Below, one piece after another: positions 1 through 64,000 of a stretch of 64,000 nt of DNA (position 1 is the first letter of the stretch; each line of letters starts with the position of its first letter). The stretch lies in contig NZ_CP015438.1 in NCBI RefSeq assembly GCF_001634285.1, positions 791,501 to 855,500 on the forward strand. The letters run 5' to 3'. Source of the stretch: Anoxybacillus amylolyticus. GTDB taxonomy: Bacteria; Bacillota; Bacilli; Bacillales; Anoxybacillaceae. The position numbers and the translations under genes are program-made. The notes under the pieces are model-generated. The model was not told the DNA's origin, ran no database searches, and saw only the letters and a list, made by a program, of their open reading frames with translations.

Positions 1-370
1 GTATACGGAATATGGAAAACAACGTGGGGTGACGATGTATACGATCGAAGAGGTGTATCGCCTCGGCATCGAAACAATCATTGAAGAGAGTATGAAAACG
101 TTGGCCGATGTAACTGCGGTGTATGTATCGGTCGATATGGACGTGCTCGACCAAGCATTTGCCCCTGGGTGCCCAGCGATTGGCCCTGGTGGGATGGATA
201 GCCGAACGTTGTTGCACGCCATCTCTCTACTTGCGCGCGATGACAAGGTACAGGCAATAGATATCGTCGAAATTGATCCGACGATTGATTTTCGCCAAAT
301 GACAAGCCGGCTAGCGGCGTGGGTGATTTTACAGTTTTTAAAAGAAAAAAGCGGTAGGCAACCCGATTGA
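1..370 (+). CDS. hutG: Ureohydrolase, probable formimidoylglutamase (C-terminal part)
   Basis: The window opens inside this gene; codons are in phase from base 2, leaving about 122 residues. The visible stretch SVDMDVLDQAFAPG is the ureohydrolase metal motif (SxDxDxxDxxxxPG), whose aspartates bind the binuclear manganese centre. The ending IDPTIDFRQMTSRLAA resembles formimidoylglutamase, which hydrolyses N-formimidoyl-L-glutamate to glutamate and formamide in histidine breakdown. Agmatinase or arginase cannot be excluded because the N-terminal half and any neighbouring hut genes lie outside the window. A terminator overlaps the stop codon, so this is the last gene of its transcript. Confidence 0.75.
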   Translation, partial: YTEYGKQRGVTMYTIEEVYRLGIETIIEESMKTLADVTAVYVSVDMDVLDQAFAPGCPAIGPGGMDSRTLLHAISLLARDDKVQAIDIVEIDPTIDFRQMTSRLAAWVILQFLKEKSGRQPD

Positions 371-389
371 GTCGGGTTGCTATTTTTTT
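358..389 (+). terminator. Rho-independent terminator after hutG
   Basis: A 9-bp stem (GCAACCCGA with TCGGGTTGC) with a short loop containing the hutG stop codon is followed by seven T residues. Confidence 0.85.
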
Positions 390-473
390 GTGAAAAAACG
401 AGAAAGTTGCTCTTTACGATTGTTTCGTATAAGATGAGAGAAGATAGCTAGTCTTAAAAAGGAGAAATGATAG

Positions 474-1160
474 GTGTCTTCAGAAGCGTTGGCGGCGTTA
501 ATTAAAATTGTGATGATCGATATCATTTTGTCGGGGGATAATGCGGTTGTTATTGCGATGGCAACAAGGAAGCTTGCGAAAGAACAGCGGAACAAAGCCA
601 TTTTTTGGGGGACAGGCGGTGCAGTTGTTTTACGAGTTTTATTTGCGGCAGTCATTGTGTTTCTCCTAAACATTCCGTTTGTCCATTTCGTTGGTGGATT
701 GTTATTGCTCTGGATTGCGTATAAAGTGTTGCTAGAGCAAGAAGAAGAAGCAAACATCCGCTCTTCTGACCGGTTGTTTCAAGCGGTTTGGACGATTATT
801 GTTGCGGATGCCGTGATGAGCTTAGATAACGTAGTGGCAGTGGCCGGTGCGTCTGAAGGGCACATTGGCATGATTGCTTTTGGTGTCGCCATTAGTATTC
901 CAATTATGATTTTCGGCTCGAAAGCGATTGTGGTGGCAATGGAAAAGTATAAATGGCTCGTATATGCTGGGTCTGGCATTTTAGCATGGACGGGCGGAAA
1001 AATGATGATGGAAGATGAGGGATTTATGCAGCTTCTCCATTTTTCACATGGACCGCTTGTATACGCCGTTGCGGCAGGTCTAACCGTTTTTGTGTTAGCG
1101 GCAGGGTATATCACTAATAAAAAATCGGAAGCACAAAGCAAAAAAGAACGAATGATATAA
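474..1160 (+). CDS. TerC/YjbE-family integral membrane protein
   Basis: A 228-residue polytopic membrane protein of the TerC family (YjbE/YkoY-like). About seven hydrophobic helices are visible. The acidic signatures in the membrane, IILSGDNAVVIAMA near the N-terminus and ADAVMSLDNVVAVAG in the middle, repeat the DN pair expected of an internally duplicated TerC fold. Related TerC proteins have been tied to manganese export, including metallation of exported proteins in Bacillus; which metal this copy handles is not shown here. The start is GTG, preceded by AAGGAGA at good spacing. No yybP-ykoY manganese riboswitch fits in the roughly 100-bp upstream gap. The gene is monocistronic, between two terminators. 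Confidence 0.85.
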   Translation: MSSEALAALIKIVMIDIILSGDNAVVIAMATRKLAKEQRNKAIFWGTGGAVVLRVLFAAVIVFLLNIPFVHFVGGLLLLWIAYKVLLEQEEEANIRSSDRLFQAVWTIIVADAVMSLDNVVAVAGASEGHIGMIAFGVAISIPIMIFGSKAIVVAMEKYKWLVYAGSGILAWTGGKMMMEDEGFMQLLHFSHGPLVYAVAAGLTVFVLAAGYITNKKSEAQSKKERMI

Positions 1161-1195
1161 AAAGCTAGCATCTCGCTAAGATGCTAGCTTTTTCA
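1161..1195. terminator. Bidirectional terminator between terC and lutC
   Basis: A 13-bp perfect stem (AAAGCTAGCATCT) with a 5-base loop has T tracts on both strands. It serves the converging terC and lutC transcripts. Confidence 0.9.
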
Positions 1196-1199
1196 ATGT

Positions 1200-1913
1200 T
1201 TATCGATCGGTAATGACGATATAGGCTGCTTTCACTGGGCCGTGAACGCCGACGACTAAGTTCATTTCGATATCTGCGGAGTTGCTCGGACCGGTAATAA
1301 AGTTAATGCAAGAGGGCACGAGCTGTCCTGTTTCGATTTGTTCATGAATGAATGCAGCCGCTTGGGTCATACGCGGAACGATCGTGCTTTTTGGAACGAT
1401 GGCAATATACGTTCGCGGCAAAAAGCTGACCGTCCGTCCTTTGCCGGCATCACTAAATAAAACAACTGTGCCAGATTCGGCTAACGTGATATCGCTGAAC
1501 GTAATGCCGACGTTTGCTTTTTCTGCCCGTTCAATATTTTTTCGCCCAGCCGAAGCGTCCCAAATGTGAACATCGACGTTTTCGTTTGGCCACTCCTCTA
1601 ATAATGGTAGCAATCCATACTGAGCAAACCGTTGGTCGTCCCACGTAACAACAGGCCCGCCACCGTATTGTTCGACTACTTGCCTTAATGTAGGGGCGAG
1701 AGCGTCAGCAGTGGTTGCCACAAAATCAGTGTGAATGTGGGAGCATTGTGCTTCTAATACAGAAAGCAATTCCTCTTGATTGTATCCTTGAAATACTGTC
1801 CATTGCGGCGCATAGCTCCAATTTGGTCGGCGAACGTCTGCAGTGATTCGCTCCCGCCCAAGCTGTCTAGCAATTGTTTGAAGAAACGTGTCACGGTTAT
1901 AAACCATCCCCAT
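1200..1913 (-). CDS. lutC: Lactate utilization protein LutC
   Basis: A 237-residue LUD-domain protein and the third gene of the lutABC operon, whose products form the iron-sulfur L-lactate oxidation system replacing classical lactate dehydrogenase in B. subtilis. The LUD core is recognisable from ADITLAESGTVVLFSD-like segments (here FSDITLAESGTVVLFSDAGK) and the ending TGPSNSADIEMNLVVGVHGP. It begins only 2 bases after lutB ends, with its ribosome site (AAAGGTAGGG) inside the lutB end, so translation is probably coupled. Length matches the family. It carries no cysteine cluster itself; the Fe-S centres are in LutA and LutB. The function is assigned by family and by operon order. Confidence 0.93.
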   Translation of the reverse strand: MGMVYNRDTFLQTIARQLGRERITADVRRPNWSYAPQWTVFQGYNQEELLSVLEAQCSHIHTDFVATTADALAPTLRQVVEQYGGGPVVTWDDQRFAQYGLLPLLEEWPNENVDVHIWDASAGRKNIERAEKANVGITFSDITLAESGTVVLFSDAGKGRTVSFLPRTYIAIVPKSTIVPRMTQAAAFIHEQIETGQLVPSCINFITGPSNSADIEMNLVVGVHGPVKAAYIVITDR

Positions 1914-1915
1914 TG

Positions 1916-3340
1916 TTATTCCCTACCTTTCTGATGTTCCCGGAACCAATCGCGGAACCGTTCTTTTGCCGGAGCTGGAAATTCACGAATTTCCGTCCAT
2001 GCTTTTAGCGGTCCGATTCCTTTGGCGATGCGTTCATCAGTCGTGAACGGCTGAAGCGCATTTAGCGCTACTTTCGAACCAATTTTGTAGAGAAGGGAAG
2101 ACGCAGCACCTAAACCGAACGCTTTCATCGCCAGTTTTTCAGAAATAGGCGCTTTTCCTTCCCGTTCGACAATGACTTGCCGGTGCTTTAATAACAGTTC
2201 ATGAAGGGGGATTTTCACCGGACATGCTTCCGTACAGGCGGCGCATAGTGTAGAGGCGTACGGCAATTCTTTGTAGTCGTCGTATCCACCTAAAAGCGGT
2301 GAAAGCACAGCACCGATTGGTCCGGAATAAATCGAGCCGTACGAATGGCCACCGATATGGCGATAGACTGGACAAACGTTGACGCAAGCCGCACAGCGAA
2401 TGCACTGTAATACGGATTGAAATTCGGTACCGAGAATGTTCGACCGACCGTTATCGACAATCACTAAATGGAACTCTTCCGGTCCATCAACGTCCCCTTC
2501 GTCACGTGGACCAGTGAGGACGGTAATATAACTTGTTAGCTTTTGTCCCACCGCGCTTCTTGTTAGCAAGCTAACGAGCACTTCCATTTCTTCAAAAGTC
2601 GGTACAATTCGTTCCATTCCCATCACAGTAATTTGCGTTTTTGGCAAGGCAGTCACTAAATCCGCATTTCCTTCGTTTGTCACAAGCGTAATCGAACCAG
2701 ACTCAGCGATTGCGAAGTTGCATCCGGTAATGCCGACATCGGCGGTTAAATATTCGTTTCGCAACGTTTTTCGCGCGTGTGCCGCCAATTCTTCTGGTTT
2801 TTCGGTTTTGTCATACGCTAATTTTTTGCGAAAGACGTCGCGAATTTGTTCTTTGTTTTTATGAAGGGCAGGAGCGACGATATGCGACGGCGGGTCGTGG
2901 TCATCGATTTGCAAAATGTATTCGCCAAGGTCGGTTTCGATTACTTCGCAGCCCACTTTCTCAAGCACTGCATTTAAATGAATTTCTTCTGTCACCATCG
3001 ATTTTGATTTCACAATTTTCTTTGCGTTCTTTTTGATGATAACGTCCCGAATGTATTGATTAGCTTCTTCTGCTGTTTGCGCAAAAAACACATGTCCACC
3101 GCGTTTGGCAACGTTTTCACTTAGTTGCATTAAATAATAGTCGAGATGGAGAAGCGTATGCTGCCGAATTTGCTCGCCGAGCGCCCGCCATTCTTCCCAG
3201 TTGCCAAGCTCTGCTGCGGCATCGAGCCGCCGTGTTCGTAAACGTTCTTGTGCGCCGGCGACGGCTCCGCGCATAAATGAATTATGAAGCCCTGCTTCGA
3301 CACGTTGATGAAAGGAGTCTGCTCCAATTTTCATTGCCAT
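1916..3340 (-). CDS. lutB: Lactate utilization iron-sulfur protein LutB
   Basis: A 474-residue protein with an N-terminal LUD domain (about residues 60-300) followed by a ferredoxin-like region carrying two 4Fe-4S motifs, [15 protein letters not shown] and [13 protein letters not shown]. It passes electrons during L-lactate to pyruvate oxidation together with LutA and LutC. The start is ATG with GGGGGAAAG upstream. It sits 15 bases after lutA and 2 bases before lutC, so the three genes form one transcript controlled from the LutR box upstream of lutA. Length and motif order are those of B. subtilis LutB (YvfW). Confidence 0.95.
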
Positions 3341-3355
3341 CTTCTTTCCCCCTCT

Positions 3356-4072
3356 TTAGCGGCTGTTGAGCACTTCTGCGATGTGCATGACTTGAACGCC
3401 TTTTCCTGTTCGTTCGATCCGCCCGCCAATGTTCATTAAACATCCACAGTCTGCGCCGATAAGATAGTCTGCGTTTGTTTCCTCGATATAGCGGACTTTT
3501 TCATCGACCATTTGCTCAGAAATCGGTCCCATTTTGACAGAAAACGTCCCGCCAAACCCACAACAATTATGTGCGTTTGGAAGCGGAACTACTTCAAGTC
3601 CTTCCACATGTTTTAATAGCCGAAACGGGGCATCTTTTACGCCAAGCAGCCGAGTCATATGGCAAGAAGTGTGATATGTCGCACGCCCTTTAAGTTTTGC
3701 CCCGACGTTTTCTACTTTTAATACATCGACTAAAAATTGCGTCAATTCATACGTCTTTTCGGCTACTTTTTTTGCTCTTGTTTCCCATTCTTTATCATTT
3801 TGAAAAATATGCGGATATTCTTTGAACATTGTTGCACAAGAACCGGACGGGGTGACGATATATTGGGCATGTTCAAATGTGCGAATCATATGCTTCATCG
3901 CTTCTTTTGCTTCTCGGACATAGCCGCTATTGTAGGCGGGCTGTCCACAGCACGTTTGTGCCTCTGGAAACTCTACCTCACAGCCTAACCGCTCTAACAA
4001 TTCGACCGTTGCTTTTCCGACATTAGGATGGAACAAATCGACTAAGCATGTAATAAATAACGTGACTTTCAA
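3356..4072 (-). CDS. lutA: Lactate utilization Fe-S protein LutA
   Basis: A 238-residue protein with two cysteine-rich CCG domains ([13 protein letters not shown] and [13 protein letters not shown]), the modules that bind noncanonical Fe-S clusters in LutA, GlpC, HdrB and succinate dehydrogenase E. It is the first gene of lutABC and probably the catalytic Fe-S subunit for L-lactate oxidation. The start codon is TTG, preceded by GGGGGAAGGGAG; no ATG is positioned better. A LutR operator lies 35 bases upstream, so expression should be induced by lactate. Confidence 0.95.
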
Positions 4073-4106
4073 ATCTCCCTTCCCCCTTTTTCATAACGGG
4101 TCAACT

Positions 4107-4135
4107 GGTCATCAGATGACTTTGACACCATTATA
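4107..4135 (-). promoter_or_regulatory. lutABC promoter -10 and LutR operator
   Basis: On the minus strand a TATAAT -10 box (4130-4135) is followed just downstream by AGTCATCTGATGACC (4107-4121), a near-perfect palindrome fitting the B. subtilis LutR box TCATC-N-GATGA. A repressor there would cover the transcription start. The -35 element is weak (TTTCTT at about 4152-4157). The box is almost identical to the one before the lactate permease gene. Confidence 0.85.
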
Positions 4136-4172
4136 TATCAATTTTCAAAAAAAGAAAGCGCACAATTCGCGC

Positions 4173-4895
4173 TTAGGAAGAAAAAAGATATTTTTTTAAT
4201 ACGTTTTCGACGTTGGATAAATGATTTCGCATCCGTTCTTGAGCGGCTTCTTCATCTTTGTTTTGGATGGCAGCAAAAATTTGCATATGTTCATCAAGCA
4301 GTTGCTCGCTTGTCGCTTGTTTAGAAAACAACCAAATTCGCCGCGTTTCTCGCATCGTTTCGATCATCATTTCCGATACGTTATTCATTAAGCTCACTAA
4401 AATTGGGTTTTGCGATGCGGCAGCAATCGCCATATGAAATAAAAAGTCCGCTTGTTCCCCAAGCTCTTCGTTGCCAGTGACAATGCCTTGTTCCATTTGC
4501 TGAAGCGTATATTGCATTGCTTCCAAATCTTTCTCTGTCCGCTTTCGTGCCGCAACTCCAGATGCACCGACTTCGAGCAGTTTGCGCACCTCCACTAAAT
4601 GAGCGATGTCTTCTTTGCGCATAAGTGCAGCGATAGAAATCGGAAACGACAACATGGCGGGGTCAAATTCTCGCACATATGTCCCTTCGCCTTGTTTTAA
4701 TTCGATTAATCCCATTGCTTTTAAAGCGGTTAGCGCTTCGCGAATCGCTGCGCGCCCTACTTGGAAGTTTTCCGCCAATTGCTGGACCGAATCCAATTTA
4801 TCGCCTGGTTTAAGCACACCAGTTTTAATCATTTCAAAAATGGCTTCCGCAACTTCCTCGTAAATTTTTTTTGGCTTAATCTGTTTGTATTCCAA
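4173..4895 (-). CDS. lutR: GntR/FadR-family regulator LutR
   Basis: A 240-residue repressor with an N-terminal winged helix-turn-helix (about residues 8-75, containing VQQLAENFQVGRAAIREAL) and a C-terminal FCD effector domain (about 95-225) whose aspartate and histidines (DFLFHMAIAA, MRNHL) are placed to hold a metal ion. In B. subtilis LutR represses lutABC and the lactate permease gene until L-lactate is present. The two operators next to this gene support the same role here. The start is TTG after GAGGTGA. No copy of the operator was found in the promoter region of lutR itself, so self-control is not evident. Confidence 0.92.
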   Translation of the reverse strand: MEYKQIKPKKIYEEVAEAIFEMIKTGVLKPGDKLDSVQQLAENFQVGRAAIREALTALKAMGLIELKQGEGTYVREFDPAMLSFPISIAALMRKEDIAHLVEVRKLLEVGASGVAARKRTEKDLEAMQYTLQQMEQGIVTGNEELGEQADFLFHMAIAAASQNPILVSLMNNVSEMMIETMRETRRIWLFSKQATSEQLLDEHMQIFAAIQNKDEEAAQERMRNHLSNVENVLKKYLFSS

Positions 4896-4996
4896 AAAAA
4901 GTCACCTCATAACTATGCAAACTCATCATATTATATTATACAAAAATTTTAAAGGCAAAAGGGGGAAAGAAATTTCAAAAAATTTTCTTTTTTCTC

Positions 4997-5061
4997 TTGT
5001 TTTTTTTGTATATTGCTTCTATAATTTGAATCAATAAAAATCATACGGTCATCAGATGACC
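4997..5061 (+). promoter_or_regulatory. Lactate permease promoter and LutR operator
   Basis: A sigma-A promoter, TTGTTT (4997-5002), 17-bp spacer and TATAAT (5020-5025), is followed at 5047-5061 by the perfect palindrome GGTCATCAGATGACC, the LutR box. It lies 54 bases before the chosen ATG. Confidence 0.88.
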
Positions 5062-5115
5062 TATTGACTATCTTTATCATGGGAGAAATCGGTGAAACAG
5101 AAAGGGGAGGTTTTT

Positions 5116-6789
5116 ATGTGGAAACAAGATTTTACGCCAGTTGCTGATCAATTGGCACTGTCGGCGGTTGTTGCCCTCATTCCAATTTTATATTTCTTTT
5201 GGGCGCTGGCAGTAAAACGAATGAAAGGGTATGTAGCGGGGCTGACGACGCTAGCTGTTGCGCTGGTTATTGCTGTAATCGCTTACAAAATGCCGGTCGG
5301 CATGGCGGTCATGTCGGTAACGCAAGGAGCAGTGTACGGGCTTTTGCCAATCGGTTGGATTATTATCACGTCTGTCTTTTTATATAAACTGACCGTGAAA
5401 ACAGGGCAGTTTGACACGATTCGTAATTCGGTCTTGTCGATTACGGAAGATCGTCGGTTGCAAGCGTTGTTAATCGCCTTTTCGTTTGGCGCATTTTTAG
5501 AAGGGGCTGCTGGATTTGGAGCACCGGTTGCCATTTCTGCCGCATTGCTTGTCGGCTTAGGATTTAATCCTTTATACGCTGCGGGACTTTGTTTAATTGC
5601 GAATACAGCGCCAGTTGCGTTTGGCGCCATTGGGATTCCGATTACCGCTGTCGCTGGCCCGACGGGCATTCCAGCGATGGATATTTCGAAAATGGTCGGC
5701 CGCCAGTTGCCGTTTTTATCTGTATTTATTCCGTTTTACCTCGTGTTAATCATGGCTGGATGGAAAAAAACAGTTGAAGTGTTGCCAGCTATTTTAGTAT
5801 CCGGTGTGTCGTTTGCGCTTACCCAATATGCAAGCTCAAACTTTTTAGGACCGGAATTGCCGGATATTTTATCGGCGCTCGTTTCGTTAGTCGCCTTAGC
5901 TGTGTTTCTAAAAGTTTGGAAGCCGAAAAGTGTGTATCGGTTTGCAAATGACGCTCATTCCGAAGTAGCGGTATCCGCGCAACACACAACCCATACAAGC
6001 GGTGAAGTATTCAAAGCATGGTCTCCGTTTTTAGTATTAACAGCATTCATTTCCATTTGGGGAATCCCACAAGTAAAGCTAGCCTTAACAGGACATTATG
6101 AAGGTACGAACGCATTATTGCAAGCGCTTAATAAACTAGGCTCTTATCTCACCTTTATGCCGGAAGTGCCTGGACTAAGCAACAAAATCGTGAATGCGAG
6201 TGGTCAACCAATTTTAGCCGTTTATAAATTAGAATTGCTCGGGGCAGCCGGAACGGCGATTTTATTCGCCGCGATTGTTACGAAATTTATCGTCCGTATT
6301 TCTTGGGGGGAATGGGTTGCGACGTTTGGCGAAACGCTTAACGAATTGAAGTTTCCGATTATCACGATCGCTTCGGTCGTCGGGTTTGCCTATGTCACGA
6401 ACGCTTCTGGCATGAGCACAACGCCTGGAATGGCGTTGGCGAAAACAGGTTCATTGTTTGCCTTCTTCTCGCCATTTTTAGGCTGGCTTGGCGTATTTAT
6501 TACCGGTTCCGATACATCGTCGAACTTGTTGTTTGGAAACTTACAAAAAGTAACAGCGACATCGCTTGGCATCGATCCAGTACTTGCAGTAGCAGCGAAC
6601 TCCTCTGGTGGGGTTGTCGGAAAAATGATTTCTCCGCAATCGATTGCGGTTGCCTGTGCCGCAGTAGGATTGGCAGGCAAAGAATCTGATTTATTCCGCT
6701 TTACGGTGAAACATAGCATTTTCTTAATCATTTTAATTGGTATTCTCACATTCTTGCAGTCAACCGTATTATCGTGGATGATTCCTTGA
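5116..6789 (+). CDS. lctP: L-lactate permease (LctP family)
   Basis: A 557-residue transporter with about 13 hydrophobic helices, from the lactate permease family that imports L-lactate (often also D-lactate and glycolate) with protons. Typical family segments are FLEGAAGFGAPVAISAALLVGLG near residue 120 and GSDTSSNLLFGNLQ near 465. The frame is open from a GTG at 5092, but ATG 5116 is preferred because AGGGGAGG lies 6 bases before it. A LutR operator upstream couples uptake to lutABC. The glcD-glcF genes follow on the same strand after a hairpin, so glycolate may also be a substrate. Confidence 0.93.
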   Translation: MWKQDFTPVADQLALSAVVALIPILYFFWALAVKRMKGYVAGLTTLAVALVIAVIAYKMPVGMAVMSVTQGAVYGLLPIGWIIITSVFLYKLTVKTGQFDTIRNSVLSITEDRRLQALLIAFSFGAFLEGAAGFGAPVAISAALLVGLGFNPLYAAGLCLIANTAPVAFGAIGIPITAVAGPTGIPAMDISKMVGRQLPFLSVFIPFYLVLIMAGWKKTVEVLPAILVSGVSFALTQYASSNFLGPELPDILSALVSLVALAVFLKVWKPKSVYRFANDAHSEVAVSAQHTTHTSGEVFKAWSPFLVLTAFISIWGIPQVKLALTGHYEGTNALLQALNKLGSYLTFMPEVPGLSNKIVNASGQPILAVYKLELLGAAGTAILFAAIVTKFIVRISWGEWVATFGETLNELKFPIITIASVVGFAYVTNASGMSTTPGMALAKTGSLFAFFSPFLGWLGVFITGSDTSSNLLFGNLQKVTATSLGIDPVLAVAANSSGGVVGKMISPQSIAVACAAVGLAGKESDLFRFTVKHSIFLIILIGILTFLQSTVLSWMIP

Positions 6790-6792
6790 TGG

Positions 6793-6853
6793 AAGGGACG
6801 TTCGGACGCAAAGAAATATTTCTATTTCTTTGCGCCGCAAGTCCCTTTTCTTC
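6793..6853 (+). terminator. Hairpin between lctP and glcD
   Basis: A long two-part stem: outer AAGGGAC/GTCCCTT and inner GCAAAGAAATA/TATTTCTTTGC. The following T tract is broken (TTTTCTTCC), so it may only reduce read-through into glcD or stabilise the lctP mRNA. Confidence 0.6.
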
Positions 6854-6882
6854 CGTGAGATAGAAAAGAAAGGATGAGAAAG

Positions 6883-8292
6883 ATGGTTTCCGACAGCGTA
6901 AAACAACAGCTCATCGCAATTGTTGGTCATGATAATTATGATGATTCTAAAGCAGGAAGGCTTGTTTATTCCTATGATGCTACGCCGCAATTTCAGTCGT
7001 TGCCGGATGCGGTCATCGCGCCAAGAAATACAAGGGAAGTGGCGGAAATTGTGAGAATTTGCAATGAACATCGCCTCCCAATCGTTCCGCGTGGCTCAGG
7101 GACAAACCTTTGCGCGGGCACATGCCCAGTTAAAGGTGGCATTGTTCTTTTATTTAAACATATGAACAACATTTTAGAAATCGATGAAGAAAATTTAACC
7201 GTAACCGTTCAGCCCGGGGTCATTACGCTTGATCTGATCAAAGCGGTAGAAGCGAAAGGGCTATTTTACCCTCCCGATCCGAGTTCGATGAAAATATCGA
7301 CGATCGGTGGAAATATCAATGAAAATTCTGGCGGGTTGCGCGGCTTGAAATACGGGGTGACCCGGGACTATGTGTTGGCGCTTGAAGTAGTGCTGGCAAA
7401 CGGCGAAATCATTCGAACGGGCGGGAAATTAGCGAAAGACGTTGCCGGTTACGATTTCACTCGTTTGTTTGTCGGTTCAGAAGGAACATTGGGGGTTATA
7501 ACAGAGGCGACGTTAAAACTTATTCCGATGCCGGAGACGAAAAAAACAGCGCTTGCGTTGTATGAGGATTTAGAAGCAGCCGCTCGTTCTGTTTCGAAAA
7601 TTATCGCCAACAAAATCATCCCAGCAACATTAGAGTTTTTAGACAAGCCGACGTTAGAGGTCGTGGAAGACTATGCTCGCATCGGGTTGCCGACCGACGT
7701 GAACGCCGTTTTATTAATGGAACAAGATGGACCGCCGGAAGTAGTAGAACGTGATATGAAGCGAATGGTAGAAATTTGCGAAGAAGAAAAGGCAATCGTT
7801 CAAATCGCTCGTTCCGAAGCGGAAGCCGATGCGCTTCGCACTGCTCGCCGGTCAGCGTTATCCGCCTTAGCACGGCTGAAGCCGACAACGATTTTAGAAG
7901 ATGCGACAGTGCCGCGTTCAGAACTGGCGAAAATGGTCAAAGCAATTAATGAAATCGCGCAAAAATATGACGTGAAAATTTGTACGTTTGGGCACGCAGG
8001 AGATGGCAATCTTCATCCGACATGTCCGACCGACGCGCGTGATCGGGAGGAAATGGAGCGGGTGGAAAAAGCGTTCGAAGAAATTTTTGCAAAAGCAATT
8101 GAACTTGGCGGCACGATCACAGGCGAGCATGGCGTTGGGGCAATGAAGGCACCGTATTTGGAATGGAAGTTGGGCAAAGCAGGGATTGAGGCGATGAAAG
8201 CGGTAAAACAAGCGCTTGACCCAAACGGCATTATGAATCCGGGGAAAATATTCGCAAAAAATGAACGAAAACGCGTGGTGGTGACGAGATGA
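6883..8292 (+). CDS. glcD: FAD-linked 2-hydroxyacid oxidase subunit (GlcD)
   Basis: A 469-residue flavoprotein, probably the catalytic subunit of a glycolate or D-lactate oxidase. The PCMH-type FAD domain (about residues 40-220) contains PRGSGTNLCAG and STIGGNINENSGGLRG; the C-terminal FAD-oxidase domain carries CTFGHAGDGNLHP and GEHGVGAMKAPYLEW. It oxidises a 2-hydroxyacid and passes electrons to the Fe-S partner encoded next. An ATG at 6874 directly abuts the ribosome site (AAAGG), so ATG 6883, 9 bases from it, is the better start. The stop overlaps the glcF start by four bases. No separate glcE gene is present, as in B. subtilis ysfC-ysfD. The substrate is inferred. Confidence 0.9.
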   Translation: MVSDSVKQQLIAIVGHDNYDDSKAGRLVYSYDATPQFQSLPDAVIAPRNTREVAEIVRICNEHRLPIVPRGSGTNLCAGTCPVKGGIVLLFKHMNNILEIDEENLTVTVQPGVITLDLIKAVEAKGLFYPPDPSSMKISTIGGNINENSGGLRGLKYGVTRDYVLALEVVLANGEIIRTGGKLAKDVAGYDFTRLFVGSEGTLGVITEATLKLIPMPETKKTALALYEDLEAAARSVSKIIANKIIPATLEFLDKPTLEVVEDYARIGLPTDVNAVLLMEQDGPPEVVERDMKRMVEICEEEKAIVQIARSEAEADALRTARRSALSALARLKPTTILEDATVPRSELAKMVKAINEIAQKYDVKICTFGHAGDGNLHPTCPTDARDREEMERVEKAFEEIFAKAIELGGTITGEHGVGAMKAPYLEWKLGKAGIEAMKAVKQALDPNGIMNPGKIFAKNERKRVVVTR

Positions 8293-9665
8293 CGACAACA
8301 AAAGAACGGACAGCGATGCAACGACAATTTCAAACGAACATGGATGAAGACGAACTAATGAACTGTATGCGTTGTGGATTTTGCTTGCCAACATGCCCAA
8401 CATACATCGAATCAGGCTTTCAAGAATCGCATTCCCCGCGCGGTCGCATTGCGCTAATGAAGGCGGTGGTCGATGGGGTTATTGAGCCGGATGATGATGT
8501 AGAGCAGTCGCTTGCAATGTGCCTTGGTTGCCGAGCATGTGAGCCAGTATGTCCTTCTGGCGTCCGCTATGGACATTTACTGGAAGAAGCGCGCAGCATT
8601 ATTGCCCAACATAAACAATATCCGTTCGTTGTGCGTGTGCTCCGTAACGTAGTGTTTCAGTGGCTATTTCCACATCCACGACGCTTGCGCTTGGTGACAG
8701 CGTTGCTCGGTTTTTATCAGCGGTCAGGTTTGCAGGAAATGGTTCAAAGTCTTGGTTTTTTTAAGTTGTTTCCACCACATTTGGCTATGATGGAACGAGT
8801 ATTGCCAAAAGTGCCGGCATGGAAAGAAATGAATAACCGCCCAAATCAGCTTGCGCCGAAAGGAAGAAAAAAGAGACGAGTGGCGTTTTTTACCGGCTGT
8901 TTAATGGATACGATGTTTATGAACATAAACGATGCGACAATGAAACTATTACAATTAGCAGGATGCGAAATCGTCATTCCATCTCACCAAGTGTGTTGCG
9001 GGGCACTGCATGGACATGGCGGAGAAAAAGCACAAGCAAAAGAATTGGCAAAGCGAAATATCGAAGCATTTGAGCGGTTAGATGTCGATTACATCGTCAC
9101 GAACGCAGGTGGATGCGGTGCGTTTTTAATTGAATACGACCATTTGTTGGAAGATGATAGCGAATGGAACGAACGAGCGAAAACATTCACGAAAAAAATA
9201 AAAGACATTTCGGAAGTATTACTAGAATTAGAGTTTTCGAGCATCGGGCTAAAAGTATCTCCACAAATCGTGACGTACCAAGATTCTTGCCATTTGCGTA
9301 ACGTGATGAAAGTAGCAAGCGCCCCAAGGCAATTGCTGCAAGCGATTGAAGGAGTGGAATTTCGCGAGATGAGAGATGCTGACCGTTGCTGCGGTTCGGC
9401 AGGGATTTATAACATTGTGCAGCCAGATATGTCGATGCAAATTCTCGATTATAAAATGTCGCAAGCGAAGCAAACGAACGCGACGACTATTGTGACCGCT
9501 AATCCAGGCTGTTTGTTGCAAATGAAACTAGGAATTGAGAGAGAAGGATTGGCAGGACGGGTACGTGCAGTGCATATCGTTGAGCTTTTGCTAGAAGCAG
9601 CGGAAACAAACAAGTTATTTGTAGCGAACGAGCAGTTGCGAGCAACTACGCGCAAAACATCGTAA
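8289..9665 (+). CDS. glcF: Fe-S subunit of glycolate/hydroxyacid oxidase (GlcF)
   Basis: A 458-residue electron-transfer subunit. The N-terminus has two 4Fe-4S motifs (CMRCGFCLPTCPTY and CLGCRACEPVCPSG, about residues 22-90) and the C-terminal half has two CCG domains (QVCCGALHGHGG and DRCCGSAGIYN). It overlaps glcD in an ATGA junction, which indicates coupled translation and a stoichiometric complex, peripheral to the membrane and probably feeding menaquinone. The middle (about 100-160) is not cysteine-rich and contains aromatic helices that might contact the membrane. Equivalent to B. subtilis YsfD. Confidence 0.92.
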   Translation: MTTTKERTAMQRQFQTNMDEDELMNCMRCGFCLPTCPTYIESGFQESHSPRGRIALMKAVVDGVIEPDDDVEQSLAMCLGCRACEPVCPSGVRYGHLLEEARSIIAQHKQYPFVVRVLRNVVFQWLFPHPRRLRLVTALLGFYQRSGLQEMVQSLGFFKLFPPHLAMMERVLPKVPAWKEMNNRPNQLAPKGRKKRRVAFFTGCLMDTMFMNINDATMKLLQLAGCEIVIPSHQVCCGALHGHGGEKAQAKELAKRNIEAFERLDVDYIVTNAGGCGAFLIEYDHLLEDDSEWNERAKTFTKKIKDISEVLLELEFSSIGLKVSPQIVTYQDSCHLRNVMKVASAPRQLLQAIEGVEFREMRDADRCCGSAGIYNIVQPDMSMQILDYKMSQAKQTNATTIVTANPGCLLQMKLGIEREGLAGRVRAVHIVELLLEAAETNKLFVANEQLRATTRKTS

Positions 9666-9752
9666 AAAATTTTTCTTTTGTATGTATAAAAATAAAAGGA
9701 ACGGGCATAATGATGGCTAGGTATTCCCCCGATCCCCTGTGAAATAAATGAG

Positions 9753-9781
9753 CCCTCCGCAATGCGGAGGGTACTTTTTAT
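9753..9781. terminator. Terminator between glcF and the NlpC/P60 gene
   Basis: An 8-bp GC-rich stem CCCTCCGC/GCGGAGGG with a 3-base loop is followed by TACTTTTTA. It lies between converging genes. The preceding 85 bases hold no credible gene. Confidence 0.85.
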
Positions 9782-10231
9782 TTATACAACACGCTTTGCT
9801 CCAATAAATTTAGAGCTCCAGTAAGCGCTGTTTAAGTTATCAATGGTGACACCTTTTGATGTAGCATGGATGATTAGGTTATTACCAATATAGATGGCGA
9901 CATGGGAAGCGCCTTTTTTGTATGTACTGAAAAAGACTAAATCCCCTGGACGTAAATGAGATTTATGTACAGATGATCCCCGTTGAAACATTAACGTGGA
10001 AGAACGAGGAAGCGTTTTTCCGATTCTTTTATGTGTATAATAAACGAACCCAGAGCAGTCAAATCCGCTAGGTGAAGTGCCGCCAAATTTATACGGTGTC
10101 CCGATAAATTTTTTTGCTTCTGTGATAATCCGTTGTGGGTTTATCGCTGCTTCTGCTTTGAAAACGTTAACAAAAAGAGAGCTAAATAGGAGTACGAATG
10201 ATAAAAGAGTGATAGTAGCTGTTTTTCTCAT
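9782..10231 (-). CDS. Secreted NlpC/P60 cell-wall hydrolase
   Basis: A 149-residue exported protein: a signal peptide of about 28 residues (basic start, hydrophobic core, AEA cleavage site) followed directly by a compact C40 peptidase domain. Catalytic residues are visible: Cys in FDCSGFVYYT, His in SHVAIYIGNN and a polar third residue in IIHATS. Family members cut D-gamma-glutamyl-diaminopimelate bonds in peptidoglycan stem peptides. It has no LysM or SH3 repeats, so it is a minimal enzyme that may act during growth or spore formation. Three TGTCGAA boxes lie upstream, shared with the divergent GGDEF-EAL gene. Confidence 0.9.
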   Translation of the reverse strand: MRKTATITLLSFVLLFSSLFVNVFKAEAAINPQRIITEAKKFIGTPYKFGGTSPSGFDCSGFVYYTHKRIGKTLPRSSTLMFQRGSSVHKSHLRPGDLVFFSTYKKGASHVAIYIGNNLIIHATSKGVTIDNLNSAYWSSKFIGAKRVV

Positions 10232-10297
10232 TTTCTTTAAACCTCCAACGCCGAGTTCCCGTTTCCCTTCTCACAAGGTTTAGTATAGCAAAAATAT

Positions 10298-10466
10298 TGT
10301 CGAAATGTTGTTACAGTTGAATTAAATAATATTACAACGACGTTACAAAAAATAGCGATAAGATATTAGGATCAAGTACTAAAAACGATGGTTTTCGATA
10401 AAATTGACATGATTTTTCGACAAAAAATAAAGTATAATAAAGAAGAATATGTCGTAAGATGTCGAA
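10298..10466. promoter_or_regulatory. Cluster of Spo0A-type boxes in a divergent intergenic region
   Basis: Within the 314-bp gap 10232-10545 there are three exact copies of TGTCGAA: 10298-10304 (+), 10415-10421 (-, read as TTCGACA) and 10460-10466 (+), plus a near match TGTCGTA at 10450-10456. TGTCGAA is the established core of the Spo0A (0A) box. TATAAT-like sequences occur at about 10431-10437 and 10509-10514 before the GGDEF-EAL gene. No small gene was seen in the gap. Regulation by Spo0A is inferred. Confidence 0.6.
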
Positions 10467-10545
10467 AAAATAGGACAGATGATAGGAGAAGTCTAGCATT
10501 TCCTCGTTTATAATAGTAATAAAAATTCATGGTGAGAGAGAACTT

Positions 10546-13044
10546 ATGCTACCGAACGCGATGGAATATATATTGTTTCTGTTTTTTATCCTCCTCATGG
10601 TGACATTTGTACAGCGGCAAATGAACCGGCTAATCCAAAAGAAATTACACGTATCGATGTTTCAAATTGCGCAGCGATTGACGAGCGTTTTTTATATGTT
10701 TATTTTTTTTCTTTTAATTGTTGGTTTTTGGTATGTTCAACATTTACAGAAACTAGAACAAAAACAATATGAACAATTTGCTAAACATTTTACCTCTGTA
10801 CTTGCTTCGCAATTATTACAGATGGATCATCTATTGCTCAATGAAAAGACGAGTGAAAAAAACGAAACCTATGTTCGTATTTTACAAATGATGACTCGCT
10901 GGCAACATGAACATCGTGAAATACTAAGCATTTACACAATAAAAAAGCGAGCAGACGGAAAAAACTATTTTGTGGTTGCACCAGAAACGGACTATAACCA
11001 TAACGGAAAAATTGATGAAAAAAAGGAACAACACGTGCCTATTGGGACATTGTATAGCGAACGTATTCCCGAGTTAGAGAGGGCATTTCAAGGAAAATTC
11101 AGCATGCAAAAGGAACCGACGAGTGATGCATGGGGGGAAAGTGTTAGCGCCTTTTACCCGATCATGGATACAAACGGACGTGTCGATGGTGTACTTGGTG
11201 TCGATTTTGATGCTAATGAATATAACGAACGAATGGAAAACGAACGCAATAAAGGAATTGCACTAACTTTCCTTGTATTTCTTATTAGCTATATTTTGTA
11301 TTTACTACTTGTGTATATTAGACTAGAAAAACTAGTATTTAAAAAATATCGTGAAGAATTGGAAGTTAGCCAGCAACAGTTTAAACTACTATCTGAAGTA
11401 TCAATGGAAGGAATTATTATTCATTCACAAGGAGTGGTACTAGAAGTAAACGAAGCAGCTTGCCGGCTATTTGGTTATTCGGCGGATGAAATGGTGCACA
11501 TGCCAATTAAAGAGTTAGTAGCACCGGCTTCCTTACAAGATTTAAAGCGAACGATAGATGAAGAGGATACGTATGAAATGTATTTGCGAAAAAAGGACGG
11601 TTCTGTTTTTCCGGCAGAAATTATTCGGCGCGAATACGAGTATGGGGGAAAAAAGGTAAGCGTAACTGCCGTTCGTGATATTACGGAACGAAAAAAGCAG
11701 GAAGAAACGATGCATTATATCGCTTTTCACGACGATTTAACGGGGCTTCCGAACAAAGAGTTGCTGTATCGGGTGCTGACAGAGCACATGGAGATGGCAC
11801 GGACGAAACATGAAAAAGTAGCGGTACTATTTATTGAAATGAAAGGATTAAAGATTGTTAACGATTTATACGGTTATTCGATTGGTGATCAAGTACTATT
11901 GGCAACAGCAACGCAAATTCGCAAGGTTATTGGCGAAGAAGGTGTACTAGGTCGCTGGGGCGGGAATGAGTTTGTTTTGGTACTGTCAAATATGGAAAAA
12001 GAAGAGCAAGTAAAAGAATTAGCTTATCAACTAATGGAGGGGATGGAAGAACCGCTTATCGTGAATGGCCAAGAGTTTTTTATGACTTTAAAAATAGGCA
12101 TCAGTCTTTATCCAAAAGACGGCACCGACAGCAAGACGTTAATTCGCAAAGCCGATATTGCACGGCACGAATTGTCGAAAAAGGCGATTAGCCAGTTCCG
12201 CTTTTTTGAAAAACAGATGAACCGAACAATCCATGAAAAAATGCAAATGGAGAGGGAACTGCGGAAGGCGCTCGAGTTAGAAGAATTTGAAGTGTATTAC
12301 CAACCGCAAATACAGTTACAGACTGGAAAAATTGTTGGAATGGAAGCACTTATTCGCTGGAACCATCCAGAGAAAGGGATGATTCCGCCCAATAAATTTA
12401 TTCCGATTGCGGAAGAAACGGGGCTCATTATCCCAATTAATGAATGGGTAATGGAAACAGCTTGTCGGCAAACGGAAGAATTATTAGCCCAATACCCGCA
12501 TCTAACTGTTTCGGTGAATTTATCGCCATATGAGTTTGAGAGCAGGCGGCTTGTGCAAAAAATACTGAAAGTACTAGAAAAGACGAAATTGCCGTCGCAC
12601 TGTCTGGACGTCGAAATTACGGAACGAATGACGATGGATACAGAAAAAGCGATTCCAATTTTAAAACGGCTAAAGTCGATTGGGATAACGATTAGTATCG
12701 ATGATTTTGGCACAGGGTATAGTTCGTTAAGCTATTTAAAAAAATTGCCGATTGACCGGTTGAAAATCGACCGTTCATTTGTGCAAAATATACATGAAAA
12801 AGAGGCGATTTTGCCAACGATTATTTCATTAGGGCATAATATTGGCGTAAAAGTATTAGCAGAAGGAGTAGAAACAGAGCAAGAAGCCGCGTATTTAATA
12901 GAAAATCAATGCGATGAAGCACAAGGATATTATTATGCGAGACCGCTCCCGTATCGTGAGTTAACAGCATTTTTCGCGCAACACACGACCAAGAGGAGCG
13001 AAGGGATGGATAACAATGGATATCATTTGGAAAATAGCGGATGA
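10546..13044 (+). CDS. Membrane sensor PAS-GGDEF-EAL protein, probable c-di-GMP phosphodiesterase
   Basis: An 832-residue signalling protein. Hydrophobic segments at about residues 7-23 and 45-64, an extracytoplasmic Cache-like region (about 65-235) and a membrane segment (about 240-260) are followed by PAS (about 275-385), GGDEF (about 390-550) and EAL (about 565-810). The GGDEF motif reads GGNEF and no RxxD inhibitory site precedes it, so cyclase activity is doubtful. The EAL domain looks intact: MEALIRW, SVNLSP, DVEITE, SIDDFGTGYSSL, LKIDRSF, AEGVETE and EAQGYYYARP. The likely net activity is hydrolysis of cyclic di-GMP in response to an external signal. The external domain holds an EF-hand-like loop, DYNHNGKIDE. 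The 3' end overlaps the next gene by 29 bases. Confidence 0.92.
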   Translation: MLPNAMEYILFLFFILLMVTFVQRQMNRLIQKKLHVSMFQIAQRLTSVFYMFIFFLLIVGFWYVQHLQKLEQKQYEQFAKHFTSVLASQLLQMDHLLLNEKTSEKNETYVRILQMMTRWQHEHREILSIYTIKKRADGKNYFVVAPETDYNHNGKIDEKKEQHVPIGTLYSERIPELERAFQGKFSMQKEPTSDAWGESVSAFYPIMDTNGRVDGVLGVDFDANEYNERMENERNKGIALTFLVFLISYILYLLLVYIRLEKLVFKKYREELEVSQQQFKLLSEVSMEGIIIHSQGVVLEVNEAACRLFGYSADEMVHMPIKELVAPASLQDLKRTIDEEDTYEMYLRKKDGSVFPAEIIRREYEYGGKKVSVTAVRDITERKKQEETMHYIAFHDDLTGLPNKELLYRVLTEHMEMARTKHEKVAVLFIEMKGLKIVNDLYGYSIGDQVLLATATQIRKVIGEEGVLGRWGGNEFVLVLSNMEKEEQVKELAYQLMEGMEEPLIVNGQEFFMTLKIGISLYPKDGTDSKTLIRKADIARHELSKKAISQFRFFEKQMNRTIHEKMQMERELRKALELEEFEVYYQPQIQLQTGKIVGMEALIRWNHPEKGMIPPNKFIPIAEETGLIIPINEWVMETACRQTEELLAQYPHLTVSVNLSPYEFESRRLVQKILKVLEKTKLPSHCLDVEITERMTMDTEKAIPILKRLKSIGITISIDDFGTGYSSLSYLKKLPIDRLKIDRSFVQNIHEKEAILPTIISLGHNIGVKVLAEGVETEQEAAYLIENQCDEAQGYYYARPLPYRELTAFFAQHTTKRSEGMDNNGYHLENSG

Positions 13045-13387
13045 AAAAATTCGCGAAGCGATAAAAGCCGGCGCGTTTAACGCTTTGCCCGGATTTGGAA
13101 AACCAATGGATATTGATGATTTGTCGCACATCCCCGAAGAATTGCGCATCGGCTATTTAATGTTAAAAAATGCTGGATACGTATCGGAAGCTACTGATTT
13201 GAAAAAAGAGTTAATGACCATTGAAGATTTGCTTCGCTGTTGTGAAGAGGAGAAAGAAAAAGATCGGTTGACACAGAAATGGAATGAGAAATTGTTGCGG
13301 TTGAAGGCGGTGATGAGAAATCGCATCACAAGTAATTCGCTTGCATTAAGAGAGTACCAGCAACGAATTGACGAGAAATTTCGTTAA
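13016..13387 (+). CDS. DUF1992 (DnaJ-homologue subfamily C28-like) protein
   Basis: A 123-residue soluble protein of the DUF1992 family, recognisable from the N-terminal block IADEKIREAIKAGAFNALPGFGKPM and a helical, charged C-terminal half. Its biochemical role is unknown; some annotations call it DnaJ-related, but no J domain with an HPD motif is present. The start codon lies inside the last codons of the GGDEF-EAL gene (29-base overlap, different frame), so the two are co-transcribed and perhaps translationally coupled. A strong terminator follows. Confidence 0.85.
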   Translation: MDIIWKIADEKIREAIKAGAFNALPGFGKPMDIDDLSHIPEELRIGYLMLKNAGYVSEATDLKKELMTIEDLLRCCEEEKEKDRLTQKWNEKLLRLKAVMRNRITSNSLALREYQQRIDEKFR

Positions 13388-13419
13388 AGGCTTACTGAGA
13401 TGCGCAGTAAGCCTTTTTT
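13387..13419 (+). terminator. Terminator after the DUF1992 gene
   Basis: A 10-bp stem AAGGCTTACT/AGTAAGCCTT with a 9-base loop is followed by six T residues. Confidence 0.88.
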
Positions 13420-13440
13420 GAAAGATAGGAGTATAAAATT

Positions 13441-13573
13441 TTGCAATTGGGCAGAGAGCTGTCTAGTTCTAAGCACCATCGGTGTGATGCGATTCGCCCC
13501 TCCTTTCGGCGGCTAAGCCTCCTCGGTGGGGATTGTGCGCTCTTCGCCGATAGGCGGGCGCTTTGCGCTTTTC
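13441..13573 (+). repeat. GC-rich structured intergenic element before sirC
   Basis: This 130-bp stretch is far more GC-rich than neighbouring gaps and has several short hairpins (CACCATCGGTG, GCGCTTTGCGC, a CCCC/GGGG pairing). Its ends, GAGAGCTGTCTAGTTCTAAGC and GGGCGCTTTGCGCTTTTCC, resemble from memory an intergenic element seen repeatedly in Bacillaceae (GTCTAG...GGCGCTTGCGCTTTTC). An open frame crosses it in phase with sirC, but no ribosome site supports translation there. Confidence 0.5.
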
Positions 13574-13591
13574 CTAAAAGGGGGAAGGAAA

Positions 13592-14209
13592 ATGTATCCT
13601 GTGATGCTACAGATCGCGAATAAGCCGGTAGTCGTCGTTGGCGGTGGGGACGTAGCGGAACGAAAAGTGGTGGGGTTATTAGAGGCGAATGCTGCTGTTA
13701 CGGTCGTTTCGCCGGCTGTGACGAAGGCGCTAAAGGAATTGGCGGAGAATGGAAAGATTCACTGGAAGGAAAAATTGTTTTCCGCTGATGACATAGATGG
13801 AGCGTTTCTTGTTATTGCGGCAACGAATGACCGTCACGTCAATGAAACGGTGGCGCAAGTAGCGAAACCGCACCAACTCATCAATATTGTCGATGACCCT
13901 GAGCGCTCGAATTTTCATGTGCCGTCCGTTGTTCGTCGTGGGAAGCTGACGATTTCCGTGTCCACCAATGGCGCAAGTCCAACACTTGCCAAACAAATTC
14001 GCAATGAGATTGCGAATATATACGATGAAGAATATGAACGGTACGTCGATTTTTTATTAGCGTGCCGTCGCTATATTTTACAGCATATTGATGACGCAAG
14101 CATAAGACGGTCGATATTTCAGACGATTGCGACTGAATCATTTCGGAAAAACGGCACTTGGGAAGAACAATTGAGGGAGCTCATTGCTCGATACAAAAAG
14201 CAGCCATGA
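13592..14209 (+). CDS. sirC: Precorrin-2 dehydrogenase (siroheme synthesis, SirC/YlnF)
   Basis: A 205-residue enzyme that oxidises precorrin-2 to sirohydrochlorin with NAD+. The Rossmann motif VVVVGGGDVAERKV is at residues 12-25, and the middle carries VIAATNDRHVNE and TISVSTNGASPTLAKQIR, typical of this family. The frame is open from 13526, but ATG 13592 has GGGGGAAGGAAA just before it. In B. subtilis the gene (ylnF) closes the cysH operon after sirB; here it stands alone, about 3 kb away and on the opposite strand from sirB and cobA. The product feeds siroheme for sulfite reductase. Confidence 0.92.
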   Translation: MYPVMLQIANKPVVVVGGGDVAERKVVGLLEANAAVTVVSPAVTKALKELAENGKIHWKEKLFSADDIDGAFLVIAATNDRHVNETVAQVAKPHQLINIVDDPERSNFHVPSVVRRGKLTISVSTNGASPTLAKQIRNEIANIYDEEYERYVDFLLACRRYILQHIDDASIRRSIFQTIATESFRKNGTWEEQLRELIARYKKQP

Positions 14210-14219
14210 TGGCTGCTTT
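14197..14219 (-). terminator. Terminator between sirC and bshB2
   Basis: The stem AAAGCAGCCA/TGGCTGCTTT overlaps both gene ends. The T tract (TTTTTGTAT) is on the minus strand, so it mainly ends the bshB2 transcript. Confidence 0.8.
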
Positions 14220-14865
14220 ACCATTTAAAAGTCCAGAACCGTTCTGTTTTAAAACGTGTGATGGCATCGCCTCCATATTTGGTTGCTGCCTTCATCAGCC
14301 CTTCCGTTTGAGAGCGATGCGCCTGGATGGCGGCAATTTTTTTGTCAATGACCGCACTTACGTCACGGACGATGTTTGGTTTGCCAATTTCTTTTTCACA
14401 GTTTTTCGCAAACGCCACGCAATGGACAACGGGGCGTTTTTCTTTTGGCATTCGCTCGACCGCGCGGATGACGGCTGCTCCGCATGCGTCGTGGTCGGGA
14501 TGGACGCTATAGCCAGGATAGAACGTAATAATAAGCGATGGATTCGTTTCAGCGATGATAGCACTAATGCGGTCGGTAAGTAATTCTTCGTCCTCAAACT
14601 CGACCGTTTTATCGCGAAATCCTAGCAAGCGCAAATCGTGAATGCCGATGACCCGGCAAGCGTCTTCTAATTCTTTTTTCCGGATGGACGGTAGCGTTTC
14701 CCGATTGGCGAATGGTGGAATCCCCATATTGCGTCCCATTTCCCCAAGCGTCAAGCATGCATACGTAATTGGAACACCTTGTTCGGCAAACATTGCTAAC
14801 GTCCCCGAAACACCAAATGATTCATCGTCTGGATGAGGAAATACGACGAGAATATGTCTTTCCAT
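14218..14865 (-). CDS. bshB2: Bacillithiol biosynthesis deacetylase BshB2
   Basis: A 215-residue LmbE-like (PIG-L) zinc deacetylase. The metal motifs VVFPHPDDES near the N-terminus and YSVHPDHDA in the middle (HPDD and HxxH) are intact. The enzyme removes the acetyl group from GlcNAc-malate to give GlcN-malate during synthesis of bacillithiol, the low-molecular-weight thiol of Bacillaceae. The start is ATG 14865, after AAAAGGAGGG; a longer frame reaches 14892 without such a site. It follows yojF by 13 bases, the same pair as yojF-yojG in B. subtilis. Confidence 0.92.
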   Translation of the reverse strand: MERHILVVFPHPDDESFGVSGTLAMFAEQGVPITYACLTLGEMGRNMGIPPFANRETLPSIRKKELEDACRVIGIHDLRLLGFRDKTVEFEDEELLTDRISAIIAETNPSLIITFYPGYSVHPDHDACGAAVIRAVERMPKEKRPVVHCVAFAKNCEKEIGKPNIVRDVSAVIDKKIAAIQAHRSQTEGLMKAATKYGGDAITRFKTERFWTFKW

Positions 14866-14878
14866 ATTATCCCTCCTT

Positions 14879-15226
14879 TTAAAACGGCTCATAGCTTAGC
14901 TGTAAAGCAACAGCTAATTTTCCTTCATAATCATGTCCGGCTAATAGCAGCTGTTCTGTGTCGGTCACTTCCCAATCGGTTAATCCTTCCGCGTATACCC
15001 AGCCAAAGTCCAATTTCAATCCGACACGGTAAGGCCCTTTGCCGGCGATTTTGGCACGGCTGAAACGGATGCGGCCATTGCGAATGTATGCCCCCGCAGC
15101 AAAAAACCCTTCATTATGGTGAGACGCATAAGCGCCATTGGTCGTTTCTAAATGCAAATAGACATCTTGATTGGTGAAACGGTTTAGTGCTTTTTGTACT
15201 TCCTCCATATGAATCGGCTGCACCAA
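14879..15226 (-). CDS. yojF: YojF-family protein (DUF1806)
   Basis: A 115-residue soluble protein matching YojF in length and in segments such as LETTNGAYASHHNEGFFAAG and GKGPYRVGLKLDFGWVYAEG. Its function is unknown. It precedes bshB2 by 13 bases, which suggests a link with bacillithiol metabolism, but no catalytic motif is visible. A ribosome site (AGGGAGGGG) precedes the chosen start. A divergent promoter region of about 140 bp separates it from the arginase-family gene. Confidence 0.88.
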   Translation of the reverse strand: MVQPIHMEEVQKALNRFTNQDVYLHLETTNGAYASHHNEGFFAAGAYIRNGRIRFSRAKIAGKGPYRVGLKLDFGWVYAEGLTDWEVTDTEQLLLAGHDYEGKLAVALQLSYEPF

Positions 15227-15368
15227 AACCCCTCCCTTATCGTTTTTCCTTATTGTACATGAAAACGAGGAAGAAAAGGAAATATTTCGTTTAACGAATT
15301 TTTTAGTATAATAGAAATAGCCGATTGTTTGAAAACTTGCACCGAAACGAAAAAAGAGGTGAGAAACG

Positions 15369-16118
15369 ATGCGTTTTCAAGGTGTAACGTTTTTAAACAT
15401 CGATGGCACATACGCTCCACAGCAGCGGCTTCTTCAATTGCCGCACGAATGGATTGACGCGACCGATATAACAGAGACAAATTTGTATTGCGAACAGAAA
15501 TCGCTAGCGGAAATAGAAGAACGCCTTTCGGAACGCCGTTTTCACGGAATGACGTTTATTGGGAGCGGCAATTATCATTATGTATCATACTTGTTGATGA
15601 AACATATTCAAGAGCCGTTTACGCTTGTGTTATTTGATCATCATACTGATATCGGTACTAACGAAGATGCGGTAATTTCTTGTGGCTCGTGGGTTTCTCA
15701 CGCGCTAACAATTCGTGCGCTAGATAAAGTAATCATTGTCGGACCGTCTGGACGGTTGCCTTCTTTTCCTAACAACATCACGATTTTTCCAACATTGCCT
15801 TCTCCGAAATTTCTTTTCTCACATATTCAAACAAAGTACGTATACATTAGCATTGATAAAGATGTTCTTTGTCGTGAAGATGCAGTGACGAACTGGGAGC
15901 AAGGGACGATGTCTCTGTTGTTTTTGCTGCGTTGTTTACAAATGCTTTTGATGCATAAACAAGTTGTAGGAGTGGACGTATGCGGAGAATATCCGCAAGC
16001 CGCAGTTGACTTGTTCCATCCACTTCATCGGGAAGCGAATCGAAAAAATGAACATGCCAACCTTTGTATTGCGGAAACGTATTTGCACTATATGTTGAAT
16101 CATCCACGGTTAGCTTAG
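15369..16118 (+). CDS. Arginase-family (ureohydrolase-like) protein
   Basis: A 249-residue protein of the ureohydrolase fold, shorter than arginase (about 300). The metal-binding positions seem present in order: His in GSGNYHYVS, the DxHxD equivalent in LFDHHTDIG and the SxDxD motif in ISIDKDVL. The later substrate loops differ from arginase, agmatinase and formimidoylglutamase, so the substrate is unknown. RBS AAAGAGGTGAG precedes the ATG. A TATAAT box at about 15306-15311 could be the -10 of its promoter. It stands alone between divergent yojF and convergent acyP. Confidence 0.75.
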   Translation: MRFQGVTFLNIDGTYAPQQRLLQLPHEWIDATDITETNLYCEQKSLAEIEERLSERRFHGMTFIGSGNYHYVSYLLMKHIQEPFTLVLFDHHTDIGTNEDAVISCGSWVSHALTIRALDKVIIVGPSGRLPSFPNNITIFPTLPSPKFLFSHIQTKYVYISIDKDVLCREDAVTNWEQGTMSLLFLLRCLQMLLMHKQVVGVDVCGEYPQAAVDLFHPLHREANRKNEHANLCIAETYLHYMLNHPRLA

Positions 16119-16120
16119 GA

Positions 16121-16156
16121 AAAAACGCCCGGTTGAATCACACCGAGCGTTTTTTT
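16121..16156. terminator. Bidirectional terminator between the arginase-like gene and acyP
   Basis: The stem AAAACGC plus CGGT pairs with ACCG plus GCGTTTT, with one mismatch; T tracts exist on both strands. Confidence 0.8.
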
Positions 16157-16427
16157 AATAAATAATGCGGAATGTTTTTTCGTTTGGAAGCGGTGGTATG
16201 TACTCCGTTTCCACATTTGTGACGCGCGCGAACGGGGAACCTTGCTCAATTTTGTCGAGAAACATTTGCAGTCGTTCATCCGTTCCTTGCACTTCCAATT
16301 CCACCGTTCCATCGTCTTTGTTTTTTACCCAGCCGGTTAGGGCCCATTTGAGCGCTTCCCCTTGTGCATAGTAGCGAAAGCCAACGCCTTGCACGCGACC
16401 GTGGACAACAACATGTAACCGTCGCAT
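16155..16427 (-). CDS. acyP: Acylphosphatase
   Basis: A 90-residue acylphosphatase with the family signature GRVQGVGFRYY (catalytic Arg) and the catalytic Asn in GWVKNKDDGTVE. It hydrolyses carboxyl-phosphate bonds of small acyl phosphates. Length is exactly typical. It probably begins a short unit of its own, because an 80-bp gap separates it from sirB upstream. A GGAGGGG ribosome site precedes the ATG. Confidence 0.95.
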   Translation of the reverse strand: MRRLHVVVHGRVQGVGFRYYAQGEALKWALTGWVKNKDDGTVELEVQGTDERLQMFLDKIEQGSPFARVTNVETEYIPPLPNEKTFRIIY

Positions 16428-16508
16428 TGCAACCCCTCCTCATCTTCCTATTCTCCATGATACAACAAGATAGGGTGCTTTGCCTATTCAAAACAAAATA
16501 GATAGTGG

Positions 16509-17249
16509 TCAGCTTTTTTGCAAAGAGAGTTGCTGCGTTATTTTTTCTCGTACAAGTTCTTCGAGAAGTGGATGATACCCGAGGTAGTGGCATAATATCC
16601 ATCGTTTGCTCGTTTGAGGAAGCATTTGCATCATTGCTTCTATTTTTTTCATGAGTACGCCAGTAAAAAGCAAATACGGGACGATGAAAATCGTTTCATA
16701 AGAAGAATGGTTTAGTTGTTGTAAGCTGTCGGTAATGGACGGCTTAGCGCTAGCAAGAAAGCAAACCTCTACAGCGGAAATGTTCCGTTGTTGCAATTTC
16801 CTTGCGATTGCTTCCATGTCCTGCTTCGTATCAACATCGCTACTTCCACGGCCGACGAGCAATACGACTGACCGTTCATTGATAGGAATGGCTTGTTCTA
16901 AAATTCGCTCGATAATAATATTAATCATATTGTCGTGGACGCCAAATGGTTCGCTCACAGAAAATGTGAGGTACGGGTGGCGTTGTTTTGCACGTTGGAT
17001 GGCGGCAGGAATGTCTTGTTTTGCATGTCCTGCCGCAAGCAATAATATCGGAATGATGATAATGGATGTAGCACCTTTTTGTACGCAACGGTCGATGCTT
17101 GTTTCAATTGTTGGCTCTCCATGTTCAAGAAAAGCAATTTCTTGAATCGGACAAGCAGTTTTTTGCTTGCATCGCTCGATAAATAGGGCGGCTTCTTCGC
17201 GTGCTTTCGCTACGCGGCTGCCGTGGCAAATATATAAAATAGCTTGCAT
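16509..17249 (-). CDS. sirB: Sirohydrochlorin ferrochelatase (SirB/YlnE)
   Basis: A 246-residue CbiX-type chelatase that inserts Fe2+ into sirohydrochlorin to make siroheme. The two metal-binding histidines are visible in YICHGSRVA and LLLAAGHAKQDIP of the N-terminal half; the C-terminal half repeats the fold with a degenerate site (LLVGRGSSDVD). The frame runs up to 17321, but ATG 17249 has GAGGAGGATAG before it. It follows cobA on the same strand, about 95 bases away, as in the B. subtilis ylnD-ylnE order. An IS605-like palindrome occupies that gap. Confidence 0.92.
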   Translation of the reverse strand: MQAILYICHGSRVAKAREEAALFIERCKQKTACPIQEIAFLEHGEPTIETSIDRCVQKGATSIIIIPILLLAAGHAKQDIPAAIQRAKQRHPYLTFSVSEPFGVHDNMINIIIERILEQAIPINERSVVLLVGRGSSDVDTKQDMEAIARKLQQRNISAVEVCFLASAKPSITDSLQQLNHSSYETIFIVPYLLFTGVLMKKIEAMMQMLPQTSKRWILCHYLGYHPLLEELVREKITQQLSLQKS

Positions 17250-17329
17250 ACTATCCTCCTCATGAAATTTGGGCAAGTTTCGCTTGTATACGTATCCATT
17301 CAATCGTTGAAGGGATAACACATGAGCTA

Positions 17330-17378
17330 GTCAACACGGGTCATTCAAGCCCACGACTTTAGTCGCGGGGTAGTTGAC
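17330..17378. repeat. IS200/IS605-type palindrome at the 3' end of cobA
   Basis: Nested inverted repeats: outer GTCAAC/GTTGAC and inner CCCACGACT/AGTCGCGGG with a TT loop. The minus-strand text ACTACCCCGCGACTAAAGTC followed by GGGCTTG is, from memory, the common subterminal hairpin of IS200/IS605 elements. It supplies the last codons of cobA. No transposase remains beside it. Confidence 0.55.
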
Positions 17379-18139
17379 AATGCTTCTGTTGCTAGCGACG
17401 ATAGTTGCTCAAACCAATGAATGCGATGACGAAGTGCGACAACTTCACCAATAATAATGATGCTTGGGTTTTCTAACTTATTTTGCTGGACGGCTTCGAC
17501 AATCGTTTCTAGCGTTGCAGTCACCGTACGCTGTTCAGACAATGTCCCCCATTGAATGACTGCTACTGGAGTAGACGGTGGCTTTCCGTGTTTGATGAGT
17601 TGGTCGCGAATGTATGGCAAGTTGCTCATGCCCATATAAATAACGATTGTATCGATGCCTTTTGCAAGGCTTTCCCATCTTTCTTCATTGCTTCCGTCTT
17701 GTCGATGCCCTGTAATAAAAGCAACGTTTGCACTGAACTGGCGATGGGTGACAGGGATACCGGCGTAAGCGGCCGCCGCAATGCCTGCTGTAATGCCGGG
17801 AACGATTTCAAACTCGATGCCGTGCTTCCCAAGCGTTTCGGCTTCTTCGCCGCCTCTGCCGAAAACGAACGGGTCGCCACCTTTTAATCGTACCACGATT
17901 TTCCCTTTTTTCGCATGGTGAACGAGAAAATGGTTAATCGTTTCTTGTTGCATCGTATGGTATCCCGGCAGTTTGCCGCAAAAAACAAGTTCCGCCTCCT
18001 TTTTCGCAAACGTCAATAGCTGTTCATTCACGAGGCGATCATATAAAATAACGTCTGCCTGTTGAATGCATGTTAAGCCTTTCACAGTAATCAATTCTGG
18101 ATCACCGGGACCTGCTCCGACTAAATATACTTTGCCCAT
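17345..18139 (-). CDS. cobA: Uroporphyrinogen-III C-methyltransferase (CobA/SUMT, YlnD)
   Basis: A 264-residue SAM-dependent enzyme that methylates uroporphyrinogen III twice to precorrin-2, the first step of siroheme synthesis. Family blocks are clear: VGAGPGDPELITVKGL at the start, VRLKGGDPFVFGRGGEE and PGITAGIAAAAYAGIPVTHR. It is the single-domain SUMT with no fused CysG domains. The final residues (about LSTTPRLKSWA) are read from an IS605-like palindrome, so the native C-terminus has been replaced or extended. In B. subtilis it follows cysC in the cysH operon; here about 2 kb of mobile DNA separates them. Confidence 0.92.
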   Translation of the reverse strand: MGKVYLVGAGPGDPELITVKGLTCIQQADVILYDRLVNEQLLTFAKKEAELVFCGKLPGYHTMQQETINHFLVHHAKKGKIVVRLKGGDPFVFGRGGEEAETLGKHGIEFEIVPGITAGIAAAAYAGIPVTHRQFSANVAFITGHRQDGSNEERWESLAKGIDTIVIYMGMSNLPYIRDQLIKHGKPPSTPVAVIQWGTLSEQRTVTATLETIVEAVQQNKLENPSIIIIGEVVALRHRIHWFEQLSSLATEALSTTPRLKSWA

Positions 18140-18327
18140 TTTCGTTCCGCCCTTTCTTTTCTATACAAGTTGCACTAAAGAATTTCCCGTTTTTCGTTTC
18201 CGCTTTCCTCTCAATACGAGTTGATGTAGTATAATATGGAAAATAATCAACTGAATGTAACACAAAAATTCAACGTATATACGAGTGATTTTGTTAATTG
18301 ACAAGTTAATATATGTCGGGAAATTGA

Positions 18328-18395
18328 CGTGTCAAAAGACACGCCTTGTCCGAAGCCGATTCATCTCATGACTGAAGTCGCCAGTGTTCTCGGCT
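18328..18395. repeat. Probable IS200/IS605 relic in the gap upstream of cobA
   Basis: Two hairpins lie together: CGTGTC-AAAA-GACACG (18328-18343) and AGCCGA...TCGGCT (18354-18395), enclosing CTCATGACTGAAGTCGCC, similar to IS605-family subterminal hairpins. The whole gap 18140-18517 (378 bp) holds no gene; a small hairpin GCAACC/GGTTGC with TTTTGTTT (about 18426-18451) could be a terminator read rightward. No clear promoter for cobA was identified. Confidence 0.45.
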
Positions 18396-18745
18396 AATTC
18401 ATAAAAAATTTATAGGTATAAAGAAGCAACCCGACGTGCAGGTTGCCTTTTGTTTACATTATCATAACGAGTTTTTTTGCCTACATCAACGAATGTGTTA
18501 AAAACGTCAACAAACAACAGGCGTGTTGATTAACCATTAAAAACCAGTTGATTTCTCCTTATTCCTAGCTTTTCTGCCGTAGTTCGGCAAGGGGTTTGCT
18601 TGCCGACTGGGAGTATTAGCATGCCCTCCTCGAACAATGAATGCTTTGCGGACAAATCACATTTGCCCGCCGGCGTTCTTGTTCGAGAGAAGAGGCAGAA
18701 AGGCTTGTGTTCATCTACATAATTCTGTGCTTTTGGTAAAATAAT

Positions 18746-20080
18746 GGTTCATCACCAAAAGATGTACTTGCCCCTGCCATTAAAGTATGTTAGCTGTTTC
18801 TAACCGAACCCGCAATGCAAAACGTTGGATATTTCTGTATCCGTATCCTCGACGTTTAATCAGCTTGATCTTGTTATTCGTTCCCTCCATTTTCCCATTC
18901 GAATAAGGCGATAAAATGCACGATATGATTTCGTCTGTTCGTTTGACGAGTGATTTTGCGATGGCACGCACAACCGAACAAGGACAAAACGAATACCGAT
19001 GAATCCAAGCCTCCAAACGTCGTTTCGCCTGTTGCACGTCTTTGCTTTTGGACACATAGCGAAAATGTTGGAGCGATTGGTAGACAGACTTTAAGTAATC
19101 GCTTTCATTACACCATTCTCGTACAATTTGACGTTCTTCCTCTATAAGCTTCTCTGGACATTGGCTCAATAAACGACAAACGTAACGAACATTTCCATGT
19201 TTCTTGCCTCCTTTGTCTAAATATTTGCGACAACGCTCTAAAGCATCTGTAAACAGCTGAATGACATGGAAATAATCGACCACATGTGTCGCCTCTGGGC
19301 AAATCCCTTGAATCGCTTTTTTCATCGCTGGAGCCAAATCGCTCACGACATACTGAACAGAACCAGACACATGAGCCAACGCACGTCCAATGGCTTCCTC
19401 GTTCTTTCCTGCTTCAATGGCATACACTTCTCCCGTTTCGGCATCCATGATCGCCACTCCGTAGTCATGCCCTTTTCGAAAAGCAAACTCATCGACACAA
19501 ACCGCCTTTGGTTGGATTTCATTCGATAGGAAGGAAGGGGCATGAGTATAAAACCAACGTTCAACGGTCGTGTAAGGAAGCTTGAGCATACGAGCCACTG
19601 CCTGAATGGATGTTCCGATGCAAGATTGCGCGACCCATTGCTGAAAAGCATCCGTCGCCACACTTCGAGGAGCGATGGCTGGATAAGACGTGCTGAATGT
19701 CATGCCACACGTACCACAACGTCTGCGCTCTACAGGAAGTTCAATCCAAAAAATTCCGATTCGCTGAGCATAGCCATGCATCCATTGCTTCTTTTTGCAT
19801 GTCATTTTGATCGTGCGCTTCAAGCAGACAGGACATAACGGGCATTGTTCGGGCAGAGAAAGTTCGAAAATCCAACGTTCTTCTTCTTTTCGTACCTTTT
19901 GAATCAAAACATCTGGTAAATCGATGAGTTCTTTGATAAACTGAGAGTACATGCGAATTTTCCTCCAATGGTTTGGTTTGGTCACCTTTACCATACAGGA
20001 AAATTCGCATTTTTTGTACCCTCTATTTTCTCTATGCACACCTATCTTAAATGATCAAGTACAACTTGTGGTGAAGAGCC
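18746..20080 (-). mobile_element. ISL3-family insertion sequence, copy 1
   Basis: A 1335-bp element with about 25-bp imperfect terminal inverted repeats (left GGTTCATCACCA, right end complement GGCTCTTCACCA). It is flanked by an 8-bp target duplication AAAATAAT (18738-18745 and 20081-20088). It carries one transposase gene. It differs from copy 2 (41631-42965) by a single observed coding change, so both moved recently. Confidence 0.95.
18780..19952 (-). CDS. ISL3-family transposase, copy 1
   Basis: A 390-residue DDE transposase. The N-terminus has paired cysteine motifs (CPLCPVC and CGTCG) as a zinc-ribbon-like domain, then a helix-turn-helix (IQAVARMLKLPYTTVERW). The catalytic triad fits VCVDEFAFRKG (D), VVSDLAPAMK (D) and KMEGTNNKIKLIKRRGYG (E). 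The frame extends to 20039, but the ATG at 19952 (MYSQFIKEL) follows TTGGAGGA and is the likely start. At base 19454 this copy encodes Ala (HDYGVAIMD) where copy 2 has Thr. No frameshift is present, so it should be active. Confidence 0.95.
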   Translation of the reverse strand: MYSQFIKELIDLPDVLIQKVRKEEERWIFELSLPEQCPLCPVCLKRTIKMTCKKKQWMHGYAQRIGIFWIELPVERRRCGTCGMTFSTSYPAIAPRSVATDAFQQWVAQSCIGTSIQAVARMLKLPYTTVERWFYTHAPSFLSNEIQPKAVCVDEFAFRKGHDYGVAIMDAETGEVYAIEAGKNEEAIGRALAHVSGSVQYVVSDLAPAMKKAIQGICPEATHVVDYFHVIQLFTDALERCRKYLDKGGKKHGNVRYVCRLLSQCPEKLIEEERQIVREWCNESDYLKSVYQSLQHFRYVSKSKDVQQAKRRLEAWIHRYSFCPCSVVRAIAKSLVKRTDEIISCILSPYSNGKMEGTNNKIKLIKRRGYGYRNIQRFALRVRLETANIL

Positions 20081-20118
20081 AAAATAATGGATAATAAACA
20101 CTCGTGAACAAACAAAAA

Positions 20119-20721
20119 CTAATGTGCGATGTGAATGAATTGCTGATGCTGCAAATAAGCGATGACTTGTTCCACGCATTGCTCGAGCGAATGGTGGTGC
20201 GTTTCAATCGTCAACTCTGGCGAAATCGGTTCTTCATACGGGGAGTCGATACCAGTGAATTCACGAATTTCCCCGTTCAGCGCTTTTTTATATAGTCCTT
20301 TCGGATCGCGTTTCTCGCATTCTTCTAATGGACATTTCACATAAATTTCGATAAATTCGTCGTTTGCTAATAGTTGCCGAACGAGCTGGCGGTCACGGGC
20401 AAATGGCGAGATAAAAGCGGTTAACACAAATTGTCCGCTGTCGACAAATAGTTTTGCCACTTCCCCAATGCGGCGAATATTTTCTGTTCGGTCTTCCGCG
20501 GAAAAGCCTAGATCTTTATTTAAGCCGTGGCGAATGTTATCACCATCTAGTACATAATTTTGTACTCCAAGTTCAAACAACTTTTTGGATACCGCGTTTG
20601 CAATCGTTGATTTTCCCGAACCAGATAATCCAGTAAACCATAAAACAGCGCTATGATGACCGTTTTTCAAGCGTCTGTCTTCTTTTGTGATGGCCGTGTG
20701 ATGCCAAACGATATTTGCCAA
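20119..20721 (-). CDS. cysC: Adenylylsulfate kinase (CysC)
   Basis: A 200-residue APS kinase that phosphorylates adenosine 5'-phosphosulfate to PAPS. The P-loop [12 protein letters not shown] is near residue 32; the family blocks [17 protein letters not shown] and FISPFARDR follow. The start is TTG 20721, since AAAGGAGG lies 7 bases before it and the protein then begins LANIVWH as in relatives; the open frame continues further upstream without a better start. It lies 13 bases downstream of sat. The composite repeat/IS insertion begins 12 bases after its stop, so downstream cobA-sirB are probably no longer efficiently co-transcribed with it. Confidence 0.93.
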
Positions 20722-20734
20722 TAGTCTTCCTCCT

Positions 20735-21892
20735 TTACTTCGTCGTTGAAACAGCTTCGCGTTGCTGAAGCCCTTTAATGAGTACTTGCACGACTTCTGG
20801 GCGGCTGAACGTGCTTGGCGGTACTTCGCCTGCCCGCAACATTTCTCGCACTTTCGTTCCTGACAAGACGACATGGTATTCACGATCGTGTGGGCACGTT
20901 TTTGTCGAAGCCATTCCTTCGCATTTTGTGCAATAAAAGCTATGCTCGAAAAAGAGCGGAGTAATGCCAAGCTCTTCTTGTGTAAAATTTAAGAAGATTT
21001 TTTGCGCATCATATGTGCCGTAATAGTTTCCGACACCGGCATGGTCGCGGCCGACGATGAAATGCGTGCAGCCAAAATTTTTGCGCACCATTGCATGGAA
21101 AATCGCTTCACGCGGACCAGCGTAGCGCATCGCTGCTTGAAAGACACCGAGAAAGACACGGTCTTTCGGATAATAATTTTCGAGCAAAACTTGATAGCTT
21201 TCCATGCGGATATCCGCTGGAATGTCATCGTCTTTCGTTTCACCGACGAGCGGGTTTAAAAATAAACCGTCGACAATTTCAAGTGCACATTTTTGAATAT
21301 ATTCATGTGCACGATGGACTGGGTTGCGCGTTTGGAAGCCGACAACGGTATTCCAGCCAAGCTCGGCAAAGCGTTTCCGCGTTTCTGCTGGATCAAAATA
21401 AAAAGCAGAAAACCGTCCTTTATCGGTTCGTTTCACGAGCGTAATCGGTCCGCCGATATAAACGGTCGGTTTTTCGAAAAGTTTTTTGACGCCGGGATGG
21501 TTGTTGTCATCTGTTTTATATACATGAATTGCTTCTTTTTGTTTATCTGGTACGTAAATGTCTTGAATATCAATGACGCCATAGACGTCGCCGTCGTAAA
21601 CAAGCTTTACTGTTTCTCCGACAGCTAGTTCGTTTGCTTTTTCTTTACTGACGGCAAGCGTGATTGGAATGCTCCATACCGTTCCATCAGCAAGGCGCAT
21701 CGTTTCGACGACTGCATCGTAATCCGTTTTCGTTAAAAACCCGGTAAGTGGGCTATAGCCGCCGATGCCAATCAACTCAAGGTCGCTTAGTTCAGCATTG
21801 CTCAATTCAATTTCTTTTTCAATGGCATCAACTACATAATCTGGATTCCAGCGATTGATTAACGTTCCTCCGTGTGGGATGCTTACACTCAT
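20735..21892 (-). CDS. sat: Sulfate adenylyltransferase (ATP sulfurylase)
   Basis: A 385-residue ATP sulfurylase of the single-chain bacterial type that converts sulfate and ATP to APS and pyrophosphate. Active-site motifs are visible: [13 protein letters not shown] (QxRNPxHxxHE) and [13 protein letters not shown]. The C-terminal region has [15 protein letters not shown], the zinc-binding cysteines found in several Bacillus enzymes. The start ATG has AAGGAGGAACAC before it. It is the third gene in cysH-cysP-sat-cysC, all on the minus strand with short gaps. Confidence 0.95.
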
Positions 21893-21943
21893 TTTGTGTT
21901 CCTCCTTGTTTAATAAAACTTATAAGATAACTAGGAATTAAGA

Positions 21944-23014
21944 TTAAATACCGCCGCCATTTTCGTGAAGCGACCGTTTTTCTTCGGAGATCGTCTTTTT
22001 TAAACTAATGACCCCTATTGTCGCTAAGCAGACGCTAAAGATGGCGATGACAGTGTATAAGTCGCTATCAAGCAATAACTTTACTAAACTATACGAGATA
22101 ACGAGCGAGAAAATTGGTGAAACGAACCAAACTTTTAATAGTTGGATGACGATTCGTTTTTGCCAAATATAAAATCCTGTTTTGGCGGTGCCAATTCCGA
22201 TAATGGCTGATGTCGTAATTTGTGTTAGTGGCACAGGAAGCCCGAAAACGGAAGAAATGATAACAAGAATTGCTCCTGTTCCGGAAATGGCGCATCCTTC
22301 AAACGGCGAAAAGCGCGTAATTTTTTTTCCGTTTGTTTCGAGTACACGTCTGCCAAGTAATAGCGCGCCCAGAGCAACGAACAATCCTCCAAATATCGTT
22401 CCCTTTGTGATGGAAATAAGCCCTGCACCGACAAGTGGTCCGACCGCGTTCGCGACATTGTTCATTCCTGCGGAAAACGCTTCAAAAAAGCCAGCGACAA
22501 TCAATAGCGCCATAAAGCTTTGTTGCCATTTCCCTTTTTCGACTTGCGGGTATTTGCGCTTTAACGCTAAAAACCATTTGCCGATAATCAATGTCAATGT
22601 AAAAGCAATAATTGGAACAACGACCCAAATGGACACGATAAATAATAGTTTCGATACATAAAGCGCCTCGTAAGCAATGCCAACCCCAACGACTGAGCCG
22701 ACGGTAATTTCGCTTGTCGATAACGGAATTCCCATGATGTTTGCTGCAAATAGTGAAATAGTTGCCGCCGTTAAAATGATAATGACAATTTTGACGGTCA
22801 GTATGGAGGAGGGAATAATGCCTGATCCGATCGTTTTCACAACTTCCCCGCCACCAAGGCTGCCGAGGAATACGCCAAGGCCACAAAGAAGGAGGGCGAC
22901 GTGTTTTCGCTTGATTGCTCCCGCTCCGTAGGCGACACCCATAGCAGCGGCCGCACCGCTTGCGCCGATATTCATCGCGAAAAAGAAGGAGACGAGAAAA
23001 GCAATGGTTAACAT
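21944..23014 (-). CDS. cysP: Sulfate permease CysP (PiT family)
   Basis: A 356-residue integral membrane transporter with about ten helices and the two PiT signature regions, FFFAMNIGASGAAAAMGVAYG at the N-terminus and AFSAGMNNVANAVGPLVGAG in the second half. B. subtilis CysP in the same operon position imports sulfate although most PiT proteins carry phosphate. Two in-frame ATGs exist (23020 and 23014); the second is 9 bases from GGAGG and is preferred. It lies 14 bases after cysH. Confidence 0.93.
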   Translation of the reverse strand: MLTIAFLVSFFFAMNIGASGAAAAMGVAYGAGAIKRKHVALLLCGLGVFLGSLGGGEVVKTIGSGIIPSSILTVKIVIIILTAATISLFAANIMGIPLSTSEITVGSVVGVGIAYEALYVSKLLFIVSIWVVVPIIAFTLTLIIGKWFLALKRKYPQVEKGKWQQSFMALLIVAGFFEAFSAGMNNVANAVGPLVGAGLISITKGTIFGGLFVALGALLLGRRVLETNGKKITRFSPFEGCAISGTGAILVIISSVFGLPVPLTQITTSAIIGIGTAKTGFYIWQKRIVIQLLKVWFVSPIFSLVISYSLVKLLLDSDLYTVIAIFSVCLATIGVISLKKTISEEKRSLHENGGGI

Positions 23015-23028
23015 CTTCATTCTCCTCC

Positions 23029-23733
23029 CTATGATTCATGCAGGCCGCATTCTGTTTTTCCCCTTCCAGCCCATCTTCCTGAGCGCAAATCGCTCATGTC
23101 GAGAGCAGGGGAGGTACATGGTTCACAGCCGATGCTTGGATAGCCGCGGTCGTGCAGTACGTTATATGGCAATTCGTGTTTGTACACATAGTTCCAGACA
23201 TCTTTCCATGTCCAATGAATAAGGGGGCAAATTTTAATCGATTGAAATTTTTCATCTTTGTTAATATACTCGACATGTTGACGCGTCGGGGATTGTTCAC
23301 GCCGTAGGCCAGAAATCCAGGCAGTGACCCCTGTTAATACTTCGCGGAGCGGAATAATTTTCCGTAGTTGACAGCACTGGTTCGGGTTGCTTTTCCACAA
23401 TTCTGCGCTGAATTGCTCGGCTTGCTCGTCGAGCGTGAGGTATGGTTTTTTTATGACAATGCGAAGCGATGGATATTTTTTCTTCACTTTTTCAATCGTT
23501 TCATACGTTTCTTGGAAATGAAGATTGGTATCTAAAAAGACGATTTCCGCATCTGGTCTTACTTTGGCGATAAGGTCAATAAGCACAATCCCTTCAATGC
23601 CGAAGCTGCAGGCGTAGACAATGTTGTCTTGATAATGATCATATGCCCAGAGCAACACGTCAAGCGCTCCCTTTGTGTCATTGTCGCTTGGAAATGACGG
23701 TTTTTCCACATCCCATGTGTGATACGTAAGCAA
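23029..23733 (-). CDS. cysH: Phosphoadenylyl/adenylyl-sulfate reductase (CysH)
   Basis: A 234-residue thioredoxin-dependent reductase turning APS or PAPS into sulfite. The PP-loop-like [17 protein letters not shown], the cluster cysteines ([10 protein letters not shown] and IGCEPCTSP) and the C-terminal catalytic cysteine region ([10 protein letters not shown]) are all present. The CC...CxxC set indicates a 4Fe-4S enzyme able to use APS. The start is TTG 23733 behind AAGGGGGG. It is the first gene of the sulfate operon, behind a leader with a terminator-like hairpin. Confidence 0.94.
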
Positions 23734-23912
23734 GATAATCCCCCCTTAATTAGTAATAAAAAAACTTCCCATTTCGGAAAGGCGGAAGACGGGTTTTTTT
23801 CCACTTCAAAAACTGTTAGGCGTTAAGTGATAGTTGACTACCATAGTTCTTTCCCTGCTCTTGATAAGTTTGTAATTGACTAAAATTTTAACATAATTCG
23901 AACAAAAGTCAA
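23734..23912 (-). promoter_or_regulatory. cysH promoter and attenuator-like leader
   Basis: On the minus strand: -35 TTGACT (23907-23912), a 16-bp spacer and -10 TAAAAT (23885-23890). The leader starts with CTTATCAAGAG (23858-23868), like the 5' edge of an S-box, and ends with a hairpin (CTTCC...GGAAG) followed by seven T residues (about 23758-23790) before the ribosome site. The conserved SAM-I core (GGCCC, GCAACC) was not found, so a SAM riboswitch is not called. Confidence 0.6.
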
Positions 23913-23941
23913 TCCTAGTTTTTCGATAGGAATTATTTTTT

Positions 23942-23972
23942 TAAAAAAAAATCCCCCTTAAGAAAGGGGTTA
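23942..23972 (-). terminator. Terminator after the amidase gene
   Basis: The minus-strand stem CCCCTT/AAGGGG with loop TCTT is followed by nine T residues and overlaps the end of the amidase gene. Confidence 0.88.
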
Positions 23973-25019
23973 TTTTTTTTGTTCCAATTCCATGCGCATA
24001 AACTTTCGTGTATTTGGTCCGTATATTCCGTCGTCTTGCAGTGCGGCGTACATCGATTGGAAACGCCGTACGGCGTCTTCCGTTTGTTCGCCGTATACGC
24101 CATCAATTGCTTTCGGGTCAAAGCCGAGGTGTTTTAAGGCACGTTGTAACATTTTCACGTCTTCCCCTTTGTCCCCTCTTTTTAATAGTTTGTTTGGTAA
24201 TGGGAATGGTTCTTGGCGGAGTTTTTGGTTGACGACTTCCGTTAATTTTCCTAACGTTTCTTGGCCAATGATGCCGTCTACGTGCAAGCTGTATTTTTTT
24301 TGAAATGCCATGACGGCATTTTCTGTTTCGTCGCCGAAAGTGCCGTCTGCTCCGTATTTTGGAAGCGGAAAGCCGATGCGGATAAGGTCTTGTTGAATTT
24401 CTTTCACAAACATCCCTTTATCTCCGAGCTTGAGCGGCAACCGAACGGTTGTACCTTGTACGACTGGTGTTGCGGGATTGTTTTTATTCGATTGACTAGC
24501 AGGTGTCATCGCATCGACGACATCTTGGATAAAACTACCCCATGTCACTCCGTAAAGGCGAAACGCATCGAGCGGGTCGTTTCTTCGCTCGGGATCAAGT
24601 GTATGATGGGATACAATGTGCCTTTTCGGATTAAGTCGGAACGTTTTGCAGAGGTAGGCGTGATACCAGACGTACCGTTTATATGCTTCGGAAAAATCAA
24701 TCGTTCCTCCGTAACAAAGCTCCACCCCGATGGCAGCATCGTTTGCATCCACCCCGAACAGCTGATTGTCGGTAGGCTTGTTGTATAACACGTGCCACGC
24801 TTTTTCGTCTAACGGAATGATTTCAAGAATATATTTGTCATCGATAAAGGTATGTGCCGACGAGGATGGTTGTCGTTTGTCAAAATAGTTGCGGTTGGCG
24901 TAAGCGGTCGAGCCAGGATTGCCAGTAGAGTGGCTGACAATAAATTTTACTTCTTTCAGTTTTTGACCGGAGCGGGCGTTGCCGATTTGAATATAGTCGC
25001 GGGTAATGGCGTATTCCAT
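23970..25019 (-). CDS. N-acetylmuramoyl-L-alanine amidase with two peptidoglycan-binding domains
   Basis: A 349-residue wall hydrolase: an Amidase_2 zinc domain (about residues 1-160; ligands in FIVSHSTG, HHTLDPERRNDP and the conserved Glu in IGVELCYGG) followed by two PG_binding_1 repeats (about 190-250 and 275-345; QQDLIRIGFPLPKYGADGTFG and LQRALKHLGFDPKAIDGVYG). It cuts the amide bond between muramic acid and L-alanine. There is no signal peptide, as in phage-derived autolysins (XlyA/CwlA type), but no holin or other phage gene is nearby. It is a single gene with its own terminator. Confidence 0.9.
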   Translation of the reverse strand: MEYAITRDYIQIGNARSGQKLKEVKFIVSHSTGNPGSTAYANRNYFDKRQPSSSAHTFIDDKYILEIIPLDEKAWHVLYNKPTDNQLFGVDANDAAIGVELCYGGTIDFSEAYKRYVWYHAYLCKTFRLNPKRHIVSHHTLDPERRNDPLDAFRLYGVTWGSFIQDVVDAMTPASQSNKNNPATPVVQGTTVRLPLKLGDKGMFVKEIQQDLIRIGFPLPKYGADGTFGDETENAVMAFQKKYSLHVDGIIGQETLGKLTEVVNQKLRQEPFPLPNKLLKRGDKGEDVKMLQRALKHLGFDPKAIDGVYGEQTEDAVRRFQSMYAALQDDGIYGPNTRKFMRMELEQKK

Positions 25020-25145
25020 GTTTGTCCACCTTCCTTATAATATGACTTCGTCATATCATATGTGCAAATCGTTAAATGGTGAAGGACGTTCTACTATGTT
25101 ATCGCAACGAAAAAGAAAAAAAGAAAGACGGCAGCGCCATCTTTC

Positions 25146-25370
25146 TCATTTTTTTCGTAAGTTCCCTAACTCTTCCACAATTGCTTGCATTTCGCTCGGG
25201 CTGAACGACTGCTTTTTCATGACGAGGTCATAAATGTCTTTTAGTTCTTCGTACAGTTCATCATCGAAATGTGATGGTTTTAAAACAGAGAAGTTTAACA
25301 CCTTTAGCTTTTCTTTCAGCTGTTCAATCATATATGCGATGTTTTCTGGCGATTTTTTCGATAAGTCCAC
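25146..25370 (-). CDS. yfkK: UPF0435 (DUF1128) protein YfkK
   Basis: A 74-residue helical protein of the UPF0435 family, matching YfkK in SPENIAYMIEQLKEKLKVLN and the ending FSPSEMQAIVEELGNLRKK. Its function is unknown. The open frame reaches 25424, but GTG 25370, 7 bases behind AAAGGAAG, reproduces the family length. It is divergent from the phosphatase gene, the same arrangement as yfkK-yfkJ in B. subtilis. Confidence 0.85.
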   Translation of the reverse strand: MDLSKKSPENIAYMIEQLKEKLKVLNFSVLKPSHFDDELYEELKDIYDLVMKKQSFSPSEMQAIVEELGNLRKK

Positions 25371-25472
25371 GTTCGTTCTTCCTTTCCGCTGTTTGTTACC
25401 GCCTATTGTACCATAGGGATGCATGTCGGTACATCTTTTGTTTATAATGAAAAGCGAGAGGAGGAATTGGCA

Positions 25473-25943
25473 ATGGTGAAAGTGTTGTTCGTTTGTTTAG
25501 GAAATATATGCCGCTCGCCGATGGCAGAGGCAGTGTTTCGTGATCTTGTAAAAAAAGAAGGATTAACGGATAAAATTTCGATTGATTCGGCAGGAACGGG
25601 AAATTGGCACATCGGCAAGCCGCCACATCGCGGCACACAGGAAGTTTTACAAAAAAACGCCATCGAGTTTGAAGGGATTCGTGCGAGACAAATTACGGAA
25701 GAAGATTTGCGGACGTTTGATTACATTATTGCGATGGATGTGGAGAATCTCGGAAATTTACGCCGGCTAGCGGGATATACGAAAACAGGTTTTATCGGTC
25801 GGCTGCTCGATTTTGTTCCAGACAGCGATCTTACCGATGTACCAGATCCGTATTATACAGGCAATTTTGCGGAAGTATATGAATTAGTTCAAAAGGGATG
25901 TCGTCATTTGCTTGAGACGATTAAAAAAGAAAAAGGACTATAA
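25473..25943 (+). CDS. yfkJ: Low-molecular-weight protein-tyrosine phosphatase (YfkJ)
   Basis: A 156-residue phosphatase with the signature VCLGNICRSPMAEA (CxxxxxR(S) loop; nucleophilic Cys, phosphate-binding Arg) at residues 7-20 and the general-acid aspartate in DVPDPYYTG near 120. It dephosphorylates protein tyrosine (or arginine) residues. ATG 25473 is chosen because GAGAGGAGGAAT precedes it; a longer open frame starts at 25419. It precedes yfkH by 24 bases and is probably co-transcribed. Confidence 0.93.
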   Translation: MVKVLFVCLGNICRSPMAEAVFRDLVKKEGLTDKISIDSAGTGNWHIGKPPHRGTQEVLQKNAIEFEGIRARQITEEDLRTFDYIIAMDVENLGNLRRLAGYTKTGFIGRLLDFVPDSDLTDVPDPYYTGNFAEVYELVQKGCRHLLETIKKEKGL

Positions 25944-25967
25944 AACTAGGCGAAAGGGGGAGTAGTG

Positions 25968-26795
25968 ATGGTTAATCTCACGTTTATCCGTGAACTAATC
26001 CGACGGTTTCAAGAAGATGAAGTATCGCGGTTGTCAGCGGAGTTAGCGTACTTTTTCCTTCTTTCCCTCTTTCCGTTTTTAATTTTTTTATTGACGCTAC
26101 TAGCGTATTTGCCGATTCCGCACGAAGATGTGCTTACCATCGTCCGGCAGTATGCCCCGAAAGAAGCGATTGATCTCATTGAAACGAACATTCACTATGT
26201 GATGAATCATCAAAACGGCAAGCTACTGTCACTAGGGATTATTGGCGCGATATGGTCAGCTTCTAACGGGATTGACGCAATTGTTCGGGCACTAAATCGC
26301 GCATACGACGTGGAAGAAAGCCGGTCGTTTCTCGTCGCACGAGGGATGTCGATTGTACTGACATTTGGGATGATGCTTGTCATTGTCGTGGCGCTACTCC
26401 TTCCTGTGTTCGGCAAGGCAATCGGGCTTTTTTTATCTTCCGTGCTGGGGGTTTCTTCCGTTTTTCTAGCGCTTTGGGATACGTTGCGTTGGACAGTTAG
26501 TGCTCTTATTTTATTTATCGTATTTACGGCATTGTATTACTTTGCTCCAAATAAAGAGCTACATTGTAAAGAAGTGTACGTCGGTGCCCTTTTTGCGACG
26601 ATCGGTTGGATTGCGGCATCGCTTGCATTTTCTTATTACGTCGGAACGTTTACGAGTTATACGTCGATGTATGGAAGTCTCGGTGGAATTATCATTTTAC
26701 TCATCTGGTTTTATTTATCGGGCATGATTATCGTGCTTGGAGGGGAGTTAAATGCGATTTTTGCCTGCCGGCGCGAAGGACGAAAACGAGGATAA
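25968..26795 (+). CDS. yfkH: YihY/BrkB-family membrane protein (YfkH)
   Basis: A 275-residue integral membrane protein of the YihY (formerly RNase BN) family with about six helices. The family block SRLSAELAYFFLLSLFPFLIFL is near the N-terminus and YTSMYGSLGGIIILLIWFYLSG near the C-terminus. Its transport or structural role is not settled. A GTG at 25965 immediately precedes the ATG; the ATG fits AAAGGGGGAG better. It lies in the conserved yfkJ-yfkH arrangement. Confidence 0.88.
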   Translation: MVNLTFIRELIRRFQEDEVSRLSAELAYFFLLSLFPFLIFLLTLLAYLPIPHEDVLTIVRQYAPKEAIDLIETNIHYVMNHQNGKLLSLGIIGAIWSASNGIDAIVRALNRAYDVEESRSFLVARGMSIVLTFGMMLVIVVALLLPVFGKAIGLFLSSVLGVSSVFLALWDTLRWTVSALILFIVFTALYYFAPNKELHCKEVYVGALFATIGWIAASLAFSYYVGTFTSYTSMYGSLGGIIILLIWFYLSGMIIVLGGELNAIFACRREGRKRG

Positions 26796-26852
26796 ATGTG
26801 AGGAAACGGGGAGATATTAATCGGTGTAGCCGGTTAGAGGAGGGGTGTAAGG

Positions 26853-26957
26853 ATGACGAAAAAAACAAAAAAAGATGGCGGAACAAAGCAAAAAGGAAAG
26901 CATAAACCAACGCATAAAACAAGCGGTAGCGCGAACGGACAAAACGGATACCATTAA
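26853..26957 (+). CDS. Small lysine-rich hypothetical protein (34 aa)
   Basis: A short open frame encoding MTKKTKKDGGTKQKGKHKPT and 14 further residues (Lys/Gly/Thr/His rich, no hydrophobic core), with a good ribosome site AGAGGAGGGGTGTAAGG. A terminator hairpin begins right after the stop. The composition recalls very small spore-associated or nucleic-acid-binding proteins, but no family was recognised. Confidence 0.55.
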   Translation: MTKKTKKDGGTKQKGKHKPTHKTSGSANGQNGYH

Positions 26958-26958
26958 A

Positions 26959-26994
26959 AAAGAAAGGCTGTCGCCCCCGACAGCCTTTCATTCT
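26959..26994. terminator. Bidirectional terminator
   Basis: An 11-bp stem GAAAGGCTGTCG/CGACAGCCTTT with a CCCC loop. The better T tract (TTCTTTTTT) is on the minus strand, so it mainly ends the BH0509-like gene. Confidence 0.85.
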
Positions 26995-27134
26995 GCAATT
27001 TCTTCGTAATGGTAGTATGTTTGGTTGTAAATGTGCTCAATTTCTGCATCGGTCATGTACATAAGCTGCTCTCTAGCAATGCCTTTGACTTTCTCAATAA
27101 ACTCAATCATATTTTTCCGTTCCGCTCTACTCAT
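26988..27134 (-). CDS. BH0509-like small protein (48 aa)
   Basis: A 48-residue protein beginning MSRAERKNMIEFIEKVKG and ending YHYEEIAE, with GAGCGAGGAACG upstream of the ATG. It resembles, from memory, the small BH0509 family of Bacillaceae; its function is unknown. It is amphipathic and charged, with no signal peptide or membrane segment. Its stop lies within the terminator hairpin. Confidence 0.7.
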   Translation of the reverse strand: MSRAERKNMIEFIEKVKGIAREQLMYMTDAEIEHIYNQTYYHYEEIAE

Positions 27135-27253
27135 CGTTCCTCGCTCCTTTATTCTGTTTTAAAACAGGTTATTTATTTGTTATTTGTATTATATAACAGA
27201 ATAAAAAAATCGGTCAACACTTTTTTAAAAAAATAGGCAAAAAAAAATGGAGG

Positions 27254-28393
27254 TCACTTTGCAGCAACCTCGGTTCGTTTGGTATAAAACAGTGCGATGG
27301 AAACGAAGAAAAGAAGAGAACTAATGGTGAGAAAAAAGCTCCCGCGTTGCTCGTATTGAAGCATCCAGCCGATAAAAAACGGTCCACACATGCTGCCGAT
27401 GCTGTAAAGAATGCCGGAAAGTAAATTGCCCGCCGGCAATAGATGTTTCGGGAGCAAATCCGCCATATAGGTAATCCCGAGCGAGAAAAGGGAACCGACA
27501 AACATGCCAGCAACAAAAAAGCAAAAGAATAAAACGATTGAGTGAAGGAAAAATAGAGCACTAATAAAACTTGCAACTCCAATCCATAAAGAACCGACGA
27601 GGACACGTTTTCGCTCGAAACGATCGCTTAGCATGCCGAGCGGCAGTTGAAACAAAATGCTGCCGATGGAAAAGGCGGGCAACAAGGTCGCCACTTGTTG
27701 CACCGATAAATGTTCACGAAGCGCATAGACTGGAAAAATGCCGTGGATGGAGGCTTCTAAAAATCCGTAAGTAAATGGAAGCAACAGCGCTGTCCACGCA
27801 TATTTCCACGTTTCTGCAAAACGATGAGTTGCGCTTTTAGGTGCATCTTGTGCCGGTTCTGGGCGTTCGTTTTGTAACAAAAACACCATTGCCCAGCTAA
27901 CTACACTAAGCAAAGAAGAAACGAAAAACGGCAGTGCCTCATTTTTTTCAACCAACGATGCAATCATCGGTCCGATGGCAAATCCGATGCCAAAAGATAA
28001 CCCATAGAGCGACACGTTTCGCCCACGGCGATGCGGGAGGGAAAAATCGGTAATCCACGTTTGAACGGCAAAATGAAGCATATGGTCGCCGATTCCGATG
28101 ACAAAACGCAAGATAAACCAAAAGAAAAGCGACTTCCATAGTGGAAAAAGGGCGAGCGATAATAGTACAATAAAACCACCTAGTATAATCATGGGCTTGT
28201 ATCCATATTTTCTCATCGGTTTTTCCATAAACGGGGAAACGAGCAAAATGCCGATATACATTGCCGTCGCATGCACCCCATTGATGGAAGAAGAAACACC
28301 ATGGTTCTCTAATAAAATTGAAATTAGTGGAAGGAGCATCCCTTGCGATAACCCAGAAATGGCGACAACACTAACTAAAATAAAAAGTCGCAT
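27254..28393 (-). CDS. yfkF: Major facilitator superfamily transporter (YfkF-like)
   Basis: A 379-residue MFS transporter with twelve predicted helices in two six-helix halves. The cytoplasmic loop motif between helices 2 and 3 reads EKPMRKYGYKPMI, and GMLSDRFERKRVLVGS is its counterpart in the second half. The position next to the OsmC, cation-exchanger and yfkD genes matches yfkF of B. subtilis. The substrate is unknown; the single-subunit DHA-like form suggests drug or metabolite efflux. It is transcribed divergently from the OsmC gene. Confidence 0.85.
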   Translation of the reverse strand: MRLFILVSVVAISGLSQGMLLPLISILLENHGVSSSINGVHATAMYIGILLVSPFMEKPMRKYGYKPMIILGGFIVLLSLALFPLWKSLFFWFILRFVIGIGDHMLHFAVQTWITDFSLPHRRGRNVSLYGLSFGIGFAIGPMIASLVEKNEALPFFVSSLLSVVSWAMVFLLQNERPEPAQDAPKSATHRFAETWKYAWTALLLPFTYGFLEASIHGIFPVYALREHLSVQQVATLLPAFSIGSILFQLPLGMLSDRFERKRVLVGSLWIGVASFISALFFLHSIVLFFCFFVAGMFVGSLFSLGITYMADLLPKHLLPAGNLLSGILYSIGSMCGPFFIGWMLQYEQRGSFFLTISSLLFFVSIALFYTKRTEVAAK

Positions 28394-28479
28394 GACAAAT
28401 TCCCCCGTTTGTTAAAAGTGCACCGATTATCATCGTACATAGTTTGCGGGAGAAAGACAAGAAAAAAGGAGTGAGCGAT

Positions 28480-28884
28480 ATGGAATTCACGATGAAAGAA
28501 GTCGGCTTTCGGACAACGTTGGAATATGGAGAGTTGCACGTAGCTGGAGATGAAGCACACGGTTTCCGGCCGTATCAGTTGCTCGTTTCCTCGGTTGCGG
28601 CGTGCAGCGGTGGAGTGCTAAGAAAAATATTAGAAAAAAAGCGGCTTCATGTAAAAAATATGACGATTCATGCCAATGTAACGCGCAATGAGCGAGAGGC
28701 AAATCGCGTCGAAGCGATTCATCTTCATTTCGTGCTCGGGGGAGAAGGGCTAACGGAAGAAAAAGTAGCAAAATCGCTAGAAGTCGCGCGGAAAAATTGT
28801 CCGATTGTTCGGTCGGTCGAGGAATGCATTCGTATTACAGAAACATTTGAAATTAAAAAGGGGTCGGAGAATAACGATGAATAA
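28480..28884 (+). CDS. OsmC-family protein
   Basis: A 134-residue OsmC/Ohr-fold protein. The two cysteines typical of peroxide-reducing members are at SSVAACSGGVLRK and RKNCPIVRSVEEC. Such proteins reduce organic hydroperoxides or act in thiol stress, though the small YhfA-like branch is poorly characterised. The open frame begins at 28444; ATG 28480 has AAAAAAGGAGTGAG before it. Its stop overlaps the start of the cation-exchanger gene by 8 bases, so the two are co-transcribed. Confidence 0.85.
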   Translation: MEFTMKEVGFRTTLEYGELHVAGDEAHGFRPYQLLVSSVAACSGGVLRKILEKKRLHVKNMTIHANVTRNEREANRVEAIHLHFVLGGEGLTEEKVAKSLEVARKNCPIVRSVEECIRITETFEIKKGSENNDE

Positions 28885-29929
28885 AGTGTTTGCGCTGCTC
28901 GTTTTAGCTGGTGTTCCACTTTCTATCCTTGGAGGTCTTTTTCATTGGCCTTCCGTCGTCATGTTTGCGGTATATTGCGTGACGATCATTGCATTGGCAA
29001 GCTACATGGGGAGAGCAACGGAAAGTTTGGCGATCGTTGCTGGACCGCGCATTGGCGGGTTGTTAAATGCCACGTTTGGCAATGCAGTAGAGCTCATCAT
29101 TTCCGTCTTTGCGCTCAAAGCAGGACTTGTTGGAGTTGTCTTAGCCTCGCTAACCGGTTCAGTATTAGGAAACTTATTATTAGTTGCCGGACTGTCATTT
29201 TTCGTCGGCGGACTTAAATATAAGCGGCAAGAATTTAATGTCTATGACGCTCGCCATAACGCCGGATTGTTAACGTTTGCGATTTTAGTGGCGTTTGTCA
29301 TTCCCGAAGTGTTTTCTTTACATATGTCAGAGGGAGAAACGTTGTCGCTTAGTGTTGGCATCTCTGTTATTATGATTATTTTATATGTAGCTGCGCTTTA
29401 TTTTAAATTAGTGACGCACCGTGGGGTATACCAACATAAATCAGACGAAGTAGAAGAACATGAAGAACCGGAGTGGGGAAAAGGCAAAGCAATTGCCATT
29501 TTAGCGCTTGCGACGCTTGCCGTTGCGTATATTTCCGAAAAGCTCGTACATACGTTTGAAACGGTTGCCGAGTCGTTTGGTTGGAGCGAGCTGTTTATCG
29601 GGATTATTATCGTCGCTATCGTCGGCAACGCGGCAGAACACGCTTCTGCTATCATTATGGCATATAAAAACAAAATGAATGTGGCAGTGGAAATTGCCAT
29701 CGGTTCGACGCTACAAATCGCGATGTTTGTCGCCCCTGTCTTAGTGCTTATCTCGCTTTTCTTTCCGACAAGCATGCCGCTAGTGTTCTCTCTCCCAGAG
29801 TTAGTGGCGATGGCGACATCAGTGCTACTTATGATCGTTCTTTCCAACGATGGCGACACGAACTGGTTTGAAGGAGCGACATTGCTTGCGGCATATACGA
29901 TTATGGGAATTGGCTTTTATTTGCTGTAA
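28877..29929 (+). CDS. yfkE: Ca2+/H+ antiporter (CAX family, YfkE)
   Basis: A 350-residue exchanger with eleven predicted helices. The two inverted alpha-repeats carry the cation-site motifs FGNAVELIISVFAL (about residue 65) and VGNAAEHASAIIMA (about 255). B. subtilis YfkE exports calcium in exchange for protons. An acidic loop (DEVEEHEEPEW) separates the halves. ATG 28877 overlaps the OsmC stop and has GGGTCGGAG upstream; a longer frame from 28805 lies wholly inside the OsmC gene and is rejected. Confidence 0.93.
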   Translation: MNKVFALLVLAGVPLSILGGLFHWPSVVMFAVYCVTIIALASYMGRATESLAIVAGPRIGGLLNATFGNAVELIISVFALKAGLVGVVLASLTGSVLGNLLLVAGLSFFVGGLKYKRQEFNVYDARHNAGLLTFAILVAFVIPEVFSLHMSEGETLSLSVGISVIMIILYVAALYFKLVTHRGVYQHKSDEVEEHEEPEWGKGKAIAILALATLAVAYISEKLVHTFETVAESFGWSELFIGIIIVAIVGNAAEHASAIIMAYKNKMNVAVEIAIGSTLQIAMFVAPVLVLISLFFPTSMPLVFSLPELVAMATSVLLMIVLSNDGDTNWFEGATLLAAYTIMGIGFYLL

Positions 29930-29936
29930 AAAAAAG

Positions 29937-29966
29937 AGGACTCTGTCAGACGGCAGAGTCCTTTTC
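29937..29966 (+). terminator. Terminator after yfkE
   Basis: A 9-bp stem AGGACTCTG/CAGAGTCCT with an 8-base loop and TTTTCC. Confidence 0.8.
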
Positions 29967-30125
29967 CTATAAAAAATAGGAGGAAAAACAGCACATGTGT
30001 ACATAGTATAACATGTTATTAGAAAATTTTAAATATTAAAATAAAAAGTCTTTTGTATTTTTGATGGATAAATGCGCTTTTTTTGAAAAAAATAACGAAG
30101 AGAGCAATAGAAAGGGGTAGATGCA

Positions 30126-30890
30126 ATGAGAAAATGGATGCTTTCTTGTGCGATAAGTTTGTTAGTTGCTTATTCACCAGCGCTAGCTATCGCAGCAACG
30201 CCTGTTGATATTTCAAAAGAAAACACGTATCCAAATCCGACACAAGATTTGCCATACTTGCAGCCGAGCCCGTTTGCCAAACAACTAATTGAAACGGCGA
30301 ACGTCAAAATTGAAAATCCTGAACTTATTCGATTGTTAAACGAGTCATCGGTATCTAGCACCCCGTTTGCGTTCGGCTATCGGGCGACAATTTATTTAGG
30401 ACAGTGGCCATTGAACTATCAGTCGCTAGAAACGTCGACGAATTGGGAATACCAAAAAGTGAATACGAATTTTTTAGACAACCGCGGCGGCAATACTGCA
30501 CAAAAGCTGTACTATAAACAAGAAATGCAAAAGCATATCCGGGGCGGGTTAACAGCGCCAGTGCCGAATGAGGAAGCAGTGAAAAAAATGATGCTCCTTA
30601 CGGCGATGAAAAAAACGAATTTGCCGCTATCATTTAGCACAGTCATCGGCATCGGCACGAAAAAAGACCAGCCATACCAAGTGCCGGTGAAAAAACTTGG
30701 CTATTTGTATGCGTTTAGTCCAGCGGTCAATGAAAAAGGAAAAGTAACGTATGGAGAAGTGTACATCGTACTAAAAGGGAATAAAAAGAAAATTGTCGTC
30801 AAAAATGTGATGACGCAAGGCGTCGGCGCATGGATTCCGGTGCAAGACCGGCTGTCGTTTTTGTATATTGTAAGCGACCAGCCAAGATAA
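30126..30890 (+). CDS. yfkD: YfkD-family exported protein
   Basis: A 254-residue protein with a signal peptide (MRKWMLSCAISLLVAYSP, cleavage near AIAA at residue 24) and a single domain of the YfkD family. It has no recognised catalytic motif and its function is unknown. A GGGGTAG ribosome site precedes the ATG, and about 160 bp of AT-rich sequence lies upstream; no promoter was assigned. It ends at a terminator shared with the convergent yfkAB gene. Confidence 0.85.
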   Translation: MRKWMLSCAISLLVAYSPALAIAATPVDISKENTYPNPTQDLPYLQPSPFAKQLIETANVKIENPELIRLLNESSVSSTPFAFGYRATIYLGQWPLNYQSLETSTNWEYQKVNTNFLDNRGGNTAQKLYYKQEMQKHIRGGLTAPVPNEEAVKKMMLLTAMKKTNLPLSFSTVIGIGTKKDQPYQVPVKKLGYLYAFSPAVNEKGKVTYGEVYIVLKGNKKKIVVKNVMTQGVGAWIPVQDRLSFLYIVSDQPR

Positions 30891-30921
30891 AACGTCAAGG
30901 AAAGCTGCCTTGACGTTTATT
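30890..30921. terminator. Bidirectional terminator between yfkD and yfkAB
   Basis: A perfect 11-bp stem AAACGTCAAGG/CCTTGACGTTT with a 7-base loop, overlapping both gene ends. Confidence 0.85.
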
Positions 30922-32041
30922 TCGTGAGAAGTGCTTTTCGTTTGGTAAAATCAACGGTTGGATAATAAATGTTTTTGACGAGCACGTTCGGTCCTAGACA
31001 TTGTACCGATGGACAGTGGCAATTTAATTGTTTGGCGAGGGGCGAACGCATCCATTTTTCGTATGCTTCTAGCAACGTATCACGCTGGATGTTGCCGAGC
31101 GATGGTTCGTCGCCAAAATCAGTGACAATGATTTCCCCTGTGAAAATGTTGACGTTTAGTCGTGAACGCCCATCGGGGTCGTTGCGCACGGTGACATTTT
31201 TGCTCGTGTATAGCCGTTTGAGTAAGGCAAGGTCTTCTTCGTTGGGGCTGCACGGATAAAACGGAAGCGTACCAAACAACATCCAAACGTTTTCATCGCG
31301 AACGTCTAGCAAATGATGAATCGCCTCTCGAAGTTCGGCAAGGCTGACCGTTTCAAGCGCGCTTGCAAAATCGCTCGCATACATCGGATGCACTTCATGT
31401 CGCTTACAGTGCATTTCTTCGACAATTTGGCGATGAATCGTTTCTAAATGCGGCAATGTCCGCTTATTAATCATCGTTTCTGCGGAAACAAACACCCCCA
31501 TTTTTGAAAGTGCTTTTGCGTTTTCGAGCATCCGAAAAAAATACGCTTCCCGTTGTTTTCGGCTCGGTTTTTTCTCCATCATCTTAAAGCCGCCTTCGAC
31601 GAAATCGTCGATTGTGCCCCAGTTATGCGAAATGTGTAAGACGTCTAAGTAAGGGATAATTTTTTCATATCGTTCCAAATCGAGCGTTAAGTTGGAATTA
31701 ATTTGGGTGCGTACGCCGCGTTCATGCGCGTATTTTAATAACGGCACAACATATTGTTCGACAGATTTTAGCGAAAGCATCGGCTCGCCGCCAGTAATGC
31801 TTAATGAGCGCAACTGCGGAATTTCATCAAGCCGCCGAATTAAAAGGTCTACAGGCAACGCCTCTGGGTCTTTCGTCTGCAACGTATAGCCGACGGCGCA
31901 GTGTTCACAACGCATATTACAAAGCGTCGTCGTCGTAAATTCGATATTGGTTAGCTGCATATTTCCATATTGCTTTACATCCATATATGCTTCCCACGGA
32001 TCAAACGATGGCGTAATCGGTTTTAATGTCATCTCAGTCAT
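30917..32041 (-). CDS. yfkAB: Radical SAM protein YfkAB
   Basis: A 374-residue radical SAM enzyme. The cluster motif is TLCNMRCEHCAVG (CxxxCxxC) near residue 40, followed by ITGGEPML, the usual SAM-contact GGE. The C-terminal end has NCHCPSVQCLGPN, matching the CxCxxxxC motif by which this family is named. The reaction is unknown. ATG 32041 follows AAGGAGACGCGT; the frame extends to 32080 without a ribosome site. It is alone on the minus strand. Confidence 0.88.
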   Translation of the reverse strand: MTEMTLKPITPSFDPWEAYMDVKQYGNMQLTNIEFTTTTLCNMRCEHCAVGYTLQTKDPEALPVDLLIRRLDEIPQLRSLSITGGEPMLSLKSVEQYVVPLLKYAHERGVRTQINSNLTLDLERYEKIIPYLDVLHISHNWGTIDDFVEGGFKMMEKKPSRKQREAYFFRMLENAKALSKMGVFVSAETMINKRTLPHLETIHRQIVEEMHCKRHEVHPMYASDFASALETVSLAELREAIHHLLDVRDENVWMLFGTLPFYPCSPNEEDLALLKRLYTSKNVTVRNDPDGRSRLNVNIFTGEIIVTDFGDEPSLGNIQRDTLLEAYEKWMRSPLAKQLNCHCPSVQCLGPNVLVKNIYYPTVDFTKRKALLTK

Positions 32042-32141
32042 ACGCGTCTCCTTCATTATCGAAAATTTAACCATGTCCATTATAGTCCATTGTCATTTTT
32101 TCAACAATCGGGTACGATGGAAAGGAAGGGAGAGAAAAGAC

Positions 32142-32324
32142 TTGGGTAACGCAGTACATGAAAAAGATCTACAACTAAAATATTTAAAAGAGCGGTTAAA
32201 TATGCTGTTGCATATGCTTGATTCTCTTGATCCGGAATCGGCTGACGTCGAAGACATTGACCGTCTCATTGAGGTCATCGATTCGCTTGAGATGAAGTAC
32301 GAGCAATTTAAGAAAACGTGGTGA
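32142..32324 (+). CDS. SE1561-family small protein
   Basis: A 60-residue helical protein: LGNAVHEKDLQLKYLKERLN at the start and a SADVEDIDRLIEVIDSLEMK segment near the end, the pattern of the SE1561 family. Its function is unknown. A TTG start at 32142, behind GGGAGAG, fits the family length; the open frame extends far upstream but through the divergent promoter region. It is followed by a terminator and then fumA. Confidence 0.7.
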   Translation: MGNAVHEKDLQLKYLKERLNMLLHMLDSLDPESADVEDIDRLIEVIDSLEMKYEQFKKTW

Positions 32325-32357
32325 AAAGCTGGAGCATCCAGCTTTTTTCTTTTTTTG
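32324..32357 (+). terminator. Terminator after the SE1561-family gene
   Basis: The stem AAAAGCTGG/CCAGCTTTT with loop AGCAT is followed by a long T-rich tract. Confidence 0.88.
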
Positions 32358-32438
32358 GACACCATCCGTTTTCATTGATTGGCAAAAAGCAGTATAATAA
32401 AGGGGAAGATGATGGACAAAGGGGAAGGGGCGTTACGC

Positions 32439-33977
32439 ATGGAAAAATTCCAAGAAAGTATGTACCAGCTTATTGTTGAAACATCCACCAAATTGCCGAA
32501 AGATGTGCGGCGGGCGATTGCGAAAGCAAAGTTGCGCGAAAACGCAGGCACAAGAGCAGCGATGGCATTAACGACGATTGCCGAGAACATTCAAATGGCA
32601 GACGAAAATGTTTCGCCGATTTGCCAAGATACGGGAATGCCAACGTTTAAAATTAAAGTCCCAGTTGGTGTGAACCAACTGAAAATGAAAGAGGCGATCC
32701 ATCGAGCGATCGCCCAGGCGACGAAAGACGGCAAACTTCGTCCAAACTCGGTAGACTCGCTTACTGGTGAAAATAGCGAAAACAATTTAGGTGATGGGGT
32801 ACCAGTCATTAAGTTTGAACAATGGGAGAAAGATTATATTGATGTTCGCTTAATTTTAAAAGGTGGCGGCTGTGAAAATAAAAATATTCAATACAGCCTC
32901 CCGTGTGAGTTAGAAGGACTTGGTCGTGCCGGTCGAGATTTGGACGGGATTCGCAAATGCATTTTGCACGCCGTCTTTCAAGCACAAGGGCAAGGATGTA
33001 GTGCAGGCTTTATTGGCGTCGGCATCGGCGGTGACCGCTCCTCTGGCTATGAATTGGCGAAAGAACAACTGTTCCGTTCGGTCGATGACGTGAACCCGAA
33101 CGAAGAGCTTCGCAAGCTCGAAGACTATATTATGGAAAACGCTAACAAGCTTGGCATTGGAACGATGGGCTTTGGCGGAGAAACGACACTTTTAGGCTGT
33201 AAAATTGGTGTCATGCACCGCCTGCCAGCGAGCTTTTTCGTTTCTGTTGCCTACAACTGCTGGGCATTCCGTCGGCTAGGAGTAAAAGTGAACCCAGAAA
33301 CAGGAGAAATTCAAGAATGGCTTTACCAAGAGGGAGAAAACATCGATTTTGCAAAAGAGCTAGAAAAATCAGCGCAGTCCGTTCCGGCAGAAGGGCGCGA
33401 AATCGTTCTAGAAGCACCGCTAACGGAAGAACAAGTGCGGAAATTGAAAGTCGGCGATGTTGTCCGCATTAATGGTATGATGTATACAGGTCGCGACGCG
33501 ATTCATAAACATTTAATGGATCATGACGCACCGATTGACTTAAATGGACAAATCATTTATCACTGTGGACCGGTTATGTTAAAAGACGGAAACGGCAACT
33601 GGCATGTCAAAGCAGCCGGGCCAACGACAAGCATTCGCGAGGAGCCTTACCAAGGCGAGATTATGAAAAAATTCGGCATTCGTGCGGTGATTGGTAAAGG
33701 CGGCATGGGCGCAAAAACGCTTGCGGCACTAAAAGAGCATGGTGGCGTGTACTTAAACGCGATCGGTGGTGCTGCGCAATATTATGCCGATTGCATTAAA
33801 TCGGTCGAAGGCGTCGACTTTTTAGAGTTTGGCATTCCAGAAGCGATGTGGCATTTGCGTGTCGAAAACTTTACAGCCGTTGTGACGATGGACTCGCATG
33901 GCAACAGCCTTCACGAAGATGTGGAGAAATCATCGCTAGAAAAATTGGCGCAATTTAAAGAGCCGGTATTTAAGTAA
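32439..33977 (+). CDS. fumA: Class I fumarate hydratase
   Basis: A 512-residue iron-sulfur fumarase that interconverts fumarate and malate. The N-terminal domain supplies the cluster cysteines (ISPICQDTG-like VSPICQDTGMPTF, GGCENKNIQY, QGCSAGFIG) and the C-terminal domain has IYHCGPVM and ATTSI-type substrate loops (AGPTTSIREEPY). The labile 4Fe-4S class differs from the class II enzyme (FumC/CitG) of B. subtilis. ATG 32439 is preferred over 32379 because of GGGGAAGGGGCG upstream and family length. It has its own terminator. Confidence 0.93.
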   Translation: MEKFQESMYQLIVETSTKLPKDVRRAIAKAKLRENAGTRAAMALTTIAENIQMADENVSPICQDTGMPTFKIKVPVGVNQLKMKEAIHRAIAQATKDGKLRPNSVDSLTGENSENNLGDGVPVIKFEQWEKDYIDVRLILKGGGCENKNIQYSLPCELEGLGRAGRDLDGIRKCILHAVFQAQGQGCSAGFIGVGIGGDRSSGYELAKEQLFRSVDDVNPNEELRKLEDYIMENANKLGIGTMGFGGETTLLGCKIGVMHRLPASFFVSVAYNCWAFRRLGVKVNPETGEIQEWLYQEGENIDFAKELEKSAQSVPAEGREIVLEAPLTEEQVRKLKVGDVVRINGMMYTGRDAIHKHLMDHDAPIDLNGQIIYHCGPVMLKDGNGNWHVKAAGPTTSIREEPYQGEIMKKFGIRAVIGKGGMGAKTLAALKEHGGVYLNAIGGAAQYYADCIKSVEGVDFLEFGIPEAMWHLRVENFTAVVTMDSHGNSLHEDVEKSSLEKLAQFKEPVFK

Positions 33978-33983
33978 TAGCTG

Positions 33984-34015
33984 AACCCCGCAAACGGAGC
34001 TTTGCGGGGTTTTTT
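33984..34015 (+). terminator. Terminator after fumA
   Basis: A perfect 11-bp stem AACCCCGCAAA/TTTGCGGGGTT and six T residues. Confidence 0.92.
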
Positions 34016-34088
34016 GTTAAAATTTGTCGGGAGTAAAATGGTGGAAATGGAAAACCCTATACGTAGTAGCTTTTTCAGAAGGGGGATT

Positions 34089-34889
34089 ATGGTGAACGGT
34101 TATATGTTCTTATTGTTAGCGATTGTCGTTTCGTTTGCTCCGTCGTCTGTGTATGCGCTGTCGAATGAAGCGATTCATTGGGGGTTTTCCAAAAGTAAAA
34201 ACCACGAACCGCCTTCTGCCGGGAAAGAGCGGGATGCGCTGCTTGCGAAATATGACGCGTTTTATTTAGGAAACTCGCGCGAAAAGGCGATTTATTTAAC
34301 ATTTGATAACGGCTATGAAAACGGCTATACGGAACAAATTTTAAACGTGTTAAAAGAAAAGCATGTGCCCGCCACCTTTTTTGTCACCGGCCATTATTTA
34401 GAAACGGCGCCTGAGTTAGTGAAGCGAATGGCGAACGAAGGGCACATTATCGGCAACCACTCTTGGTACCATCCAGACTTGACAACGGTAAGCGATGAGC
34501 GGTTGCACGCAGAACTTGAGGCAGTGCGGAAAAAAACGGAGGAGTTAACTGGGCAAAAAGGGATGATGTACCTTCGACCGCCAAGAGGCATTTTTAGCGA
34601 ACGGACGCTTGCCATCGCTCGTGAGCTCGGCTATTACCACGTCTTTTGGTCGCTGGCGTTTGTCGATTGGCACGTTCATGATCAAAAAGGATGGTCATAC
34701 GCTTACAACAACGTCATGAAACAAATTCATCCCGGTGCCATTATATTGTTGCATACAGTGTCTAAAGACAATGCCGATGCGCTCGCAAAAGTGATTGACG
34801 ATTTGCGAAAACAAGGATATACATTTAAGCGTCTAGACGATGTGATGATCGAAAAAGTGGGACTTTCCCCGTTGCTATTTGCCCTTTGA
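34089..34889 (+). CDS. pdaA: Polysaccharide deacetylase PdaA (spore cortex)
   Basis: A 266-residue exported NodB-type deacetylase. A signal peptide (about residues 1-22, ending SSVYA) precedes the domain, whose motifs are YLTFDNGYENGY (catalytic Asp with the metal Asp changed to Asn, as usual for PdaA), GNHSWYHPDL (HxxxxH) and LRPPRGIF. In B. subtilis PdaA makes the muramic-delta-lactam of spore cortex needed for germination. ATG 34089 has AGAAGGGGGA before it. It is followed by a terminator overlapping its stop. Confidence 0.9.
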   Translation: MVNGYMFLLLAIVVSFAPSSVYALSNEAIHWGFSKSKNHEPPSAGKERDALLAKYDAFYLGNSREKAIYLTFDNGYENGYTEQILNVLKEKHVPATFFVTGHYLETAPELVKRMANEGHIIGNHSWYHPDLTTVSDERLHAELEAVRKKTEELTGQKGMMYLRPPRGIFSERTLAIARELGYYHVFWSLAFVDWHVHDQKGWSYAYNNVMKQIHPGAIILLHTVSKDNADALAKVIDDLRKQGYTFKRLDDVMIEKVGLSPLLFAL

Positions 34890-34912
34890 GCTTGGTTCAA
34901 AGGGCTTTATTT
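34881..34912 (+). terminator. Terminator overlapping the pdaA stop
   Basis: The stem GCCCTTTGA/TCAAAGGGC with a short loop and TTTATTTCG. Confidence 0.8.
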
Positions 34913-34946
34913 CGTTATAATAGGAAGAAAAAAGGTAGGAATCGAG

Positions 34947-35813
34947 ATGTGGCAACAACAAATCGAAGTGGAAGCTCCGTATGATTTTTCTCGTGTATTA
35001 GAGCGATTGGCGCAAGATCCGTTATCTGTAGTGGATGTCGAAAAACAGCAGCTAGTCGTGCCGCTTTATATAAACAATACTCCGGTTGCTGTTTTCGTGC
35101 GCAGTGTCGGGACGAAACAGGCGCCGGCTTTTCTTGTTGAGGCGCAGCATCCAGAATTAAAAGAAGCGGTATTGGCGCGCCTGTTTCGCATCTTGCACTG
35201 GGATCGGCCACTTTTAGCGATTCACGAACATTTTTTGCAAACGGAGTTGCGGGACATTTTTTGCGAACATGAAGGGACGCCGCTCGTTTTAGCACCGGAT
35301 TTATACTTTTGTTTAATGAAATGCATTATTCACCAGCAGCTTCACATGAAAGTGGCATACAAAATGACCGAGCGGTTTGTGAAAGCGTTCGGGCAAGAAA
35401 TCGATGGCGTATGGTTTTCTCCGCGCCCAGAACAAATTGCTCGCTTATCGTACGACGAACTGAAAATGTTGCAGTTTAGTCAAAAAAAGGCAGAATATAT
35501 CATCGACATTTCGCGCCTTATTGTAGAAGGAAAGTTGCGTTTAGAAGAGATGCAGTCGCTTTCTGATGAAGAAGTGGCGAAACAGCTTCTTTCTATACGC
35601 GGCATCGGTCCGTGGACAGTGCAAAACTTTTTATTGTTTGGTTTAGGTCGTCCAAATGTGTTTCCGAAAGGAGATGTTGGCTTGCAGCGGGCGATTGAAC
35701 GATGGTTTCGGCTCGAACATCGTCCGACGGTAAAAGAAATGGATGAATTTCGACAAATGTGGGAACCGTATGCAAGCTACGCAACATTTTATTTATGGCG
35801 AAGTATTGAATAG
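34947..35813 (+). CDS. DNA-3-methyladenine glycosylase (AlkA-like, YfjP)
   Basis: A 288-residue helix-hairpin-helix glycosylase for removal of alkylated purines. The HhH-GPD core is [20 protein letters not shown] (about residues 215-234), followed by the catalytic aspartate in [12 protein letters not shown]. It lacks the four-cysteine Fe-S loop of MutY or Nth. The position between pdaA and the RNA methyltransferase gene is that of yfjP. It probably forms a transcript with rlmD, 11 bases downstream. Confidence 0.9.
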
Positions 35814-35824
35814 GAGAGAGAACA

Positions 35825-37186
35825 ATGTTACAGCAAGGACAACAATTTCCACTAACAATTAAACGGCTCGGCATTAACGGGGAAGGAGTCGGCTATTTTA
35901 AAAAACAAGTGGTGTTCGTTCCAGGGGCGCTTCCGGGGGAAGAAGTCGTTGTCGAAGCGACTCACATTTACCCAAAATATGCGGAAGCGAAAATCGTCCG
36001 TATGCGTCGGCCGTCCCCACATCGCGTCAAGCCGCGCTGCCCTGTTTACGAACAGTGTGGAGGCTGCCAGCTTCAGCATCTCGATTATCAAGCTCAATTA
36101 GAAGCAAAGCGCGATATTGTCATTCAAGCGTTAGAGCGCCATTGCCGCTTGCCGCTTGCGGCGATCGACATTCGGCCGACGATTGGAATGGACGATCCGT
36201 GGCATTATCGCAACAAAAGCCAATTTCAAACAGGAGTGAAAAAAGGACGTGTCATCGCCGGACTTTACAGTATGAACTCCCATGAACTGATTGACATTGA
36301 CCGTTGCTTTATCCAACATGATGCCACAAACCGCGTCACAACCGTCGTGAAAACGATTTTGCAAGATTTGCGCATCCCGATTTACCACGAGCGAAAGAAA
36401 ACAGGCGTTGTACGAACAATTGTTGCCCGCGTTGGATTTTATACAGGCGATGTGCAACTTGTCATTGTGACGGCGACGAAAGAATTGCCGCGCCAAGAGC
36501 TGTTTGTAGCGGAAGTGAAACGTCGGTTGCCAGAGGTAAAATCCATCGCCCAAAACATTAACGGGCAAAAAACGTCGCTTATTTTTGGCGAAGAAACGAT
36601 CATATTAGCAGGCGAACCGTACATTCAAGAAGTGCTTGGCGAGTTGTCATTTGAACTATCCGCCCGCGCCTTTTTCCAGCTCAATCCGATCCAGACGGTC
36701 AAACTGTACGATGAAGTGAAAAAAGCGGCAGCGCTTACCGGACAGGAGCGCGTCGTCGATGCGTATTGCGGCGTTGGAACGATCGGGCTTTGGCTTGTGC
36801 GCGAGGCGAAAGAAGTGCGCGGGATGGATACGATCCTTGAAGCGATTGATGATGCGCGCCAAAATGCTGAGCGTCACGGCTTCACAAACGTCACCTACGC
36901 GGTCGGAAAAGCGGAAGTGCTGTTGCCAAAATGGGTGAAAGAAGGCTGGAAACCGGATGTCATCGTCGTCGACCCACCGCGAACGGGTTGCGACAACGCC
37001 TTGTTAAAAACGATTTTACAAGTGAAATCAAAAACGGTCGTGTACGTTTCCTGTAACCCATCCAGTCTCGCCCGCGACATCGACACACTTTCGAAACAAT
37101 ACCGTGTCGAATACATTCAACCGTTTGACCTTTTCCCACATACCGCGCATGTCGAGAGTGTGGCGAAGTTGGTGAGGAGGGGGTAA
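35825..37186 (+). CDS. rlmD: RlmD-type 23S rRNA (uracil-5-)-methyltransferase (YfjO)
   Basis: A 453-residue tRNA/rRNA m5U methyltransferase: an N-terminal TRAM domain (about 1-60), cluster cysteines ([15 protein letters not shown], with a fourth in DRCFIQHD), a SAM-binding core ([15 protein letters not shown]) and the catalytic cysteine in [14 protein letters not shown]. The target uridine in 23S rRNA is inferred by family; B. subtilis has the paralogue YefA (RlmCD), and this position corresponds to YfjO. It follows the glycosylase gene by 11 bases. It is the last core gene before the accessory island. Confidence 0.9.
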
Positions 37187-37191
37187 AGAAA

Positions 37192-37461
37192 ATGAATGAG
37201 TTGTTGCATTGCATTGAAAAATATCTCAACGGTAAATTATCGGCGGAACAATTTTCTTATGAATTTCCTTCCATATACCTATTTTATGTTTATGAGGGGA
37301 ACATTGATGAGCAGTATGTCGATGCACTTGATGATATTTCTGAAGCTTGTGGTTGGTACGAACCGAATCCACTGCATAGGCAAGATGACGATGGCTACAT
37401 TGGGGAGGAAGAACTAAGAAAAATTGTTTTGGAGAAGTATAAATTGTTAAAAAGCACATAA
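37192..37461 (+). CDS. Colicin-immunity-like small protein
   Basis: An 89-residue acidic protein. Its pattern (MNELLHCIEKYLNGKLSAEQ, a central acidic stretch, then EEELRKIVLEKYKLL) resembles the bacterial self-protective colicin-immunity family, which neutralises a toxin by direct binding. No toxin gene is adjacent, so it is an orphan immunity gene or has another role. The ATG follows GAGGAGGGGGTAAAG, 5 bases after rlmD ends, so it is probably co-transcribed with rlmD. It opens the accessory island. Confidence 0.65.
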   Translation: MNELLHCIEKYLNGKLSAEQFSYEFPSIYLFYVYEGNIDEQYVDALDDISEACGWYEPNPLHRQDDDGYIGEEELRKIVLEKYKLLKST

Positions 37462-37485
37462 CCGAACATGGTTACGTGCTTTTTA
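37449..37485. terminator. Bidirectional terminator in the small-gene cluster
   Basis: The stem AAAAGCAC plus TAACC pairs with GGTTA plus GTGCTTTT, interrupted by one mismatch. It separates the convergent immunity-like and LSM-like genes. Confidence 0.8.
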
Positions 37486-37677
37486 AATGGAGTGAATTTG
37501 TTTAATCTCATCTTCTCCAACAGCAATCATATTTCCTCCATCTGGAGTAAATATTATTTCATCATAATCGAAATCTGTATCTTCTTGATCAATATAGTCA
37601 TGAACAAACCCTTCTAACACTGTTCCATCGTTAAACACAATTTGCACTCTTTTTTGAACGTATTTCCATAACCCCAT
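37483..37677 (-). CDS. LSM-like small protein, paralogue 1
   Basis: A 64-residue acidic beta-rich protein beginning MGLWKYVQKRVQIVFNDGTV and containing LEGFVHDYIDQEDTDFDYDE. The order (K.V.I.F.DG..LEGFV.DY.D.ED) is shared with the 76-residue protein at 37893-38123, so the two are paralogues. The pattern resembles an Sm/LSM-like fold. GGAGG lies 5 bases before the ATG. It is the last gene of a three-gene minus-strand group. The function is unknown; similar small proteins occur as immunity proteins in toxin loci. Confidence 0.7.
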   Translation of the reverse strand: MGLWKYVQKRVQIVFNDGTVLEGFVHDYIDQEDTDFDYDEIIFTPDGGNMIAVGEDEIKQIHSI

Positions 37678-37716
37678 AAAAACCTCCTGTATTGCAAAAC
37701 ATGCTTTTCTTGAAAT

Positions 37717-37896
37717 TTAATCATTTTTCCGACATTTATACGTAATTTCAACAATTTCATCGGTTGTGACATAAAACATATCATCAAAGTCATCTGCGCG
37801 TTGGCAAAAATATTTTGGTTCAGTCGGAAATACTTCTAAAACAGTAGCTTCTGTTCCGTCTTTTAGCCGTATGACATCCAATTCTTCCACAATCAT
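37717..37896 (-). CDS. DUF4926-like small protein (59 aa)
   Basis: A 59-residue protein beginning MIVEELDVIRLKDGTEATVL and ending IVEITYKCRKND. The opening ELDVIRLKDGTEATVLEV resembles DUF4926, a family found in toxin-immunity and transposon neighbourhoods. Its ATG overlaps the stop of the upstream LSM-like gene (ATGA), so translation is coupled. The function is unknown. It is shorter than the usual gene-calling cutoff but has no competing frame. Confidence 0.65.
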   Translation of the reverse strand: MIVEELDVIRLKDGTEATVLEVFPTEPKYFCQRADDFDDMFYVTTDEIVEITYKCRKND

Positions 37897-38123
37897 TTGT
37901 CTCTCCCTCGCTTTTCGTTAAGAATTGTAATCGATTTTATTTCTGTTTCCAGTACGCCAAAAACATAGCCTTTTCCTTTTGTTTCTTTGTTTGTAATTAT
38001 TAAGCTATCTATTCCATCCTCACTATCCTCTCCGTCGCAGTAATCGCGAACAAACCCTTCTAGCACATCTCCGTCTTTATATACAATTCGTACGTTTTTC
38101 CCAACATATTCCCATAATTTCAT
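37893..38123 (-). CDS. LSM-like small protein, paralogue 2
   Basis: A 76-residue protein beginning MKLWEYVGKNVRIVYKDGDV with LEGFVRDYCDGEDSEDGID, parallel to the 64-residue protein at 37483-37677. Paralogue 2 has a longer C-terminus (about KSITILNEKRGRDK). RBS GGAGGGCTGGC precedes the ATG. It leads a group of three genes (LSM-like, DUF4926-like, LSM-like) ending in a terminator. A SLOG-domain gene lies 32 bases upstream on the same strand and could share the transcript. Confidence 0.7.
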   Translation of the reverse strand: MKLWEYVGKNVRIVYKDGDVLEGFVRDYCDGEDSEDGIDSLIITNKETKGKGYVFGVLETEIKSITILNEKRGRDK

Positions 38124-38155
38124 GCCAGCCCTCCTTTATCTTTCTTGCATTAAAT

Positions 38156-38683
38156 TTAAAACAGCTTTAATTGCTCTGAATTGTGCATCAGTTCATGAAG
38201 ATTAGCGACAGCCGATTCACTTCCGACATTTACCATTGTTTTGATATCATCCACATCTTTAATCGTATAAAATTGTTTAGCAGGGATAAAGTATACTAAT
38301 ACTTTTTTGTTTAATTTGGTAAGATTGATGATGTTATTCAATGTTCCTTTACTTTGTCCGTTCCAAATCATAAAACCGTAGTCTGCATTTTTTGCCATCT
38401 CTATATCTTTGGCTGCGTAATAATCAAATCCTTTTTTGTGTGGTTCAACCTCCACCTTTTCTACTTCCCATTGCCCAATATTATTTCTTGCCTTTCCATT
38501 TGTTGCATAAACTTTAACATTTCGATAATTCAACGAATGTAAAAACTTTTGAACTTGTTTATCTACTCCATTCGCATCCCCGACCAAAACAGTGAAATTG
38601 TTGTTTATAATGTTGAACAACCTTTCTTTTACTTGTTTATTCAAAATGGAGACTGCTCGCGGACCAGCGACAAATACCTTCAT
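38156..38683 (-). CDS. SLOG-domain (DUF2493/YspA-like) nucleotide-binding protein
   Basis: A 175-residue Rossmann-like protein. KVFVAGPRAVSILNK at the start and FTVLVGDANGVDKQVQKFL (about residues 31-49) match the SLOG superfamily (DUF2493/YspA branch), with a second conserved region ADYGFMIWNGQSKGTLNNI that fits the ligand-binding loop. SLOG proteins are predicted to sense or process nucleotide-derived ligands and occur in conflict systems. It starts 6 bases after the phosphoribosyltransferase gene ends, so the two form a unit. Catalysis is not shown. Confidence 0.75.
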   Translation of the reverse strand: MKVFVAGPRAVSILNKQVKERLFNIINNNFTVLVGDANGVDKQVQKFLHSLNYRNVKVYATNGKARNNIGQWEVEKVEVEPHKKGFDYYAAKDIEMAKNADYGFMIWNGQSKGTLNNIINLTKLNKKVLVYFIPAKQFYTIKDVDDIKTMVNVGSESAVANLHELMHNSEQLKLF

Positions 38684-38689
38684 TTCAAT

Positions 38690-39328
38690 TCACCTTCTTG
38701 TTTTTGTTATTGTAAGGACGTATACATTTTTAACATTCTCATCTGTTTTTAACACTCTCACAGTTTCATGCAATGTTGCCCCACTTGAGTATAAGTCGTC
38801 TACAACTAATATATTGACCAATTTTAAAAATCTTTTTTTTCGCACAATCGAACCTGATATTTCTGATTTATCAAATTTATTTAGATTTTTTGCTTGTGCA
38901 GTATTTGTTTTTTCTAATATGTCATTATATGAAGGTACACGTAAATAGTCTGCAATCTGTTTACTTAGTTCAAAAACAGGTTGAAATGTTCTGTTACGAT
39001 TAGATGGAGGAACAGGGAGGACTACATCTACTTCCTTTACGGCATCCCAACGGGAAATAAATTGTGTGATCAGGCTCATTATTTCTGCTAACTTCTCCCT
39101 ATCTTGATTATACTTAAATTGATACAATAACTCACCTAAATAACTTCTAGTTGTTTGAAAACGATTGTGTCCCCATTCATCAATACCGATGAACTCGCTC
39201 GCAATTGAATGATAATCTAAGGCATATCCTTCTTTCCAAATACCAATCAATCGAATAGGGTTGATTTTGTGCAACAAGGTTCCCTCCCACTTTCTCGCTT
39301 TGCATATTTCTTCGACAATAGCTATCAA
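38690..39328 (-). CDS. ComF-like phosphoribosyltransferase-family protein
   Basis: A 212-residue protein whose C-terminal half is a type I phosphoribosyltransferase domain: LPVPPSNRNRTFQPV (substrate side) and the PRPP loop ILVVDDLYSSGATLHE (about residues 172-187). The N-terminal part is unlike ComF, having no zinc cysteines. The start is TTG behind ACAAGGAA. It is divergent from hsdM and immediately upstream of the SLOG gene. A role in processing a nucleotide or PRPP-derived compound together with SLOG is inferred. Confidence 0.75.
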   Translation of the reverse strand: MIAIVEEICKARKWEGTLLHKINPIRLIGIWKEGYALDYHSIASEFIGIDEWGHNRFQTTRSYLGELLYQFKYNQDREKLAEIMSLITQFISRWDAVKEVDVVLPVPPSNRNRTFQPVFELSKQIADYLRVPSYNDILEKTNTAQAKNLNKFDKSEISGSIVRKKRFLKLVNILVVDDLYSSGATLHETVRVLKTDENVKNVYVLTITKTRR

Positions 39329-39449
39329 ATTCCTTGTATATTATTGTAAAAATATGCAAAATAAAATCGGAATTTTGCCTAGCGCTGTGGAAAAGCGCAA
39401 AAATCCAATGGGGTAATCATTTATTTTATGAAAAATGATCACTTTTTGT

Positions 39450-39477
39450 TTTACACATCGCATGAACAAGTTATAAT
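39450..39477 (+). promoter_or_regulatory. hsdM promoter
   Basis: TTTACA (39450-39455), a 16-bp spacer and TATAAT (39472-39477), followed by AAAAAGGAGG and the hsdM ATG at 39507. It lies in a 178-bp divergent gap shared with the phosphoribosyltransferase gene; the rest of the gap is AT-rich with a small GCGC hairpin at about 39381. Confidence 0.7.
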
Positions 39478-39506
39478 TAGATTTGGAAATAAAAAGGAGG
39501 TATACG

Positions 39507-40964
39507 ATGCTTACAGGTGAATTACGCAATAAAGTCGATAAAATATGGGAAACGTTTTGGACGGGAGGGATTACTAATCCGCTAACCGTCATTGAACAGT
39601 TTACCTATTTGTTGTTTATTAAAGGTCTTGATGAAGCAGAAACGTATCGTGAACAAGAAGCTGTTTTATTAGGAATTGATTTTGAACGAATGTTTCCAGA
39701 AGATAAACAACATCTTCGTTGGAGCAAATTTAAAAACTTAGAAGCGTCGCAAATGTACGACATTGTATCAAACGAAGTGTTCCCGTTTATTAAAAGTTTG
39801 CATGGCAATAAAAATTCAGCATACGCCAAATATATGAGCGATGCGATTTTTATGATTCCAACTCCGCAAATGCTTTCCAAAATCGTCGATGGCATTGATA
39901 ACATTCCAATGAAAGACCGCGATACGAAAGGGGATTTATACGAATATTTGCTGTCAAAAATTGCGACAGCGGGAACGAACGGTCAATTTCGTACGCCACG
40001 TCATATTATTAACATGATGGTCGAACTCATGAAACCAACACCGGAAGATATTATCGTCGATCCGGCGGCCGGTTCTGCAGGTTTCTTAGTAGCGGCAGGA
40101 GAATATTTGCGTAAACATCGCAACGACTTATTTCTCGTACAAGGCTTAAAGGAACATTTTAATAATCATATGTTCCACGGATTTGATATGGACCGTACAA
40201 TGTTGCGTATCGGGGCAATGAACATGATGCTGCATGGTATTGAAAACCCGAATATTGAGTATCGCGATTCGTTGTCTGAACAAAACAAAGATAAAGACAA
40301 ATACACCCTTGTCCTTGCCAATCCGCCTTTTAAAGGTTCATTAGATTATGATGCAGTTTCAAATGATTTGTTAAAAGTTGTAAAGACAAAGAAAACCGAG
40401 CTTTTATTTTTGGCGTTATTTTTACGCATTTTAAAAACGGGCGGGCGTTGCGCCTGCATCGTACCAGACGGGGTGCTGTTCGGAAGCTCAACCGCACATA
40501 AAGCAATTCGTAAAGAAATCGTCGAAAACCATAAACTTGAAGCAATTATTTCGATGCCAAGCGGCGTGTTTAAACCGTACGCCGGTGTTTCGACAGCGAT
40601 TATGATTTTTACGAAAACAGGCGTTGGTGGGACAGACAACGTTTGGTTTTACGATATGAAAGCCGATGACTACTCATTGGACGACAAGCGCAATCCGGTA
40701 GAAGAAAACGACATTCCAGACATTATCGAGCGCTTCCATAACCGTGAAGCGGAAAAGGAACGAAAACGGACAGAGCAATCGTTTTTCGTGCCGGTGGAAG
40801 AAATTCGTGAAAACGACTATGACTTATCGATTAACAAGTACAAAGAGATTGAGTATGAAGAAGTCGAGTACGAACCACCGACCGTCATCTTAGAACGAGT
40901 TGAAATGTTGGAGAAAGATATTGTGCAAGGATTGAAAGAGTTGAAAGAAATGATTAGAGGGTAG
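39507..40964 (+). CDS. hsdM: Type I restriction-modification DNA methyltransferase subunit (HsdM)
   Basis: A 485-residue N6-adenine methyltransferase subunit. The N-terminal HsdM domain (about residues 5-130) precedes the SAM-binding motif IVDPAAGSAGFLVAAGEY and the catalytic LANPPFKG (NPPF). It works as M2S1 with HsdS to methylate the recognition site and as part of R2M2S1 for restriction. ATG 39507 has AAAAAGGAGG before it; the frame from 39483 is less likely. hsdS and hsdR follow on the same strand. Motifs are intact, but the specificity subunit is broken, so target binding should be lost. Confidence 0.95.
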   Translation: MLTGELRNKVDKIWETFWTGGITNPLTVIEQFTYLLFIKGLDEAETYREQEAVLLGIDFERMFPEDKQHLRWSKFKNLEASQMYDIVSNEVFPFIKSLHGNKNSAYAKYMSDAIFMIPTPQMLSKIVDGIDNIPMKDRDTKGDLYEYLLSKIATAGTNGQFRTPRHIINMMVELMKPTPEDIIVDPAAGSAGFLVAAGEYLRKHRNDLFLVQGLKEHFNNHMFHGFDMDRTMLRIGAMNMMLHGIENPNIEYRDSLSEQNKDKDKYTLVLANPPFKGSLDYDAVSNDLLKVVKTKKTELLFLALFLRILKTGGRCACIVPDGVLFGSSTAHKAIRKEIVENHKLEAIISMPSGVFKPYAGVSTAIMIFTKTGVGGTDNVWFYDMKADDYSLDDKRNPVEENDIPDIIERFHNREAEKERKRTEQSFFVPVEEIRENDYDLSINKYKEIEYEEVEYEPPTVILERVEMLEKDIVQGLKELKEMIRG

Positions 40965-41630
40965 TGAAATTTTATGTCTTTTAGATATGTAAAACTAGGT
41001 AGTTTATTTAATATTACATCTGGTGGTACTCCTTCTAGGAAAAATAAGGATTACTATGAAAATGGAGATATTCCTTGGGTGAAAACAGGGGATTTAAAGA
41101 ATATGTATTTATCTGATGTGGATGAGTATATAACTCAACAAGCGCTGAACGAATCCTCAGCTAAACTGTTTCCAAAAGGTACTGTACTTATTGCGATGTA
41201 TGGTGCTACCATAGGAAATTGCTCAATACTCTCAATAGATGCGGCTACTAATCAGGCTTGTGCAGCATTTAAACCTAACAATAAAATTATTCCAGAATTT
41301 TTATACTATTATCTAATGAGTATTAAAGAAAGACTAATTTCATTGGCAGTTGGTGGTGCTCAACCTAACATTTCTATTAGTATCCTTAAGAATATTGAAA
41401 TCCCTTTATTAACAATAAATGAACAAAAACGAATGGTTTCGATTTTGAATAAGTCTAGGGAATTAATCGACAAACGAAAAGCCCAAATTGAAGCGTTAGA
41501 CGAGTTAACGCAAAGTGTGTTTTTGGAGATGTTTGGGGATTTAAAATCTAACCCAAAAGGTTGGAAAAAGGTTCAACTCTCTGAGTTAGTTCAAGTCGAT
41601 GCTAATTTAGTTAGTGATATCGAAAATTAT

Positions 41631-42965
41631 GGTTCATCACCAAAAGATGTACTTGCCCCTGCCATTAAAGTATGTTAGCTGTTTCTAACCGAACCCGCAA
41701 TGCAAAACGTTGGATATTTCTGTATCCGTATCCTCGACGTTTAATCAGCTTGATCTTGTTATTCGTTCCCTCCATTTTCCCATTCGAATAAGGCGATAAA
41801 ATGCACGATATGATTTCGTCTGTTCGTTTGACGAGTGATTTTGCGATGGCACGCACAACCGAACAAGGACAAAACGAATACCGATGAATCCAAGCCTCCA
41901 AACGTCGTTTCGCCTGTTGCACGTCTTTGCTTTTGGACACATAGCGAAAATGTTGGAGCGATTGGTAGACAGACTTTAAGTAATCGCTTTCATTACACCA
42001 TTCTCGTACAATTTGACGTTCTTCCTCTATAAGCTTCTCTGGACATTGGCTCAATAAACGACAAACGTAACGAACATTTCCATGTTTCTTGCCTCCTTTG
42101 TCTAAATATTTGCGACAACGCTCTAAAGCATCTGTAAACAGCTGAATGACATGGAAATAATCGACCACATGTGTCGCCTCTGGGCAAATCCCTTGAATCG
42201 CTTTTTTCATCGCTGGAGCCAAATCGCTCACGACATACTGAACAGAACCAGACACATGAGCCAACGCACGTCCAATGGCTTCCTCGTTCTTTCCTGCTTC
42301 AATGGCATACACTTCTCCCGTTTCGGCATCCATGATCGTCACTCCGTAGTCATGCCCTTTTCGAAAAGCAAACTCATCGACACAAACCGCCTTTGGTTGG
42401 ATTTCATTCGATAGGAAGGAAGGGGCATGAGTATAAAACCAACGTTCAACGGTCGTGTAAGGAAGCTTGAGCATACGAGCCACTGCCTGAATGGATGTTC
42501 CGATGCAAGATTGCGCGACCCATTGCTGAAAAGCATCCGTCGCCACACTTCGAGGAGCGATGGCTGGATAAGACGTGCTGAATGTCATGCCACACGTACC
42601 ACAACGTCTGCGCTCTACAGGAAGTTCAATCCAAAAAATTCCGATTCGCTGAGCATAGCCATGCATCCATTGCTTCTTTTTGCATGTCATTTTGATCGTG
42701 CGCTTCAAGCAGACAGGACATAACGGGCATTGTTCGGGCAGAGAAAGTTCGAAAATCCAACGTTCTTCTTCTTTTCGTACCTTTTGAATCAAAACATCTG
42801 GTAAATCGATGAGTTCTTTGATAAACTGAGAGTACATGCGAATTTTCCTCCAATGGTTTGGTTTGGTCACCTTTACCATACAGGAAAATTCGCATTTTTT
42901 GTACCCTCTATTTTCTCTATGCACACCTATCTTAAATGATCAAGTACAACTTGTGGTGAAGAGCC
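41631..42965 (-). mobile_element. ISL3-family insertion sequence, copy 2
   Basis: A 1335-bp element identical in structure to copy 1 at 18746-20080, with the same inverted repeat ends, flanked by the 8-bp duplication AAAATTAT (41623-41630 and 42966-42973). Base 42339 is T where copy 1 has C at the corresponding 19454. Both copies lie in the same orientation, and each has its own target duplication, so they are independent insertions. Confidence 0.96.
41665..42837 (-). CDS. ISL3-family transposase, copy 2
   Basis: A 390-residue DDE transposase equal to copy 1 except for Thr instead of Ala in HDYGVTIMD. The zinc-ribbon cysteines, the helix-turn-helix and all three acidic residues are present. 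ATG 42837 follows TTGGAGGA; the longer frame to 42924 lacks a good ribosome site. It is read opposite to the host gene hsdS. Confidence 0.95.
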   Translation of the reverse strand: MYSQFIKELIDLPDVLIQKVRKEEERWIFELSLPEQCPLCPVCLKRTIKMTCKKKQWMHGYAQRIGIFWIELPVERRRCGTCGMTFSTSYPAIAPRSVATDAFQQWVAQSCIGTSIQAVARMLKLPYTTVERWFYTHAPSFLSNEIQPKAVCVDEFAFRKGHDYGVTIMDAETGEVYAIEAGKNEEAIGRALAHVSGSVQYVVSDLAPAMKKAIQGICPEATHVVDYFHVIQLFTDALERCRKYLDKGGKKHGNVRYVCRLLSQCPEKLIEEERQIVREWCNESDYLKSVYQSLQHFRYVSKSKDVQQAKRRLEAWIHRYSFCPCSVVRAIAKSLVKRTDEIISCILSPYSNGKMEGTNNKIKLIKRRGYGYRNIQRFALRVRLETANIL

Positions 42966-43509
42966 AAAATTATGCTGATTACCCTTTAATTGGAATAGAT
43001 AACATTGAAAAGAATACAGGAAATATTATTAATATAAAAACTGTAAGAGAGTGTGATATCAAAGGAAGCAAGTACTACTTTAATAGTGATCATATTATTT
43101 ATAGTAAAATCCGACCTTACTTGAATAAGGTAGCTTCCCCATCTTTTGAAGGACTATGTAGTACGGATGCCTATCCTTTGAAGATTAATAAAGAAAAAAC
43201 CAACAAGCAATTCATATTGAGTATATTGCGTTCAAAATACTTCGTTAATTATGCTATAAGGCAGAGTAAGGGAGCTAATATACCAAGGATAGATCAAAAA
43301 CAACTTTTGGATTACAAAACCATATTGCCAGACTTAAAGTTGCAAGATGAATTTGAGTATATAGTCGAACAAATAGATGCTCAAAAAGAAATCATGAGAA
43401 ATAGCTTAAAGGAGCTAGAGCACAACTTCCACTCCCTCATGCAACGGGCGTTTATGGGAGAGTTGTTCAACGATTAGTAAATTCGTGCTTGTCAAGGGAG
43501 GGGTATTTG

Positions 43510-46500
43510 TTGTTATCGAACTTTAGTTTTTTAATAGACAAGCCTCATTATGAAAGTTTTGCAAATGCGTGTGTAGAGGCGGAGAAAAGTTTGGTTGTGA
43601 GTCCAGCGACGTGTGCGATTTTGACGCGCCGGGCGCTGGAGCTTGCGGTGAAGTGGGTATATAGCTTTGATAGCGTGTTAAAAGTGCCGTATCAAGATAA
43701 CTTATCGAGCTTAATTCACGATCATGGGTTTATGGAGATTATTGATGAAGAGTTGTTGCCGCTGTTGCGTTACATTGTCAAACTGGGAAATGTCGCAGTT
43801 CATACAAATGCGATGATTACAAGGGAAGAAGCGATTCTTTCTTTGCATCATCTTCATCAATTTGTTTCTTGGATTGACTATTGTTATTCCGATGAATATA
43901 CCGCGACAGACTTTGATGAATCGCTCTTACAAATGGGAGAAGAAAAGCGTGAACGACCAGAAGAATTAAAAGATTTATACGAGCGGTTAAGCTCGAAAGA
44001 CAAACGTCTTGAAGAAATGATGAAAGAAAACGAAAAGCTTCGCGCCCTTCTCACCGCCAAAAGGGAAGAAAATACGAAAGAGTACGATTTCCAAGTCGAT
44101 GAGTTAAGTGAATACGAAACAAGAAAAAAATATATTGACCTCGAATTGAAACTGGCAGGGTGGGAGTTTAAAAAAGACGTTGTCGTTGAATATCCTGTCG
44201 TTGGTATGCCGAATCAAGAAGGGGTTGGCTACGTCGATTACGTCTTGTTTGGCAATAACGGCAAGCCGCTTGCGGTCATTGAAGCAAAACGTACGACCGT
44301 TGACCCTAACAAAGGAAAACAACAAGCAAAGTTATACGCCGACTGCATTGAAACGATGCACGGCCAACGTCCAATCATTTTTTACACAAACGGGTTTGAA
44401 ACGTATATTTGGGACGACCTTAACTATCCGGCGCGAAAAGTTTCTGGCTTTTACAATAAAGAAGAGCTAAGCTTACTTATTGACCGTCGAACGATGAAAA
44501 AGCCTTTCAAACACGTGCAAATCAATGAAAACATGATCAATCGCTACTATCAAAAAGAAGCGGTGTTAGCTGTATGCGATGCGCTTGAGAAAAAACAGCG
44601 TAAAGCATTGCTTGTCATGGCGACAGGAAGCGGAAAAACGCGAACAGCGATCGCGATTGTCGATGTGCTTACGCGCCATAATTGGGTAAAAAACATTTTA
44701 TTTTTAGCCGATCGGAAAGCGCTTGTGATGCAAGCGAAAAATAACTTCAGCCACCTGCTTCCGAATTTAACGTTTTGTAATTTGCTCGATAACAAAGACA
44801 ATCCAGAGGAAAGCCGCATGGTGTTTTCGACATATCCAACGATGATGAACGCGATTGACGAAGCGAAACGAAAAGACGGCAAACGGCTCTTTACAGTTGG
44901 GCATTTTGATTTAATTATCGTTGATGAATCCCATCGCAGTATTTATAAGAAGTACCGAGCGATTTTCGACTATTTTGATGCGATATTGCTTGGGCTGACC
45001 GCCACCCCAAAAGATGAAATTGACCGCAATACGTACGAAATATTTGATCTGGAAAACGGCGTGCCGACCTATGCCTATGAGTTAGATCAAGCGGTTCAAG
45101 ATGGCTATTTAGTCGATTATCGAACGATTGAAACAACGCTAAAGTTTCTCGAAGAGGGTATTCGTTACGATGACTTATCAGATGAAGAAAAAGAACGATA
45201 TGAAGAAACATTTGATGATGAAGTAGGCGAGGATATTGACAGTGCCGCGTTAAACGAATGGCTGTTTAATGACGATACGATTGATACGGTGCTGAGAGAT
45301 TTAATGGAAAAAGGAATTCGCGTCGAAGGCGGAGACAAACTCGGCAAAACGATTATTTTTGCGAAAAATCATCGCCATGCGGAACGGATTGTGGAGCGCT
45401 TTGATCGATTGTATCCTGAATATAAAGGCGGCTTTGCGCGCGTCATTGATTATAGTGTAAATTATTACCAAACATTAATCGATGATTTTTCCGACCGTAA
45501 CAAATTGCCGCAAATTGCCGTATCGGTTGATATGCTTGACACAGGTATTGATATCCCAGAAGTTGTGAATCTCATCTTTTTCAAAAAGGTGCGCTCCAAA
45601 TCAAAGTTTTGGCAAATGATTGGGCGCGGCACTCGTTTATGTAAAGATTTATTAGGAATCGGTCAAGATAAAACGCATTTTCTTATTTTCGATTATTGTG
45701 GGAACTTTGAGTTTTTTCGCCAAAATCCAAAAGGAATCGACAGAGAAATAGGCGAAAGTCTAACGGAGCGTTTATTTAACGCCAAAGTTGAAATGATTAA
45801 AGAGCTCCAGCATGTGCGTTATCAAGACGAAGAGTACATTGCTTATCGTAACGAATTAATTGATGATGTGCTTGCGCAAATGAAGAAATTAAACGAAGAG
45901 AGCTTCCGCGTACGCCAGTGCATTCAATATGTGCATAAGTTTAAAAACCGCACGAATTGGGATTCGTTGACGGTGATGGATGTAAATGAGCTTCAACAAT
46001 ATATTGCGCCGCTGATTGTTCCGCTTAACGACGACGAGTTTGCGAAACGATTTGATTTACTTATGTATACGATTGAATTAGCAAAACTTCAAACGAAAAA
46101 TGCAACAAAGCCGATTCGCAGCGTTGTTCGTACTGCGGAGGAACTAGCGAAACTTGGTTCCATTCCACAAGTAGCAGAACAAAAGTATATCATCGAAAAG
46201 GTGCAGACGGAAGAGTTTTGGAAAGAGGCAGATCTTTTTGAATTAGAAGCTGTTCGCGAAGCGTTGCGTGAATTAGTGAAATTTCTTGAACGAGAAACAA
46301 GAAAAATTTACTACACGAATTTTAAAGATCAAGTATTGGAAGTGAAAGAAAACGGTTCGATGTTAGAAGTAAATGACTTAAAAAATTATCGCAAAAAAGT
46401 CGAGCATTACCTTCATGAACATCGTGACCAGCTAGCAATTTACAAATTGCGTCATAATAAAAAGTTAACGGTGCAAGATTTGCGAATGTTAGAACACATT

Positions 46501-46851
46501 CTTTGGAACAAACTCGGGACAAAAGAAGATTATGAAAAAGAATTTGGAAATACGCCAATTATGAAACTTGTACGCAAAACGGTTGGACTTGACCCCCAAG
46601 TAGCAAACGAAGCGTTTTCGGAATTTTTATCAAACGAACGGCTAAACATTCACCAAAGTCGCTTTGTTAAACATATTGTGGACTACTTTGTAAAAAATGG
46701 TGTGATGGACAAAAAAGTACTACAAGAAGAACCGTTTAAAACTGTCGGAAGCATTGTAGATTTGTTTAAAGACAACTTAGACGATGCGCGTAAAATTATC
46801 AGCATTATTGATGAAATTAACCGAAATTCAGAAGAGATTGTAGGGGCGTAA
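43510..46851 (+). CDS. hsdR: Type I restriction endonuclease subunit (HsdR)
   Basis: A 1113-residue motor and nuclease subunit. Order: a DUF4145-like N-terminal domain (about residues 15-150), a coiled-coil stretch (about 165-200), a PD-(D/E)XK nuclease region (GYVDYVLFGNNGKPLAVIEAKR), then the helicase core with Walker A VMATGSGKTRTA, DESH box IIVDESHRS, motif III LLGLTATPKDEID and motif VI FWQMIGRGTRLCKD. It uses ATP to translocate DNA and cuts distant from the site. A TTG at 43510 follows AGGGAGGGG and gives MLSNFSFL; the frame is open from 43489. Without a working HsdS it cannot be recruited normally. Confidence 0.93.
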   Translation: MLSNFSFLIDKPHYESFANACVEAEKSLVVSPATCAILTRRALELAVKWVYSFDSVLKVPYQDNLSSLIHDHGFMEIIDEELLPLLRYIVKLGNVAVHTNAMITREEAILSLHHLHQFVSWIDYCYSDEYTATDFDESLLQMGEEKRERPEELKDLYERLSSKDKRLEEMMKENEKLRALLTAKREENTKEYDFQVDELSEYETRKKYIDLELKLAGWEFKKDVVVEYPVVGMPNQEGVGYVDYVLFGNNGKPLAVIEAKRTTVDPNKGKQQAKLYADCIETMHGQRPIIFYTNGFETYIWDDLNYPARKVSGFYNKEELSLLIDRRTMKKPFKHVQINENMINRYYQKEAVLAVCDALEKKQRKALLVMATGSGKTRTAIAIVDVLTRHNWVKNILFLADRKALVMQAKNNFSHLLPNLTFCNLLDNKDNPEESRMVFSTYPTMMNAIDEAKRKDGKRLFTVGHFDLIIVDESHRSIYKKYRAIFDYFDAILLGLTATPKDEIDRNTYEIFDLENGVPTYAYELDQAVQDGYLVDYRTIETTLKFLEEGIRYDDLSDEEKERYEETFDDEVGEDIDSAALNEWLFNDDTIDTVLRDLMEKGIRVEGGDKLGKTIIFAKNHRHAERIVERFDRLYPEYKGGFARVIDYSVNYYQTLIDDFSDRNKLPQIAVSVDMLDTGIDIPEVVNLIFFKKVRSKSKFWQMIGRGTRLCKDLLGIGQDKTHFLIFDYCGNFEFFRQNPKGIDREIGESLTERLFNAKVEMIKELQHVRYQDEEYIAYRNELIDDVLAQMKKLNEESFRVRQCIQYVHKFKNRTNWDSLTVMDVNELQQYIAPLIVPLNDDEFAKRFDLLMYTIELAKLQTKNATKPIRSVVRTAEELAKLGSIPQVAEQKYIIEKVQTEEFWKEADLFELEAVREALRELVKFLERETRKIYYTNFKDQVLEVKENGSMLEVNDLKNYRKKVEHYLHEHRDQLAIYKLRHNKKLTVQDLRMLEHILWNKLGTKEDYEKEFGNTPIMKLVRKTVGLDPQVANEAFSEFLSNERLNIHQSRFVKHIVDYFVKNGVMDKKVLQEEPFKTVGSIVDLFKDNLDDARKIISIIDEINRNSEEIVGA

Positions 46852-46857
46852 TACAAA

Positions 46858-46896
46858 AACCCCAGAGAGCGCGCTATTTGTTCTCTGGGGGTTATC
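46858..46896. terminator. Bidirectional terminator after hsdR
   Basis: The stem ACCCCAGAGA/TCTCTGGGGGT with a loop of about 13 bases; the minus strand ends TTTTTG. It separates hsdR from the convergent toxin-antitoxin-like pair. Confidence 0.85.
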
Positions 46897-47131
46897 AAAA
46901 ACCTAAATGTCTTTCTAACGCCTCAATATCATCAGCATCAGTCAATATACTTAAAGCCCAATGATAAGGCGACTCGTGAAAGCCCATTGGGTCTTTCGCT
47001 AACGACCGAACAACATCTGACTTTTGAATAAGCTCTTTTGCTTCTGTTTCGCTTTTTCCAAATTCTTTTATCAGTTCACGTATAATGTGTTGAACCATTA
47101 TTTCGATGTCTTTTTGAATGATCATAGACAT
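46895..47131 (-). CDS. Small partner protein of the DUF3990 gene (possible antitoxin)
   Basis: A 78-residue mostly helical protein, MSMIIQKDIEIMVQHIIREL at the start and LAKDPMGFHESPYHWALSIL in the middle. It overlaps the DUF3990 gene by 10 bases and its ribosome site (CGGAGGTGA) lies within that gene, so the two are translationally coupled. DUF3990 genes often have a small DUF3791-type partner; similarity here is only in size, order and general pattern. An antitoxin role is inferred. No DNA-binding motif is seen. Confidence 0.6.
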   Translation of the reverse strand: MSMIIQKDIEIMVQHIIRELIKEFGKSETEAKELIQKSDVVRSLAKDPMGFHESPYHWALSILTDADDIEALERHLGF

Positions 47132-47676
47132 GTAATCACCTCCGAAATGTTTAAGAGCTGTATAGCCGTATTTGTGAGCACGGCTAGCTGATCTTTATCC
47201 TTATAAGCACGTATACTTTTATAATCTGCTGATTGTAACCCACCGTCCGCCACTAGCCCATAAATCCAATCATAGTCGCATGAAGAAAAAGAGTGATTTA
47301 CTTGTCTCATTCTCCATACAAAATGTTGCCATTGTTCATTCTCTTGATCGAAAATACGGTGTTTTAAATTTAACCAGTTATTTGCATTTTTAATCTTTAT
47401 TTTAAGTACAACAGGTTGAAAATCTTTTTTCATTCCAAGGAAATCCCTAATAGTAATTCCTTCTTTTTCAAGAGCATGCGGAATAGGAATAGGTCTTTCC
47501 TTTCTGCGCATTGCCCATTCTCGAGCTTGATTAAATTGAGTGGTTACATAAAAACCAGAACCGAAGTCTGTTCCCCCCTTACCTCTACGGTATATTTGAA
47601 TTCCATGTTTAACAATGATATCTGCATATAAACTAATTGTTCCGTGGTATAATGGTGAACAAGGATCATAATACAT
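47122..47676 (-). CDS. DUF3990 (ADP-ribosyltransferase-like) protein, possible toxin
   Basis: A 184-residue protein of the DUF3990 type: SPLYHGTISLYADII at the N-terminus, the block GGTDFGSGFYVTTQFNQAREW (about residues 34-54) and CDYDWIYGLVADGG in the second half. The YHGT and DFGSGFY motifs are consistent with the ADP-ribosyltransferase fold (NAD-binding H and Y). This family is predicted to modify a host target and frequently sits in conflict islands with a small neighbour. The upstream ribosome site is weak. It is transcribed before its partner gene, an order seen in some toxin-antitoxin pairs. Confidence 0.7.
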   Translation of the reverse strand: MYYDPCSPLYHGTISLYADIIVKHGIQIYRRGKGGTDFGSGFYVTTQFNQAREWAMRRKERPIPIPHALEKEGITIRDFLGMKKDFQPVVLKIKIKNANNWLNLKHRIFDQENEQWQHFVWRMRQVNHSFSSCDYDWIYGLVADGGLQSADYKSIRAYKDKDQLAVLTNTAIQLLNISEVITCL

Positions 47677-47802
47677 ACTTAAAATCCCAAACCCTTTACA
47701 CTTTTATGTATAACCATTATAACATGTACGATAGTAATTACTAAAGCTACTTCATCATGGAAAATAACAGAAAAGTTCGAAAAACAGAGGGAGCTGAAAC
47801 AA

Positions 47803-49251
47803 TTGAACATTGGCTGGAACTTTGATAACAGTTACGCTCGGTTGCCGGAGCGGTTTTTTACGAGGATTCACCCAACGCCTGTCAGCGCACCGCAGCTTGT
47901 GGTGCTCAATCGTTCGCTTGCGGAGGAGCTGGGGCTAAATGCAGAGGCGTTAGCGAGCGAAGAAGGAGTGGCGGTGTTTGCGGGGAATCGCATTCCGGAA
48001 GGGGCGGAACCGTTAGCGCAGGCGTATGCTGGGCATCAGTTTGGCCATTTTAATATGCTTGGCGATGGGCGCGCGATTTTGCTTGGCGAGCATGTGACGC
48101 CAAACGGAGAGCGGGTCGATATTCAGCTGAAAGGGGCAGGTCGGACGCCATATTCGCGCGGTGGGGATGGTCGTGCGGCGCTTGGTCCGATGCTTCGTGA
48201 GTACATCATTAGCGAGGCGATGCACGCGCTTCGTATTCCGACAACGCGCAGTTTAGCGGTTGTGACAACAGGAGAAGTCATCATTCGGGAGACGGAATTG
48301 CGGGGCGCGGTATTGACGCGCATCGCTGCGAGCCATTTGCGTGTCGGGACGTTTCAATATGCGGCGCATTGGGGGACGTTGGAAGAATTGAAAGCGTTAT
48401 CTGATTATGCGTTACAACGGCATTTTCCCGGCTTTGAAAATGTTTCGAACCGCTATCTTTTCTTGCTTGAGGAAGTGATGAAGCGGCAGGCAGCACTTGT
48501 GGCAAAATGGCAATTAGTTGGATTCGTTCATGGCGTGATGAATACCGACAATATGACGATTAGCGGAGAAACGATTGATTACGGACCGTGTGCATTCATG
48601 GATGTGTATGATCCAGCAACAGTGTTTAGTTCCATTGACACGCAAGGGCGGTATGCGTATGGCAATCAGCCGTATATTGCGGGCTGGAACATCGCCCGCT
48701 TGGCAGAAAGTCTTTTGCCGCTTTTACATGATGAAGAAGAAAAAGCGATCGAGCTTGCGCAAGAGGTGATTGAGCGGTTTCCAAAGTTATATGAAACGTA
48801 TTGGTTACAAGGAATGCGGGCAAAACTTGGGCTTTGTACGGAAGAAGAGGAAGATAAAAAGCTGATCGGTGAGCTTCTTCATCTGATGTATACGCATCGC
48901 GCGGATTATACGAATACGTTTCGGGCCTTAACGTTAGAGGAATGGGAAGGGGCGTTTTGCACGGAGGAATTTCGAGACTGGCATACACGTTGGCAAGCAA
49001 GAGTAAATAGACAGGACATGACAAAAGATGAAGTGCAACAGTTGATGCGCCTAAATAATCCTGCGATTATCCCGCGCAACCATCGCGTAGAAGAAGCGTT
49101 AGAAGCAGCTGTCGAACGGGGGGATTGCAGCGTGATGGAGCGATTGCTTCATGCCCTTTCTCACCCTTATGCGTACACGAAAGAACAGGAAGAATATGCC
49201 AAGCCCCCTGCACCGTCTGATCGACCATATCGGACGTTTTGTGGGACGTGA
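47803..49251 (+). CDS. selO: Protein adenylyltransferase SelO (YdiU family)
   Basis: A 482-residue pseudokinase-fold enzyme that transfers AMP to protein Ser/Thr/Tyr residues. Family blocks seen are [43 protein letters not shown] (nucleotide-binding) and [20 protein letters not shown] (the catalytic-loop equivalent). The start is TTG 47803 behind GAGGGAGCTG. It ends without selenocysteine, as in Firmicutes homologues. It closes the accessory island on the right; divergent from the DUF3990 gene. Confidence 0.93.
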
Positions 49252-49403
49252 GATGTGTTTCAACACTTTATTGAATAAAAAGAGGATAGAAAATTTTTAT
49301 GGCAGCCTTTATTTAGGTAAAATTTAACAGTGAACAAAGACTATCTCAAGAGGTTGTTGAATTATAGTTTTACGGGGTTGTTTCTTCGTACGTATAATAT
49401 GTA

Positions 49404-49432
49404 AGGGTGTCCCGTTATTTTAGGGACACCCT
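49404..49432. terminator. Stable hairpin beyond the small membrane protein gene
   Basis: A perfect 10-bp stem AGGGTGTCCC/GGGACACCCT with a 9-base loop. No strong T tract follows on either strand, so termination is uncertain. The 180-bp gap after selO holds nothing else. Confidence 0.55.
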
Positions 49433-49651
49433 CTATTTGCGATATCGCTCTCCACCGTACCGATGCAAATCGTCCACTTTTTTCATGGAATACCACTGTC
49501 CGACCGACAACGATAGAACCATAAACACACTGCCAACCGCAAACCCAACTTTGTAATAGCCTACGAAAAAGAGCAAAAAGGAACTGATAAGTGAGACAAG
49601 CAAGATAGCGATTAGCCACGTTTTCATTTTTTCTTTTCTTTTTCCCTCCAT
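49433..49651 (-). CDS. Small hypothetical membrane protein (72 aa)
   Basis: A 72-residue protein with a basic N-terminus (MEGKRKEKMK) and two hydrophobic segments (about residues 11-31 and 34-52) followed by a charged tail (YSMKKVDDLHRYGGERYRK). GGAGG lies 7 bases before ATG 49651. A longer overlapping frame in another phase (to 49694) has no comparable composition and is rejected. No family was recognised. Confidence 0.7.
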   Translation of the reverse strand: MEGKRKEKMKTWLIAILLVSLISSFLLFFVGYYKVGFAVGSVFMVLSLSVGQWYSMKKVDDLHRYGGERYRK

Positions 49652-49811
49652 TAGGCATCCTCCATGTGTGAAAAGATAATTTTATCATAACCAATTAGAA
49701 AGATAGCTTCAAGGAGAGTAAATGTGGGGAAGGTGAGCCAAAGAATGGTCACTCTTCCTCATCTTGAAGTAGTAACTATGTAAATGCGTGTGAATATAAT
49801 ATGTAGTTGTT

Positions 49812-50168
49812 TTATTTATTGTTTATGGAAGTAGTTTGGTTGTGTTCAACCAAGGAGATAATATCTTTGATAATGCGATAAACATGGATTTTTTGTTTTT
49901 CATCCAACTTTTTTAATAGAGTGATAATTTCTTGATCAATACCATCCAATGTTTCCTCCTGTTCATGTACAAGCCAATCGATAGACACGTTCAATACTTT
50001 GCTTATGGGAATGATGACATCTATTCTTGGTGTGACAACCCCGTTAATCACTTTGCTAATCGTACTTTTTGGTTGTCCAGTTTTTTCGATTAAGTCTTTT
50101 TGCTTCATATTCAATTCTTTTAGCCGCTTTTTTATTTGTTTGCTTAATACTTGCTTCACATCGTTCAC
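49812..50168 (-). CDS. XRE-family transcriptional regulator
   Basis: A 118-residue regulator. The N-terminal helix-turn-helix (about residues 10-66; MKQKDLIEKTGQPKSTISKV) is typical of the cro/C1 family, followed by a helical dimerisation tail (about 75-118). It resembles SinR-like small regulators in layout but has no SinI-type partner here. The start is GTG with GAAAGGATTG upstream. It is divergent from the EAL gene 660 bp away. The target is unknown. Confidence 0.85.
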   Translation of the reverse strand: MNDVKQVLSKQIKKRLKELNMKQKDLIEKTGQPKSTISKVINGVVTPRIDVIIPISKVLNVSIDWLVHEQEETLDGIDQEIITLLKKLDEKQKIHVYRIIKDIISLVEHNQTTSINNK

Positions 50169-50829
50169 GAAAATTCAATCCTTTCAGAAAAAGGTAATAA
50201 AATATCCTTTTTTGGTTATTTTTTTGTTGAAAAATTCCTAATAAGGAACTATAATGTGAGTTAAGAGGAAAAAATATGCTATATTGTCGTTTTCGACAAC
50301 CGTTTATCTATTGTGTATGAAAAGCGTTTTTTAATTTTATATATCGATTTATTATAATAAAAGGAGTGGTTTTTCCATATAAAACCGAGTTAACGTTTTA
50401 TTATGAGTAAGGCAACAGCTATTGGATATGTTCTCATAAGACCATTTCCTGTCGGTTGTTCATGATATAAACTGAATAATAAAGATCGGAATCAGTGCTT
50501 GCACATCTACTATCTCGCTTATGTTTGCCTGCATATAGAATAGGTGCTTTAGTGTAAAAGTAGCTGATTTTATTGATTTTGTTCTGATATTTTTTAAAAT
50601 TTAGTCTTTACCAAACAAATGGATTAGTAATATGTTTTTCTGTGAAAACAATCATTCCTTGAACGGTTATTTTCATGTTTGGTGGCGAGAAAAACTTCTT
50701 CAAGGGTGGTTTTTAAAAAAGCGTTAAATATATTTTACCATTTCCTTAAAAAGTCCTTCATTTCAAATTTTTATAAAAAACATAGGTTTTTAGTATGAGG
50801 GAAATTTAGCTTAAATAGAGGTCGCAGCT
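50169..50829. other. AT-rich 661-bp gap without a gene
   Basis: No credible coding frame was found on either strand. It contains a palindrome TTGTCGTTTTCGACAA (50284-50299), including one exact Spo0A-type core, several A/T-rich promoter-like stretches and many short stop-interrupted frames. It may be an unusually long regulatory region for the divergent XRE and EAL genes or the trace of a deleted gene. Confidence 0.5.
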
Positions 50830-51564
50830 ATGGAAAGTAACATGACTATCAGAGATATTATAGTGAATCAGTTGTTCGAGAATGTGTTCCAACCAATCTA
50901 TCGTTTGATTGATTGGGATATTATTGGATACGAGAGCTTATTCCGCTGTCCATTTGTTTCTAATCCTGAGGAATTTTTTTTGTATGTTAATGAGCATGGC
51001 AGTATTTATAATCTTGATATTGCTTCCATAGTAAATTCGCTGAAACAATTTTCTATATATAATAAATCTGTTTCATATAATGTATGTTTATTTTTAAATG
51101 TGTACCCATCTACGATCGCAATGCCTTTTTTTCCGCAAGTGATGAATCAGTTAGTCAAAAATGTTTCTTTGCTTCATCAACAAGTGATTTTAGAAATTAA
51201 CGAATCGGAGAAAGTGGAGAATCTAGATAAGGTATTGAGTAACATATATTTGCTAAAAGAACAGGGGTTTCTTATTGCGGTTGATGATTTAGGAAAACGG
51301 GACTGTTCGCTACAACTATTCATCGAAATAGGACCGAGTGTCATAAAAGTGGATCGATCATTTGCGAAAAATTTATCCAAAGATACAAAAAAACAAAGAT
51401 ATTTGTCATCAGTTGTCCAGCTTTTTGGAAAGGATACAAAAATCGTATTGGAAGGAATTGAAACAGAAGAAGATTTTCAGTGTGCGAAATGGTTAGGTGT
51501 TTCCTATGGTCAAGGATATTATTTAGGAAAACCAAGCAAGTTAAGCGTGAAAACAGCATTGTAA
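50830..51564 (+). CDS. Stand-alone EAL-domain protein
   Basis: A 244-residue protein consisting of one EAL domain. Most catalytic positions seem kept: YESLF (EAL variant ESL), FLNVYPS (Asn), EINESEKV (Glu), VDDLGKRDC (Asp-Asp), IKVDRSFAK (Lys), EGIETEEDF (Glu) and YGQGYYLGKP (Gln). The loop after DD reads LGKRDCS rather than the usual FGTGYSS, so activity may be weakened. It would hydrolyse cyclic di-GMP or act as its receptor. There is no GGDEF or sensor domain. A terminator separates it from the LuxR-type gene. Confidence 0.85.
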   Translation: MESNMTIRDIIVNQLFENVFQPIYRLIDWDIIGYESLFRCPFVSNPEEFFLYVNEHGSIYNLDIASIVNSLKQFSIYNKSVSYNVCLFLNVYPSTIAMPFFPQVMNQLVKNVSLLHQQVILEINESEKVENLDKVLSNIYLLKEQGFLIAVDDLGKRDCSLQLFIEIGPSVIKVDRSFAKNLSKDTKKQRYLSSVVQLFGKDTKIVLEGIETEEDFQCAKWLGVSYGQGYYLGKPSKLSVKTAL

Positions 51565-51602
51565 AATAGACTCCATGCAATGTTCAAACGCTATTTTTTA
51601 TG

Positions 51603-51628
51603 AATAGGTCTATGAACCTATTTTTTTT
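51603..51628 (+). terminator. Terminator after the EAL gene
   Basis: The stem AATAGGT/ACCTATT followed by about eight T residues. Confidence 0.8.
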
Positions 51629-51677
51629 ATGATTGAGTATTGAATGTTAAACTATATTTTAGAAAAGAGGGATTAAA

Positions 51678-53315
51678 TTGGATACGGGGGAATTGCTGCA
51701 AAGTATTCAAAATGCCTATGCTTCTCTTATCGGTTTACCAATTGTGATAATCGATTCTTCAAAAACATCGATAACATCGATTTCTCATATAAATGACTTT
51801 AGTAAAGAGATGATATGTTCAGTGCAAGAAGAAATACAAATGATGCTTTCAAAAAATTGGGATGATTATTTACAGCTAACATCGCCTATGATGATAGACG
51901 CTGTTTTTGATGGAGTGAAAGCAATTATCGCGCCGATTATTGTGGAAGAACAAGTTCGTTATTTAATCTGGGGAGGACCATTTTTGCTATTTGGAGGAAA
52001 AGAAAAACTTAAAAACAACGTACGGTTTGCAGAAATTATTCAAACAGCAAGTGAATATTCCTTATTGAATATCCAAACAAAAATGCAGATGATGAAAGAA
52101 ATGGCACATGTGTGCTCTCGTTTAGTCGAAGCAGAACAAAAGCAAGAAAAAAGTACAGAACAATTGAGAAAATGGTATCAAGTAGCTGAATGGTCTTTAT
52201 GGAAAACAGATTTCATCGAATCGTATTTACACTTATTTCGAAATTTACATGCTTCCATTGACATAGTCGCTTATGCAGAACGGACAGAGGAGAAATATTT
52301 CATCATCCAAGAAGTTTCAAGCCGAGAAGAAGAGAAAAAATGGCTAGGAGCCGTTTACTCTATCGATCATCCAGTCGTAAGTTGGATTGTACAGAAAGGG
52401 CGACCATTATATTTAGAACATATAGAAAGAAAGTGGCAGTTTGCCGATTCTCTTCATAAAAATAGTGAATTAAAAACACTGTACCTTTATCCTATTAAGG
52501 ATGGAGAATCGGTTTCAGGTTGTATTTTTGTCGGGAGTAAAGAAAAAGTACGGCTTTCTGAAGAAATAAAAGAGAAGGGTCGTTTACTTACAAAATTTAT
52601 CGAATTATTACGATGTTGCCAAGAATCATCTCTTGTAAAAAAGCAATTTTCCAAGTTAGAAAAGTTAAGTAAGTTAATGGAAAAAAAACGTATCGATGAA
52701 ATGATGCAAATGGCAGCAGATTTATCATGCGATTTAGTAGACGGGGAACGTAGTACTCTTGTTCTCCAGAAAGGCGATGAGAAAAAAATATTCACGAGTA
52801 GTAAACGAAATCTCGTTTATCGAGGACGTGATGAATCCAGAGAGAAGTTTTCCCAAGACATTCTGTTCCAGCAACCAAATAAATCGATTATCGAACGTCC
52901 ATTTTTTGTTAATGAACATCTTCAAGGCATAGTAACAGTGCAATTAGAGAAAAGGGAGGTGACAAAAGAGCAAGAGCTAAGCCTTTCTTTATTAGTGGCG
53001 TGGTTAAAAACGTTTTTAGAGCACTCGTTTTCTTCTCAGCAAGAAACAGCATCTAATATAGCTCAACAGTATTTTTCACAAATATTAACACCGAGAGAAA
53101 TGGACGTACTAAAACACCTTATCGAGGGGTGTAGTAATAATGAAATTGCTGCGAAATTATATGTGAGTGTACATACAGTTAAAAACCATATCACAAATAT
53201 TTTCCAAAAATTAGAAGTGAAAGATCGTTCGCAACTCATAGCAATGGTTTATCAATTGAACTTCGAAAGAAACATGCCTTCTGTATTTTTTAATGAAAAA
53301 GACGGATGCCAGTGA
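51678..53315 (+). CDS. LuxR-type regulator with PocR-like and GAF-like sensor domains
   Basis: A 545-residue regulator. The first 130 residues look like a PocR sensory domain (GVKAIIAPIIVEEQVRYLIWGGPFL); the middle (about 180-330 and 340-440) has two GAF-like regions; the C-terminus is a LuxR helix-turn-helix (LTPREMDVLKHLIEGCSNNE, then IAAKLYVSVHTVKNHITNIF). There is no receiver domain. The start is TTG 51678, with AAAAGAGGGATTA before it; no upstream ATG fits. The effector and targets are unknown; the preceding EAL gene is an obvious candidate. Confidence 0.85.
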   Translation: MDTGELLQSIQNAYASLIGLPIVIIDSSKTSITSISHINDFSKEMICSVQEEIQMMLSKNWDDYLQLTSPMMIDAVFDGVKAIIAPIIVEEQVRYLIWGGPFLLFGGKEKLKNNVRFAEIIQTASEYSLLNIQTKMQMMKEMAHVCSRLVEAEQKQEKSTEQLRKWYQVAEWSLWKTDFIESYLHLFRNLHASIDIVAYAERTEEKYFIIQEVSSREEEKKWLGAVYSIDHPVVSWIVQKGRPLYLEHIERKWQFADSLHKNSELKTLYLYPIKDGESVSGCIFVGSKEKVRLSEEIKEKGRLLTKFIELLRCCQESSLVKKQFSKLEKLSKLMEKKRIDEMMQMAADLSCDLVDGERSTLVLQKGDEKKIFTSSKRNLVYRGRDESREKFSQDILFQQPNKSIIERPFFVNEHLQGIVTVQLEKREVTKEQELSLSLLVAWLKTFLEHSFSSQQETASNIAQQYFSQILTPREMDVLKHLIEGCSNNEIAAKLYVSVHTVKNHITNIFQKLEVKDRSQLIAMVYQLNFERNMPSVFFNEKDGCQ

Positions 53316-53365
53316 AGAAAGTGTATTATATAATAAAATCAACAACAACTTGAAAGGTGAGCACC

Positions 53366-53578
53366 ATGAAAGCCTACCGCGTGTGCTGGCATTCGTTAGT
53401 GGAAGATGGGAGTATGTTGGAAGGGAGAAGTCTTGTGTACGCTGATTCGCCAGAAGAAGCGGCGGAGCAAGTTGTGTGGAAAAAGACGAAAGAGTATCGT
53501 TTGAAGCCAGAATGGATGCGCGTTGAATCAGTGACGGAAATTCCGAGTTTGCATACTGAGCAAAAGGCGGCCCTATAA
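53366..53578 (+). CDS. Hypothetical protein (70 aa)
   Basis: A 70-residue protein, MKAYRVCWHSLVEDGS at the start, containing the stretch ADSPEEAAEQVVWKKTKEYR and ending LHTEQKAAL. ATG 53366 follows GAAAGGTGAGC. The beta-alpha pattern with a helix rich in Glu and Ala recalls small DpnD/PcfM- or YodL-like proteins, but no family is firmly recognised. It follows the LuxR gene by 50 bases and ends in a terminator. Confidence 0.65.
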   Translation: MKAYRVCWHSLVEDGSMLEGRSLVYADSPEEAAEQVVWKKTKEYRLKPEWMRVESVTEIPSLHTEQKAAL

Positions 53579-53590
53579 CCAAAGCCGCCT
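53562..53590. terminator. Terminator overlapping the end of the 70-aa gene
   Basis: The stem AAAGGCGG/CCGCCTTT with a loop of about 12 bases and TTTTCTT; T tracts occur on both strands. Confidence 0.75.
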
Positions 53591-53594
53591 TTTC

Positions 53595-53774
53595 TTACTT
53601 GTTCTTTTGCCGAATTCCTGCAGCAGCCGCTCGCGCTTCGGCTTCTAAATCTTCATGGTCGGCAAATTCACGTGAATACTCGGTGTCCATGCCATCTGAT
53701 TTCCATTGCTTTGGTACTTGTGGGAGCGACGATTTGTTTTTATCGCGCGTTTTTTGTCCCCGAGAGCGACCCAT
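53595..53774 (-). CDS. yfhD: YfhD-family small protein
   Basis: A 59-residue hydrophilic protein beginning MGRSRGQKTRDKNKSSLPQV with YSREFADHEDLEAEARAAAAG, the pattern of B. subtilis YfhD. ATG 53774 follows GAAGGAGGAATTC; the longer frame is rejected. Its function is unknown; proteins like it are small and charged, similar in character to minor spore proteins. It is neighbour to yfhE as in B. subtilis. Confidence 0.85.
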   Translation of the reverse strand: MGRSRGQKTRDKNKSSLPQVPKQWKSDGMDTEYSREFADHEDLEAEARAAAAGIRQKNK

Positions 53775-53854
53775 GTGAATTCCTCCTTCGAGTATTGTTT
53801 GCACTTCACACTTAGGATGACGCAACAGGGAAAAAGTATAAATGGAATATTTTG

Positions 53855-53983
53855 TTAGTGGCGTGCTTTTTTCGTTGTGTACCCACCAGCTTGATCCGCC
53901 ATTTTAAAATCGCGGGCATAACTAACTTCTTGCGCACTAGATAACGTGCTTTTCGTTTTTTCCGCTTTCCGTTTTTCAGCCAT
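53855..53983 (-). CDS. yfhE: YfhE-family small protein (42 aa)
   Basis: A 42-residue protein, MAEKRKAEKTKSTLSSAQEV then SYARDFKMADQAGGYTTKKA, which fits the YfhE family. ATG 53983 lies 7 bases behind GTGAGGG; another ATG at 53989 abuts that site. Function unknown. It lies between yfhD and the GNAT gene on the same strand. Confidence 0.8.
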   Translation of the reverse strand: MAEKRKAEKTKSTLSSAQEVSYARDFKMADQAGGYTTKKARH

Positions 53984-54046
53984 GTCCATCCCTCACTTTC
54001 TTAAAATGCATTCATATTTTTTCCAATCTCTTTCGTTTTTAAGCAT

Positions 54047-54082
54047 AAAAAAGAACTGTCACGTTTGTGAAACAGTTCCTTT
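54047..54082 (-). terminator. Terminator after the GNAT gene
   Basis: The minus-strand stem AAGGAACTGT/ACAGTTCTTT with a loop of about 12 bases and a T tract (CTTTTTTATG). Confidence 0.85.
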
Positions 54083-54086
54083 TCTG

Positions 54087-54647
54087 CTATGCTTCTTTTC
54101 GTTGCTGTTCCTCTAATAACAGCGGGCAACGCAGTGTATAAAGCGTGTAGTTATCTTTAGAAATTTCGTATAAGTTATAAATGTCTTCCCCTTGGTTAAT
54201 TTGCTCGAACAACGCTTTCCTCGTTTCGTTTGCTAGGGTCACATACGGGAGCTTTTCTGCTGCTTTTGTTGAACGGACATTGACTTTGCGAATGCGCATA
54301 AATACCGTTTGAATCGATAGCTCGTAAAATAGTTCATTGAAAAACGCTTGCTTCGCTCGTTGGTTATAGCCTTGCCCGTGATACGGCTTTCCGAGCCATG
54401 TGCCTAAAAAACCAGCGGCATCTTGAATGTCATATAAATTAATTGTGCCGATCGGATTGCCCCATTCATCGATAATCGTCCGCGAAATGACCTCGCCTCG
54501 TTCTTCTGCTTCGATTGTTTGTTTGGTGACAAACAAAAATTCTTCATACGAATAAGCTTTTTGGCGCACGAAAGGGAAGACCTCAGGGTGCACCATTAAT
54601 TCATAAAGCGCTTGACAATCTTGCAGTTCGCGTTTTTTTAGAATCAT
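54087..54647 (-). CDS. GNAT-family N-acetyltransferase
   Basis: A 186-residue acetyltransferase with GTINLYDIQDAAGFLGTWLG (beta-4/5) and the acetyl-CoA loop GKPYHGQGYNQRAKQAFFNE (Q/RxxGxG/A-like, here HGQGYN). It resembles RimJ/RimL-type enzymes; the acceptor is unknown. The C-terminal 30 residues (YTLYTLRCPLLLEEQQRKEA) are beyond the core fold. The start ATG 54647 has ACAGGAGGGAAAC upstream. Confidence 0.85.
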   Translation of the reverse strand: MILKKRELQDCQALYELMVHPEVFPFVRQKAYSYEEFLFVTKQTIEAEERGEVISRTIIDEWGNPIGTINLYDIQDAAGFLGTWLGKPYHGQGYNQRAKQAFFNELFYELSIQTVFMRIRKVNVRSTKAAEKLPYVTLANETRKALFEQINQGEDIYNLYEISKDNYTLYTLRCPLLLEEQQRKEA

Positions 54648-54694
54648 GTTTCCCTCCTGTTCTGAGGGCAGTTTACACGTGGGAAAACCACCCT

Positions 54695-54790
54695 CGAAAT
54701 TTTTTAATTTATTTCAATCAAAAAATTTCGGGGTGGGAATCGAACCCACTAGAACCAGCTTTGGGCTGGTGGCGCACCATTTGCCTTCCC
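54695..54790 (-). other. tRNA-like sequence with 3' hairpin
   Basis: On the minus strand, 54790 to 54731 reads as three tRNA-like arms: a D-arm-like GGCAAATGGTGCGCC (54771-54785), an anticodon-like stem ACCAG-CCCAAAG-CTGGT (54754-54770) and a perfect T-arm GTGGGTTCGATTCCCAC (54733-54749). The variable segment TCTA is short. A 7-bp acceptor stem is not formed, and base 33 is C rather than U, so it is not a normal tRNA. An 11-bp perfect stem CGAAATTTTTT/AAAAAATTTCG (54695-54730) follows. A conserved structured RNA or a tRNA relic is possible. Confidence 0.55.
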
Positions 54791-55002
54791 TTTATTCACG
54801 ACGATATCCAGTTGTGATATGCACAGCTTTCTTTCATCATACATCATTATACGGAAAAAAGAAATAGCTTTTTTGTTAAGGTTTTGGTGACATGCTCCCA
54901 CCACCTACGCTTCGCTTAGAGGTGGGGGCTTCTCAGGTAATCCCATCTCATGACGGGAAGTTGACTGAGCGATCCCCGTGTGTCCCACGGTTCGAGGACA
55001 AG

Positions 55003-56112
55003 TTAGGCTATCGCTAATCGTTTCATGCCCTCATGTTTGATATTGATTGCCGCATTGACGTCCCTGTCGCTCTCGAATCCACATTCACAGCGGAATGTAC
55101 GCTCAGAAAGCGATAAAGATTCCTTTACTTGACCGCAACATGAACAAGTTTTAGATGACGGAAACCACTTATCTATTTTGATAAGCTTTTTCCCTTGCTC
55201 CTCTAACTTGTATTGGAGAAATGTCGTGAACATCCCCCAGCCGTTGTCATGAACGCTCTTGCCGAAATTCAGAACTTGCGACATCCCTTTCATGTTGAGG
55301 TCTTCGATGACCACGCAATCATAAAGTTTCGCTAATTCGTATGATTTTTTGTGTAGAAAGTCTTTTCGTTGGTTCGCTATTTTCTCATGTAGCTTCGCTA
55401 CTTTCAAACGCTGTTTGTGCCAACGATTAGAACCCTTCTTTCGGCGTGATAATATCCGTTGTTCTTTCGCTAATTTTTCCAATGCTTGCCGATAGAAACG
55501 AGGATAATTGGCTCTCTTACCCTCGCTATCGACATACAGCGTATTCATGGAAAAATCAAGCCCAACAACCGTTTGTATTTCTTTGGGGACAGGTTGATGT
55601 TCGTATTCGGTGAGAATAGAAACATAGTATTTTCCTGTTTTTGTTTTCGTGATCGTACAAGCCTTGATGATATGGTGGGCAGGAATCTCCCGATGTTGCT
55701 TGAACTTGACCCATTTCAGTTTGGGTAACTTGATATAGCCATCTGAAAGTTGAATATTGCCATTGACCACATTTGTGGTGTACGACTGTTTCGCCTTGCG
55801 GTTTTTGAACTTTGGAAATCCAGCACGACCCGAAAAGAAATTTTGAAACGCTTTCTGCAAATTCAATTGGGCGTTTGCTAACGCAAGGCTATCCACTTCT
55901 TTAAGCCAAGGAAACTCCTTTTTGTACTTGGCAGGGGTCGGAAATGTTTGTTTTTTCAAAGCTTCTTTGTCGTCTTTGAACTTTTCATAAATTTGTATGC
56001 GTTCTTCAAGCATTTTGTTATAAACGAAACGGACACAACCGAAGGTTTTGGCAAGCAGCTGTTCTTGTTCTTTTGTTGGGTACAGACGGAATTTATATGA
56101 TTTGTTTACCAT
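55003..56112 (-). CDS. tnpB: IS605-family RNA-guided nuclease TnpB
   Basis: A 369-residue TnpB of the OrfB/IS891-IS1136 type. The N-terminal helix-turn-helix part starts MVNKSYKFRLYPTKEQEQLL. The RuvC residues are all present: VVGLDFSMNTL (D), VIEDLNMKGMS (E) and ESDRDVNAAINI (D). The zinc finger is CSCCGQ...CECG. TnpB binds an RNA from the right end of its element (omega/reRNA) and cuts DNA next to a short motif. The RNA would come from the 3' end of the gene and the right end (about 55010-54889), with the guide just beyond. The start is 12 bases after the tnpA stop. No lesion was seen. Confidence 0.92.
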   Translation of the reverse strand: MVNKSYKFRLYPTKEQEQLLAKTFGCVRFVYNKMLEERIQIYEKFKDDKEALKKQTFPTPAKYKKEFPWLKEVDSLALANAQLNLQKAFQNFFSGRAGFPKFKNRKAKQSYTTNVVNGNIQLSDGYIKLPKLKWVKFKQHREIPAHHIIKACTITKTKTGKYYVSILTEYEHQPVPKEIQTVVGLDFSMNTLYVDSEGKRANYPRFYRQALEKLAKEQRILSRRKKGSNRWHKQRLKVAKLHEKIANQRKDFLHKKSYELAKLYDCVVIEDLNMKGMSQVLNFGKSVHDNGWGMFTTFLQYKLEEQGKKLIKIDKWFPSSKTCSCCGQVKESLSLSERTFRCECGFESDRDVNAAINIKHEGMKRLAIA

Positions 56113-56124
56113 ATCGACACCACA

Positions 56125-56523
56125 TCACTTCATCCCTTGATTTTCTATATATTTTTTTATTACTTCAAGGATGGCACCGCCCGTTGTAAACAGGAAAAAA
56201 TTTCTTGATCAAAAATATTCTTTTCACAGTTTTCTTTTCACTTGCGGAAAATGCTTTTTAATCAGTCGAGAACTTGCACTTTTATAGGCATTGATGAACT
56301 TTGATAGTTCACTATTCGGATGTGCTTTGAACAAAATATGCACATGGTCCATATCGTGATTCCATTCGACCAAGGAAATATTGTAATTTTTCCCCAATCT
56401 CACAAACATATCTTTTGCATAGTCAGATATGGTATCATCAATCACTTGTCTGCGATATTTTACAACCAGAACAAGATGATAATACAACAGGAATACTGAA
56501 TGGTTATTACTGTCTAATTTAAT
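56125..56523 (-). pseudogene. tnpA: IS200/IS605 transposase tnpA, inactivated
   Basis: The 133-codon frame that should encode the Y1/HUH transposase has two in-frame TGA codons (56224-56226 and 56209-56211), both where related proteins have Trp, and an ATT (56521-56523) where the start ATG would be. The intact part, LLYYHLVLVVKYRRQVIDDT with HUH motif DMDHVHILFKA, ends at KRKL. The catalytic tyrosine region (EVIKKYIENQG) lies after both stops, so no functional protein can be made. Downstream tnpB is intact, so the element depends on a transposase elsewhere to move. Confidence 0.9.
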
Positions 56524-56607
56524 TTATACAACAACCTTTCATTTTTCTAAGACTGATTATATCATAACACAAAAAAGAAACAACTCATACCTACGCCTCA
56601 CCGAAAT

Positions 56608-57555
56608 TCATCTCCCACTTTCACTTCGTTTAGAAGTGGGAGACTTCTTTCGGAAAGATGTTAAAAGATCATCGAGCGCTTCTTCGATTGATGGGAATGA
56701 AAAAACGAAACCAGACTCCATCAATTTATTGGGCAACACTTTTTGTCCTTCTAAGACAAGCATGCTCATTTCTCCAAGCAAAAGGCGAAGCATGACACTT
56801 GGGACAGGAAGCCAATGCGGACGATGAAGAATGCGAGCGATCGTTTTCCCAAACTGTTTCATTGTTACTGGAAACGGTGCTGTAAAATTGACCGGCCCTG
56901 ATATATCGTGATGTAATACATGCTCGATTGCCCGAATGACGTCATGAAGATGAATCCAAGACATCCACTGCTCTCCGGAACCAATCGTTCCGCCAACCCA
57001 CCATTTGTAAGGTGTCACTATTTTGGGGAACGCCCCGCCGTGAAGCCCAAGCACGATACCAAAACGGACGAAAACGGTACGAACACCAAGCATTTCTGCT
57101 TGTTTCGCAATTTTTTCCCAATGGTATACCGTTTGTGCTAAAAAGTCATTTCCGATGTGTGAAGATTTTTCAGTAAATACCTCGGTAAGCGACGTTCCAT
57201 AAATACCGATTGCGCTTGCGTTAATCAGGACGTTTGGCGGTTTTGGCAAGTGGCGAATGAGCCAAATCACTTCCTCCGTTGCTTTAATACGGCTTTGCAT
57301 GATTCGTTCTTTTCGCGCTTTCGTCCATCGTCCGCTATTAATCGATTCCCCTGCTAAGTTGATAACTGCATCTAGTGTAGGAAGTTCTGCCTCTGGCTTG
57401 CTTTCGGGAGTAAGCCATTGCACATAGTGAACATTTCGAGAAGACGACATACGTGGGGTTCTCGTTAATACATAAAGCTGATGCCCTTGTTCCTTGAAAT
57501 AATTAACAACTGCCTTTCCAATAAACCCTGTTCCACCAGCGATGGCAATGTTCAA
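56608..57555 (-). CDS. yfhF: TIGR01777-type NAD-dependent epimerase (YfhF), altered C-terminus
   Basis: A 315-residue SDR-like sugar-nucleotide-epimerase-related protein with a Rossmann motif [16 protein letters not shown] at the start, the serine/tyrosine region [10 protein letters not shown] and the C-terminal DUF1731 part ([19 protein letters not shown]). The substrate is unknown. TTG 57555 follows AAAGGGTGG; the frame from 57564 is less likely. Its last 14 or so residues ([14 protein letters not shown]) are encoded by the IS605 left end, so the native C-terminus was lost or replaced. It is divergent from recX. Confidence 0.88.
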
Positions 57556-57613
57556 AAAAACCACCCTTTCACCCCATTTTTTTTATGGTACTATAAATCA
57601 TGAGGTGTTGGAA

Positions 57614-58423
57614 ATGTGGCTGGTGACAAAAATTGCGGTAGACCCGCGCGATCATGAGCGGTTTGTTCTTCATTTGTTGCACGAAAAAGGCGAAACAATG
57701 TCCATTACCATCGATCAAAACGTATTGGTCGAATTTTGCTTGAAAAAAGGAACGGAATTGGATGAATTTACATTTGAGGAAATAGTATATGCAGATGCGG
57801 TGAAAAAAGCGTATCATGCGGCATTATTATTTCTTGCCTCACGCATGCGTTCGGAGAAAGAAATCGTTGACCATTTAAAGAAAAAAGGAAATACTGATGC
57901 TGTTATTCGCGACGTATTGCACGAACTAAGGAAACACCGGTATGTAGACGACCGCGAATTTGCGCTTGCATTTGTACGTACCCAAATCAACACAACGTTA
58001 AAAGGACCTATCGTTATCGCCAAAGAACTAGAAAACTTAGGAATTGCCGAAGCGTTAATCGAAGAAAGCATGCGTCTTTTTTCTGCCGAAAAGCAACGAG
58101 AAGCGGCTAAAAAAGTAGTGGAAAAGGCGAAAAAGCAGTCGAAAAAACGTTCGTCGCTGGAATGGAAGCAACAACTCATCCAGCTATTGCAGCGAAAAGG
58201 CTTCCCACGTGCGGTCATCGACGATGTTCTTTCGGAAATGGACGGCTGGCAAGGAGAAGAGGAAGAATGGGAAGCGCTTGAATACCACGCGCGCAAAATT
58301 CATCGTCGCTACACTAACTACAGCGGATGGGAATACGAACGAAAAATGAAACAAGCGCTTTACCGAAAAGGATTTTCTCTGGAACAAATTGACCGAGTGC
58401 TACAAATGTTAAAAGAAGAATAG
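57614..58423 (+). CDS. recX: Regulatory protein RecX
   Basis: A 269-residue RecX, which binds RecA filaments and modulates recombination. The family's repeated three-helix units are visible (ASRMRSEKEIVDHLKKKG; VLHELRKHRYVDDREFALAF; LQRKGFPRAVIDDVLSEM). ATG 57614 lies behind GAGGTGTTGGA; the longer frame from 57542 is unlikely. The position beside yfhF matches yfhG/recX of B. subtilis. It is longer than the E. coli protein, as usual in Bacillus. Confidence 0.92.
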   Translation: MWLVTKIAVDPRDHERFVLHLLHEKGETMSITIDQNVLVEFCLKKGTELDEFTFEEIVYADAVKKAYHAALLFLASRMRSEKEIVDHLKKKGNTDAVIRDVLHELRKHRYVDDREFALAFVRTQINTTLKGPIVIAKELENLGIAEALIEESMRLFSAEKQREAAKKVVEKAKKQSKKRSSLEWKQQLIQLLQRKGFPRAVIDDVLSEMDGWQGEEEEWEALEYHARKIHRRYTNYSGWEYERKMKQALYRKGFSLEQIDRVLQMLKEE

Positions 58424-58434
58424 CGGGCAATCCG

Positions 58435-59103
58435 CTATTCAATGATGATTTCTGGCTGTCCGTTCTCTTGTGCAACGATTTGTTCGGCGACTTGGCGAGG
58501 GGACCGTAGGCGCGAGCGGTCTTGAATATGGTCGCTTCCTTTCCAAAACGGGGTTTCCATGCCACCCATGTACACAGCTGTGACGGAAATATTTGTTTGG
58601 TCGAGCTCTTTGACAAGGCTTTCGCTAAACCCGCGAATCGCAAATTTCGTTGCAACATAAACGGATTCGTTTACTTTTCCGCGCAAGCCAGCGGTAGAAA
58701 TAATGTTGATAATTTTTGCTTTTGGCAACAAGCGGAAATAGGGAAGGAATGCTTTTGTCATATAAATCGTTCCGTTAATGTTTGTCGCAATCATATCGGC
58801 AATTTGCTCGTGTGAAAGCGAGGAAAGCGGTCCAAAGTAGCCGATGCCAGCGTTATTTACTAAGCACGTGACACGATGTTTTTTTAAAATCGTTTTCGCT
58901 GTTTCGCTTACTTCGTCATAGCGGCGAATATCAAGTGGATAAACGAACGCGGTTCCGCCATTTGCTTCAATTTCTTGCTGGACGCTTAATAGCGGAGATT
59001 CTCGCCGTCCAAGCAAAATGACTGCATATCCTTTTTCGGCGTATAACCGTGCTAACTCTTTACCAAGTCCTGTCCCAGCTCCGGTAATGACGATTGCTTC
59101 CAT
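58435..59103 (-). CDS. Short-chain dehydrogenase/reductase
   Basis: A 222-residue SDR: NAD(P) motif VITGAGTGLGKELARLYAEK at the start, CLVNNAGIGYFGP, catalytic Ser in NIISTAGLRG and YVATKFAIRG (YxxxK). The substrate is unknown. ATG 59103 follows GGAGATGTGCAC; the open frame extends to 59118. It converges on recX and is divergent from yfhH. Confidence 0.88.
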   Translation of the reverse strand: MEAIVITGAGTGLGKELARLYAEKGYAVILLGRRESPLLSVQQEIEANGGTAFVYPLDIRRYDEVSETAKTILKKHRVTCLVNNAGIGYFGPLSSLSHEQIADMIATNINGTIYMTKAFLPYFRLLPKAKIINIISTAGLRGKVNESVYVATKFAIRGFSESLVKELDQTNISVTAVYMGGMETPFWKGSDHIQDRSRLRSPRQVAEQIVAQENGQPEIIIE

Positions 59104-59168
59104 TGTGCACATCTCCATTTCATGATTTCATCATGATTATGATATAACAAACGGAAGGAAGGGAAAAG

Positions 59169-59486
59169 ATGCAACAAAAACGGTATAGCGAAATGACGGA
59201 ATATGAGTTGAAACAAGAAATTGCCCATTTAACCGAAAAAGCACGCAAAGCGGAGCAAATGGGGATGGTAAATGAGCTTGCGGTTTATGAACGAAAAATT
59301 GCGATGGCGAAAGCGTATTTGTTAAACCCAGAAGATTTTCGTCCAGGGGATATCTATGAAATTAACGGCGATCCAGGCTCGCTATTCAAAATCCGTTATT
59401 TAAACGGAGTGTTTGCTTGGGGATATCGGCTAAACGGCGACGGAGAGGAAGAAGCATTGCCGATTTCATTGCTTCTCAAACCATAA
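59169..59486 (+). CDS. yfhH: YfhH-family protein (DUF1811)
   Basis: A 105-residue protein with a helical N-terminal half (MTEYELKQEIAHLTEKARKA) and a beta-rich C-terminal half (FRPGDIYEINGDPGSLFKIR), the arrangement of the DUF1811/YfhH family of Bacillus. Its function is unknown. RBS GGAAGGGAAAAG precedes the ATG. It ends in a terminator shared with the convergent small gene. Confidence 0.88.
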   Translation: MQQKRYSEMTEYELKQEIAHLTEKARKAEQMGMVNELAVYERKIAMAKAYLLNPEDFRPGDIYEINGDPGSLFKIRYLNGVFAWGYRLNGDGEEEALPISLLLKP

Positions 59487-59504
59487 AGCCTTCTCGAAGT
59501 GCAC

Positions 59505-59543
59505 AAAAAAAGGTGTCCCGCTCCTTTTGAGACACCTTTTTTT
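59505..59543. terminator. Bidirectional terminator between yfhH and the YpzG-like gene
   Basis: The stem AAAAAGGTGTC/GACACCTTTTT with T tracts on both strands. Confidence 0.88.
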
Positions 59544-59545
59544 CA

Positions 59546-59707
59546 TTACGACTGTTTTCGCGTTTGCCGTTCTAAAATAATTAAATCAAGCGTTTGCTGG
59601 GTTTCGCCATTTACTTGTGAATGTGCATGTTTCGGGTTTGCCCACGGTTGTTGGAACGGATTGGAATATAAATTGTCATAAAAATCTTTCCGTTTATGTC
59701 GACCCAT
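59546..59707 (-). CDS. YpzG-like small protein (53 aa)
   Basis: A 53-residue protein, MGRHKRKDFYDNLYSNPFQQ then PWANPKHAHSQVNGETQQTL and DLIILERQTRKQS. The block NPKHAHSQVNGET with II.E..TRKQS is, from memory, that of the YpzG family found in spore-formers. It has GAGGAGGTAC upstream of ATG 59707. It is basic and hydrophilic with no membrane segment, and sits next to sspK, so a spore-related role is possible. Confidence 0.75.
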   Translation of the reverse strand: MGRHKRKDFYDNLYSNPFQQPWANPKHAHSQVNGETQQTLDLIILERQTRKQS

Positions 59708-59737
59708 TCGAGTACCTCCTCACTATTGAAAAAGCGG

Positions 59738-59893
59738 TTACTCATCGCGTTGATTGGAGGCGCTCATGCGTTCTTGCGGATGGGTATTAATCGTCCCATC
59801 GGCGCGTTTAGAAGCATATTCTGCTTTCGCGCGCGGCTCGCCTTCCAATTTGTTATTATTTTGGTTAGGGAAACTTTTTGCTTTATTCCGCAT
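59738..59893 (-). CDS. sspK: Small acid-soluble spore protein K
   Basis: A 51-residue SASP of the K type: [20 protein letters not shown] then [20 protein letters not shown] and [11 protein letters not shown], an almost textbook SspK. It is packed in the spore core. ATG 59893 follows CGAGGAGGGATG. A sigma-G-type promoter lies just upstream. The order sspK-yfhJ (divergent) agrees with B. subtilis. Confidence 0.93.
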
Positions 59894-59939
59894 GACTCAT
59901 CCCTCCTCGGCATTCGCTTGTGTTGATTCAACACATTTT

Positions 59940-59969
59940 TAGTATGGCGAATGGCCGAGCGGTTATGTA
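59940..59969 (-). promoter_or_regulatory. Forespore (sigma-G-type) promoter of sspK
   Basis: On the minus strand: TACATA (59964-59969), a 17-bp spacer, CATACTA (59940-59946). The -10 matches the sigma-G consensus (CATACTA) exactly and lies 47 bases before the ATG. Confidence 0.75.
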
Positions 59970-60002
59970 GTTCAAATGTTGGCATAAGAGGAGGCATAAA
60001 CA

Positions 60003-60272
60003 ATGAACGATTACTTTGAACGATTAACCAATTATTTGCTCGAAAAAAATGATTCGCTTGCGTACGCACAGGCGCGCACATGGGTGGAATTACTTTGGGA
60101 AGATTTTGAAACGACATACGCACGGGCAGGATATTCGTATAAAGGAAAAGAACTGACAGAAAAAGTCGTACGCCAATGGATTGACCAATATGGGGCGCAA
60201 CTACATGAGTTTCGGACGACAAACCCAAAATATAAACATTTGTTGAACCAAGAGGACTATTTGAAACACTAA
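60003..60272 (+). CDS. yfhJ: YfhJ-family (WVELL) protein
   Basis: An 89-residue helical protein with the family signature ARTWVELLWEDFETTYARAG near residue 26 and a charged C-terminus. Its function is unknown. RBS AGAGGAGGCAT precedes the ATG. The position next to sspK is conserved in B. subtilis. Confidence 0.9.
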   Translation: MNDYFERLTNYLLEKNDSLAYAQARTWVELLWEDFETTYARAGYSYKGKELTEKVVRQWIDQYGAQLHEFRTTNPKYKHLLNQEDYLKH

Positions 60273-60295
60273 CCCGAGCAAAATGATCGGGTTAG
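60269..60295. terminator. Hairpin between yfhJ and yfhP
   Basis: A perfect 9-bp stem CTAACCCGA/TCGGGTTAG overlapping both gene ends. No T tract follows, so it may be a weak terminator. Confidence 0.55.
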
Positions 60296-61272
60296 CTTGG
60301 AATAAGTTCAAGTTTTTTACGCAACTTTCCTTCGCTAAAAATCCAGCCAGTATAGGAACTGATGATTTTTAAATCACGGTCGAGTTGAACGACCGCTACA
60401 AACGGATAATATCCTTTACTGCGGTAGCGTAGATCGGTAAAACGCACTTCGTAATGATCGTTATACTCGTTTACTTCCCAACGGTAGACTGGCGAAAACG
60501 ATAAAAACGCCGCTAAGTTTTCATCTCGCTTCGCCACTTCAATTGCTGGATGGGCAGGAACCGGACATCGCTCGAACGTGTCTAACAGATGAATAGCACC
60601 ATTTTTCGCCCGTGCTACGTAAAAGTAGTCTTTTGCCGTAATCGCTAAATGCCATTCACGAAAGCGAAAGGTGGGCACGGTGATAATTTGTTCTACATTG
60701 GGAATTTGCTGCTGAACTGCTTGCTTAATCGCTACTTGTTGCCGAAACCGAACGACATAATATCCAACAAGAATCGCATAAATGGCTAAAAACGTATAGC
60801 CGGGATGTGCCCCGAGAAACAGTAAACCGATGCCCGCAAGATGAAGCCCAAAAATAATCGGGTCAAACGTATTAATGACACCAAAAGCAACCCATTTTTT
60901 TGTAAACGGGCGCAGCGCTTGTGTTCCGTACGCGTTAAACAAGTCGACAAATACGTGCAACCAAACCGCAACCGAAATCCATAACCAAAGATGGAAAACG
61001 TTCACGTCTGGATAAAAATAGATGAGCACTCCTGTTAAAAGCAGCGGCCAAAGGAACAACGCTGGAATCGAATGAGTAATCCCACGATGATTGCGAATGT
61101 ATTTGGCATTATTTTTTAATTTTAATACGGTATCAATATCCGGTATTTGGGAGCCAGCTAATGCACCGATGAGTACAGCATGGGCTAAAACAGGATCGTG
61201 ACTAACGACAGGATCGAGCGTCGCCATACTCCCTAACGCTACACCCATGACGATATGTGTTCCTGTATCCAA
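60292..61272 (-). CDS. yfhP: YfhP-type membrane-bound metal-dependent hydrolase
   Basis: A 326-residue protein of the LexA-binding/YdjM (DUF457) family. Four to five hydrophobic helices lie in the first 190 residues, with conserved acidic and histidine residues: MDTGTHIVMG, PDIDTVLKLK, RNHRGITHS and WLHVFVDLFNAYGTQ, consistent with a metal site at the membrane. The C-terminal 130 residues are soluble. The function is unknown; B. subtilis YfhP has the same position before mutY. RBS AAAGGAGGATTTT precedes the ATG. Confidence 0.88.
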   Translation of the reverse strand: MDTGTHIVMGVALGSMATLDPVVSHDPVLAHAVLIGALAGSQIPDIDTVLKLKNNAKYIRNHRGITHSIPALFLWPLLLTGVLIYFYPDVNVFHLWLWISVAVWLHVFVDLFNAYGTQALRPFTKKWVAFGVINTFDPIIFGLHLAGIGLLFLGAHPGYTFLAIYAILVGYYVVRFRQQVAIKQAVQQQIPNVEQIITVPTFRFREWHLAITAKDYFYVARAKNGAIHLLDTFERCPVPAHPAIEVAKRDENLAAFLSFSPVYRWEVNEYNDHYEVRFTDLRYRSKGYYPFVAVVQLDRDLKIISSYTGWIFSEGKLRKKLELIPS

Positions 61273-61397
61273 CGAAAAATCCTCCTTTAAGTTTCTGCTT
61301 CATAGTATATCCATATTTTCCAATGACGACTAGACAATTGCAATTTTTTTAAAATCGCGAGATACTATCATTAGTTTACCATCTTGGAGGAGTCATC

Positions 61398-62492
61398 GTG
61401 AACGAAAAAATTGCCTTATTTCTTGAAGGATTTGCGACAGAAACATTTCAACGCGAGTTAATTCAATGGTTTGAAAGAGAACAGCGCGAGTTGCCGTGGC
61501 GAAAAGAAACGGACCCGTATAAAATTTGGGTTTCCGAAGTGATGTTGCAACAAACAAAAGTCGATACAGTGATCCCTTACTTTCAACAGTTTATGGAGCA
61601 ATTTCCAACATTAGAAGCGCTTGCGGATGCCGATGAAGAGAAAGTGTTGAAAGCATGGGAAGGGCTTGGCTATTATTCGCGTGTTCGCAACTTGCATGCG
61701 GCAGTAAAAGAAGTGAAGGAGCGGTACGGCGGAAAAGTTCCAGATCGGGCTGAGGAGTTTTCAAAATTAAAAGGTGTCGGTCCGTATACGACCGGAGCGG
61801 TGTTAAGCATTGCCTACGGAATTCCGGAACCGGCGGTCGACGGCAACGTCATGCGTGTGCTGTCACGAATTTTTCTCATATGGGAAGATATTGCAAAGTC
61901 GAAAACGAGAACGCTGTTTGAAGCCATCGTCCGAGCGATTATCGACCACGACCACCCTTCGTACTTTAATCAGGCGTTAATGGAGCTGGGTGCGTTAATT
62001 TGTGTGCCAAGAAAACCGGCTTGTCTGCTTTGCCCTGTTCGCAGCCATTGCCGCTCGTTTCGTGAAGGGGTGCAGGAGCAGTTACCGGTCAAAACGAAAA
62101 AAACGAAAGGAAAAGAAATGGACATCGTCGCTGCGGTAGTCGTTGATGAAAAGGGACGTGTGCTTATTCATAAACGTGACAGCGATGGGCTTTTGGCAAA
62201 TTTATGGGAGTTTCCAAATTGTAGAGTCGCCTCAGAAAACCGAAAGCACCAATTAGAATCGTTTTTTCTAGATATGTATGGGGTAAGCGTCACGCTGCGA
62301 TTTCCGTTTGCCGCCTTGCAGCACGTTTTTTCCCATTTAGTCTGGAACATTGTCGCTTACTATGGTAAGATTGTGGGCGATGTAGTAGAAACTGACCGGC
62401 TAAAGCTTGTTAGCGAGGAAGAACTTGGACAATATGCATTTCCTGTTTCTCACCAACGGATTTGGGAACAATATCAAAAAAGGGAGATATGA
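61398..62492 (+). CDS. mutY: A/G-specific adenine DNA glycosylase (MutY)
   Basis: A 364-residue enzyme that removes adenine mispaired with 8-oxoguanine. The catalytic Glu is in [11 protein letters not shown], the HhH is [18 protein letters not shown] with the catalytic Asp in [10 protein letters not shown], and the Fe-S loop is [17 protein letters not shown] (Cx6Cx2Cx5C). The C-terminal NUDIX-like domain recognises 8-oxoG. The start is GTG behind GGAGGAGTC. Equivalent to yfhQ. A dispersed repeat follows. Confidence 0.95.
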
Positions 62493-62539
62493 ACAAAATC
62501 GTTCGCTGCATGGGGAATGATTAGAATAAATCGTATAAC

Positions 62540-62777
62540 ACTAGGCGTGTTGATTAACTAATAAAAACCAGTCCACATCTCTCTATTCCTAGCTTTTTTG
62601 CCGTTGTCGGCACTTTGCGGACTGAGAGTATTAGCATGCCCTCCTCGAACAATGAACGCTTTGCGGGCAAATGACATTTGCCCGCCGGCGTTCTTGTTCG
62701 AGGCAAAAGGCAGAAAAACTTGTGTTCAGCCATAGGATTCTATGTTTTTTAGTAAAATAATGTAATCAACACTCTTG
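62540..62777. repeat. Dispersed inverted-repeat (MITE-like) element, copy B
   Basis: A 238-bp element with inverted ends GTGTTGATTA (62547-62556) and TAATCAACAC (62763-62772), flanked by a 7-bp direct repeat GTATAAC (62533-62539, 62778-62784). Its centre is a long hairpin (about 62643-62702): nested pairs CTCGAACAA/TTGTTCGAG, GAACGC/GCGTTC and GCGGGCAAATG/CATTTGCCCGC. It closely matches copy A at 18518-20106. It encodes no protein; it fills the 295-bp gap between mutY and yfhS. Confidence 0.78.
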
Positions 62778-62787
62778 GTATAACGCT

Positions 62788-63012
62788 TTAATCGTAAGGC
62801 TGTGTAGTTCCTTGCGTATACGTCGCTTCCATTTTCTCGAATCCGCCGCGTGCTTCCATTTCTTCCATAATTTCTCGGTGGATCGTTTGTCCTTCGGCGT
62901 TTAAATACGGTGCGATTTGTTGGAGTGCATGATGAAAAAACGCTAACTCGCTATTTTTCCATTTTGCTTTTGGCATCATCGAAAGCTCGGTCATATCACG
63001 ACCAACATACAT
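62788..63012 (-). CDS. yfhS: YfhS-like small protein
   Basis: A 74-residue hydrophilic protein, MYVGRDMTELSMMPKAKWKN at the start and REIMEEMEARGGFEKMEATY toward the end. ATG 63012 follows AAAGGAGGGAC; the frame extends to 63033. The position between mutY and fabL is that of yfhS. Function unknown. Confidence 0.75.
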   Translation of the reverse strand: MYVGRDMTELSMMPKAKWKNSELAFFHHALQQIAPYLNAEGQTIHREIMEEMEARGGFEKMEATYTQGTTQPYD

Positions 63013-63055
63013 CGGCTGTCCCTCCTTTTGCATAGCTTACGAACCAGCCGATTAA

Positions 63056-63823
<768 letters not shown>

Positions 63824-63829
63824 TTTTTA

Positions 63830-63859
63830 TGGATAAAAAATCACCTCTTGGACACATTA
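63830..63859 (+). promoter_or_regulatory. Probable sigma-G promoter of sspE
   Basis: TGGATA (63830-63835), a 17-bp spacer and CACATTA (63853-63859) resemble the forespore sigma-G consensus. The ATG of the SASP gene follows 21 bases later, behind GTGGAGGTGATG. Confidence 0.6.
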
Positions 63860-63880
63860 AAAGTCGTGGAGGTGATGACG

Positions 63881-64000
63881 ATGGCAAAACAACCGAACAA
63901 AACGATTGCCGGAACAAACATTCAAGAAGTAAGACAACAAAACGCACAATCGGCACAAGCTGGTCAATTTGGCACAGAGTTTGCGGCGGAAACAAACATT
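63881..64000 (+). CDS. sspE: Gamma-type small acid-soluble spore protein (N-terminal part)
   Basis: The first 40 codons of a gamma-type SASP: MAKQPNKTIAGTNIQEVRQQ then NAQSAQAGQFGTEFAAETNI, rich in Gln, Asn and Ala with the typical GTEFA repeat unit (GPR protease cleavage region). It stores amino acids in the spore. The gene runs off the window. It follows fabL as in B. subtilis. Confidence 0.93.
   Translation, partial: MAKQPNKTIAGTNIQEVRQQNAQSAQAGQFGTEFAAETNI

Follow-up and report, generated by a model that had tools for sequence, protein, structure and literature searches.

Two small neighbouring genes of Anoxybacillus amylolyticus (NZ_CP015438.1), coding for a phosphoribosyltransferase (PRTase) and a minimal SLOG protein, probably form a compact type II-like toxin-antitoxin module resembling ShosTA and PsyrTA, in which the PRTase would be the toxin and the SLOG protein the antitoxin. 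They are located in a stretch of 64,000 nucleotides that was analysed as a whole and is called the window below (Table 1). The layout is that of type II toxin-antitoxin systems, that is, two small co-oriented genes with tight spacing, carried by mobile elements, and the pair is best filed, as far as its sequences tell, as a compact variant of the PRTase-SLOG/DprA toxin-antitoxin systems. The original prediction was a nucleotide-signalling defence or regulatory unit. Its two-gene character is borne out, as the PRTase-SLOG order and the tight spacing recur across several phyla, but the signalling part is not: the toxin-antitoxin logic fits better, because the PRTase is homologous to PRTases of the toxin type, some SLOG proteins are fused to antitoxin helix-turn-helix (HTH) domains, plasmid-maintenance genes are found among the neighbours, and there are loci where the PRTase is lost and the SLOG gene is kept.

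Table 1. Features of the window, and groups of loci in which the two genes, or one of them, were found
Feature	Position or loci	Strand	Remarks
PRTase, proposed toxin	38690..39274	-	194 aa from TTG 39274 (or 195 aa from 39277)
Minimal SLOG protein, proposed antitoxin	38156..38683	-	175 aa
Leader inverted repeat 5' of the PRTase start	39299..39360	-	possible operator or hairpin, weak
hsdM, divergent from the PRTase-SLOG pair	39507-40964		N6_Mtase E 1e-70, HsdM_N E 9e-16
hsdS split by an ISL3-family transposase gene	40974-41678, 41665-42924, 42836-43477	+, -, +	DDE_Tnp_ISL3 E 6e-53
DUF3990 protein, downstream of hsdR	47122-47676	-	DUF3990 E 5e-14, weak PARP match E 0.001
Small genes (three) following the SLOG gene	37483-37677, 37717-37896, 37893-38123	-	
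89 aa protein	37192-37461	+	sub-threshold PF09204 E 0.03
Presumed TnpB/IS605 OrfB-like protein	55003-56112	-	
Broken PRTase with intact SLOG	G002, G003, G028, G329, G353, G402, L119, L123, L124		
Intact pair, 17 plasmids	L041-L044, L051-L058, L062, L064, L065, L120, L121		
Broken PRTase, SLOG broken or not found, plasmids	L066, L122, L125		
SLOG relatives with no PRTase found	plasmids L059, L060, L061, L063; IMG/VR L089, L091		
Intact pairs, Bacillota sample	window genome, L114, L118		
Intact SLOG with PRTase remnants, one genus of the Bacillota sample	L115, L116, L117		remnants seen by eye (L115, L116) or by profile (L117)
Two consecutive PRTases in an E. coli element	L187:5992-8600		

Both reading frames are open at the positions originally given, on the minus strand, with 6 nt between the PRTase stop, which ends at 38690, and the SLOG ATG at 38683, and the pair is divergent from hsdM. 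The PRTase frame (38690-39328) opens at 39328; a ribosome-type site, GGAGGG, directly precedes the TTG codons at 39277 and 39274. Since this site is kept together with the start in all three close relatives having the PRTase gene, and the homologues begin at about the equivalent point, translation most likely starts at one of these two codons, giving 194-195 aa instead of 212, and the start assigned previously was 51-54 nt too long. Among relatives both genes are under purifying selection: for the PRTase, dN/dS was 0.05-0.11 in five of six comparisons and 0.35 in one with a dS of only 0.025, and for the SLOG gene 21 comparisons, which take in the orphan copies, gave 0.00-0.22. In the stretch of the pair there were no promoter signals beyond chance (7 sites versus 8.5 expected) and no terminator was found. 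The leader repeat (22-nt arms, 82% complementary, 18 nt apart) was considered as a conserved operator or hairpin and is a weak candidate; a similar fold is seen in one relative (G032), and the fold differs in two others (G006, G021).

The PRPP loop of the PRTase is intact (VVDDLYSSGAT), as predicted, and the invariant positions of the PRTase alignment include D177, D178 and G183. Its matches are spread over several families: Pribosyltran in Pfam (E 7e-4, below the cut-off), comF in NCBIfam (E 4e-12, far below the cut-off) and, in PADLOC, PsyrT (E 5e-14, profile positions 538-685 of 689 only), the lower-scoring ShosT (E 1e-6, 26.7 bits, 134 of 212 residues) and the retron PRTase_III-A (best E 8e-7). 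A sequence search of the PDB gave only short matches (OPRT 4fym, E 5e-4). By profile comparison, ComFC was the nearest PRTase family (99%, E 4e-20), and PsyrT also matched (96%, E 3e-9).

The relation to ComF was addressed by a tree of 62 proteins, comprising 34 paired PRTases, 26 ComFC-type proteins and two PsyrT domains. The paired PRTases formed one group with support 88/84 (not a starred branch, and with the bootstrap not fully settled), and the ComFC-type proteins were separate with support 98/98. The N-terminal zinc cysteines (CxxC) are present in all 26 ComFC-type proteins versus none of the 34 paired PRTases, and the shortened window protein contains no cysteine at all. The lack of the ComF zinc cysteines, noted originally, extends to all 34 paired PRTases, and the predicted distinctness from competence ComF agrees both with the tree and with the fetched regions, where no competence setting was seen; the reading as a competence ComFC gene was rejected because of the absent zinc cysteines. 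The strict PRPP-loop pattern is kept in 33 of the 34 paired PRTases, the exception (L080) retaining DD and TG and differing at one inner position. The residues of the loop and of the SLOG motif are kept in the relatives; their loss in most homologues would have counted against the original prediction.

The partner protein is harder to place. In Pfam, its only SLOG-type match is DprA at E 0.12, below the cut-off, and there was no match to PF10686 up to E 1, so that the earlier label 'DUF2493-like' had to be dropped and membership in the DUF2493 or YAcAr SLOG families was rejected. With PADLOC nothing was found for the window protein, neither PsyrA nor, up to E 10, ShosA. Its Listeria relative does match weakly, to DprA (E 1e-4), ShosA (E 0.003, over 44 residues), PsyrA (E 0.005) and a SLOG-cluster model (E 0.04). 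These matches, together with the motif GDAxGxD, which is invariant along with AKD and SxGTxxN in an alignment of 14 SLOG sequences, make SLOG a fair superfamily label for the partner. Profile comparison yielded no confident placement (PsyrA 18%, DprA 9%, YpsA 2%, with the ComFC negative control at 1%), and the PDB search one match at chance level (E 0.64). In phosphoribohydrolases of the LOG type, a catalytic Glu follows GxGT. Here this position is an invariant Asn (SxGTxxN), both in the 14-row alignment and in another of 26 rows, which sets the family apart from LOG enzymes.

Seven of the 46 profiled SLOG proteins are extended by 105-115 aa at the C-terminus. All four long proteins scanned carry HTH domains of the antitoxin type, of two kinds: the addiction-module antidote TIGR02684 (E 3e-26 and 1e-23; loci L043 and L051) and HTH_37 (E 5e-19 and 2e-19; loci L052 and L057). 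No HTH was found in the window protein.

The two genes are tightly linked. In the 46 profiled pairs (41 unique) the PRTase comes first and the SLOG gene second, and the spacing, taken from the model ends, is -4 to +11 nt. The distance matrices of the two proteins are correlated at 0.87 (none of 2000 shuffles was as high), as expected for co-inherited genes. Loss, on the other hand, is one-sided: where a damaged gene has left traces in the fetched loci, it is the PRTase in nine cases and the SLOG gene in one. This count is small, the events are partly related, and six SLOG loci without PRTase traces were left out; the nine loci with a broken PRTase represent perhaps six or seven independent events. 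In the sole reverse case, the first copy of the E. coli locus L187, an intact PRTase is accompanied by a decayed SLOG gene, and a second, intact PRTase-SLOG pair follows directly. The two PRTase genes of that element are consecutive; an intact SLOG-HTH protein accompanies the second, and an ABC-three-component system lies beside them. The bias towards loss of the PRTase is what a toxin with its antitoxin would give and fits such a pair, though it is no proof. SLOG relatives found without a PRTase on four plasmids and two IMG/VR contigs indicate that the SLOG protein can have other work. The four plasmids are from Mesorhizobium, Shinella, Planktothrix and Sphingobium, two of the loci lying near DUF736 genes, and their SLOG proteins possibly act in anti-addiction or belong to a different system.

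Among 150 related genomes, the host included, the PRTase is present at an identity of at least 95% in four and the SLOG gene in seven. A further 82 genomes have only weak PRTase matches (E 9e-12 or worse), and the 26 of these that were fetched all have a CxxC near the N-terminus, as in ComFC. At three of the seven SLOG loci (G002, G003 and G028) the leader and an intact SLOG gene are present and the body of the PRTase is missing; the junction is common to G002 and G003 and different in G028. In a sample of 398 Bacillota genomes, six had a SLOG match, three with an intact pair and three, belonging to a single genus, where the SLOG gene is intact and the PRTase survives only as remnants; in two of the latter (L115, L116) the former place of the PRTase, just upstream of the kept SLOG gene, is occupied by what we take to be a DinD-like gene.

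The search of 72,556 plasmids gave PRTase matches in 66 records and SLOG matches in 98, of which 60 each were listed. The 27 plasmid regions fetched comprise 17 with an intact pair, four in which a SLOG gene but no PRTase was found, and two sets of three with broken genes. In IMG/VR there were 26 SLOG and 21 PRTase loci, all 21 PRTase contigs being within the SLOG list, although the alignments used as queries derive from paired loci and so favour the recovery of pairs. By profile, a PRTase is located just upstream in 23 of these 26 SLOG loci, one of which (L070) matches only over the second half of the PRTase; another locus (L078) is cut by the contig end. No SLOG match was found in 50,697 phage records, and PRTase matches there were weak and limited to five. 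A query with an E. coli pair matched 85 of 5,426 E. coli genomes; among the matches listed (30 of the 85), 20 fall only within the SLOG part, and the pair was intact in all three regions fetched. In sum, the hosts of the pair are plasmids, phages or prophages, an integrative conjugative element (ICE) and chromosomes.

The plasmid pairs have neighbours concerned with maintenance, namely rep genes (L041, L054, L055), parA or parB (L052, L054, L058, L065), resolvase-type recombinases (L043, L044, L052, L053, L062, L065) and other toxin-antitoxin genes (L051, L054, L062), and there are also restriction-modification, CBASS or SIR2 genes (L044, L051, L053, L057). In E. coli, one pair (L188) is situated between P2-type portal and replication genes, at the gpA-gpQ site of a P2 prophage, one (L189) in a prophage that also has ogr and tail genes, and one (L187) in an element carrying genes for conjugation. 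Of ten large open reading frames flanking the IMG/VR loci, a PHROGs scan matched four to phage hallmark families (a tail sheath, two portals and a P2-type origin-nicking protein) and a fifth to ParB, the other five being uninformative. A housekeeping context, which would have counted against the original prediction, was not seen in this survey: the pairs were on plasmids, prophages and an ICE and not in housekeeping operons. No third gene that might serve as a target recurs in the fetched neighbourhoods.

The association with the type I system, suggested by the window, did not recur in the annotated regions from elsewhere. No type I restriction-modification gene is named in 19 annotated intact-pair regions with flanks of 3-8 kb (16 plasmids and three E. 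coli chromosomes, the 17th plasmid, L042, having no annotation), and in the window hsdS itself is split. A functional tie was rejected on these grounds, and the type I neighbour is incidental. Due to the split of hsdS, the type I system of the window may lack a working S subunit. Downstream of hsdR there is a gene for an ADP-ribosyltransferase-like DUF3990 protein, possibly another conflict gene. The three small genes downstream of SLOG, for which no confident family match was found, are also present beside SLOG-only relatives, and two of them are alike (MKLWEYVGKNVRIV/MGLWKYVQKRVQIV). The 89 aa protein next to them has a sub-threshold colicin-immunity match and EF-hand-like matches, and a more distant protein, presumably of the TnpB type, shows a zinc finger pattern at its C-terminus.

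Several known systems resemble the pair. In PsyrTA and RqlHI the C-terminal toxin domain is related to our PRTase, and in two Bacillota loci of PsyrTA the toxin gene is likewise first and a gene of the SLOG superfamily second, the two overlapping. According to PMC4670107, RqlH needs, in order to be toxic, the PRPP pocket in its PRTase domain, a pocket kept in the window PRTase; RqlI, with its DprA-like region, binds and restrains RqlH; and the PRTase domain by itself caused no toxicity. In contrast to our pair, these toxins are fused to a RecQ-like helicase, which the 194 aa PRTase lacks, and their antitoxin is of the DprA type, whereas the partner here is a protein of about 175 aa. ShosTA likewise has a PRTase that stands alone, with a size close to that of ours, next to a gene of the SLOG superfamily, but its antitoxin ShosA is again of the DprA type and not a minimal SLOG protein. 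Because of these differences in the partner and the helicase, the pair was not filed as a member of ShosTA or PsyrTA. When 199 Bacillota genomes were searched for ShosT, 30 genomes were among the matches listed, and all 15 matches fetched score higher as ComFC. PMC9122126 describes the P2 gpA-gpQ region as a defence hotspot, where a DprA-PRTase pair protects against T7 and lambda; the present family uses the same site. Type III retrons also have matching PRTase effectors, but no reverse transcriptase is found among the window reading frames beside the pair.

The original prediction held that the pair may be undescribed. No study on the function of a PRTase paired with a minimal SLOG protein was found in the literature searched, most subscription journals and bioRxiv being outside its scope. 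On the other hand, PRTase-DprA systems are published (PMC4670107, PMC9122126), and the pair was probably seen before, in view of three brief mentions: PMC6459960 (2019) describes a YpsA-family branch that forms a strongly coupled gene pair with a PRTase domain, and gives the branch no function; PMC5512222 likens the solo PRTases of mobile elements to ComFC; and a 2026 legend on newly cloned defence systems (PMC13092281) lists a PRTase domain that may or may not be from the present pair. Like the present pair, that of the YpsA branch joins a SLOG protein with a PRTase domain; it may or may not be of the same family, the YpsA profile score being low. In the fetched records the PRTase is mostly annotated as 'ComF family protein' and the partner as 'hypothetical', and hence plasmid and prophage copies are easily overlooked; some 'ComF' genes of mobile elements may be this module.

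If the pair is a toxin-antitoxin module, the PRTase, which keeps the PRPP loop, lacks the zinc part and is akin to ComFC, PsyrT and ShosT, would be a toxin that uses PRPP on a presumed acceptor, and the SLOG protein would bind it and keep it inactive, as suggested by the gene order and linkage, by the HTH fusions and by the one-sided loss. The PRTase could be freed in either of two ways: when the SLOG protein is lost with the plasmid or prophage, or when it binds a nucleotide or DNA ligand arising in infection or DNA stress. The freed PRTase would then arrest or kill the cell. Such a module would serve the maintenance of mobile elements and probably abortive defence against rival phages, and the window copy would be one that has settled on the chromosome beside a type I system.

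The same two proteins could instead act in nucleotide signalling or modification with no toxin involved, the PRTase making a product that the SLOG protein senses or processes, with an effect on gene expression or on the fate of incoming DNA. We consider this unlikely. The kept PRPP loop and ligand-type SLOG motif would suit it, and a ligand-sensing regulator, too, would need the DNA-binding HTH seen in some SLOG proteins; moreover, a proposal in PMC5512222 has mobile-element PRTases take part in nucleotide production or sensing at DNA entry. However, a SLOG protein serving only the product of the PRTase would not be expected to outlive it in nine loci, the HTH types are antitoxin families, and no recurrent target gene accompanies the pair in the fetched neighbourhoods. 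Far less probable still is a competence or other housekeeping function of the ComF type, or the role of an accessory to the type I system: the comF match (far below its cut-off), the closeness to ComFC profiles and the divergent hsdM are outweighed by the zinc cysteines missing from all 34 paired PRTases, by the scarcity of both genes (4 and 7 of 150 related genomes), by the lack of a type I gene in any of the 19 annotated regions, and by the host itself, whose genome contains, at other places, a DprA-type gene and a further weak match of the ComFC type.

Returning to the toxin-antitoxin module, one may also ask whether it represents, in its smallest form, a broad family of PRTase-SLOG immunity systems, spread from Bacillota to Proteobacteria on plasmids and P2-like phages, where a toxin using PRPP is gated directly by a nucleotide-sensing antitoxin of one domain. 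One may further ask whether chromosomal SLOG proteins whose PRTase was lost, like those of three window relatives, are anti-addiction or anti-prophage shields against incoming copies. This extension is tentative, and we would at present rather doubt than assert it. PRTases recur as toxins or effectors, in RqlHI, ShosTA and some retrons, and the pair may help cells to resist viruses or to keep plasmids. If the proposed roles are true, a PRTase of 194 aa with a partner of 175 aa would be small enough to lend itself to biochemical work, and it could reveal how such enzymes use PRPP and how they are controlled by a SLOG fold.
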